Positions 1 to 35,570 of a DNA stretch of 35,570 bases are shown piece by piece. The stretch covers positions 1 through 35,570 of the forward strand of contig JAMPGZ010000001.1 in assembly GCA_023663655.1 (NCBI GenBank), in the 5' to 3' direction. Below the pieces are notes generated by a model, which was given only the letters and a program-made list of their open reading frames with translations, did not search any database and had not been told where the DNA came from. The translations under genes were made by a program, and so were the position numbers. How positions within the stretch are numbered: position 1 is the first letter of the stretch; each line of letters begins with the position of its first letter. The stretch is from Lachnospiraceae bacterium. GTDB lineage: Bacteria; Bacteroidota; Bacteroidia; Bacteroidales; Muribaculaceae.

Positions 1-446
1 CTTACCTGTTCTTCTATCTTCCGCGCTTCAACAACAAACTGAAGCTGATGAAGAAAGCTCCGCGCAAGGTTTATGTTGTGGATAACGGATTTGTGCAGAG
101 CACCGCATTTAACCTAAGCGAGAACCTCGGACGACTGTTGGAAAATCAAGTATTCGTGGAGCTTCTGCGCCGAGGCTACGAACCCGGTAACACATTATTC
201 TACTACCGCACCCGCAACGACAAAGAAATTGATTTCGTGACACGGCGCGGCACAAAGGTCGAGCAACTGATACAAGTATGCTACGACATGACCTCCGAGA
301 AAACCCGCAAGCGCGAACTCGATGCCCTCGTCGAAGCCGCCGAAGAACTCCACTGCGACAACTTACTCGTTATTACCAACGACCAAGAGGCGCAAATCGA
401 GTGGAAAGGCAAAGGAATAAAACACATCAAAATTAGTAACTTTTAA
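1..446 (+). CDS. DUF4143 ATPase, C-terminal part (5' end outside window)
   Basis: The reading frame is already open at base 3 and runs to TAA at 444-446, so this is the 3' end of a larger gene. The visible 148 residues include YLFFYLPRFN, KVYVVDNGF and a nuclease-like stretch FYYRTRNDKEIDFVTRRG, followed by a Leu-rich helix. That pattern is the C-terminal DUF4143 domain of the AAA+ ATPases common in Bacteroidales, whose N-terminal P-loop domain would lie before base 1. The DUF4143 part resembles a PD-(D/E)XK fold (EID and the following strand); the cellular role of the family is not settled. An ATG at base 48 is internal to the domain and not a credible start. The AbiJ-like gene follows 14 bases later. 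Confidence 0.85.
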   Translation, partial: YLFFYLPRFNNKLKLMKKAPRKVYVVDNGFVQSTAFNLSENLGRLLENQVFVELLRRGYEPGNTLFYYRTRNDKEIDFVTRRGTKVEQLIQVCYDMTSEKTRKRELDALVEAAEELHCDNLLVITNDQEAQIEWKGKGIKHIKISNF

Positions 447-460
447 ATCCATCGAACCAT

Positions 461-1303
461 ATGGCTTTATTTTCTGAACGATACGGATATGTTAAGGTAT
501 CTGATGTAATTATACGAGAAAGGATTACGCCTGAAATACAAAATGCTATCTGTTCATGTTATGATAGATTAGACAATATCATGAGAGAACAGACTTATGA
601 CAGCGATAGTTACATACAGTTAGAAAAATATCTTTGGGTATTCTTTCTAAATAAAAGAGAAAAAGAATTTTACACTTATAATGGTTATCATATTGTTGCA
701 ACGCATTTCATAGAGAGCGAAGAGGAATGGTATAAAAAGCTCGACATTATTGAAGCAACAATCAAATATTTATATGCGTATGAACGAAACCCTATGCATC
801 ATCCTATCGTTGATGAGTTTACTAGACAGTTGAACTTTGAATTTGAGCGGCATAAATTCGCTTATCGAGTAATTCAAAAAGAAGTTGTTGAGATAACCTC
901 AGAAAATGAAATAGCCGCTATTGAAACGGCTTTACAGACAACTTCTAATAATATCCGCTTGCACCTAAATAAAGCGTTGGAATTATATTCGTTAAGACCG
1001 ACAGGTGATTATCGGAATGCAATTAAAGAGTCAATTTCAGCAGTAGAAGCTTATTGTCGAGAAAAAACCAACGAGGAAACATTGGGCAAGGCATTGAACA
1101 AAATGGAAGCTCAAGGAATTACTATTCCAAAGATGCTAAAAGTTGCGTTTGAGAAGTTGTATGCTTATACAAATCAACCGGATACAGGAATCCGTCATGC
1201 TTTAATGGATGACGATGGTAAGTATACACCATCAAGTGAAGAAGCATTGTTTATGATTGTATCATGTTCTTCCTTTTTGAATTATTTAAAGGCAAAGGAA
1301 TAA
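461..1303 (+). CDS. AbiJ-NTD4/HEPN domain protein, putative abortive-infection factor
   Basis: This 280-residue protein begins with FSERYGY followed by VSDVI, the signature opening of the AbiJ N-terminal domain 4 family. The N-terminal domain covers about residues 3-110. The C-terminal half (about 160-278) is helical and carries a HEPN-like ending, with Arg245-His246 in GIRHALMD and a conserved SSEEALFMIVSCSSFLNYL tail. HEPN proteins of this kind are often RNases in phage-defence or toxin systems (family knowledge). The sequence shows no partner antitoxin. Base composition is clearly more AT-rich than the upstream ATPase, which fits acquisition. Start ATG at 461 lies 14 bases after the previous stop. 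The RNase role is inferred, because the usual R-X4-6-H spacing is not obvious. Confidence 0.75.
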   Translation: MALFSERYGYVKVSDVIIRERITPEIQNAICSCYDRLDNIMREQTYDSDSYIQLEKYLWVFFLNKREKEFYTYNGYHIVATHFIESEEEWYKKLDIIEATIKYLYAYERNPMHHPIVDEFTRQLNFEFERHKFAYRVIQKEVVEITSENEIAAIETALQTTSNNIRLHLNKALELYSLRPTGDYRNAIKESISAVEAYCREKTNEETLGKALNKMEAQGITIPKMLKVAFEKLYAYTNQPDTGIRHALMDDDGKYTPSSEEALFMIVSCSSFLNYLKAKE

Positions 1304-1328
1304 CACCGGATTTCACAAGGTTGAGAAT

Positions 1329-1359
1329 TTTGGAATTTCAGAAATTATAACTAACTTTG
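1329..1359 (+). promoter_or_regulatory. Bacteroidetes promoter without an intact downstream gene
   Basis: TTTG at 1329-1332 is followed after 19 bases by TAACTTTG at 1352-1359, a complete -33/-7 pair. No intact gene follows before the terminator at 1520-1554, so the transcript would be short and probably non-coding, or the promoter has lost its gene. An open frame without a clear start (about 1302-1456, ending in LNTT and a stop) overlaps it; it was not recognised. Confidence 0.6.
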
Positions 1360-1519
1360 TAAATAGCCCTGATGGCATAATCGGGAAGAACATTGAAATA
1401 GTGCCGTGTGCAATTCGTGAACAACGGAAAGCGTGGCATTACAACAATCTGAATACTACTTAGTTAAAGCGACATTCCGCAGCTCCAGGCGGATCACGAA
1501 AACGAAACGCAAAACGCGA

Positions 1520-1560
1520 AAAAGTCCTGAAAATCAACGATTTTCGGGACTTTTGATTTT
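1520..1560. terminator. Rho-independent terminator, bidirectional
   Basis: The arms 1520-1535 and 1539-1554 form a 16-bp stem (AAAAGTCCTGAAAATC against GATTTTCGGGACTTTT) with one G-T pair and a 3-base loop. On the + strand it ends in TTTTGATTTTT. The A-rich left arm makes it usable in both directions. Confidence 0.8.
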
Positions 1561-1739
1561 TAGCCGACAGCGCAAAATCCGGCAAAACAAGGCACTTCGC
1601 ATTGGACTATCCGTTGGACTTGATTTTGATGAATCCACGTCCAACTATTTTCCGGAAAATGTCTGACATTCGCAAAGTTGCACGCTGATTTTCTTCTCTT
1701 GTCAGTAAATCGAAGTTAAACCTAAAATGTTTATTTGAC

Positions 1740-1841
1740 ATGCAACAGAGAAAATCGACTTTCAGCGTTCTTTTCTTCATCAAGAGAAAGAAGCTCCTGA
1801 AAAACGGGGATGCGCCGGTGTATCGACAGCCGTTTCCTTGA
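1740..1841 (+). pseudogene. Tyrosine recombinase (integrase), N-terminal fragment
   Basis: The ATG at 1740 opens a 33-codon frame containing STFSVLFFIKRKKLLKNGD and then APVY, which is the N-terminal arm-binding segment of Bacteroides-type tyrosine recombinases (usually about 400 residues). The similarity stops after about residue 29, and the frame ends at TGA 1839-1841. The core-binding and catalytic domains (R, H, R, Y) are absent. It is the scar of an integrated element, or the product of a deletion that removed the rest. From 1304 to 1933 nothing else codes convincingly; longer frames on either strand there (1433-1666 +, 1607-1870 -) look like chance. Confidence 0.72.
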
Positions 1842-1933
1842 AACATCACTGAAACGCGGTATGAATCCAAAATTATAGAATGAGCTTTGCCGCCTAAACT
1901 TTTTCGGCTTCGATGCTATCTATACCGAGATGG

Positions 1934-2653
1934 TCATATCCTGCCCTTAACAACAGGCTGGACATTAGTCCTGCTTAATAACCACCCGATATTTTGACCC
2001 AGATTTTTCATATTCGCAACCCCCTCCTCATCTTTCAGAGTTTCACCCGGTAAACGACCGTATGCGATATTCCAATATGTAGATCCGGCAACGAACATCT
2101 CTTTATTAAGAAAGAAATGATTTATGGTGTCAATAGTGTTCATAGCTCCGGCACGGCGTGCGACAGCAACTGCTCCTCCTATCTTGTGTCGGAACATTCC
2201 TGGATTTGTATCGCTGACAACACTCGCACGCTCTATAACTGCCTTGAGTGTGGAAGAAACATCTGCCGAGTAAGTTGACGACCCAAGTATAATGGCATCG
2301 GCATCAACCATTTTTTGATACAGGTCCTGAAATACATCGTTACTGAACACGCAGTTTTTCTTTCCTGCACAAGCGAAACAAGCCTTACACGGATTTATTA
2401 TTTCACCGGCAAGCTGAATCAACTCAGTTTCATATCCTACCGCTTCAAGTTCTCCAAGAACGAGCCGCAGCATATCTGCGGTGTTGCCATCTTTACGGGA
2501 ACTGCCGTTGATTGCCACTATTTTCATGTTTCTCTTATCTGTTGTTAATTCACTGACGGAAGCAAAATCACTGGTAACCAAAGCTGCACTCATAGCCACA
2601 GTTCCCATTCTTTTCAATGCCTCACGTCGTGTCATGCCGTTTTTATTATCCAT
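1934..2653 (-). CDS. Tat-exported iron-sulfur flavoprotein / NADPH-dependent FMN reductase family
   Basis: This 239-residue protein has a twin-arginine leader (TRREALKRM, residues 8-16, then a hydrophobic Ala-rich stretch to about 30). The mature part starts with a flavodoxin-like fold: the KIVAINGSSRKDGNT loop (about 44-58) is the FMN phosphate-binding site. Cys89, Cys92, Cys95 and Cys101 form CX2CX2CX5C, the compact cluster motif of Isf-type iron-sulfur flavoproteins. It should therefore carry FMN and a 4Fe-4S cluster and act as a periplasmic or envelope reductase. It is the last gene of the redox operon, 18 bases after the aldo-keto reductase. The substrate is unknown. Confidence 0.85.
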   Translation of the reverse strand: MDNKNGMTRREALKRMGTVAMSAALVTSDFASVSELTTDKRNMKIVAINGSSRKDGNTADMLRLVLGELEAVGYETELIQLAGEIINPCKACFACAGKKNCVFSNDVFQDLYQKMVDADAIILGSSTYSADVSSTLKAVIERASVVSDTNPGMFRHKIGGAVAVARRAGAMNTIDTINHFFLNKEMFVAGSTYWNIAYGRLPGETLKDEEGVANMKNLGQNIGWLLSRTNVQPVVKGRI

Positions 2654-2671
2654 TTAGATGTGCCTTGATTT

Positions 2672-3496
2672 TTACCATCCGGCAAGCGGAATTTTATGCT
2701 GAGGTGCAGGAAAAGAGATGTCGAGCAGTTCCATATCCTCGGCATCAAGAGAAATTGAAAGACTCCCGAAGTTCTCCTTCACATGCCCGGCTGATCCCGC
2801 TTTGGGTATAGCCATCACTCCGGGGTTGCGGATTATCCAAGACAAAGCTATTTGTGCCGGAGTTGCCCGGTGTTTCTCAGCTATGGTTTTCAAAACCGGG
2901 TGTCTAAGCAATTTTCCCTCTCCGACAGGAGAATAAGCTATGACCGGAATATCACGTTGTTGTGCGTATGGGATTAAATCATACTCCACGCCACGCTCCT
3001 GAAGATTATAGAGTACCTGATTGGCATCGCAGCCGCACCCGTTCGGGATATCATCAATCCGTTTCATGTCATCAACGTCAAGATTGCTGACACCCCACAA
3101 CCGGATTTTTCCATCACGCTGAAGACGGCACATCGCCTCCACAGTTTCAGATAGCGGGTATCGACTTTTCCAATGAAGGAGATACAAGTCAAGAGCCTCA
3201 GTGCCAAGTCGTCGCAGACTTTCTTCGCAGGCTTTGATTGTGCCATGATAATCCGCGTTATCGGGATGTACTTTGCTGACAAGAAAAACTTTGTCACGGC
3301 ACGGTTTTATAACCTTACCAATAAATTTTTCATTGCCATACATTTCCGCAGTGTCAATCATGTTCATGCCGAGATCAATACCGGTCAAGAGTGCATTGGC
3401 TTCGGCTTTCTCACAAAAAGGATTTCGCCCCATATTCCAAGTCCCTTGTCCGATGGAACAGACTTTATCGTCATTTGAAAATGTAATGTGTTCCAT
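2672..3496 (-). CDS. Aldo/keto reductase
   Basis: This 274-residue TIM-barrel reductase has the full AKR catalytic tetrad: Asp48 and Tyr53 in IDTAEMYG, Lys75 in LVSKVHP and His108 in LYLLHWK. Near the C terminus, AIPKAGSAGHVKEN is the NADPH 2'-phosphate loop. It should be cytoplasmic and reduce aldehydes or ketones with NADPH. The chosen start is ATG 3496, four bases after the stop of the upstream gene; a TTG at 3520, which would lie inside that gene but has GGAGG before it, is the alternative. It is the third gene of the four-gene redox operon. Confidence 0.9.
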   Translation of the reverse strand: MEHITFSNDDKVCSIGQGTWNMGRNPFCEKAEANALLTGIDLGMNMIDTAEMYGNEKFIGKVIKPCRDKVFLVSKVHPDNADYHGTIKACEESLRRLGTEALDLYLLHWKSRYPLSETVEAMCRLQRDGKIRLWGVSNLDVDDMKRIDDIPNGCGCDANQVLYNLQERGVEYDLIPYAQQRDIPVIAYSPVGEGKLLRHPVLKTIAEKHRATPAQIALSWIIRNPGVMAIPKAGSAGHVKENFGSLSISLDAEDMELLDISFPAPQHKIPLAGW

Positions 3497-3500
3497 TTCT

Positions 3501-3830
3501 TTACTTGAATGGTGATTCAACCTCCTCGTCAGTTACTTCCAACTTAAAGAATACCGGTCTTAAACCATCATTGCAACATGTTATTGCTACGCCCGGCTGA
3601 CGGACCCAATCATTGAAGTAAAAATGTTTTACTCCGTTTGCCAAAGCAAATACGTATGGATGGATTGTTCGCCACGCCCCATCGCATAACCCGTCAGGCT
3701 TTCCGAGTCCGGCGTAAAATACCTGACCCTCTTTATGTACGGAACATCTTTTTAGTCCCGGCATGGCAAAGTCTTTTGCCAAATCTTCATTAAACGTGTT
3801 TCGGAGGACAGTTATCTTTACTTTTTTCAT
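3501..3830 (-). CDS. TIGR04076 family protein
   Basis: This 109-residue protein starts at MKKVKITVLRNTFNEDLA. Its later features, GQVFYAGLGKPDGLCDGAW, the IHPYVFALANG segment and CCNDGLRPVFFKLE, match the TIGR04076 family, which has no assigned biochemical function. Members often sit beside aldo-keto reductases and flavoproteins, as here. There is no signal peptide or membrane segment. Several cysteines, including the CC pair, could serve redox or metal binding, but this is speculation. It lies 26 bases after the fusion gene and 4 bases before the next one. A TTG start at 3866 inside the upstream gene is less likely. Confidence 0.78.
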   Translation of the reverse strand: MKKVKITVLRNTFNEDLAKDFAMPGLKRCSVHKEGQVFYAGLGKPDGLCDGAWRTIHPYVFALANGVKHFYFNDWVRQPGVAITCCNDGLRPVFFKLEVTDEEVESPFK

Positions 3831-3856
3831 TTCATCCAAATATTTTCTATTTAATG

Positions 3857-5350
3857 TCAATACCAATCATGCTTCTCATTGCGGTTTATAGCTGCAATAT
3901 CAGCCATTTCATCAGCAGATAACTCAAAGTCAAAGATTGAGATATTTTCTTTCATGTGGGCGGGATTTGATGACCCCGGAATGACTACGACACCACGTTG
4001 CAAATCCCATCTGAGAATAACCTGAGCTACCGATTTGTTATGTTTAGAAGCAATACGCGACAGAACAGGATCACTCAAAAGTTCTTTCTGATGTCCACGA
4101 CCACCAAGCGGATACCATGCCTCAACAACAATACCTAAATCGTGAAGATGATTCACAACATCAGTGTCCTGATAATAAGGATGTACCTCATTCTGAACCA
4201 GGACCGGTTTGATATTGACCTGTGGCAAGAAATTGTTAATCTCGTCAACATAGTAGCAGGACACTCCGATTGAACGTATTTTTCCTTCGGCTACATATTT
4301 TTCCATCGCCTTATATGCTTTCACATCATTTGCACCGGGGTGGTGCAGTAGCATGAGGTCAACATAACCGATGTCGAGTTTGCGCAGACATTCCTCTATT
4401 GCCGCCTCGGGATCGCTGAACTGATTGGGATAGATTTTTGTCGCTACAAATATTTCCTCGCGTGGAACACCGGATTCCCTCACACCTTTTCCAACCTCGA
4501 CCTCGTTGCCGTACATGTGCGCGGTGTCAATTTTACGAAATCCTGCGGCAATGGCTGACTTCACGGAATTTACACAGACCTCTCCTATAAGGCTGTATGT
4601 TCCTAATCCGACAATAGGCATATCGTATCCATTGCTAAGTCTGACAGTGGGCGCAAAGCCGTTTTTACCGGCTGAAAGATTAAAAGCCCATGAATTATCT
4701 TTGTTTTCAGTTTTGGGTAAATTCAATCCTTCAATCCAGTTCCTTATATTGGCTTTTGTTTCATTTGCACCGAAACGCTTGCCGGTTTTCCATTCAGCAT
4801 TTGTTGCGAGAGAATGAAGATTGGTATCACTTGATCCTATTCCGCTTGAATGTGATGTGCAAAACGGCACGATAATCTTGCCATCAAGATTATGTTTCTC
4901 CAGAAAGGTATATATCACCTTTGGAGCTGCACCCCACCAGATAGGATAACCGAGAAAAACAATATCATAATCCGCGATATTTTCAACTGCGCCTTTTATC
5001 GCAGGGCGTGCTTTCGGATCGTTCTGCTCACGATTGGCACGACAATCCGTATTGTAATTCAGGTCTGCTGAGGTGTAGGCAATTTCAGGCTCAATACGGT
5101 AAATAGTGCCGTTGGTTATATCGGCTATATCTTCCGCAATTCCCTTTGTGGTGTTTGTACAAGAGAAGTATGCCACGAGTACCTTCCCATTTCCAGTTGT
5201 CGGTTCAGGATCCGGATCGGGCGTGGGATTCGGATTGGGGTCAGGTGTCGGTTCCTCCTTCTGTATGGGTTCATCGTTATCATGGCTACACGCGCACATG
5301 GTAAGAGATATTCCTAACATCATGATGAGAGATAAAAGCCAGAATTTCAT
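3857..5350 (-). CDS. Flavodoxin-aldo/keto reductase fusion lipoprotein
   Basis: This 497-residue protein carries two enzymes. Residues 1-21 form an SPII signal (MKFWLLSLIMMLG..., candidate lipid Cys19 or Cys21). Residues 34-51 form a Pro-Asp-Pro-Asn linker encoded by repeated GC-rich codons. Residues 56-210 are a flavodoxin domain (KVLVAYFSCTNTTKGIAEDIA is the FMN phosphate loop; FLGYPIWWGAAP is the flavin-stacking loop). Residues 232-497 are a complete aldo-keto reductase with tetrad Asp275, Tyr280, Lys305, His336 and the IPGSSNPAHMKEN cofactor loop. These domains are normally separate proteins; here they are tethered to the membrane, implying electron transfer at the envelope. Access to NADPH outside the cytoplasm is an open problem. 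It is the first gene of the operon. Confidence 0.88.
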   Translation of the reverse strand: MKFWLLSLIMMLGISLTMCACSHDNDEPIQKEEPTPDPNPNPTPDPDPEPTTGNGKVLVAYFSCTNTTKGIAEDIADITNGTIYRIEPEIAYTSADLNYNTDCRANREQNDPKARPAIKGAVENIADYDIVFLGYPIWWGAAPKVIYTFLEKHNLDGKIIVPFCTSHSSGIGSSDTNLHSLATNAEWKTGKRFGANETKANIRNWIEGLNLPKTENKDNSWAFNLSAGKNGFAPTVRLSNGYDMPIVGLGTYSLIGEVCVNSVKSAIAAGFRKIDTAHMYGNEVEVGKGVRESGVPREEIFVATKIYPNQFSDPEAAIEECLRKLDIGYVDLMLLHHPGANDVKAYKAMEKYVAEGKIRSIGVSCYYVDEINNFLPQVNIKPVLVQNEVHPYYQDTDVVNHLHDLGIVVEAWYPLGGRGHQKELLSDPVLSRIASKHNKSVAQVILRWDLQRGVVVIPGSSNPAHMKENISIFDFELSADEMADIAAINRNEKHDWY

Positions 5351-5400
5351 TTGTCAAAATTTTTATTGAAGAATTCCATATATTTCACATTTTTATGATG

Positions 5401-5408
5401 CAAAATTA
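5401..5408 (-). promoter_or_regulatory. -7 element for the redox operon
   Basis: Read on the minus strand, TAATTTTG matches TAnnTTTG. It lies 51 bases upstream of the fusion gene start. No clear TTTG -33 box is seen at the right distance, which is usual for promoters that need an activator such as AraC. Confidence 0.5.
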
Positions 5409-5427
5409 TATCGATTCTGCGGGGAGA

Positions 5428-5457
5428 AATTACCACCTGCTTGGCAGTAATTACCAA
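5428..5457. promoter_or_regulatory. Paired direct repeat, candidate AraC-type operator
   Basis: AATTACCA occurs at 5428-5435 and again at 5449-5456, exactly 21 bases apart (two helical turns), on the same strand. It sits just upstream of the operon -7 box and between the divergent promoters. Direct half-sites about 21 bp apart are typical of AraC-family operators; binding by the neighbouring regulator is inferred. Confidence 0.45.
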
Positions 5458-5479
5458 TTTCTACAATCCACACAATGAA

Positions 5480-5512
5480 TTGTATTAATCTCACGATAAA
5501 TAGCTAACTTTG
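5480..5512 (+). promoter_or_regulatory. Promoter of the AraC regulator
   Basis: TTG at 5480-5482 and TAACTTTG at 5505-5512 are separated by 22 bases. The -7 box ends 19 bases before ATG 5532, giving a very short leader. Confidence 0.6.
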
Positions 5513-5531
5513 CACATTGAAAATCAACCCA

Positions 5532-6425
5532 ATGGCAAATATCCTCAAAGTCAACAAACCGGGAGATTACCTCTCTCATGTAGGTGCCGAAAGCCGGCAT
5601 CCGCTGATTGGTGTCATTGAATTTGATAAAATCTCTCCGATACCTCAAAGCCTGAATAACTATGGGGTATATGGATTGTTCATGCACACGAATATCCCCA
5701 ATGACCTAACTTATGGATGCGGGAAATACGACTATAAGAGTGGCACCCTTATATGTGTGGCTCCCGGTCAGATCGGAGGCAGGGAAGATCGGGGTGATTT
5801 AATTGAGATTGACGGGTGGGCATTATTATTCCACCCCGACTTAATCAAAGGCTCACACTTGGAAAAGGATATACGGGATTTTTCATTCTTTGACTATCAG
5901 GTTAATGAAGCCTTGCACATGTCGGATGATGAAAGAAATATCATTGCTTCCATCATGCGCCATATACAGACGGAGATTGAAAGCGGTAATGATACCTTGC
6001 AGAAGAATATACTTATAGGATATATTGATGCGATGTTGAACTACTGTCAACGGTTCTACAACCGCCAGTTCAGTATGCGGCAAGCAGAGAACTCAGATAT
6101 TCTGACACGTTTCAATGCTCTCTTGTCGGAATATTTTGAGGCCGGTATGCAGATAGATAAAGGCTTGCCCGGTGTTCAATATTTTGCTGACAAGATGAAT
6201 ATGTCGCCGAATTATTTCAGTGATGTCATAAAACGATACACGGGCGATAACGCAAGCAACATCATCCGCGAGTATGTAATGCGACTTGCGAAGAATGCGC
6301 TTAAATCATCAGGCAACATCGCACAAGTAGCATATTCCCTCGGCTTTGAATATCCACAGCATTTCACACGAATGTTCAAGAAACAAACCGGCATGACCCC
6401 GAAACAATACCTCAAAAATCAATAA
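5532..6425 (+). CDS. AraC family transcriptional regulator (redox-operon activator)
   Basis: This 297-residue protein has an N-terminal AraC sensor (about 1-190) and a C-terminal double helix-turn-helix (about 200-295): MSPNYFSDVIKRYTG in the first motif, IAQVAYSLGFEYPQHFTRMFKKQTG in the second, and MTPKQY at the end. ATG 5532 is preferred over a TTG 15 bases upstream. It is divergent from the flavodoxin/AKR operon with 180 bases between, the layout of E. coli YqhC next to yqhD and dkgA. By analogy it may sense aldehydes or electrophiles and activate the reductases; the ligand is unknown. The gene end faces tetQ, and the 160 bases between hold no convincing terminator. Confidence 0.9.
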   Translation: MANILKVNKPGDYLSHVGAESRHPLIGVIEFDKISPIPQSLNNYGVYGLFMHTNIPNDLTYGCGKYDYKSGTLICVAPGQIGGREDRGDLIEIDGWALLFHPDLIKGSHLEKDIRDFSFFDYQVNEALHMSDDERNIIASIMRHIQTEIESGNDTLQKNILIGYIDAMLNYCQRFYNRQFSMRQAENSDILTRFNALLSEYFEAGMQIDKGLPGVQYFADKMNMSPNYFSDVIKRYTGDNASNIIREYVMRLAKNALKSSGNIAQVAYSLGFEYPQHFTRMFKKQTGMTPKQYLKNQ

Positions 6426-6586
6426 ATAATTCTGGCATATTCAAATTTTAGTTTTAACTCATCTTCCTTACTCTAAGTTTCAGCAAATAGGTCCAATTGT
6501 TATACTACGCTTTGAAATGTAGGGAGGAATGGAGATAAGCATATATCCCAACCATATTGACGTATAGAAATTTCCTGACCGCTCCG

Positions 6587-8512
6587 TTATTTTGATGACA
6601 TTGATTTTTGAAACATGAATAAAAGTTTGTCTTTTTCGTTCATACAAATATTATCAGAATAACCGCCTTTTGTTATTTGATACCCACATGGCTTAACCAT
6701 AAAAACGCCTAAGCCCTTAGTGTATGAACTTACTTCTGAGGCATAGTCTTTACTTGTATTTAATGGAACTTTCCCTTTAATATGACACCACTCATTATTA
6801 CAACTGATCTCTTCAATCTCAGACATCATTTTTTGCAAATCTGTAATAGCTTTGGAACTCGCCACCTGGGGTATCTGCAACTCAAAATAGAGCATCGGTT
6901 CGAGAATGTCCACATCTGACTGTTGCAAAGCCAGTCTGAAGACATAAGGGGTCAATTGCCTAAAATCAGCAGGTGTACTTACTGGGCTATAATACTCGGC
7001 TTGAGTAAAAGTTACTTTCAGATCTGTCACTTCCCATCCATGTAATCCCGATTGGCAAGACATACGAATCCCTTCAAAAACGGCATTTTGAAAAGAATGG
7101 TTCAGATAACCATAGGAGATGTCACTTTCGATTTGCAACCCTGTCCCTAACGGTAAGGGTTCAAGAGTCAGCCCTATTGTGGCCCAATAAGGGTTGGGTG
7201 GCACTTCGATCTGAATAATCTTATTGACCTTTTTTACAGGTCGTTCTTTGTAGATAGTCTTGATCTCATCAAAATGGACCTTGACGGAAAATCGTTCCTC
7301 CAGCAATGTCTGTATGATTTCCTTTTGGGTCAAACCATATAACGAGATTTCCAATTCATCACTATATGAGTTTATGGAAAAGGACAAAGACGGGTCTTCA
7401 ATCCACAATGTATTTAGAGCGGATATCAACTTGCTTCTCTCTTCGGGCTTGTCTGGTCGGACGGAGGATTTGAGAGCGGGATGCTGATGAGATAAACCTT
7501 GAATCAAACAAGGTTCAGCACCTAAATAATCTCCGATTCGAAAATCTTCCATATCTTCTACAATCGCAATATCATTGGCTCCCACTTCATCAACATTTAT
7601 CTCTCTGCCCTGATAAATAGTTTTCAGATTTTTAATCTTGATGAATTTTTCCGAGTCATTGATTCTTACAACATCTCGAAGTCTCAGACTTCCGTCAATT
7701 ATTTTTAGAAAACTTCTTTTATGTCCTTTGGGGTCATGCTCTATCTTATAGAGATAAGCTGACAGTCTGTTTGAGACTGATGCCGGAGGAAGTATAAAAG
7801 AAGAGATGGCGTCTAACAACTCATTGATACCGATATTGAACATTGCTGATCCATGTAGCACCGGATAGACTTTGGCTTTTGCCACAAGAGCGATTATCGT
7901 ATTCCAATAATCAGCCGGTGAAATTTCGCTATCCGCCAAATATCGTTCTAATATATTGTCGTCATGGTTGCATACAAATTCTTTGTATTCTTCCTTTATA
8001 TATGTTTGGGAGCAAATCGGATAAACCAATCCATCGACAACAGTTTGCATAAACAGGACATCTTGCGACAGATTTGTTTTTATATCCAGATACAAACGCT
8101 CCAAATTCACACCGGCACGGTCAATTTTATTGATAAATATAATTGTCGGGATTTGCAGCTTTTGTAAAGTATTGAACAGCAACTTTGTTTGCGCTTGTAT
8201 GCCTTCCTTTGCGGATAAGATGAGGACTGCTCCATCAAGCATTTTGAATGTCCGCTCCACTTCCGCAATAAAATCCATGTGTCCCGGAGTGTCAATGATA
8301 TTGCATTTCACACCATTCCAGATAATAGATGTCGTAGAAGCCCGAACAGTAATTCCTCTACGTTTCTCTATATCCATAGAGTCTGTTATGGTGTCGCCAT
8401 TATCCACACACCCACACTTTTCCGTTGCTCCACTGGCAAACAGCAGATTCTCGGTTACGGAAGTTTTTCCTGCATCAATGTGAGCAAGAATTCCTAAATT
8501 TATAATATTCAT
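6587..8512 (-). CDS. tetQ: Tet(Q) tetracycline resistance ribosomal protection protein
   Basis: At 641 residues the length equals canonical Tet(Q), and the sequence matches it from memory apart from a few scattered substitutions. It is an EF-G-like GTPase that releases tetracycline from the ribosome. The P-loop AHIDAGKT is at 10-17, RRGITV (switch I) at 51-56, DTPGH (switch II) at 74-78 and NKID at 128-131. The EF-G-like domains follow, ending in [12 protein letters not shown] 8512 is chosen; a TTG 12 bases upstream is not needed. In CTnDOT-type elements tetQ is followed by rteA and rteB, but here only 161 bases separate its stop from the convergent AraC gene. No frameshift is visible, so it should be functional. 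Confidence 0.97.
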
Positions 8513-8538
8513 TTGATTAAGCAATAATATACTACATT

Positions 8539-8593
8539 AGGTGCGTTGTCGAAACGCACCTTTTAATACCTCCCCGTAGCATGTGAGAGCTAC
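8539..8593 (-). promoter_or_regulatory. tetQ leader hairpins (translational attenuator)
   Basis: Two hairpins lie between the leader peptide and tetQ: GTAGC/GCTAC at 8576-8593 and a 9-bp AGGTGCGTT/AACGCACCT stem at 8539-8561 with a 5-base loop. The known CTnDOT tetQ operon is controlled by translational attenuation, where a ribosome stalled by tetracycline on a short leader frees the tetQ initiation region. The complete structure is present here. Confidence 0.75.
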
Positions 8594-8625
8594 AGGATTC
8601 TTAACTCGTATTAATATGTATATTA

Positions 8626-8637
8626 TTACTGCCGCAT
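8626..8637 (-). CDS. tetQ leader peptide (MRQ)
   Basis: ATG-CGG-CAG-TAA on the minus strand encodes a three-residue peptide, the size of leader known for CTnDOT tetQ. It starts just after the predicted transcription start and precedes the two attenuator hairpins. Confidence 0.6.
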   Translation of the reverse strand: MRQ

Positions 8638-8645
8638 AATTACCA

Positions 8646-8675
8646 CAAATTTACAAAAAAAATATATCTAACAAA
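8646..8675 (-). promoter_or_regulatory. tetQ promoter
   Basis: On the minus strand, TTTG (8675-8672) and TAAATTTG (8653-8646) are 18 bases apart, a good Bacteroidetes -33/-7 pair. Transcription should start near 8640, giving a leader of about 130 bases before tetQ. Confidence 0.7.
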
Positions 8676-8710
8676 AGTGGGAGGATTTTTTTACTTTTTA
8701 TCGTCGGTTG

Positions 8711-8886
8711 TTTGACGGGAAGTTCAACTACATTGCCCGGCTGTTGCTGTTGGATTAGAAAAATCAGCAGGGAGATACCGCAAACTTGGCATAGACCGCC
8801 ATTTGGACTATGACAAGTTTTACCAGTATTCCATCATCACGCACTCCACAGCGATTGAAGGCTCTACCATTACGGAGAAAGTCTGA
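8711..8886 (+). pseudogene. Fic family protein, broken N-terminal fragment
   Basis: Two reading frames together give the N terminus of a Fic protein: 8711-8758 encodes FDGKFNYIARLLLLD, and 8758-8886 in a different frame encodes EKSAGRYRKLGIDRHLDYD and then KFYQYSIITHSTAIEGSTITE before a stop. The YSIITHSTAIEGSTITE segment is the inhibitory-helix/N-terminal signature of class II/III Fic AMP-transferases. The catalytic HPFxxGNGR motif is absent. It therefore has a frameshift near 8755 and a 3' truncation. It points away from tetQ and may be a leftover of the element that delivered the resistance gene. Confidence 0.72.
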
Positions 8887-8991
8887 AATCAAGCAAGGTT
8901 CAAATGTTTGAGATGTAAAAGTTAGTTGATATAATCTTTTGATTATCAGAACATAAATTCTGTACAGTTTCCTCAGGCTGATCATAAATTA

Positions 8992-9034
8992 AACAAGCCA
9001 ATTCGCAATAAATCTGCGAGTTGGCTTGTTTATT
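8992..9034. terminator. Strong rho-independent terminator
   Basis: Arms 8992-9007 and 9015-9030 form a 16-bp stem (AACAAGCCAATTCGCA against TGCGAGTTGGCTTGTT) with one G-T pair and a 7-base loop, followed by TATT. It lies 105 bases beyond the MBL gene stop, facing it, and after the Fic fragment. Confidence 0.75.
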
Positions 9035-9036
9035 AT

Positions 9037-9119
9037 CGCTATTTTGTCCTCCTATACAGGGGTTCAATATGTTATTTTCCTTACACTATGCATGGTTTTA
9101 TTCTCACTGCAAAATAGCG
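9037..9119. repeat. 10-bp perfect inverted repeat, 63 bases apart
   Basis: CGCTATTTTG at 9037-9046 is the exact reverse complement of CAAAATAGCG at 9110-9119. The enclosed DNA has no gene. It could be an element end or a regulatory pair. Confidence 0.4.
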
Positions 9120-9135
9120 TAATTTTTCAGAAATG

Positions 9136-9999
9136 TTATTTTAAATCTATGATCTCACCATCATCAGGAATTAAAAGTTTATCCTTGGATATTCCGGCAT
9201 GGTCTGCCTCGTTGCGGAGAATGCTACGGGTAGTCTGAGCGTGATCGACAGCCTCCAAATGAACGGCAATGAAACGACATTTGGCGGGGGCATCCTTAAT
9301 CATCGCAACCACGTCCTTCTCATTCATCAATATGGCGCCTAATTCAGGAGACAATTCCGGAACTATAGCACCGCCGGCATTGATCACAACCCAATCCGGC
9401 TGATACTTCTCTATGTTGGCATTGATTTCATCCGTCCACAGGCAGTCGCCCACGATATATACCGTAGGGCAGCCGTCAGCCTGAAGAACAAATCCTGAAA
9501 CCTCCCCCATCATTTCTTTAAGCTGACCACGCCCATGCTCACCGGAAGTGCGGTGGATTATGACATTATCTTCCTTTGTCATGTCGTTGATAACCTGAGT
9601 GTTCTTCAGCCCATAATCCTTATAATAGACCGTGCTGTCGGCAGGCTGTATATACAGCATCAGGGTATCAGCCATCGCAGTGGCGGCTGCCTGATCAAAG
9701 TGGTCAAAATGGGAGTGTGTCGCAAGGACAAAATCCACATCAGCCACCACATCTTCAACAGGCATCGTAAGGTGGACTGTCGGATTCTTGTTCACTCCGA
9801 TGATTGATATAAGCTCACCCTTTCCGGAGAGCATCGGGTCAACGAGTATAGTCTTACCGGCATAATCAAGTTTGACCGTAGCGTTGCGGATAAGCTGGAG
9901 CGTGTTATCCGCTGTCTCTGTTTTTGCGTCCTGTTCTCCGGCTTTGCCACAAGCCACAAGCATAAGGAACAATGGAAGAAAATAAATAATCTTTTTCAT
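9136..9999 (-). CDS. MBL-fold metallohydrolase, lipoprotein (UlaG-like)
   Basis: This 287-residue lipoprotein has signal MKKIIYFLPLFLMLVAC with lipid Cys17. It has a metallo-beta-lactamase fold: THSHFDHFD gives His95, His97, Asp99 and His100 for two metals, YIVGDCLW is the later metal-ligand Asp loop, and IAVHLEAVDH carries the last His ligands. The overall pattern (LIRNATVKLDYAGKTILVDP at the start) is of the UlaG/YtnP-like hydrolase branch; the substrate is unknown. Anchoring to the envelope suggests an extracytoplasmic substrate. It is transcribed alone, with the terminator at 8992-9030 downstream. A TAACTTTG box at 10051-10058 points the other way and has no gene. Confidence 0.87.
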   Translation of the reverse strand: MKKIIYFLPLFLMLVACGKAGEQDAKTETADNTLQLIRNATVKLDYAGKTILVDPMLSGKGELISIIGVNKNPTVHLTMPVEDVVADVDFVLATHSHFDHFDQAAATAMADTLMLYIQPADSTVYYKDYGLKNTQVINDMTKEDNVIIHRTSGEHGRGQLKEMMGEVSGFVLQADGCPTVYIVGDCLWTDEINANIEKYQPDWVVINAGGAIVPELSPELGAILMNEKDVVAMIKDAPAKCRFIAVHLEAVDHAQTTRSILRNEADHAGISKDKLLIPDDGEIIDLK

Positions 10000-10123
10000 A
10001 TTTTTAATTTGGTTTCATAAGCATTATGTTTCCGATCTTAGAAGGTGTTCTAACTTTGGAAATAATGCAAGGTTAAAAATGTATTGATACTGGCGATTTA
10101 TGTTAGGATGATAATGCACAGCA

Positions 10124-11110
10124 TCAATCATCAGGAAATGCCTCTTTGAGCCTTTGACATTCTTCGTCTGTTATCCATATCACACTGCCATGTTTTGGAT
10201 TGAATCTGTCATTGGGTTCCGTCACATATATTAGTTCAAGATTAATGAGATCATCGCTTTTGCAAAATTCAAATTCCTTATCGCGAAAGCAGTCATAGCA
10301 TAAAATCCATCCTCCCTCATACAGTGGATATGCAGTTGATCCCTCCGAGCGTTTTTCATTGGGTTGGAAATGACCGGGAAGCAATGACCATGTATTTTTG
10401 TCATGTATGTCAGTGAATACATATTGCCTGCGTTGGGTCTTGCCATTTCCCCATGTATTGAAAAACAGATGGTACATGTTATTTTCATCTTTCACTATAT
10501 CAGTATCTATGCTTGGACCATCATAGTCGAAAAGTGGCGCTGGATCTGTTTCAAGATTTGAGAACTCATCATCGGCATAAGAATAAAATACCTTGTCCAC
10601 TGGATATGGACCGGATTTATCAGAATGAAGAGAATAGTAAACCATATATCTGTTCACTGATGGATCATAAATTGTCTGTGGAGCCCATACCGCATTAGCC
10701 CACGCCGGATCACTTCCTGAGTACCGTTCAGGAAAATGCACCCTGCTATGCTCCCAATGAACAAGATCTTTTGATCGAAGCATCACTATACCTCTATTCG
10801 TCCATTTACCCTTGCTCATATCCATGTCAGTAAGCACCATCCTGAAGTATCCATCATTACCGCGTATGATATGAGGATCTCTGACTCCTCCGCTTATGCT
10901 TATAGAATCGCTGCCGATTACCGGTCTGTTGCCGTTAAGCGGTACAAATTTTATGCCGTCATCGCTAATTGCATAACGGACCTGTTGTCCTTCAGTGGTG
11001 TCGTCAGTGAAATAACTGAATAGATAATGCCCTTTCTCCATAGCATTGGTCGAAATAGACAGAATCATCAACATTCCATACAGCACCATGTTCATTACTT
11101 GTCTGCTCAT
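10124..11110 (-). CDS. Glycoside hydrolase family 43-like enzyme
   Basis: This 328-residue secreted protein has a signal peptide (MSRQVMNMVLYGMLMILSISTNA) and a five-bladed beta-propeller of GH43 type. Visible signatures are GGVRDPHIIRG (Asp78, likely catalytic base), NRGIVMLRSKDLVHWEHS, AVWAPQTIYDP and SIDTDIVKDENNMYHLFF. The likely acid is the Glu of KRSEGSTAYPLYE. GH43 enzymes remove arabinose or xylose from plant glycans. The subfamily cannot be set from sequence alone. There is no SusC/SusD pair nearby, so it is an isolated CAZyme gene. The 112 bases upstream show no clear promoter. Confidence 0.85.
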   Translation of the reverse strand: MSRQVMNMVLYGMLMILSISTNAMEKGHYLFSYFTDDTTEGQQVRYAISDDGIKFVPLNGNRPVIGSDSISISGGVRDPHIIRGNDGYFRMVLTDMDMSKGKWTNRGIVMLRSKDLVHWEHSRVHFPERYSGSDPAWANAVWAPQTIYDPSVNRYMVYYSLHSDKSGPYPVDKVFYSYADDEFSNLETDPAPLFDYDGPSIDTDIVKDENNMYHLFFNTWGNGKTQRRQYVFTDIHDKNTWSLLPGHFQPNEKRSEGSTAYPLYEGGWILCYDCFRDKEFEFCKSDDLINLELIYVTEPNDRFNPKHGSVIWITDEECQRLKEAFPDD

Positions 11111-11223
11111 AAAATAGTTAATTATTACTCATTTGTTATGCCTGTTCTGGATTTGTTTGGAAAATATCCCGCACGCGATTCGATTCCACTAAGTGCCGTC
11201 ACTTCATAAGAATTAATTCATTA

Positions 11224-11382
11224 TCAATACATTCTCGAAGCATCAAACACATTGTCGGGGTCATGTGCCGCCAGATCATCCGTCGGTTTTCCGAATAAAT
11301 GTCGAAGCGTCACGGCAATGCCATCGTTGATTGCAAGACTTTCGCCGGCAATCTCCTTCGGGATTATCGCGTATTTGGGATT
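11224..11382 (-). pseudogene. Sirtuin (SirTM-like), 3' fragment
   Basis: The last 52 codons of this frame (NPKYAIIPKEIAGESLAIND through FDASRMY) align without gaps to the last 52 residues of the intact sirtuin at 27764-28660, with 29 identities by hand count, including the identical stretch AIIPKEIA. Upstream of 11382 the similarity ends and the frame continues into unrelated AT-rich DNA, including a (TA) run near 11430. The Rossmann and catalytic parts are missing. At 56% identity it is a fragment of a different homologue, not a recent copy of the intact gene. Confidence 0.8.
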
Positions 11383-11498
11383 TCTATCTTGTTTTCCACA
11401 ATTGTCTGTTTTTGATGTTTGTATATATATATAACGCGTCAAAACATCAAAACTGACTACCAAAACGGCATCCATTTATACCATTTTGATAACCGCAG

Positions 11499-12422
11499 TC
11501 AAGAAAAGCCCTCTCTATTCATCTCCTCAATATAAGATGAGATTGTTTTGCCAGTCTGCTGTTTGAAAAAACGCATGAGATGGTTAGGTGCGGAAAATCC
11601 CAATTTCAATGCTATCTCCTTTACGGGCAATCCGGAAAACAAAAGGTCGCTCTTCACTTCCTGAAGGAGCCTTTGCTTGAGAAGATGCACGGCAGTGACA
11701 CCAAACTCATTCTCTACAGCCTTGTTAAGTGCCACGCGACTTATGCCTATCATTGCCGCATAGTCATTTACCCTCTGCTTTTTACGGATATTCTTTTCGA
11801 GAAGCTCCTTATAAACGAAAGCGAAGTTATTGACCGGCATACGCATTGATAGATTAAACCGGGCGGCATAATACCGGTTGAGCCGCAGGAGAAATTCGTA
11901 AAGCACAGCCACAATCATGTGATAGCTGTCGGCAATAGGATTGAGCAGTTCCTGTTTTATTTTGCCGAGTGTGTCAGTAAAATTCAGGATCTCCTGTTCC
12001 GGCATCCGGAAATAGGTCGGATGCTCATTCTGATAGCAATACAGCAAGCGGTACATGAATTGCTTATCAGATATGAAATTATATATGAACTCTTCCTGAA
12101 AAATAAGAAATGTGTAGTCAAGATCGGCAATATCAGCATGCCATTCCTGCCGTTGGTAAGGAGATATTATCAATAAACTATTGTCTGTCAGTTGATGTTT
12201 CTCTCCATTGACTATAACATAACCGTTGGCTTTGCGGAAAAAGAAAAACTCAAAGAAGTCGGTCTTATAGTTGCTGTACAGATTAAACCAGCTTTCACGC
12301 TCTGAGCTTTCCGCCGTATTGAGCAGAAAGTCAACACCACACGCGCTTTTAGAGTATCTCAGCAATGATATGTGCTCCTCTTTGGGCGAAGAGTATATGC
12401 CTACCCTATTTTTCTTTTCCAT
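11499..12422 (-). CDS. AraC family transcriptional regulator
   Basis: This 307-residue protein has an N-terminal cupin-like sensor (about 1-190, with GYVIVNGEKHQLTDNSLLIISP) and a C-terminal AraC DNA-binding domain (about 210-300: RVNDYAAMIGISRVALNKAVENEFG for the first helix-turn-helix and PVKEIALKLGFSAPNHLMRFF for the second, ending in KQQTGKTISSY). Bacteroidales regulators of this shape usually control a neighbouring operon. The nearest candidates are the NTF2-like gene upstream and the radical SAM remnant, all on the same strand. The effector is unknown. Confidence 0.88.
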   Translation of the reverse strand: MEKKNRVGIYSSPKEEHISLLRYSKSACGVDFLLNTAESSERESWFNLYSNYKTDFFEFFFFRKANGYVIVNGEKHQLTDNSLLIISPYQRQEWHADIADLDYTFLIFQEEFIYNFISDKQFMYRLLYCYQNEHPTYFRMPEQEILNFTDTLGKIKQELLNPIADSYHMIVAVLYEFLLRLNRYYAARFNLSMRMPVNNFAFVYKELLEKNIRKKQRVNDYAAMIGISRVALNKAVENEFGVTAVHLLKQRLLQEVKSDLLFSGLPVKEIALKLGFSAPNHLMRFFKQQTGKTISSYIEEMNREGFS

Positions 12423-12579
12423 ATATTATATGACAGATGAATCTTGCAAATGTTTATTTAATCTTTTGTCAATATTATAATTAGCCACTATAAATTTACT
12501 AATTCCGCCCAAGATTAACAAGACAATCAGTCATTAAAAAAACTAAGAGGCTGTTTAATAATATAGGTTGACGCGTGGT

Positions 12580-12622
12580 CGGCTACTCTTTGAGCGACGC
12601 GAAAAGCACCAAAGAGTAGCCG
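12580..12622. repeat. Perfect 13-bp inverted repeat / hairpin
   Basis: CGGCTACTCTTTG (12580-12592) pairs exactly with CAAAGAGTAGCCG (12610-12622) around a 17-base loop. AT-rich flanks (AATATAGG and TATTATACC) extend the symmetry imperfectly. It lies 38 bases beyond the stop of the NTF2-like gene and can serve as its terminator or be an insertion-sequence end; AGGCTGTTTAATAA just outside resembles some IS termini. Confidence 0.5.
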
Positions 12623-12660
12623 AATCGATTATATTATACCTTGTTTGCACTCCCGGACTG

Positions 12661-13140
12661 TCACACTACTTCCTCAGCTTTTCCAAAGTTCATGTCCATA
12701 GGACGGATGAACGACCATGTGGAGTGAACAACGTGCCATTCTCCGTCAGCTTCCTTATTATACACCTCTATACAGTTGTAAGCCATGTCGATTAGCGTAG
12801 TTTTTGCATATAACTGATAGGTCAGCACTCCCATCGACATATCATCCGAGAACTGTACTCTGGGATTTTTGAAGTCATAGCTGTCAGCGAAGAGTTTACC
12901 CTCAATCGTTGCGAGCACCTTCTCTATCTCCTCGTGGCTGTCTATACGTTCTGTGACAACAGCGTCAAAGTATGTGAAGTTGTGTCGCGACCACAGTTGG
13001 TCATAGCCGGATGTATCCCCGTTGAACCATTTGTTCAATGCGGCTTTTTCAAGTCCGATGATGTGTTGTGCAAGCATTTCCTGTTCCTTGCTGTCATAGC
13101 GCCATACGGCATCTTTTGATTTCTCCATATTATTTACCAT
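12661..13140 (-). CDS. NTF2-like (SnoaL/DUF4440-type) protein
   Basis: This 159-residue protein has a single NTF2-like fold. It starts with a helix (EQEMLAQHIIGLEKAALNKWFNGDTSGYDQLW), then FTYFDAVVTERIDSHEEIEKVL, paired strands MGVLTYQLYAKTTLID and NCIEVYNKEADGEWHVVHSTWSFIRP. Such small cone-shaped proteins bind or isomerise small molecules, and many have no known substrate. There is no signal peptide. The first Met is at 13140, with a second possible start at 13128. It follows the radical SAM remnant, with which it shares the promoter at 13485-13492. Confidence 0.75.
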   Translation of the reverse strand: MVNNMEKSKDAVWRYDSKEQEMLAQHIIGLEKAALNKWFNGDTSGYDQLWSRHNFTYFDAVVTERIDSHEEIEKVLATIEGKLFADSYDFKNPRVQFSDDMSMGVLTYQLYAKTTLIDMAYNCIEVYNKEADGEWHVVHSTWSFIRPMDMNFGKAEEVV

Positions 13141-13182
13141 TTTAACTTTTAATCTATTAATATGTACATATTCAAAAACATC

Positions 13183-13444
13183 TCATTTGTTTTTTCCCAA
13201 TATTTTGCCTGATTCAGTTTTAATCACTTCCTCGTGATGGAAATATGCACCGTAATTTACCTCATTGGCATCGCACCATTCACATATCGCCTTGTCATTG
13301 GCAATCAGTTCCGTTCTGTCGCCTTCTAAACGCTTCATAAAAATATTTGTAGGCATGAGGACAGCCTACATACGGATTTATGGCAAAACGCCCTATCTTA
13401 GATGCGGTCAGATAATCCTTAGTCTGGATTTCCTTTACTTCCAT
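13183..13444 (-). pseudogene. Radical SAM protein (SPL-like), broken N terminus
   Basis: From ATG 13444 the minus strand encodes MEVKEIQTKDYLTASKIGRF followed by AINPYVGCPHAYKYFY, clearly the N terminus of a radical SAM family in which the motif is GCPHACKYCYA. Here the second and third cluster cysteines are changed to Tyr (TAC) and Phe (TTT), so a 4Fe-4S cluster could not form. A frameshift follows: the ancestral continuation FMKR reappears in another frame from 13341 and runs to TGA 13183-13185 (ending GKILGKNK). The family length is about 270-300 residues, so most is lost. Confidence 0.65.
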
Positions 13445-13484
13445 TGATCCAATTCAGTATATTGTTACTATTCTATTCAACGTG

Positions 13485-13492
13485 CAAAGTTA
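13485..13492 (-). promoter_or_regulatory. -7 element upstream of the radical SAM remnant and NTF2-like gene
   Basis: The minus strand reads TAACTTTG, 41 bases before ATG 13444. No convincing -33 box. Confidence 0.5.
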
Positions 13493-13615
13493 ATAACAAA
13501 CTCAACAGAAACGATAGCACAAAACGTGACAACAATAGAACAATAAAGGACTCTTAAATAAACGAGTAAACAAACCTATGCGACAACATATTCCACAATG
13601 CATAACAACCGGTAT

Positions 13616-13730
13616 TATCATATAATCAGCATTATTATATAATCAGCATCATATATTGGTATCCGACAAAAATAAAAAACCTATATACCCCACACCTATA
13701 GTATAGTATAGCATAGCATAGCATCGCATA
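13616..13730. repeat. Short AT-rich tandem repeats
   Basis: Around 13616-13650, ATATAATCAGCAT occurs twice at a 17-base period. At 13696-13730 seven five-base units follow one another (CTATA, GTATA twice, GCATA twice, GCATC, GCATA). The whole stretch 13493-13790 is AT-rich, without a credible gene. Confidence 0.7.
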
Positions 13731-13790
13731 TTACATAAAAAGCAAACCTATAGTTGCAACATATCTCCACCACAAAACACAAAAGAACCC

Positions 13791-13980
13791 ACAAAACCGC
13801 CAACAACAAAACGGTCAGTATGACCGTAAGAGATCAGCCCAGTATGTAGCGTCAGCGGAATGCTGGGTTTAATGTGGCAAAATAAAAATCCAAGCTCTGA
13901 AAGAGCGACACAAAAACAAGCCGAGCAACAACAATGCGACATATTGCCCGAATGAGCCAAACTATGTTGTCAACCAATGC
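13791..13980. repeat. Long direct repeat, copy 1 (about 190 bp)
   Basis: Begins ACAAAACCGCCAAC and ends near TGTTGTCAACCA. Contains the hairpins ACGGTC-AGTAT-GACCGT (13811-13827) and GCTC-TGAAA-GAGC (13894-13906) and a CCCAG/CTGGG inverted pair. Copies 2 and 3 are nearly identical. Confidence 0.9.
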
Positions 13981-13995
13981 CATGAAACGGCAATG

Positions 13996-14187
13996 CAATC
14001 ATAGCCGCCACAACACATAGCCTATAATGTCTGAAAGACACCACAATCATAGCCGCCACGACACATAGCCTATAGTGCCTGAAAGACACCTCAATCATAG
14101 CCGCAACGACACATAGCCTATAGTGCCTGAAAGACACCACAATCATAGCCGCCACGACACATAGCCTATAATGTCTGAAAGACACTG
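13996..14187. repeat. Four tandem copies of a 48-bp unit
   Basis: Exact 48-base period, units starting at 13996, 14044, 14092 and 14140. Each unit begins CAATCATAGCCGCMAC, continues ACACATAGCCTATA and ends in a hairpin of the form GTC-TGAAA-GAC (or its GCC variant). Because 48 is a multiple of 3, the minus strand stays open as a 16-residue repeat; this is not taken as a gene. Confidence 0.92.
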
Positions 14188-14280
14188 CCTATGAATAACC
14201 GTGGTACAGTAAGCCGCAGGCGACCTGTGCCCGGAAAACCACACCCCCAAATGCACTCTGCAAAGAGTGCCCCTAAAAAA
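14168..14280. repeat. About 110-bp unit B, copy 1
   Basis: Order of parts: GTC-TGAAA-GAC hairpin, TGCCTATGAATAACCGTGG, GCCGCAGGCGACCTGTGCCC, then the hairpin GCACTCT-GCAA-AGAGTGC (14253-14270) and CCCCTAAAAAA. Other copies lie at about 14611-14730, 14731-14842 and 15118-15231. Confidence 0.85.
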
Positions 14281-14326
14281 ACGGTGCACACAACAACGTA
14301 CAGCGGAGATTACATCAACATAAATC

Positions 14327-14516
14327 ACAAAACCGCCAACAACAAAACGGTCAGTATGACCGTAAGAGATCAGCCCAGTATGTAGCGTCAGCGGAATGCT
14401 GGGTTTAATGTGGCAAAATAAAAATCCAAGCTCTGAAAGAGCGACACAAAAACAAGCCGAGCAACAGCAATGCAACATATTGCCCGGATGAGCCGAATCA
14501 TGTTGTCAACCAATAC
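14327..14516. repeat. Long direct repeat, copy 2
   Basis: Second copy of the unit at 13791-13980, 536 bases downstream. It is preceded by a 47-base leader (ACGGTGCACACAACAAC to ACATAAATC) that also precedes copy 3 but not copy 1. Confidence 0.9.
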
Positions 14517-14610
14517 CGTGAAACGACAATACATCTGCCGCCACAGATCTGTGAAAACGCCACAAATGTCTGAAAGACACTGCAATCATAGCCGCCACGA
14601 GATAGAGCCT

Positions 14611-14842
14611 ATAATGTCTGAAAGACACTGCCTATGAATAACCGTGGTACATGGAGCCGCAGGCGACCTGTGCCCGGAAAGCCACACCCCCAAATGCACT
14701 CTGCAAGAGTGCCCCTGAAAAAACACCACAAACGCCTGGAAGGCAGTGCCTACGAATAACCGTGGTACAGGGAGCCGCAGGCGACCTGTGCCCGGAATGC
14801 CACAAACTCCGAACGCACTCTGCAAAGAGTGCCCCTAAAAAA
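14611..14842. repeat. Unit B, copies 2 and 3 in tandem
   Basis: Copy 2 carries GCACTC-TGCAA-GAGTGC (14696-14712), one base shorter than in copy 1 yet still perfectly paired. Copy 3 starts with GCC-TGGAA-GGC (14734-14744) in place of the usual GTC-TGAAA-GAC hairpin. Confidence 0.85.
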
Positions 14843-14887
14843 CGGTGCACACAACAACTTACAGCGGAGATTGCATCAACATAAACC

Positions 14888-15077
14888 ACAAAACCGCCAA
14901 CTACAAAACGGTCAGTATGACCGTAAGAGATTAGCCCAGTATGTAGCGTCAGCGGAATGCTGGGTTTAATGTGGCAAAATAAAAATCCAAGCTCTGAAAG
15001 AGCGACACAAAAACAAGCCGAGCAACAGCAATGCAACATATTGCCCGGATGAGCCAAACTATGTTGTCAACCAATGC
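14888..15077. repeat. Long direct repeat, copy 3
   Basis: Third copy, 561 bases after copy 2, followed by an 8-bp hairpin CAATGCCG-TGCAA-CGGCATTG (15072-15092). Confidence 0.9.
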
Positions 15078-15117
15078 CGTGCAACGGCATTGCAATCGCC
15101 ACCACGAGATAGAGCCC

Positions 15118-15420
15118 ATAATGTCTGAAAGACACTGCCTATGAATAACCGTGGTACATGGAGCCGCAGGCGACCTGTGCCCGGAATGCCACATACGCAA
15201 AATGCACTCTGCAAAGAGTGCCCCTGAAAAACGCCATAACCGGATCGAAAAAGAAAAAACCTGAAAGGTTAATCTTTGGGTAGCCGTGCGCCGAGCCAAA
15301 GGCGAGACGCATGGAAAGATGCGAAAAAACAATCGAATCTGAAAGATTCATCTTGCTCTGAATGCAGAATGCAAAACGCCCACGGAAAAACTATACAAAT
15401 GCCGTGAAACGGCATTGCAA
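15118..15420. repeat. Unit B copy 4 and a run of TGAAA-loop hairpins
   Basis: After unit B (to 15231) come AACC-TGAAA-GGTT (15258-15270), GCAT-GGAAAG-ATGC (15309-15322), GAATC-TGAAA-GATTC (15335-15349) and AATGCCG-TGAAA-CGGCATT (15398-15416). No protein-coding signal is credible in 13451-15600, although long open frames occur by chance in the GC-richer repeats. Confidence 0.8.
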
Positions 15421-15570
15421 TCGTAGCACCGCCACGAGGCGAAGCCGAGGCGCGGTGAAAGCCGGCACAAACAAACGGGCATCGAAGATGTCCGACAACA
15501 CCCTCAACCCCACCGAAAAAAAATCACACAGGTGGGATAAAAAGTGGGTAAATCCCCTCCATCCATACAC

Positions 15571-15994
15571 TACCTTTGTGACAAAACAAATTATCACGAG
15601 AATGAAAACCCACCGTATCCACCTGCGATTGAGAGTCCCGTCACGGTTGCGCTCCGATTATCGCCCAACGCTCCAAGGCATTGACACACGCCGGCAACAG
15701 TCAGCCTTGAGAGCCGGGATGATGATTGCGCGTAGCCGTTGGAGTACTCCGACAGGCTCCCTTTCGCAGAACCGATCCGGTAATGACGTGCGGAAGCAGA
15801 TGGAGTCGCCCGAGAATTCGCTAAGTTTCAGGCATGACCTGAAAGACTGCTTGAATTGGTCCTTTAATCAATGTGCACAGACCACCAACACGAAGCTGCC
15901 GTCACTACCGGATACGGAGATACGCATTCATTCCCCATACGCTCCGAGAGCTCCCGACGACACACCCTGTTCACAAAAACCATACGGCTCATAA
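15571..15994 (+). other. Promoter-like box and open frame of uncertain status
   Basis: TACCTTTG at 15571-15578 is a good -7 box. An ATG at 15602 opens a 130-codon frame ending at 15994, rich in Arg, Ser, Thr and Pro with no recognisable domain or hydrophobic core. It may be a decayed gene or a chance frame. Stretch 15995-16171 shows only a CTCTTGC/GCAAGAG hairpin near 16001-16025. Confidence 0.2.
15736..15769 (+). repeat. Dispersed repeat, copy A
   Basis: CCGTTGGAGTACTCCGACAG followed directly by GCTCCCTTTCGCAG. The same two blocks occur at 33693-33749 with a 23-base insertion between them. Confidence 0.5.
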
Positions 15995-16171
15995 TTGTAC
16001 TCTTGCGGTTCTCACCGGCAAGAGCATTACCACATCCGCATATTTGAAACCAAATCTTATCAGACACTAATAATAATTATTGTCACAAGTAAAAATATGA
16101 TTATAGGTATCGAATTGATACAAAGTTTCAGAATGTGCTCGCCAATCATTTTTCTCGTCTTGGCAAAACAT

Positions 16172-17032
16172 TTACTGAATTTTAGTCCGATATTCTCCGG
16201 GAGTGATACCCGTTTGCTTCTTAAAAAATCGTATGAAATAATTGGCGGTTTCAAAACCTAACGTATTAGCAACCTGACTGATATTCATTGTGGTTATATT
16301 TATCAGATTTTTTGCCTCCGCAATAATACGGCTCTGAATATAAGCACGGGCGCTCACACCTAAAGAAGAATGCGATATTTTATTAAGATAATTAGCCGTG
16401 ATGCACAGACGGTCCGCATAATATTCCACGTCATGATGCCTGTATAACTCAGCACCTACAAGGTTCACAAATCCGGTAGCATAATTTCTTACCGGAAGTT
16501 CTTTTATCTCATGTCCCGCTTGTTGATATTCTTTTTCGACAAGCAATATCAAGTGCCAGAGTTGGGCACGAAGAAGATCATAAAATTTATTGCGCGAAGC
16601 AACCTCCTCAATCATCTCTATAATAATATCTCTTATCAGGGAAAAGCCTTTTTCTGACACCGAAATAAATGGACTATGATTTGTTGACCGGAGAAATCCG
16701 GGACGTTGAAGCAAAAGCGGATCCTTGACTGCCGACAAAAGGAAATCCGGCTCGAAAATCACAACTTTTCCCTTTATACGTGGATCCTCTTCCCATTCCC
16801 ATACCTCACCAGGAAGTCCGCATACAACATCTGTCGGGCAGATAACTTTTTCTATTCCATTGAGCCTTAATCGGGTTGTTCCCTCCTCCACCATAATAAT
16901 GCAGTAAAATGACTCCCGATGTGTAGGAAAACGCACAATGCCTGATTTTATAGCATCGAACCCCAATGCATCACAAAGCTGCTCAACACCATATTTATTC
17001 CGATAAAATTTATACAGCTTTATCTCTTTCAT
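16172..17032 (-). CDS. AraC family transcriptional regulator
   Basis: This 286-residue protein has an N-terminal cupin-like sensor with HRESFYCIIMVEEGTTRLRL and DVVCGLPGEVWEWEED, and a C-terminal AraC DNA-binding domain from about residue 185. That domain contains DVEYYADRLCITANYLNKIS for the first helix-turn-helix, MNISQVANTLGFETANYFIRFF for the second, and TGITPGEYR at the end. It precedes no operon on its own strand: downstream of its stop is the unassigned 15600-16171 stretch. The target may be the Sel1 operon upstream or a gene now lost. Confidence 0.9.
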   Translation of the reverse strand: MKEIKLYKFYRNKYGVEQLCDALGFDAIKSGIVRFPTHRESFYCIIMVEEGTTRLRLNGIEKVICPTDVVCGLPGEVWEWEEDPRIKGKVVIFEPDFLLSAVKDPLLLQRPGFLRSTNHSPFISVSEKGFSLIRDIIIEMIEEVASRNKFYDLLRAQLWHLILLVEKEYQQAGHEIKELPVRNYATGFVNLVGAELYRHHDVEYYADRLCITANYLNKISHSSLGVSARAYIQSRIIAEAKNLINITTMNISQVANTLGFETANYFIRFFKKQTGITPGEYRTKIQ

Positions 17033-17088
17033 TACCTCAAATGTTAAAGTCCGATTACACAGTTCAAAATATCAAGCGGTTGTTAATC

Positions 17089-17285
17089 TTAATGTGAATC
17101 TGCACCAAGTTCCTCTGCCTTGGCATACCATGCGGCGGCTTGCCTGGCGTTCTTTCTCACACCGATGCCGTCCTCATAACACTGTCCTAACTGATATTGT
17201 GCCGGAGCATAACCCGACTCAGCCGACTCACGGCATTTCTCAATATCAATTTATCACCGGTATATTTGATTTTGTATTCTATCAT
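17089..17285 (-). pseudogene. Sel1-repeat fragment, frameshifted
   Basis: ATG 17285 begins MIEYKIKYTGDK, then the frame shifts and continues as IEKCRESAESGYAPAQYQLG and QCYEDGIGVRKNARQAAAWYAKAEELGADSH to TAA 17089-17091. The APAQYQLGQCYEDGIGV segment is a Sel1 repeat. It sits just downstream of the Sel1 operon and is probably the tail of a third, lost Sel1 gene. Confidence 0.7.
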
Positions 17286-17352
17286 GATTTTTTATTCAAT
17301 GAGTGTCACTATTTATGATTAATAAGTTGCTATGCCGACATGGTTCATCCTG

Positions 17353-17787
17353 TCAGGTTGGTGTTTTGAGTTTGTTTTTGTTCACGTCAATATAAAGAAG
17401 GTCATCGTGGTCGGTGATGCTGTACAGCTCATGACAGTCGGTTGTCATGAGATAAAACTCATCAAGCCCGTCGCAATCGCCAATAAAAGTGTGTATGTCT
17501 GACATACAGCCTTTATAAATGACGAAATCCGTATTCCAATAGTCGATGATAAAATAAAGCACAGTGTCACGATTGATGATATCAAGCAGATGCCAATAAG
17601 GGTCCTCCATATTGCAATCAATACTGTCCGGAACATACTTGAAACTCAGCCACAATGCCCGCGGATCGCCAATGACGAACGCGTCATATAGCCTTTGCAG
17701 CAACACCTCCTTTTCTTGCCCTTCGATTTTAAGAAGCGGAAGTTTGTTGTCACGGACTGTGCGGTCTATTTCCTCATAATCAAACAT
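17353..17787 (-). CDS. Small cytoplasmic protein, immunity-like (possible DUF6756)
   Basis: This 144-residue acidic protein has no signal or membrane segment. The second half (VLYFIIDYWNTDFVIYKGCM, then IGDCDGLDEFYLMTTDCHEL and DDLLYIDV) resembles the strand pattern of small immunity-type families such as DUF6756. The assignment is tentative. It is the last intact gene of the Sel1 operon, 10 bases after the preceding gene. Polymorphic-toxin immunity loci often hold such small acidic proteins, but no toxin is present in the window. Confidence 0.5.
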   Translation of the reverse strand: MFDYEEIDRTVRDNKLPLLKIEGQEKEVLLQRLYDAFVIGDPRALWLSFKYVPDSIDCNMEDPYWHLLDIINRDTVLYFIIDYWNTDFVIYKGCMSDIHTFIGDCDGLDEFYLMTTDCHELYSITDHDDLLYIDVNKNKLKTPT

Positions 17788-17797
17788 AACGCTCCTC

Positions 17798-18526
17798 TCA
17801 TTGAATTGGTATCAATGCCACCGAGATGCTATCAAACGGTTCCGGTCTGCCGATGTAGACCCAGAATGTTTCGCCGTCCCAACCTGTCTTGTTGATTGCC
17901 GACTTACGACTGTCGGCACAACGGGGCAACTCGTCATCCCATTTCGACGCGACGACCTCGCCGGTGGCAGTGTTGACAATCTCCACTTTCAGAGCATCAC
18001 CCATCTTCTGACCGAAGCAGTTATAGACCATTGCACGATGTTTTCTGTCGCGGCTCAGTTTGGAGTATCGTTCAAGCAGGATTTTCTTCTCAAATCCGCA
18101 ATCACGCAAGTTCTGCATGATCTCGCCACGCCTTTGCGCCAACCGATTATTGCTGCCGTTTGCCTCGTCAATCTCAGTCAAGATATCTAACACGAGATTG
18201 GCTACATACTCCACAAACTCCTCGCCGAACTCCTTGAACTCATACAGCCGTCGGGAAGTGTCACGATCTAAATCGTAGGTGGACACATTGAACACCCCTT
18301 TCCAATTCTTATATCCGGGAGTCACGTTCTGTTTCTCTACATTCGCGCAAATTGTAAGTCTACTGTTCCCGTCAAGGTCAATAGGCGACAATTCCTGAAG
18401 GATTACCTGACAGATACCGTATGTGGCTACATACAGATGAGCCACATCGCAGTAATTCGATTCCTCCTTGATGCGTCGTGCGATAATATCATCGTCCTCA
18501 AAGGACAGCATTTGCAACTTTGCCAT
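17798..18526 (-). CDS. Hypothetical protein
   Basis: This 242-residue protein was not recognised. It is soluble, with no signal peptide or membrane segment. The middle is helical and charged (EFGEEFVEYVANLVLDILTE; about 100-150), and the C-terminal third looks like beta strands (ALKVEIVNTATGEVVASKW and then WDGETFWVYIG). It is the fifth gene of the Sel1 operon, 9 bases after the Sel1 gene at 18536-19663, so it was probably acquired and is expressed with it. Confidence 0.6.
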   Translation of the reverse strand: MAKLQMLSFEDDDIIARRIKEESNYCDVAHLYVATYGICQVILQELSPIDLDGNSRLTICANVEKQNVTPGYKNWKGVFNVSTYDLDRDTSRRLYEFKEFGEEFVEYVANLVLDILTEIDEANGSNNRLAQRRGEIMQNLRDCGFEKKILLERYSKLSRDRKHRAMVYNCFGQKMGDALKVEIVNTATGEVVASKWDDELPRCADSRKSAINKTGWDGETFWVYIGRPEPFDSISVALIPIQ

Positions 18527-18535
18527 AGCTTATTC

Positions 18536-19663
18536 TTATCTTTTTAAATCACGGAATTTCTTGTTGTTGAGGGCGTTTTCGGCAGCACGGTTATCGTGCG
18601 AGGCAGCACGTTTGAAGTAGTCGTATGCTTTGTGCAAGTCGACCTCAACGCCAAGACCCTTGAGATACATATTGCCGAGTTCACACTCAGCCACATCTAC
18701 GCAAGAATACCTTCTATTGCTATTGCCGCCGGCTACTTGCTGATACAATGACATAGCCGCCGCATAATCCCTTTCGCAACCTGCGCCGCGTTTGTAGCAC
18801 TCCGCCAATTTCAACTTGGCATAAGCATCTCCGCTGTCGGCTGCCTTTTGGAACCACTCAAAAGCCTTGTCGAAATCTCTTTCCACACCTTTGCCGTCGA
18901 GATATGCCGCTGCCACATTATAATATGCATCGGTATAGCCCATCTCAGCCGCTTTCACATAACATTCAAAGGCTTTTTCTTCGTTTCCTTCACTGCTATA
19001 TGTCTGCGCTAAATCGACGTATGATGCACCATCTTTCTTCTCTGCGGAGATTTCCTCATAGAGCCGTGTCGCCTCGTCAGTCCGATCCGGCAGATAGCTG
19101 ACAATTTCTTCAGGTACGCCCAATTCGTAAAACAGGGTATCGGCAAGATTCTTCTTGTCTTTGGCTGTTCCCTTTTCAGCTTTGGTTCTCAATATATATA
19201 TCAGGCGTTCATACCACATCAAGGCAGCATCCCTGCCTTCATTTTCCGTCATATCGTCGGGACGGTCGTGAACATAAATATTCATCAGGGACTTCACAGC
19301 GCTCACCACGCCTTTGTCCGCTTTCCTCTTCAGCACGTCAATCATCCGGTAAAGCCATTTCTGTCCCAACGGCTTTCTCTGCTCCGGCTCCATGTCATCG
19401 CAGATAAAGCGGTAATAGTCGGCAAGGAACTTTATTGCTTTCATATTATCGGCTTCAGCGGCTTTCTCCATCCAAGGCAGAAAGCGGGTGGAATCCTCGC
19501 AATAGAACGTATAATAATACATACCGAGCCAATATTGTGCCTGTGCATTACCCTGTTCAGCCGCCGGATTTATCGCCTCGACAGCCTGTCGCGCCACTTC
19601 CGGGTCATCAAAATCATTGACACTCTGCTTAATGGCTTTGAAATACTCTGACAATTCTTTCAT
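18536..19663 (-). CDS. Sel1-repeat (TPR-like) protein
   Basis: This 375-residue protein is made of Sel1-like repeats: AQYWLGMYYY near the start, then AYYNVAAAYLDGKGVERDFDK, AYAKLKLAECYKRGAGCERDY and ELGNMYLKGLGVEVDLHKAY toward the end. Sel1 repeats are alpha-helical protein-binding solenoids. ATG 19663 is chosen because it gives the domain start MKELSEYFKAIKQS; a longer frame would overlap the preceding gene. There is no signal peptide. It is a paralogue of the first gene of the operon (20825-21991), sharing ARQAVEAI-PAAEQG near the N terminus. Confidence 0.85.
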   Translation of the reverse strand: MKELSEYFKAIKQSVNDFDDPEVARQAVEAINPAAEQGNAQAQYWLGMYYYTFYCEDSTRFLPWMEKAAEADNMKAIKFLADYYRFICDDMEPEQRKPLGQKWLYRMIDVLKRKADKGVVSAVKSLMNIYVHDRPDDMTENEGRDAALMWYERLIYILRTKAEKGTAKDKKNLADTLFYELGVPEEIVSYLPDRTDEATRLYEEISAEKKDGASYVDLAQTYSSEGNEEKAFECYVKAAEMGYTDAYYNVAAAYLDGKGVERDFDKAFEWFQKAADSGDAYAKLKLAECYKRGAGCERDYAAAMSLYQQVAGGNSNRRYSCVDVAECELGNMYLKGLGVEVDLHKAYDYFKRAASHDNRAAENALNNKKFRDLKR

Positions 19664-19682
19664 CTTAATCTGCTCTATGAGT

Positions 19683-20444
19683 TTAAACGTCAATCGCTTT
19701 TCGCAATGAATCGCGGATGCCGATACAGTCATCGGCATTATATGTTGATGTGCTACAACAGATGCGGATAGCATCAAAGTATGAATTTTCCTCGAAATCA
19801 CGGATATTCAATTCGCTATTCGAGACTGCCCTCAGGTCTTGTTCTGTGCCTGTGTAATGTTCTCTACCGAGCAAAAACTGAACATCAGGCAGTTGAGGCG
19901 TTACTATGGCAAACATATCATCCTCATAAACATACCTGATATATAAGTCAGGGTAGGTATGAGCAAATTGACTTAATGACGCGGTTACGCCAATACTCTT
20001 ATCAGTCATAAACAGCTCTGAATAAACATAGATTTCTCCTATTTTATCGCTCACCTGCCCGGTAGCCGTATCATATTGAGGAGTGATCCTGACCCACCCC
20101 TCGTTGCCTATATAGTAAGTATATATCGGCATCTCTATTGTCACCCCTTCCGACACGGTTTTACTTTCAATCGACTTTTCAACTTCAAACCCGTCCATTG
20201 TGTCCCGAATGACCTCACCGATCCTGAACGGCCCGGCACTAATGTTTGTCATTGGATATGCTCTGCTCACGAGGGCTGAATCAATCTGCGCCGCAACAGC
20301 AGATTGTTCTGATGTGACATTGTCGTTATTTTGAACATTGCCATGATTGACATCGCAAGCCGATAAAAGGCATGTCAAAATTAGCGCAATGCTCTTGCTG
20401 CCTATACGTCGCATCGTTATTTCAAACAGATTTTTTCCGTTCAT
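19683..20444 (-). CDS. Putative lipoprotein
   Basis: This 253-residue protein begins with a signal ending in LILTCLLSAC (lipid Cys). The mature part was not recognised; it has alternating beta segments (IEMPIYTYYIGNEGWVRITP, then DKIGEIYVYSELF) and two Cys near the C terminus (RICCSTS). ATG 20444 is preferred; 20414 also gives a full lipoprotein signal. In the same operon as DUF4375 and Sel1 proteins, it is the only exported member. Confidence 0.6.
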   Translation of the reverse strand: MNGKNLFEITMRRIGSKSIALILTCLLSACDVNHGNVQNNDNVTSEQSAVAAQIDSALVSRAYPMTNISAGPFRIGEVIRDTMDGFEVEKSIESKTVSEGVTIEMPIYTYYIGNEGWVRITPQYDTATGQVSDKIGEIYVYSELFMTDKSIGVTASLSQFAHTYPDLYIRYVYEDDMFAIVTPQLPDVQFLLGREHYTGTEQDLRAVSNSELNIRDFEENSYFDAIRICCSTSTYNADDCIGIRDSLRKAIDV

Positions 20445-20460
20445 AAGATAAACCGGCATT

Positions 20461-20820
20461 TCAGTCAAAAATAACATCCTTGTTTTCCCATACAAATTCT
20501 TCAAGGCAGTCGCATAGCGAAGGCTCGAAATCGTAATAGGTGTTGTCGGTTTCTTCAAAATCATCCTCTTCGCCATCGGTGATTGCCCGGCGGTAGTTGT
20601 CGGCAATATCCTTGCTGCCCACAGTCAGGATGGCATCTTCCAGCTCATCCGGATTTGTCTCAGGATAATTTTCAAGATAGCCGGAATGTCCTCCGTTTTG
20701 CATTTCAGAATCATACCAAAAGCAGAGCACAGCTTTCTTCTGAATTGGTGAAAGAGTCGACGCATCGCGATCGCAAATTTCTTCAATAAATCTGTTCCAA
20801 AGAGTATCTTTTTCTGTCAT
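20461..20820 (-). CDS. DUF4375 / DMP19-like protein
   Basis: This 119-residue acidic protein has the DUF4375 pattern: LSPIQKKAVLCFWYDSEMQN, GGHSGYLENYPETNPDEL, and VGSKDIADNYRRAITDGEED. The family includes the DNA-mimic protein DMP19 of Neisseria, which binds a transcriptional repressor; other members are suspected immunity proteins. The strong negative charge at the C terminus is consistent with a mimic role, but this is inference. It lies 4 bases after the stop of the Sel1 gene and 16 bases before the lipoprotein gene. Confidence 0.78.
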   Translation of the reverse strand: MTEKDTLWNRFIEEICDRDASTLSPIQKKAVLCFWYDSEMQNGGHSGYLENYPETNPDELEDAILTVGSKDIADNYRRAITDGEEDDFEETDNTYYDFEPSLCDCLEEFVWENKDVIFD

Positions 20821-20824
20821 AATG

Positions 20825-21991
20825 TCAAAGTAATTCGTTTAATTTGTTTTCTGCCTGAATATTATTGCATTTCTTCACGGCGAGCGTGAAATAGCGTATC
20901 GCCTTTTTCAAATCAGGTTTCACTCCCAATCCGTTGAGATACATATTGCCGATTTCATATAGCGCAGTTCCGATTCCGGCATACTGGCGTTCAAATCCGC
21001 GACCATTGACACGCTCGGCAAGCATCAGATAATTGTCCATCGCTTTTACATAATCCTGCTTGCCGCCAATGCCGTCTTTATAACATTCGGCAAGTTTCAG
21101 GATTGCTGCGATTTCTCCCACATCAGCACCTTTCTTATACCATTTGCGGGCTTGTGCTTCATCCTTTTCAATGCCATTGCCATATCGGTAGGCATCTCCT
21201 ATTTTTGCATACGCTTCGTGCCAATTCAGTTTTGCGGCTTTCTTGAAACAGGCGAGGGCCTTTTTCCATAAGCCAAGGTCATTGTATGCACATCCCATTC
21301 TGAAATATGCCTTATGCTTCAGCAGGAAATGGCAATCAGCAGTAACCTCCTTATACAAAACTATAGCTTGCGACAGATTACCCTCATCATCTTCATCCGT
21401 GAAACAATCCAAAAGTTCTTCGGGTACATAATCACCATACAGAAGTATTTCCGCCAAATTCCATTTATCCATAGAGTCTCCTCTATTGGCTTTTGCCGTC
21501 AATATCTCAATCCAGCGATCATACCACTTGCGGGCGATTTCGATGCCCTCTTCCGCTGTAATATCCTCAGGGCAATCCTCTACATATTGACACATCAAGT
21601 CTTTTGCCGCATTTGCCGAACCTTTGTTGGCTTTCGCTGCTAAAATATCAAACCAGCGCCTGTGCCATTTCAGTATAAACGCCTTTCGTTGTTCTGAATC
21701 TATTCCATCAGGGCAATCGTTGCGATATATTTCCATAATGAATTGAGCGGCTTCGACATTGCCATTGTCCGCAGCCTTTTCAAACCAATAGATCGCTTTT
21801 TGATTGTCACACCCCTTGTGATAACCCCATGAATAGTATCGTCCAAGAAGCACTTGAGCCTTCACATCGCCCTGCTCGGCAGCCGGCGTTATCGCCTCAA
21901 CCGCTTGCCGTGCATATTCAGCATTGCCTTGACCGGCGTAGCATTTGATGAATTCCTTTATAATCTTGTATTGTTGGGATAAACCGCTCAT
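20825..21991 (-). CDS. Sel1-repeat (TPR-like) protein
   Basis: This 388-residue protein is the first gene of the operon. Sel1 repeats are visible at AQVLLGRYYSWGYHKGCDNQ, RMGCAYNDLGLWKKALACF, KIGDAYRYGNGIEKDEAQAR, KLAECYKDGIGGKQDYVKAM and YEIGNMYLNGLGVKPDLKKA. No signal peptide, so it is probably cytoplasmic. It shares its N-terminal architecture with the Sel1 protein at 18536-19663, so the two are duplicates separated by inserted small genes. Confidence 0.87.
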   Translation of the reverse strand: MSGLSQQYKIIKEFIKCYAGQGNAEYARQAVEAITPAAEQGDVKAQVLLGRYYSWGYHKGCDNQKAIYWFEKAADNGNVEAAQFIMEIYRNDCPDGIDSEQRKAFILKWHRRWFDILAAKANKGSANAAKDLMCQYVEDCPEDITAEEGIEIARKWYDRWIEILTAKANRGDSMDKWNLAEILLYGDYVPEELLDCFTDEDDEGNLSQAIVLYKEVTADCHFLLKHKAYFRMGCAYNDLGLWKKALACFKKAAKLNWHEAYAKIGDAYRYGNGIEKDEAQARKWYKKGADVGEIAAILKLAECYKDGIGGKQDYVKAMDNYLMLAERVNGRGFERQYAGIGTALYEIGNMYLNGLGVKPDLKKAIRYFTLAVKKCNNIQAENKLNELL

Positions 21992-22023
21992 GGATATTCG
22001 TTAGTTTTATCACTTATTAAATA

Positions 22024-22044
22024 CAAATATACAAACTATTTTTG
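22024..22044. promoter_or_regulatory. Divergent -7 elements
   Basis: TATATTTG on the minus strand (22031-22024) is correctly placed for the Sel1 operon, whose start is 32 bases away. TATTTTTG on the plus strand (22037-22044) could serve the UGSC gene. They are 5 bases apart. Confidence 0.5.
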
Positions 22045-22135
22045 ATGTTTTTAACGATTTCAGTTCGAGGATTTAAACCCACACTGCAGCAACAAGTCTG
22101 TAATTATAAACTACACTCCCGAAAAAAGTCGAAAT

Positions 22136-24070
22136 TTGACAAAATCAGTCCTCGTCCTATTAATGTGCATTTCATTCTCTGTCGCAAGCAATGCTCAAAG
22201 AGTGGTGTGCGATGAAACCTGCAAAATAGAGTTTCAACATCCGTCAGGAGAAATGGACTCCGCCCAAACAGCAATTACCAATGAAGTCAATTATGCAGTG
22301 GTTTCACCTGTAGGACGCAGTACGGTCAAGATGATCGATATGGCTCCACGACTGTCATCTCTCGATGGAAAGACCATTGCGGTGGTAGGAGGAAGTTTCA
22401 TGGCATCAATAACCCATCCTGAAATAAAAAAACTTATTTTAGAGAATTATCCTACAGCAAAAGTTCTTGTGCTCGATGAGATAGGTTCAGCAGGTGTTTA
22501 TCCTGCTCCGGGCATAACTCGCAGAAACAAGGACGAGTTTCAGAAAAAGCTGCTGGAAGCAGGTGTCGATGCGGTCATTTCCGGAAACTGCGGTTGCGGA
22601 CTATGCACACCTAAAGAGGTCGGATCCTGCATTGCTGCCGAGTATGTCGGTGTGCCGGCTGTTGCAATTGCCGCTCCGGGATTCGTGAAGGAGGTCTACT
22701 ACACCTCAATCAACAATGGAGTACCGGCACCCCGTGTTGCTGAATACCCCGGCGCGTTTACAACCCATACCCGGGAGGAGTTAATAAAGAACACAAGAGA
22801 AATTCTTTGGAATCAGATTGTGAAAGGACTCACAAAGCCTATAACCGAAGAAGAGATTAATGCTAATTCGACACGTGAAAAAGGCGATGTCCGCGACGAT
22901 GTCTTTTATGGAACAATGCAGGAGATCAATGAGCATTTCCGGGAAATGAAGTGGTCCGACGGATTGCCTATCGTACCGCCTACTTATGATGCCGTGAATG
23001 AATTTCTTAAATATACCGATCAGAATTGGGATGAAACAGTTGCAGTATTACCGGTGGCACATCGCAACACAATGATATGGCACGTCGCTGTCAACGGAGT
23101 CATGGCGGGCTGCAAGCCTGAATATATGCCTATTTTAATAGCCATGACCAAAGCACTCGGCGCTCCGGAGTTCCGCCGCACTTTAGCAAGCACTCATGGC
23201 TGGATACCCTACAGTTGGCTAAACGGACCGGTTGCACGGCAACTCGGCATTTCATCCGGTCAAGGTGAGATTTCAGAAGATGCCAACATGATGCTTGGAC
23301 GCTTCATGAACCTTGCGTTAATGAATCTTGCCGGATATTATGTAGGCGATAATCGAATGGGCACCTTCGGATATCCTCAACCTTGGTGTATGGCAGAAGA
23401 TGAAAAAGCCTGCATCGAAATAGGGTGGCAACCATATCATGTGTCAAAAGGATATGGTATTAACGACAATACTATCACATTATCATCTTCACTTATGTGG
23501 GGCAACAATATGGCTCCATCCACAACAAATCCGCACAAAATCATGGAGTTGATGGCATGGGACATTGCCGAAAGATGCCAGTTCGCTCTTGGAAGTGGCA
23601 AGCAGTACACAAACCGCACAATACTGATGACACCATCTGTCGCACGCAACCTTGCCAAAGGTTATAAGTCACAGGAGGATTTGGAAAAAGACCTCATCAT
23701 TTCATCTCGACGTCCGTTGAATGAACGCGTGATCGCAAACTACTATGCCAACCCGGGCAGCAATCCGGAGGAAAAGCACCCGATAAATCATTGGATAAGA
23801 CACATCTCTCGCTGTGAAAATGCAGAAAATACGGCACCTCCGGTCTGGTATGACACCGATTCAGAAACAATGATGACAATCCCAACCATGAAAGCGGAAA
23901 TGACAGTATTTCTCGTGACCGGTGATGATAGCCGAAATAAAATACAGACAATGCCGGGAGGAGGATATGCAACCGTAAAAATTGAGTTGCTTCGTGAATG
24001 GGACACATTGACCCGAGCCCTTGGATACAACCCTATTCATGAATACTTTAACGCAAGCTCGATACGGTGA
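22136..24070 (+). CDS. UGSC family protein (cysteine homologue), exported
   Basis: This 644-residue protein has a signal peptide (MTKSVLVLLMCISFSVASNA; TTG start at 22136, in frame with ATG 22163). Residues 50-240 form a UGSC domain: VVSPVGRSTVKMIDMAPRL, then GKTIAVVGGSFMA, and GNCGCGLCTPKEVG, where Cys154-Gly-Leu-Cys157 takes the place of the family's Sec-Gly-Ser-Cys motif. The second half (about 260-640), starting MKWSDGLPIVPPT, is an uncharacterised domain often attached to UGSC. The family is thought to be redox-active; no substrate is known. Export suggests an envelope role. The Sel1 operon is transcribed divergently. Confidence 0.75.
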   Translation: MTKSVLVLLMCISFSVASNAQRVVCDETCKIEFQHPSGEMDSAQTAITNEVNYAVVSPVGRSTVKMIDMAPRLSSLDGKTIAVVGGSFMASITHPEIKKLILENYPTAKVLVLDEIGSAGVYPAPGITRRNKDEFQKKLLEAGVDAVISGNCGCGLCTPKEVGSCIAAEYVGVPAVAIAAPGFVKEVYYTSINNGVPAPRVAEYPGAFTTHTREELIKNTREILWNQIVKGLTKPITEEEINANSTREKGDVRDDVFYGTMQEINEHFREMKWSDGLPIVPPTYDAVNEFLKYTDQNWDETVAVLPVAHRNTMIWHVAVNGVMAGCKPEYMPILIAMTKALGAPEFRRTLASTHGWIPYSWLNGPVARQLGISSGQGEISEDANMMLGRFMNLALMNLAGYYVGDNRMGTFGYPQPWCMAEDEKACIEIGWQPYHVSKGYGINDNTITLSSSLMWGNNMAPSTTNPHKIMELMAWDIAERCQFALGSGKQYTNRTILMTPSVARNLAKGYKSQEDLEKDLIISSRRPLNERVIANYYANPGSNPEEKHPINHWIRHISRCENAENTAPPVWYDTDSETMMTIPTMKAEMTVFLVTGDDSRNKIQTMPGGGYATVKIELLREWDTLTRALGYNPIHEYFNASSIR

Positions 24071-24124
24071 TGATGCTGCGATGTCGTGTTTTACAACGTC
24101 GGAATCAAAAATTGGTCTAAAATA

Positions 24125-24155
24125 ATTGATTAGTTAAAATTTGTTGCTACATTTG
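24125..24155 (+). promoter_or_regulatory. Promoter of the small lipoprotein gene
   Basis: TTG at 24125-24127 and TACATTTG at 24148-24155, 20 bases apart. The leader then contains a perfect tandem repeat. Confidence 0.6.
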
Positions 24156-24167
24156 CGAAATTACTAA

Positions 24168-24195
24168 TTTAATATATCGATTTTAATATATCGAT
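24168..24195 (+). repeat. 14-bp perfect tandem duplication in a 5' leader
   Basis: TTTAATATATCGAT occurs twice, at 24168-24181 and 24182-24195, in the untranslated leader between the promoter and ATG 24215. Confidence 0.85.
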
Positions 24196-24214
24196 GTTTT
24201 AAAAATTTTTAATT

Positions 24215-24499
24215 ATGAAAAAAATATTGCAAACCCTTCTTGGGGTAATATGCCCTTTGTTATTGTGTTCATGTGGCAATGGACGCACTGAAGCAGAAAA
24301 TAAGGCTTATACCGATAGCCTCTTTAATGTTGTAAGCAGTAGTCCTACTATAGTTTCTGGACCGTATACATTGGAAGACCAATTGGAAGCCTGTGATTTG
24401 CTGATTAAAGAATATCCTAATAAAAAAGATGAGTTTATTGCTATCAAGGAAATAATTAAGAAACAGATAAATGAAAGGGATAAGAATGTGGAATTTTAA
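24215..24499 (+). CDS. Small lipoprotein
   Basis: This 94-residue protein has the signal MKKILQTLLGVICPLLLCSC (lipid Cys at the end). The remainder is a short charged helical segment (EDQLEACDLLIKEYPNKKDE, IAIKEIIKKQINERDKNVEF). The family was not recognised. It has its own promoter and is followed by a strong terminator, so it is a single-gene unit between the UGSC gene and the metal locus. Confidence 0.7.
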   Translation: MKKILQTLLGVICPLLLCSCGNGRTEAENKAYTDSLFNVVSSSPTIVSGPYTLEDQLEACDLLIKEYPNKKDEFIAIKEIIKKQINERDKNVEF

Positions 24500-24559
24500 T
24501 TAAGAATTTGAAATCTAATTCATATTAGCCGCTTTTTATATTAGCTGTCTATTTTAACT

Positions 24560-24597
24560 AATCCGTGACCATACCGCAAAGGTCACGGATTTGTTTT
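24560..24597 (+). terminator. Rho-independent terminator
   Basis: AATCCGTGACC (24560-24570) pairs with GGTCACGGATT (24581-24591); TGTTTTTA follows. Ends the small lipoprotein transcript. Stretch 24600-24766 shows no gene or motif. Confidence 0.85.
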
Positions 24598-24766
24598 TAG
24601 ATCATGCCTTTATTCTATAAATGCCCTATTTCTTTGTGAAAAAGAAGAATAATATTTGATGTGAAGACTGATTATGATAAAGTTATATAATGAAGAGAAA
24701 CAAAAGACGATTTATGCGGTTGAGATATAAACAGCATGATTTAAAATTGTAGATAAACAGAAAAAT

Positions 24767-24821
24767 ATAGCACTCAAGACGCAGGGTATTCTACTTAATA
24801 ACCTGTCATCTTGAGTGCTAT
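24767..24821 (-). terminator. Hairpin downstream of the TonB-receptor remnant
   Basis: ATAGCACTCAAGA (24767-24779) pairs with TCTTGAGTGCTAT (24809-24821); the pairing continues less perfectly inward. It lies beyond the stop of the minus-strand receptor fragment, followed on that strand by TTTTTCTG. Confidence 0.65.
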
Positions 24822-24883
24822 TGCAGTTCACATCTACTTTCCAATGAAACCTTTTATGTTTTCAAAATTTGATGGTTCGTTGA

Positions 24884-25381
24884 TTAGTGGTGATGGTGTT
24901 CTTCGCCGTAACCTCTGGTGTCGATGTGGTTGTGGCGGCCATGTTCGTGGTTGTGGGTCTTGCCGAATGTGTAGGTCACTGCAAGGCGAAGGGTGCGGCC
25001 TCCCGACCATTTGCTGATTGACTGAGTGTAGCCGTTTCCGTAGAGCATGTGGTTGCTACAGTTCTTGATGTACGACAATTCGACTGAGTTGCTGTATTCA
25101 GGCATGATGAGCGGATTTCCGAGGTGCACTTCCGACGGGTCGGAGATATTCTCAAAAGTATTGAGCTGAGGTCCAAACGGACGGCGTATGCGGCGCGAGT
25201 AGTTAAGTTTCAGTTCATTGCTTCCAAGGAACGACCATCCGATTGAAGCTGACGGGAAGAGGGCAAAATCATTTTTCTTGAACTGCTCCACGTCTGCATC
25301 GGTCTGACCGTAACCGAGTGAGCGGGTGCGTATCTGCCACATCTCTCTGCGGAGTCCGGCTGAGAGATGCAAACTACTTGC
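24884..25381 (-). pseudogene. TonB-dependent receptor, C-terminal remnant with His-rich tail
   Basis: Minus-strand residues LHLSAGLRREMW through the beta-barrel segments (SIGWSFLGSNELKLNYSRRI and QLNTFENISDPSEVHLGNP) match TonB-dependent outer-membrane receptors of the OMP_b-brl_3 type. The C terminus is TLRLAVTYTFGK followed by a tail with nine histidines, including a terminal HHHH. The plug, TonB box and most of the barrel are missing, and about 100 residues appear deleted between HMLYGNGY and TQSISKWSGG. Upstream of 25381 the frame enters the promoter region of the HMA gene. Beside HMA and Zn/Cd-type ATPase genes, the His tail suggests metal binding in the ancestor. Confidence 0.82.
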
Positions 25382-25400
25382 ATTTATGAGGCGCAAACAT

Positions 25401-25435
25401 TGCAAACCGGTTGCATAAAATTGTCGGTAACTTTG
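25401..25435 (+). promoter_or_regulatory. Promoter and possible operator of the metal operon
   Basis: TAACTTTG at 25428-25435 is the -7 box for the HMA gene. Between -33 and -7 lies TGCAA-ACCGG-TTGCA (25401-25415), an inverted repeat of the kind bound by metal-responsive repressors. Confidence 0.5.
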
Positions 25436-25449
25436 CAAGCAAATAAAGC

Positions 25450-25466
25450 CACGGAATAATTCCGTG
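25450..25466 (+). promoter_or_regulatory. Leader hairpin before the HMA gene
   Basis: CACGGAA-TAA-TTCCGTG, 7-bp perfect stem with 3-base loop, 18 bases before ATG 25485. Could affect translation or be a second operator. Confidence 0.4.
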
Positions 25467-25484
25467 TTAAAATGTTATAAGAAT

Positions 25485-25700
25485 ATGAGCAAGACATTCA
25501 AAATTGAGGTTGATTGTGCAAATTGCGCAAACCTCGTGGAAAACGCGGCCAAGAAGGTTGCAGGCGTAAAAGAACTTTCAATTTCATTTATGACCCAAAA
25601 GATGAAGGTCGCCTTTGAGGATAATGCCGATCAGGACGCAGTAATGGCTGAAGTGCTGAAGGTAGCCAAGAAGGTAGAGCCTGATTTTGAGATTCTATAG
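25485..25700 (+). CDS. HMA-domain heavy-metal binding protein
   Basis: This 71-residue protein is a single ferredoxin-like HMA domain. Cys11 and Cys14 in VDCANC replace the common GMxCxxC, and LVENAAKKVAGVKELSISFM follows as in metallochaperones. It should bind one soft metal ion (Zn, Cd or Cu) and hand it to the ATPase encoded next. That ATPase lacks its own N-terminal HMA domain, so the two genes form a split version of the usual fusion. ATG 25485 is chosen; ATG 25464 lies in the leader hairpin. Confidence 0.9.
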   Translation: MSKTFKIEVDCANCANLVENAAKKVAGVKELSISFMTQKMKVAFEDNADQDAVMAEVLKVAKKVEPDFEIL

Positions 25701-25716
25701 ACACGGAATAGCAACC

Positions 25717-25755
25717 GCAACAGTCCGGCTTCAACAGTCTTGACTGTTGCCTTTT
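25717..25755 (+). promoter_or_regulatory. Mutually exclusive hairpins between HMA and ATPase genes
   Basis: GCAACAGTC (25717-25725) and CAACAGTC (25732-25739) can each pair with GACTGTTGC (25742-25750). CTTTTAAC follows. The arrangement resembles an attenuator or partial terminator that would set the HMA-to-ATPase ratio. Confidence 0.45.
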
Positions 25756-25768
25756 AACCATAAGGAAT

Positions 25769-27679
25769 ATGAATAGGAAACAACGTAATATGCTTACCCG
25801 CATCATAATCGCTCTGATTATGACGATAGGGTTGCTTTTTATTGACATTACAGGATGGCTTCGCCTCGCGCTGTATCTCGTGGTGTACCTGATAATAGGT
25901 TATGACATACTGAAAAAGGCATGGCTCGGTATTATCCACGGCAGGGTGTTTGATGAAAATTTCCTTATGGCTGTGGCAACGGTCGGAGCCTTCGCACTTG
26001 CCATCTATGAGAAAAGCGGCGACTATCTCGAAGCCATCGCCGTTATGCTGTTCTATCAGATCGGCGAGTTCTTCCAAAGCTATGCCGTAGGTAAAAGCCG
26101 TCGCAACATCGCGGCGCTGATGGATATACGCCCCGACTATGCCAACATTGAGCAGGATGGCAAGATTGTGAAGGTTGACCCGGATGACGTGGAGGTCGGT
26201 CAGACAATCATAATCCAGCCCGGAGAGAGGGTGCCAATTGACGGAATTATCATTTCAGGCGAATCATCGCTCAACACTTCAGCACTGACCGGCGAATCAC
26301 TCCCTCGCGAAGTTTCCTCAGGAGATGAAGTGATAAGCGGCAGCATCAATATGTCGGGGGTACTGAAAGTACGCACCACCAAAGAGTTCGGCGATTCTAC
26401 AGTATCCAAGATTTTAGAGTTGGTGGAGGATTCAGCCTCACGCAAGTCAAAGTCAGAGAATTTCATCGCGAAATTCGCCCGGGTATATACCCCCGCAGTG
26501 TGCTATGGAGCATTGGCACTTGCCCTGCTGCCCCCGCTGTTCCTCATCCTGTTCAACGGAGCGCCCGTGAGTTTCGCCACTTTTGAAACATGGGTTTACC
26601 GTGCATTAGTGTTCCTTGTCATAAGCTGTCCCTGTGCGTTGGTTGTCAGCATACCGCTGTCGTTCTTCGCCGGAATCGGCGGTGCAAGCCGCGAGGGTGT
26701 GCTTGTGAAGGGCGCCAATATTCTTGAAACACTGTCAAAAGTAAAAACGGTAGTATTTGACAAGACCGGTACGCTGACAAAAGGCGTGTTTGAGGTCAAT
26801 GCCTATCACGGCGATCACGACCAGGATATAGCTGACCGCAAAGCGCAATTGCTTGAATATGCGGCGATAGTGGAGTCATCTTCTTCCCACCCGATAGCAA
26901 AATCATTACAACAGGCGTACGGCCACACGATTGACCGCAGCCGCATGAGCGATGTAAAAGAGATCAGCGGCAAAGGCATCACAGCCGTTATTGACGGCAA
27001 GAAGGTCGCCGCCGGCAATGAGAAACTTATGCAGGACCTGAGGTTGACTCCATGCCATTGCAAGACGGCAGGAACTATTGTCCACCTCGCCATCAACGGT
27101 AAATATGCCGGGCACATAGTCCTTGGAGATGTCGTTAAACCCACATCAGAACGAGCTATCAAGGATCTACACAAGTCGGGCGTGACACAGACCGTCATGC
27201 TGACCGGAGATGCCCGCGCAGTGGCTGATCAGACTGCCGCCCGTCTTGGAATAGACACCGTTTACAGCGAACTTCTCCCGGCTGACAAAGTTTCACAACT
27301 GGAACGCATTCTTGCCGGCTCGAAAGGTGATGCAAAGGTTGCATTTGTCGGCGACGGCATAAACGATGCTCCCGTGCTCTCCCGCGCCGACCTCGGCATA
27401 GCGATGGGCGCGATGGGAAGCGATGCCGCCATCGAAGCCGCCGACGTAGTGCTCATGGACGACGACCCGATGAAAATCGGCAAGGCAATCCGCATTTCAC
27501 GCAAGTGCCTGAAAATAGTGTGGGAAAACATCATCATGGCTTTAGGCATCAAAGGCGTTTGTCTTGTGCTCGGTGTGTTTGGCATCGTCAATATGTGGCT
27601 CGCCATATTTGCCGACGTAGGCGTGATGATACTCGCCGTGCTCAACGCCATAAGAGCCATGTATGTACGCAAGATATGA
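25769..27679 (+). CDS. P1B-type heavy-metal translocating ATPase (Zn/Cd type)
   Basis: This 636-residue membrane pump has all P-type motifs: TGES at 174-177, the metal-binding CPC at 287-289, phosphorylated Asp331 in DKTGTLT, HP at 374-375, and GDGIND at 528-533. Lys595 and Asp616 (ADVG) in the last two membrane helices, with CPC, are the P1B-2 pattern that selects Zn, Cd or Pb. There is no HMA or His-rich N-terminal domain; translation starts only about 10 residues before the first helix, and the HMA protein is encoded 68 bases upstream. It should export metal from the cytoplasm. Confidence 0.95.
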   Translation: MNRKQRNMLTRIIIALIMTIGLLFIDITGWLRLALYLVVYLIIGYDILKKAWLGIIHGRVFDENFLMAVATVGAFALAIYEKSGDYLEAIAVMLFYQIGEFFQSYAVGKSRRNIAALMDIRPDYANIEQDGKIVKVDPDDVEVGQTIIIQPGERVPIDGIIISGESSLNTSALTGESLPREVSSGDEVISGSINMSGVLKVRTTKEFGDSTVSKILELVEDSASRKSKSENFIAKFARVYTPAVCYGALALALLPPLFLILFNGAPVSFATFETWVYRALVFLVISCPCALVVSIPLSFFAGIGGASREGVLVKGANILETLSKVKTVVFDKTGTLTKGVFEVNAYHGDHDQDIADRKAQLLEYAAIVESSSSHPIAKSLQQAYGHTIDRSRMSDVKEISGKGITAVIDGKKVAAGNEKLMQDLRLTPCHCKTAGTIVHLAINGKYAGHIVLGDVVKPTSERAIKDLHKSGVTQTVMLTGDARAVADQTAARLGIDTVYSELLPADKVSQLERILAGSKGDAKVAFVGDGINDAPVLSRADLGIAMGAMGSDAAIEAADVVLMDDDPMKIGKAIRISRKCLKIVWENIIMALGIKGVCLVLGVFGIVNMWLAIFADVGVMILAVLNAIRAMYVRKI

Positions 27680-27688
27680 TAATGTTAA

Positions 27689-27742
27689 AGGTCTGATGGA
27701 AACATCGGACCTTAGATTATCGTTGTTAGAATACCCAACAAC
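27689..27742 (+). promoter_or_regulatory. Two hairpins between ATPase and sirtuin genes
   Basis: AAGGTCTGATG-GAAA-CATCGGACCTT (27689-27714; one G-T pair, GNRA loop) and GTTGTT/AACAAC (27722-27742). No U-run follows, so these are more likely RNA-stability or processing elements than a terminator. Confidence 0.5.
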
Positions 27743-27763
27743 CATAAACTTTATTTTAAGATA

Positions 27764-28660
27764 ATGAACGACAAGATTGAAATTCTTAAACAGAAAATAA
27801 ATGAGGCTGACGCCATTGTTGTCGGCACTGCTTCAGGGATGTCTGCGGCAAGCGGACTCAGATTTTATTATCAGGATGATGACGATTATAAGAAAATAGC
27901 CGGAGGACTCCGTGAAAAATATGGTGTAAACAATCTATTTGACGCCTACTATAACCCACGTCTCAGCAATGAGGAGCATTGGGCATTGCTGTTGCGCACC
28001 ATCAAACATCTCTATGAGGTTGAAACCGGAGAGACATACGTGGATCTGAAAGAGATTCTTGAAGGCAAGAACTATTACATCGTGACTACCAATCAGGATG
28101 CACAGTTGTTCAGGCTGTTTCCTGCCGACAAAATCACACGCCTACAAGGCGATTCGCGCTACTTCCAGTGCAAGAGACGCTGCCACGATGCCATATATTA
28201 CAACAAGGATATAGTCTATGACCTTGTTGAAAAAATAGAGGGTGACCGTCTTCCGTCAAAATATATCCCCAAATGCCCAAAGTGCGGTGGCGAAATGGCG
28301 GATTGGGTACGTTCCCGTGAATTTCTCCAAGGGAGGGAATATGAGAAGGAAATGGAACGCTACATGGACTATCTGCGTGCCAACATGAACAAAAAAGTGC
28401 TGTTCCTTGAACTTGGTGTCGGCATGATGACCCCAATGTTCATCAAGGAACCGTTCATGAACATGACATATCAATGGCATGATGCGTTCTATATAACCAT
28501 CAATCCAAAACACGCTATTATCCCAAAGGAGATCGCCAACAAAAGCCTTGCCATCGACGAAGACATCGCAGTTGTGCTCAAAGAGGTGTTGGACAAACCG
28601 ACCGAACACCTCAAACAGAATGACAAAGGTGAGATTTTCGACTCAAGCAGAATATATTGA
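27764..28660 (+). CDS. SIR2 family NAD-dependent protein, SirTM-like
   Basis: This 298-residue protein has a sirtuin fold. The NAD-binding start is ADAIVVGTASGMSAASGLRF. Instead of the usual catalytic HG it has TTNQD (Asn110, Asp112) and LQGD (Gln128), the catalytic pattern of SirTM (class M) sirtuins, which ADP-ribosylate rather than deacetylate. Cys136, Cys140, Cys171 and Cys174 form a zinc site. The C-terminal AIIPKEIANKSLAI block is shared with the fragment at 11224-11382. Known SirTM operons contain a macrodomain and lipoylation genes; here the partners are a second sirtuin and an HD protein. Confidence 0.82.
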   Translation: MNDKIEILKQKINEADAIVVGTASGMSAASGLRFYYQDDDDYKKIAGGLREKYGVNNLFDAYYNPRLSNEEHWALLLRTIKHLYEVETGETYVDLKEILEGKNYYIVTTNQDAQLFRLFPADKITRLQGDSRYFQCKRRCHDAIYYNKDIVYDLVEKIEGDRLPSKYIPKCPKCGGEMADWVRSREFLQGREYEKEMERYMDYLRANMNKKVLFLELGVGMMTPMFIKEPFMNMTYQWHDAFYITINPKHAIIPKEIANKSLAIDEDIAVVLKEVLDKPTEHLKQNDKGEIFDSSRIY

Positions 28661-28662
28661 TT

Positions 28663-29340
28663 ATGGCAACTGAAATAGAAAAAGCAAAAAAGCTGATAGC
28701 CGGCGCTGACGCGTTGCTCATCGGAGCGAGCAACGGACTTTCGATTGCCGAAGGTTACAACATCTTTGCCGACAATGAGATGTTTCGCCGGGACTTCGGC
28801 GAATTCCGTAACCGCTTTGGCATACGAAGTGTGCTCGACGGTCTGTTCTTCCGGTATCCGACTCCGGCTGAACGCCACGCCTTTCTCTCAAAATTGGTCA
28901 AGGACTGGGTGACTGACTACCGTCCATCGGAAGTGATGAAGAACTTGCTGGCGATTGTCGGCGGCAAGGATTATTTTATTGTGACAACCAACGGCGATAC
29001 CCATCTTGAGGAATCAGGTTTCGACCCCGACAAAGTATTTGAGCTTGAAGGCACATTTGTCCAAGTCCTTGAGGGAAAACCTATCGCCGACAAATCAGAT
29101 GAATTAAATTTATTCATTTCAAAATACTGCGGGAAGAAACTCGTAGTTCTTGAACTTGGCATAGGAAGCCGAAACCGTATGATCAAAGAACCTTTGATGG
29201 GTCTCGTGGCTCAGAATCCCACAATGTCATACATAACGCTTAATCTGCCACATGAAATATATATTCCATCGCAGATTGCCGACCGTTCCGTTGCATTGAC
29301 CGGAGATATTGCTGACACGCTTAAACAGTTGCGACAATGA
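28663..29340 (+). CDS. Second SIR2-like protein, diverged
   Basis: This 225-residue paralogue begins ADALLIGASNGLSIAEGYNI, keeping the NAD-binding frame, and TTNGD (Asn110, Asp112). It lacks the zinc cysteines, is about 70 residues shorter, and has ELEG where the first protein has LQGD, so the catalytic Gln is replaced by Glu129. It retains LELGIGSRNRMIKEP and ends in ALTGDIADTLKQLRQ. It starts 2 bases after the stop of the first sirtuin and overlaps the HD gene by 4 bases. It may be a regulatory pseudo-enzyme or bind another nucleotide. Confidence 0.8.
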   Translation: MATEIEKAKKLIAGADALLIGASNGLSIAEGYNIFADNEMFRRDFGEFRNRFGIRSVLDGLFFRYPTPAERHAFLSKLVKDWVTDYRPSEVMKNLLAIVGGKDYFIVTTNGDTHLEESGFDPDKVFELEGTFVQVLEGKPIADKSDELNLFISKYCGKKLVVLELGIGSRNRMIKEPLMGLVAQNPTMSYITLNLPHEIYIPSQIADRSVALTGDIADTLKQLRQ

Positions 29341-29930
29341 AAGTTCCACAGAAAGAGATAGACGGATTATCGCCCATTGTAAAAGACCTGTTTTTGCAAT
29401 GGCGCGATTTTCTGTATAACAGGGTCAAATTCAATATGCCCGACAGCGAGATTCATGCCGCAGGACACTGCGAGCGTGTACTGCTCTATGCACTGATTAT
29501 CGGGCATGAGATTTTCGGCGACAACCCGTATGTGCTGACTGCCCTTGCCCATGCCTCGGTATTTCACGACACACGCCGACAGGACGATTATCTTGACACC
29601 GGTCATGGCGCAAGAGCCGCCGTTTACTATAAACAGTTCTGCGATGAATCGCCGGATATCGATTTCATTCCTGAAGCCCGGTTGATGATGAAATACCACG
29701 ACATCGAGGATAAGCGTGGAAAGGTGGGCATAAAGCATGATTTTCAAGGCTCACTGCCTCGTATGTTAAAGCTCTACGACATTTTCAAGGATGCCGACGC
29801 GCTTGACCGTTGGCGGCTTGGTCATGGCGGACTTGATCCAAGATATCTCCGCACCGAACGGGCAAAGACTATGGTGGAATACAGCCGCAGAATAGTCACT
29901 GAAACTATGCCGTTTATAACACCGGATTGA
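29337..29930 (+). CDS. HD-domain phosphohydrolase
   Basis: This 197-residue protein has an HD metal-dependent phosphohydrolase fold: His44 in AAGHCERV, His77-Asp78 in VFHDTRR, and Asp152 in FKDADALDRW. HD enzymes hydrolyse nucleotides or signalling phosphates. The ATGA overlap with the sirtuin before it implies translational coupling. In an operon with NAD-using sirtuins, a role on ADP-ribose-related or nucleotide products is plausible but inferred. It converges on the BNR gene, 15 bases apart, with no terminator between. Confidence 0.88.
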   Translation: MKVPQKEIDGLSPIVKDLFLQWRDFLYNRVKFNMPDSEIHAAGHCERVLLYALIIGHEIFGDNPYVLTALAHASVFHDTRRQDDYLDTGHGARAAVYYKQFCDESPDIDFIPEARLMMKYHDIEDKRGKVGIKHDFQGSLPRMLKLYDIFKDADALDRWRLGHGGLDPRYLRTERAKTMVEYSRRIVTETMPFITPD

Positions 29931-29945
29931 AGATTACCAAAAAAC

Positions 29946-31235
29946 TCAAAATGGTGTGGCTGAATACTCGATTATGTGTATCGGTTTAGGCAGGGAAGAG
30001 GTCACCTTTTCGCCATCGCCCTGAGATGTCTTCTGCACATAGACATTCATGATTCCACGCTCCCGCCAAAGTTTCTCGTCCACATTAGGCTCCCAAGCAT
30101 CAACGTCATAGTCAGTCAGGTCGGTCATAGTCCATACTGAATCTCCATGAGCCCTTACTCCGATTGATGCCCTGCTTCCACGCTCAACATCGCGGAAAAT
30201 GAAGTATGTGTTGCTACCGTCGGAAAGGATCTGAGGCCGGGAGACAGGTATCATTTTCGTTCCACCTCCCGACAACGAAAAAGGCGTGTGCCGCTTCCCG
30301 ACAGATTCCATCCTCCACTTCTCTCCGTCATATTCAACAAGACGGAACTGCGGCACGGAATCCTCCTTATCCCGCCAGTATGTAGCGATCATAGGGCGAC
30401 CGTCAGGTGTAGCCGCCATCGAGGTCTGATTGATTAATTCTGAACTCTGAGGCACTCCCCATGCCAATTCAGCAGTGGATGCTGTGATGGGCAACTCATA
30501 TTTTGTTCCGTCACTACGCATCCAGGTTTTCCCGCCATCGCGTGATTGGGCGTAACATAAATCATGATTAGTTTCAACCATCCATGTCTCTCTCCACACC
30601 CAGGAAAGATGAATGGTGCCCTGCATATCGACACACATCTGCCAGTAAGCATTTCTTTCCCCCTCTCCGTCAATCAAGACATCATGCATCCTGTGCCATT
30701 TCCTTTCCGATGGATCATAGCGGTTGAGGACCATATTGCCCCCTCCTGAATAGCCTGAGCGATAAACGAAGAGCATCGAACCGTCAGGAAAAGTGTGGAA
30801 CACGGGGTATGTGACATCATTTTCATCAATTCCGGTCATCGGTTCCAAGCTGCCGAGCTCAAGACTTCCGGGTGAAATGGAACGACAGTACTTCAGGGGC
30901 GAACCATGATGGTCAAATGCCACATGGAGCACACCGGAACCATCCACTCCTATTGAAATGCCGTTATGCGCGTCTCTCACATTTCCTTTATATGCCGAAC
31001 GGCGCAGCTCCCAATTGTCATCACCATGAACTCTTCGTCCGATAGTCACATATCCTTCCGGATCATAAAAAGCCACATACTGATAATCTTCATAAGTCGT
31101 AAGGGCACACCCCCTGAATATTGTGGTGTTGACCGAAGTGGCGCTGTATCCATCGGCAACATACGACATATTTATCCGCCCCGACGACAACAGCGGCAGA
31201 ACTGCCACAAGAACGATTATAAATCCACGCATCAT
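29946..31235 (-). CDS. BNR-repeat protein (BNR_4 family), secreted
   Basis: This 429-residue protein has a signal peptide (MMRGFIIVLVAVLPLLSSG) and a beta-propeller. YAQSRDGGKTW is an Asp-box (BNR) motif; other features are NVRDAHNGISIGVDGSG, VLHVAFDHHGSPLKYCRS and YWRDKEDSVPQFRLVEY. The BNR_4 family includes polysaccharide lyases and related sugar-binding enzymes next to GH105 genes. It is 8 bases after the GH105-DUF2264 gene and therefore in one operon. A lyase producing unsaturated uronic ends, removed by GH105, is a sensible pairing, but the lyase activity is not proven. Confidence 0.8.
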   Translation of the reverse strand: MMRGFIIVLVAVLPLLSSGRINMSYVADGYSATSVNTTIFRGCALTTYEDYQYVAFYDPEGYVTIGRRVHGDDNWELRRSAYKGNVRDAHNGISIGVDGSGVLHVAFDHHGSPLKYCRSISPGSLELGSLEPMTGIDENDVTYPVFHTFPDGSMLFVYRSGYSGGGNMVLNRYDPSERKWHRMHDVLIDGEGERNAYWQMCVDMQGTIHLSWVWRETWMVETNHDLCYAQSRDGGKTWMRSDGTKYELPITASTAELAWGVPQSSELINQTSMAATPDGRPMIATYWRDKEDSVPQFRLVEYDGEKWRMESVGKRHTPFSLSGGGTKMIPVSRPQILSDGSNTYFIFRDVERGSRASIGVRAHGDSVWTMTDLTDYDVDAWEPNVDEKLWRERGIMNVYVQKTSQGDGEKVTSSLPKPIHIIEYSATPF

Positions 31236-31243
31236 CTGTCATC

Positions 31244-33571
31244 TCAAAATAGGTCACGGAATTTCTCTCCTTCTCCCCAATGATGGTCCTTAGGAAACGG
31301 TTCTCCTCCCCATGCTTTGCATGAGGTCCAAGGCTGCGGCGCATCAGTCCAGAATGGATGCGTTGCCGGCAATCCGAGTGGAAGAAATGCGAGCGATGTC
31401 ATGTAGAGCGACCCATTATTAGTGTACCTGTCAGCTACATTAGGCTGGCGACCGGAAAAACCGATAGTAAGAAATCCTCCTTCATTAAAATTCTCTTTCC
31501 CGTCAAACATCCTGTGCATCGCTGCCGTCAAGGCTGCCCGCACCTGACCGTTAGAAACGCCTGCCGGTAGAGTCTCATACCATGCCATGAGCGCGAGCGG
31601 CTGCATGGTAGCCATACGGTAAGGAATCGAGCGGCCAAACACAGGGAATGTGCCTTCGGGTGAAATCATCCGCTCCAACACAAGCGAATACTTCTGCGCG
31701 CGCTTCAACGCCCTGTCGTAATAATTGACATAATGTATGCGTGTGCGTGCTTTTGAATCCTTCATCGCCTGGAGAGTTTCAAGATACATCGGGTGGAACA
31801 CGTAGCTGCTGTAGTAATCAAATGCAAAATCCGGACCGTCGGCATACCATCCGTCACCGGTGTACCACTCCTCAACCTTGCGTATAGCCGAATTCACCCG
31901 ATATTGATCGTATGACGCGCCTGCCTTTGCAAGAAAGCTCTCTATGGTCGATGAAAACAGCACCCAGTTGGTGTAGGGCGGATCCACCCTCCTCATTCCG
32001 GTGAACTCTTCGATATAACGCTGCTTAGTCTCATCATCAAGGGGCATCCACAATGCATCATAGCCACGCAGGAATGACTCGGCTATATATGCCGCATCAA
32101 CCAAAGCCTGACCCTCACCTTTCCATAAAAGATAGTCGGGGCTGTTCTTGTCTACGGCATTTCTATAACTTTTCAACGCCATTTCACGCAATTCCTTACG
32201 TAGTTTTCCTTCCGGAGTGTCATCGTCGGGGAGAGACAGCCAAGGCGCTATTCCCGCCATGAGTCTGCCGAAAGCCTCCATATAGGTCACACGCTTGTTA
32301 CGCCCGTCCCAATTTGGACTCACTTCTACCAGCATTTCCTTTTGAAGCCGCCCTTCCGACATTTTAGAGAGCACCGGCAGTGCCATCTTTTCGGCAAGTG
32401 ACACCCAGTATGCGCGGTCGCCATTGCCGACACCCTCAAGATGACGCACATATTCGCAAGCAGCAAGCAGAAATGCACCGGTTCCGAAATTGGACGTAGA
32501 CTTGGCATCCACCCTTTGTCCGGGTATAGCTTTTTCTCCGATGGGCTGCACATAGCCCACAGAACCATCTTTCTGCAACGCGACACTGCTCAGGTAATCC
32601 CAGCCTTTCAATGCTGCGTCAAGATATTTTTCATCATTTAGATAGCCATTGTTGATTCCCCACAGCAAGCCATAGGTAAAGAATGCCGTCCCGCTTGTCT
32701 CATATCCGGGCGCATGTTCGGCATCAAGCATCGAACGAGTCCAGTATCCTTCCGGCTGCTGACTTGCCACAACAGCATCAGCGAGCCTGCGGTATTTCTT
32801 AATAAAAAAATCACGGTGGCGATATTCCTTCGGCAAGTCCTTAAGCACTTTCGCAAGACCGGCAAGCACCCATCCGTCACCTCTTGCCCAGAAATCTTTC
32901 TTGCCATTCTCGCTCTTATGATTTGGATACACATATTTTGCATCGCGGTAATACAATCCAGTATCGTCATCAAGCATGATGGAATCACTGTAACATACGT
33001 ATTCATACAGTTTGTCAAGATATGACTTGTTACCGGTTATTTTATACAGTTTAGTCATCACGGGCATAACCATATAAAGCCCGTCAGCCCACCACCAGTA
33101 ATCATTGCGCGGAGTGGACATCTCATACTCCATCACCTCACGGGCACGCTTTATCCGTCGGTCATCTGGAAGGATATTATACAGGTCGGCATAGGTCTGA
33201 AAACATATCTGCCAGTCGCCGAAAAGCACATGGTCATCAGTCTCTCCATAATCAAGGCGCCACTTCTTTCGGTCATTACTTTTAGCGCCCTTCCATTTAT
33301 TGTGTTCAGCCCAATGCTCGGAATAGTCTCTCCATTTACTGTTGCCGGTGAGAAAATATGCCTCCATATTACCGGTATGATATGCCGCATTATCCCAGAA
33401 CGCATTTGTTTCCGGAGAATGTTCAGCCTGCCACTTGTCATTGACCTTGGCTATCATTGCCCTGACCTTGGCAGAATCATCATTTTTATTCTTTGCCGCA
33501 CATGGCAATGATGACAAAAGCACAACAAATACAGCGATAATTGCTTCGTAAATTAATCTGCGATGTTTCAT
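31244..33571 (-). CDS. GH105-DUF2264 fusion, secreted
   Basis: This 775-residue protein starts with a signal peptide ending near LPCAAK. Residues about 35-385 are an alpha/alpha-barrel GH105 domain: WWWADGLYMVMPVM with the catalytic Asp, KDFWARGDGWVLAGLAKVL, YETSGTAFFTYGLLWGINNG and SNFGTGAFLLAACEYV. Residues about 395-770 are DUF2264: NPNWDGRNKRVT-like YMEAFGRLMAGIAPW, then WFYTDG-like WYTGDGWYADGPDFAFDYY and PYRMATMQPLALMA. GH105 removes unsaturated uronic acid from lyase products. DUF2264 enzymes are linked to uronic-acid glycosidases. Together they suggest rhamnogalacturonan- or ulvan-like oligosaccharide breakdown in the periplasm. Confidence 0.88.
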   Translation of the reverse strand: MKHRRLIYEAIIAVFVVLLSSLPCAAKNKNDDSAKVRAMIAKVNDKWQAEHSPETNAFWDNAAYHTGNMEAYFLTGNSKWRDYSEHWAEHNKWKGAKSNDRKKWRLDYGETDDHVLFGDWQICFQTYADLYNILPDDRRIKRAREVMEYEMSTPRNDYWWWADGLYMVMPVMTKLYKITGNKSYLDKLYEYVCYSDSIMLDDDTGLYYRDAKYVYPNHKSENGKKDFWARGDGWVLAGLAKVLKDLPKEYRHRDFFIKKYRRLADAVVASQQPEGYWTRSMLDAEHAPGYETSGTAFFTYGLLWGINNGYLNDEKYLDAALKGWDYLSSVALQKDGSVGYVQPIGEKAIPGQRVDAKSTSNFGTGAFLLAACEYVRHLEGVGNGDRAYWVSLAEKMALPVLSKMSEGRLQKEMLVEVSPNWDGRNKRVTYMEAFGRLMAGIAPWLSLPDDDTPEGKLRKELREMALKSYRNAVDKNSPDYLLWKGEGQALVDAAYIAESFLRGYDALWMPLDDETKQRYIEEFTGMRRVDPPYTNWVLFSSTIESFLAKAGASYDQYRVNSAIRKVEEWYTGDGWYADGPDFAFDYYSSYVFHPMYLETLQAMKDSKARTRIHYVNYYDRALKRAQKYSLVLERMISPEGTFPVFGRSIPYRMATMQPLALMAWYETLPAGVSNGQVRAALTAAMHRMFDGKENFNEGGFLTIGFSGRQPNVADRYTNNGSLYMTSLAFLPLGLPATHPFWTDAPQPWTSCKAWGGEPFPKDHHWGEGEKFRDLF

Positions 33572-33636
33572 GGTAAAATAATATTGTTATCTATGCGAAA
33601 AACCACAACCGAAATGCGAAGAATGGTTCCACATCA

Positions 33637-33644
33637 CAAAGATA
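33637..33644 (-). promoter_or_regulatory. -7 element of the GH105/BNR operon
   Basis: TATCTTTG on the minus strand, 65 bases before the start codon; TTTG lies 16 bases upstream (33664-33661), closer than usual. Confidence 0.45.
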
Positions 33645-33692
33645 TATAAAATTTTAAAATCAAACAGACTATGCAATCACATTTAAGCTGAT

Positions 33693-33749
33693 CCGTTGGG
33701 GTACTCCGACAGCACACTACCATGTATTGACGGTTGCTCCCTTTTGCAG
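33693..33749 (+). repeat. Dispersed repeat, copy B
   Basis: CCGTTGGGGTACTCCGACAG and GCTCCCTTTTGCAG flank a 23-base insertion (33713-33735). In copy A (15736-15769) the same two blocks are adjacent. Confidence 0.5.
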
Positions 33750-33793
33750 TCAAACTGCATTATCCGATCAGTCCAAGTGTAATGTCATCCGGT

Positions 33794-33827
33794 TTTGCAC
33801 AACAGCAATAAATTTTTACTAATTTTG
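33794..33827 (+). promoter_or_regulatory. Promoter of the B3/B4 gene
   Basis: TTTG at 33794-33797 and TAATTTTG at 33820-33827, 22 bases apart; ATG 33860 is 32 bases downstream. Confidence 0.6.
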
Positions 33828-33859
33828 CAATCAAGAACCGTCAAACTTGCCTGTAAGCA

Positions 33860-34522
33860 ATGGAAATCATAATCGAACCAATAATACGCCAAGCGGCACC
33901 CGAATTAAAAGTAGTCACTATCGAAGCCGATGTAGAGAACTCCCCTACTCCACAATCGCTCATCGACGAACTTCAAGCCGCCGCCGAAAAAATAAAATCG
34001 ACCTACGAACTCTCCATGATCAACAAGCGCCCTGCGGTGGCAGCCACACGCAAAGCATATAAAGCCCTGGGGAAAGAGCCGAACCGATACCGCCCGTCAT
34101 CGGAAGCCTTGTGCCGCCGCATTGTCAAGGAGATGGGGCTATATTACATAAATTCGCTTGTGGATCTTATCAACGTGGTGTCAATCGCTTCGGGATATTC
34201 AATAGGAGGTTTCGACGTCGACAAGATATCAGGCGACACGCTTACACTCGGCGCCGGAAGAGAGGGGGAAGATTTCGAAGGGATAGGCAGAGGGCAGCTC
34301 AACATAGCGTCAATGCCGGTGTACCGCGACTTGACAGGAGGAATCGGCACTCCGACCAGCGATAATGAACGCACCAAGCTCGACCTCTCTACAAAACGGT
34401 TGCTGATGTGCATAAACATCTACGGCGAGGAGATGCCAGCGGAAGAGACGGTGGAATTATCAAAAAGTTTGCTAAAAAAGTATTGCAACGCCACCAATCT
34501 ACAAGTAAAGATTTACGAATAA
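33860..34522 (+). CDS. B3/B4 domain protein
   Basis: This 220-residue protein has the B3/B4 tRNA-editing-like domain of phenylalanyl-tRNA synthetase beta: NKRPAVAATRKAYKALGKEP, then RYRPSSEALCRRIVKEMGLY, INSLVDLINVVSIASGYSIG and GGFDVDKISG. Stand-alone B3/B4 proteins may edit or bind misacylated substrates, but no function is established. No signal peptide. It has its own promoter and is followed by the promoter of the next gene within its 3' flank, so it is monocistronic. Confidence 0.87.
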   Translation: MEIIIEPIIRQAAPELKVVTIEADVENSPTPQSLIDELQAAAEKIKSTYELSMINKRPAVAATRKAYKALGKEPNRYRPSSEALCRRIVKEMGLYYINSLVDLINVVSIASGYSIGGFDVDKISGDTLTLGAGREGEDFEGIGRGQLNIASMPVYRDLTGGIGTPTSDNERTKLDLSTKRLLMCINIYGEEMPAEETVELSKSLLKKYCNATNLQVKIYE

Positions 34523-34535
34523 CCGAGATTTTCGC

Positions 34536-34543
34536 TAATTTTG
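34536..34543 (+). promoter_or_regulatory. -7 element of the secreted-protein gene
   Basis: TAATTTTG, 30 bases before ATG 34574, with typical GCTAATTTTGCA context. Confidence 0.55.
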
Positions 34544-34573
34544 CACTCCGAACACAATTATAAAAACATACTG

Positions 34574-35236
34574 ATGAAACGACATATATTTTCCTTTTTG
34601 CTTGCTCTGGCAGCAGGCATAATGAGCCTCAACGCGTCGACCGCCGCGTTTAAAAGAATATGGATTGAAACCAACGTCACCCACAACGGTGAAAAAGGGA
34701 TCATGATCCATGCCGATTTTGACCTCAACGATGCCAAAGACAAAACCGTGGAATGCCAAGCCATATTCTACGCTTCGCCGGGGGGAAGAGCACTCCGTGA
34801 CCTTAACGGAAAATACCGCATATCACCATCGCTCAACTATGTGTCGTCATCATCGTTTTTCAAGGCAAAGACCAACGCAATGGATGTGGACGACTGCACC
34901 GTATTCATCCCCTCTTCGGAGCTCCACCTGAAGAATCCTCGGAAATACCGCATATATGTGAAGATGAGCGTATACACCAATCCGGGTAAAACCGGCGAAT
35001 TTCTCGTAGACAGCGACTACATCCCCTTTGTGGTCGACATGACCGATCAGGCGGCTCCGGGAAGCCGATTTGACTTCGACCCCACGCAGCCCAAGAAGCC
35101 GCTGCCACAGAAAGAGGTGAAAAAAGATGCTCCGGCACCGCTTCCTGAAAAGAGCGTGACACCTGCCGAAGATGAGCCGCAATATGACAAGAAAGGCAGA
35201 ATGAAACCACGCAAACGCAAGGTATTCATCTCCTGA
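34574..35236 (+). CDS. Secreted protein with C-terminal basic tail
   Basis: This 220-residue protein has a signal peptide (MKRHIFSFLLALAAGIMSLNA), a beta-rich middle (RIWIETNVTHNGEKGIMIHA, FDLNDAKDKTVECQAIFYAS, and RKYRIYVKMSVYTNPG), then a Pro/Lys-rich linker and a tail ending KKGRMKPRKRKVFIS. The family was not recognised; proteins of this layout are common in Bacteroidales. ATG 34574 is chosen because the hydrophobic signal begins there; a longer frame would start inside the -7 box. Confidence 0.72.
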   Translation: MKRHIFSFLLALAAGIMSLNASTAAFKRIWIETNVTHNGEKGIMIHADFDLNDAKDKTVECQAIFYASPGGRALRDLNGKYRISPSLNYVSSSSFFKAKTNAMDVDDCTVFIPSSELHLKNPRKYRIYVKMSVYTNPGKTGEFLVDSDYIPFVVDMTDQAAPGSRFDFDPTQPKKPLPQKEVKKDAPAPLPEKSVTPAEDEPQYDKKGRMKPRKRKVFIS

Positions 35237-35245
35237 CAATATCAG

Positions 35246-35285
35246 AGCGGGCGTTCCAAAACCACATGGAGCGCCCGCTTTTTAT
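35246..35285 (+). terminator. Rho-independent terminator
   Basis: AGCGGGCGTTCCA (35246-35258) pairs with TGGAGCGCCCGCT (35267-35279), one G-T pair, followed by TTTTTATC. Ends the secreted-protein transcript. Nothing was recognised in 35286-35480. Confidence 0.9.
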
Positions 35286-35489
35286 CTGTCCCCTCGTCCG
35301 GTCAATACAATACAGCGTTTATGAAGCCAAAACATTCACAAGCCACATGGATAGGCTCGTGTCGAATATGAGAAACAATTGTTCTGTTGATAGCGGATTA
35401 TTGGGGTGTGATATTCATAAATCGGCGGCTGTCAGGATATAACGGCGATTTTTATGCGTCCAAGCCACCCTAATGTCGAATATTCTTAT

Positions 35490-35570
35490 TAACTTTGCGA
35501 TAGGCTCTTATGCCTATCCGACAGCAATGCCTCCCGACCGAGCAAAAATAATTGGCATCTCCCGTCATCG
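35490..35570 (+). CDS. Start of next gene, cut by window end
   Basis: TAACTTTG at 35490-35497 is followed by ATG 35527, which opens MPPDRAKIIGISRHR and runs off the window. The opening resembles the N terminus of some radical SAM activating enzymes, but 14 residues are too few to be sure. An alternative ATG at 35511 gives only a 14-codon frame. Confidence 0.35.

Follow-up and report, generated by a model that had tools for sequence, protein, structure and literature searches.

The window analysed here, a stretch of 35,570 nucleotides from a 2.9 Mb genome whose closest loci and relatives are Bacteroidales, carries three consecutive same-strand open reading frames, placed exactly where an earlier note on this DNA had put them. 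The first (27764..28660, +), assigned from its ORF and by homology, encodes a SirTM-type sirtuin of 298 residues, hereafter S1; the second (28663..29340, +), recognised by its ORF and a family profile, encodes S2, a paralogous sirtuin of 225 residues that lacks the zinc ribbon; and the third (29337..29930, +), identified by its ORF and family alignment, encodes an HD-superfamily protein of 197 residues, with which the operon ends. The reported spacing of 2 bases between the two paralogs holds with the ATG start of S2, a TTG start at 28657 being open as well, and the 4-base overlap of the HD gene with S2 is confirmed from the ORF coordinates. Upstream, a ZntA-like Zn/Cd-type P-type ATPase gene (25769..27679, +) neighbours the pair and ends 84 bases before S1. 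Folding of this gap, which has a z-score of -4.65 over its whole 84 bases, places an 11-bp hairpin at 27688..27713 (+), which we infer probably ends the pump transcript; the terminator scan did not list it, and the promoter and terminator scan as a whole was uninformative.

Elsewhere in the window, the remnant of a second SirTM (11227..11382, −) preserves 52 C-terminal residues with 56% identity to S1 and is probably a decayed second copy. It lies just downstream of the gene for an AraC-type regulator (11499..12422, −), whose family also accompanies the pair in other Bacteroidales. The window further holds a Tet(Q)-type ribosomal protection gene (6587-8524, −; NCBIfam tet_protect_Q, 1513.6 bits, above cut-off), a 644-residue ORF (22136-24070, +) with an N-terminal match to the UGSC family (PF24696, E 1e-14) and, downstream of the HD gene (29946-33571, −), genes for a BNR_4 protein and a two-domain GH88-DUF2264 protein, both probably serving polysaccharide use. 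An ordinary Sir2, present in single copy, is encoded 26 kb farther on the same contig.

Active sites of the two sirtuins and the HD protein

S1 matches the Streptococcus pyogenes SirTM structure (PDB 5a3a) at E 5.4e-41 across 267 residues and the fungal macrodomain-SirTM 8rsn at E 2.5e-16. When residues are mapped onto SpySirTM, with their roles taken from PMC4518038, N110, D112, Q128 and R183 of the window's S1 coincide with SpySirTM N118, D120, Q137 and R192, all four of which are kept in 72/72 S1 sequences, and the zinc-ribbon cysteines fall at positions 136, 140, 171 and 174. The catalytic site thus reads QG in place of HG (Q137 in 72/72 S1 and in 7/9 members of S1b, a further sirtuin clade introduced below), and the earlier assignment of the first sirtuin to the SirTM type by its Asn/Asp/Gln pattern agrees with both the pattern and the 5a3a match. 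Other positions depart from the published enzyme: all 72 have Gln in place of SpySirTM Ala119 and one of M, L, I or V at position 233, and the pyrophosphate motif of the window's S1 is GVGMMTP, not the published GVGx[NT]TP. Class M SirTMs are protein ADP-ribosyltransferases that do not deacylate, an activity that S1 may share. A single in-frame stop interrupts S1 in one locus (L052).

S2 on its own gave no Pfam or NCBIfam match; a profile of 31 family members matches 5a3a at E 3.5e-40, and the window's S2 is 31% identical to its S1 over the N-terminal part and 38% over the C-terminal part. Its active site consists of N110, D112, H114 and E129, the last being a Gln-to-Glu change, and a counterpart of R192 is absent. 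Across the family, N118, Glu137, His122 and Asn34 (SpySirTM numbering) are invariant in 85/85 sequences, while position 120 is D in 48 and E in 37. Arg occurs at position 192 in 0/85, this position being a gap or loosely aligned in the 44/85 sequences from which the whole zinc-ribbon stretch is missing. S2 therefore has neither the QG motif nor the Arg192 by which class M is recognised, and the invariant Glu137 and His122 give it a third type of active site, distinct from both the His type of deacylases and the Gln type of SirTM. Judged by its residues, the S2 site is unlike that of the other sirtuins compared in this analysis, and the earlier description of both proteins as SirTM-like holds for S1 but overlooks the deviating, invariant site of S2, which is Asn/Asp/Glu rather than Asn/Asp/Gln.

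The window's HD protein alone was matched by no Pfam HD model, and PF01966 recognises 9/17 aligned family members, the window's protein not among them. The H...HD...D metal-binding pattern of the superfamily is nevertheless present (H44, H77, D78 and D152 in 17/17) and H90 and H121 are invariant in the same 17 sequences, a set of residues that suggests what we take to be a two-metal HD enzyme. The family profile found nothing significant in the PDB, the best match being a 'predicted HD superfamily hydrolase' at E 0.11. Relatives occur in 25 of the 295 Bacteroidales genomes searched, 23 of these 25 having only a distant form that scores 41-74 bits against 342-350 bits in two pair-bearing genomes, and the 10 loci of HD relatives outside the pair that were viewed by eye (1.5 kb flank) show other kinds of neighbours. 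Among pair loci, the HD gene is broken into two ORFs in L051 and short (90 aa) in L081, and in L078 (6967-8088) an HD domain (PF01966, 1.8e-6) is fused to an isochorismatase domain (PF00857, 9.4e-22) and followed by PncB.

Distribution, pairing and phylogeny

Scanning genome contigs with an S2 alignment yielded 264 confirmed relatives; the counts below refer to the best 80, all of which were examined. By record title these comprise 43 Bacillota, 35 Bacteroidota, one Thermodesulfobacteriota and one Pseudomonadota. The title of one contig (L038, Staphylococcus sp.) is doubtful and probably wrong, since its sirtuins are 88-90% identical to those of the Bacteroidales window. The unit occurs in gut and soil bacteria well beyond the window genome, with pair members in gut Bacteroidales and Clostridia. 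An ORF for S1 was identified in 68/80 loci, lying at a gap of at most 100 bp from S2 in 58 of the 68 and of more than 590 bp in eight of the other ten. The order is S1-S2 in 53, S2-S1 in seven and S1-S1b-S2 in seven (L081, L082, L091, L092, L096, L099, L105), the S1b proteins of these three-sirtuin rows forming a clade of their own; the one further locus (L101) has the pair plus an extra ordinary SirTM. Nine of the 12 loci without an S1 ORF contain 1.4 kb or less of sequence before S2 (L049, L053, L070, L074, L080, L102, L103, L107, L115), and a fragment of S1 is visible in six of these nine; of the remaining three, L052 has the S1 with the in-frame stop noted above, and L073 and L079 have S2 by itself. 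An HD gene is found in 19/80 loci, and in 18 of them it follows S2 immediately, at -13 to +35 bp. The order and pairing of the genes far exceed what chance would give, and the three-gene order, whose conservation apart from the metal genes the earlier note had proposed as a check, is kept in distant genomes, mostly without metal genes.

The two sirtuins also co-vary: their distance matrices correlate at r 0.73 over 72 loci, a value reached in 0/2000 permutations, and within phyla at 0.74 (Bacteroidota, n 30) and 0.60 (Bacillota, n 36). In a phylogeny built with FastTree from 186 sirtuins, among them 81 S1 (including nine S1b) and 85 S2, S1 and S2 form sister clades whose union has a support of 1.0. 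A single sirtuin from the window's order (L036) joins the S1 clade, and the macrodomain-linked SirTMs, SpySirTM included, fall outside S1 and S2. The root branch is long, and by this tree the pair may have originated either within the macrodomain-linked SirTMs or apart from them. Plasmid-borne versions exist as well: two Bacillota plasmids have the order S1-S2-HD-PncB-isochorismatase, and on Lactobacillaceae plasmids (L027 5082-7254, L144 5908-8182) S1 is accompanied by a C-terminally extended S2, the extension in L027 matching Cupin_5. A Mesobacillus plasmid (L025) bears two S1-like fragments (6088-6433 and 7503-7605, +) upstream of an intact pair, perhaps a decayed extra copy.

Macrodomain, lipoate and NAD-recycling genes around the pair

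Zinc-macrodomain queries matched only 1/80 S2 loci, L101, where the macrodomain sits with the additional ordinary SirTM. Among 18 single-sirtuin loci obtained from the sirtuin searches (L014-L019, L028, L030-L037, L139, L154, L155), by comparison, a macrodomain lies beside the sirtuin in 11; of the seven others, one is L036, placed with S1b in the tree, and six are distant proteins of 26-28% identity, viewed with about 1.5 kb of flank only. This set leaves out G286 (among 15 other sirtuin-bearing genomes) and some single-sirtuin plasmid matches, and five loci with a macrodomain (L140-L143, L145) were left uncounted because three of them had been annotated with one before the choice was made. 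Within the window's genus, two genomes (G300 and G306; loci L154 and L155) have a sirtuin plus macrodomain, and in the window's own genome PF01661 found no match at E 0.01. Queries for GcvH-L, LplA and LLM gave 0 matches in the 80 S2 loci, and in five loci outside the 80 only LLM matched, partially, in L026. The earlier note had remarked that macrodomain and lipoate genes are absent from the window's operon, and this is borne out. A lipoyl target was considered and rejected, the window genome's one GcvH match lying on another contig and no GcvH-L or LplA being near any pair.

PncA-like genes occur in 7/80 S2 loci and PncB genes in 7/80 (five of one type, two of another), so that one or the other is present in 9/80, six of these with HD too, and in two plasmid loci besides; a weak and partial PncB-like stretch upstream in L144 was dropped from the PncB count. 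With neither gene in 71/80 loci and no HD in 61/80, some loci being cut by contig ends, these are optional parts. In four Bacteroidales loci (L041, L051, L057, L074) they form a run S2-HD-PncA-PncB-Fic, preceded by S1 in three and cut at the contig end in the fourth; L041 also has a split PncA and a GNAT-like gene between its two sirtuins. PncB genes of some relatives' operons exceed the curated cut-off. For the PncA-like proteins of L038, L044, L051 and L057 the only or best match is PRK11609, at 54.6-79.5 bits and thus below its cut-off of 174, a model that finds matches in 12 of 14 control genomes and passes its cut-off in one; the Paenibacillus isochorismatase is likewise a weak nicotinamidase match (40.9 bits). 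In the window genome, pncA and pncB lie side by side on another contig (G000:C25:5531-7269), its PncB being 76% identical to that of L039. The closest relatives, L038 and L039, share with the window the HMA and pump genes that precede the pair, the pump gene being split into two ORFs in L038, and continue with S1-S2-PncA in L038 and S1-S2-HD-PncB in L039, whereas in G299, of the same genus, the pump (94%) is directly followed by PncA (84% to that of L038), with no sirtuin pair. These differences suggest that individual parts of the cassette come and go one at a time.

Further neighbours recur around the pair. A Fic gene is found in 17/80 S2 loci (16 Bacteroidales), directly after S2 or farther along (L043, L045, L046, L047, L060, L064, L069 and others), and the Fic-family gene of L047 carries HPFIDGNGRVGR. 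Restricted to Bacteroidales are an MBL hydrolase (17/80, at varied distances) and an AraC regulator near the pair (26/80). Rrf2 regulators occur in 26 of the 80 loci, TetR regulators in 16 and a CDF zinc transporter in 4, and a GNAT-like gene adjoins S2 in 5/80, the TetR and GNAT neighbours having been named by eye. TIR, HerA, SLOG and Argonaute are not among the recurrent neighbours that were identified.

Discussion

SirTM modifies GcvH-L with ADP-ribose taken from NAD+, a transfer that the operon's macrodomain reverses, according to the sections of PMC4518038 and PMC11490716 drawn on here, the latter of which also presents GcvH-L as the only known SirTM protein target and the role of other systems as open. 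The pair resembles the minimal SirTM-macrodomain operon treated in the same sections: S1 shares homology along most of its length and keeps Asn, Asp, Gln and Arg, both are tight two-gene operons, and Rrf2 regulators lie near some of each. It differs in having S2 where the other has a macrodomain, and GVGMMTP and a separate, supported clade where the other has GVGx[NT]TP. With the extended SirTM operon (GcvH-L, LplA2, Macro, LLM, OYE) it shares a SirTM-type writer, but not the lipoate-linked genes sought in the S2 loci. Finally, the PncB and PncA-like genes in some relatives' operons are also those of NAD salvage by the Preiss-Handler route, which here is joined to NAD-consuming sirtuins and HD, the window's own pncA-pncB being encoded apart.

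Here the GcvH-L target and the macrodomain eraser are both missing. The simplest account is an NAD-consuming module in which S1 would be the writer and S2 a second enzyme; S2 might remove the mark, set one elsewhere or simply assist S1. In its full form, a paired-sirtuin ADP-ribosylation module with S2 in the macrodomain's place and nicotinamide recycled, we judge this account to be poised about evenly between right and wrong. The module is observed as gene order, homology, active-site patterns, macrodomain exclusivity and neighbours, and its chemical steps would run as follows. S1 would bind NAD+, transfer ADP-ribose to a target, either a protein or a small molecule, and free nicotinamide. 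S2, which may have arisen by duplication of S1's ancestor and then had its active site rebuilt (Gln replaced by Glu, a His added, the Arg partner lost), would replace as an active partner the macrodomain of ordinary SirTM loci, acting on the product of S1 or on NAD+ itself. The HD protein might hydrolyse a nucleotide product of the ADP-ribose type, and the putative nicotinamidase and the nicotinate phosphoribosyltransferase, located in the same operon in some relatives and elsewhere in the window genome, would return nicotinamide to NAD+. In related bacteria the place of the pair is taken by a sirtuin and an ADP-ribose eraser, and this contrast suggests that ADP-ribosylation is run here in a new way.

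It is possible, if somewhat unlikely, that S2 is a regulatory or structural partner instead, S1 and S2 forming a heteromer in which only S1 turns over NAD+, an arrangement somewhat like that reported for the FAM118A/FAM118B sirtuin pair. The tight pairing and co-variation of S1 and S2 would fit such a partnership, as would the loss of the zinc ribbon in about half of S2 sequences and of Arg192 in all of them, whereas the four invariant S2 residues (N118, E137, H122, N34) are unexpected for a dead subunit and S2 occurs without S1 in two loci. A more specific form of the active-enzyme reading, which we regard as unlikely, makes S2 a sirtuin-fold eraser, an ADP-ribosyl hydrolase that uses Glu and His and has displaced the macrodomain, with S1 writing and HD, nicotinamidase and PncB recycling the products.

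Decidedly less probable is a reading as an NADase toxin or a unit directed against phage, whose sirtuins would deplete NAD+ when triggered, with HD or S2 as the brake. Conflict systems of many kinds employ sirtuin domains, and SirTM-Macro has been likened to toxin-antitoxin systems, as described in part of PMC9503650, whose defence sirtuin effectors (ThsA, Sir2-HerA) share with the pair the sirtuin fold and a link to NAD. The patchy distribution (S2 proper in 1/14 genomes of the window's genus) and carriage by Lactobacillaceae plasmids fit as well. Against this, S1, S2 and HD of the window have no PADLOC match, the HD family meets among defence models only two weak Cas3g models, matched by 1/17 members each, and the regulators (AraC, Rrf2, TetR) and NAD-salvage genes linked to the pair suggest a metabolic setting. 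A phage origin was likewise rejected, scans of viral contigs with S2, HD and S1 having given no confirmed relatives; S1 does have matches in two records from phage collections, one at 32% along 97% of the query and the other at 45% along 26%. The earlier proposal of an NAD- or ADP-ribose-based unit or a defence unit is supported for NAD turnover, by the neighbours in some relatives, and not for defence.

The earlier note had also drawn the metal exporter into the unit, which finds no support here. A metal-stress unit acting with the upstream Zn/Cd pump is very unlikely: the pump is no more than 1.5 kb away from the unit in the window and in L038, L039, L064, L093 and L117, and the CDF transporter beside or near S2 could be read in the same sense, but a strong hairpin separates pump from S1, a pump-type ATPase occurs within about 8 kb in 10/80 loci only (a raw count, without a background rate) and does not belong to the unit in most relatives, and in G299 the pump occurs without any sirtuin pair. 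Metal resistance was accordingly rejected as the main function, and the pump is probably a mere neighbour. That the pair are duplicated ordinary protein deacylases, as the annotation of some relatives (NAD-dependent protein deacetylase) would have it, is scarcely credible, the catalytic His of 4 deacylase-type outgroup sequences being Gln in 72/72 S1 and Glu in 85/85 S2 and the Gln137-to-His change abolishing transfer by SpySirTM, as stated in the relevant section of PMC4518038.

Overall, the interpretation given in the earlier note is partly supported. In the open-access literature, searched by titles and abstract openings with preprints and most subscription papers outside its reach, we found no description of a sirtuin pair of this kind. 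As far as these searches extend, the unit is a real, widespread and apparently undescribed variant of SirTM systems, whose biochemistry we infer from its genes. Some of the pair-bearing gut Bacteroidales and Clostridia genera are presumably genetically tractable. SirTM biology is known from macrodomain operons, and the paired clade offers a clean test on two counts: what sirtuins can do chemically apart from deacylation and SirTM transfer, and whether the reversal of ADP-ribosylation proceeds without a macrodomain.
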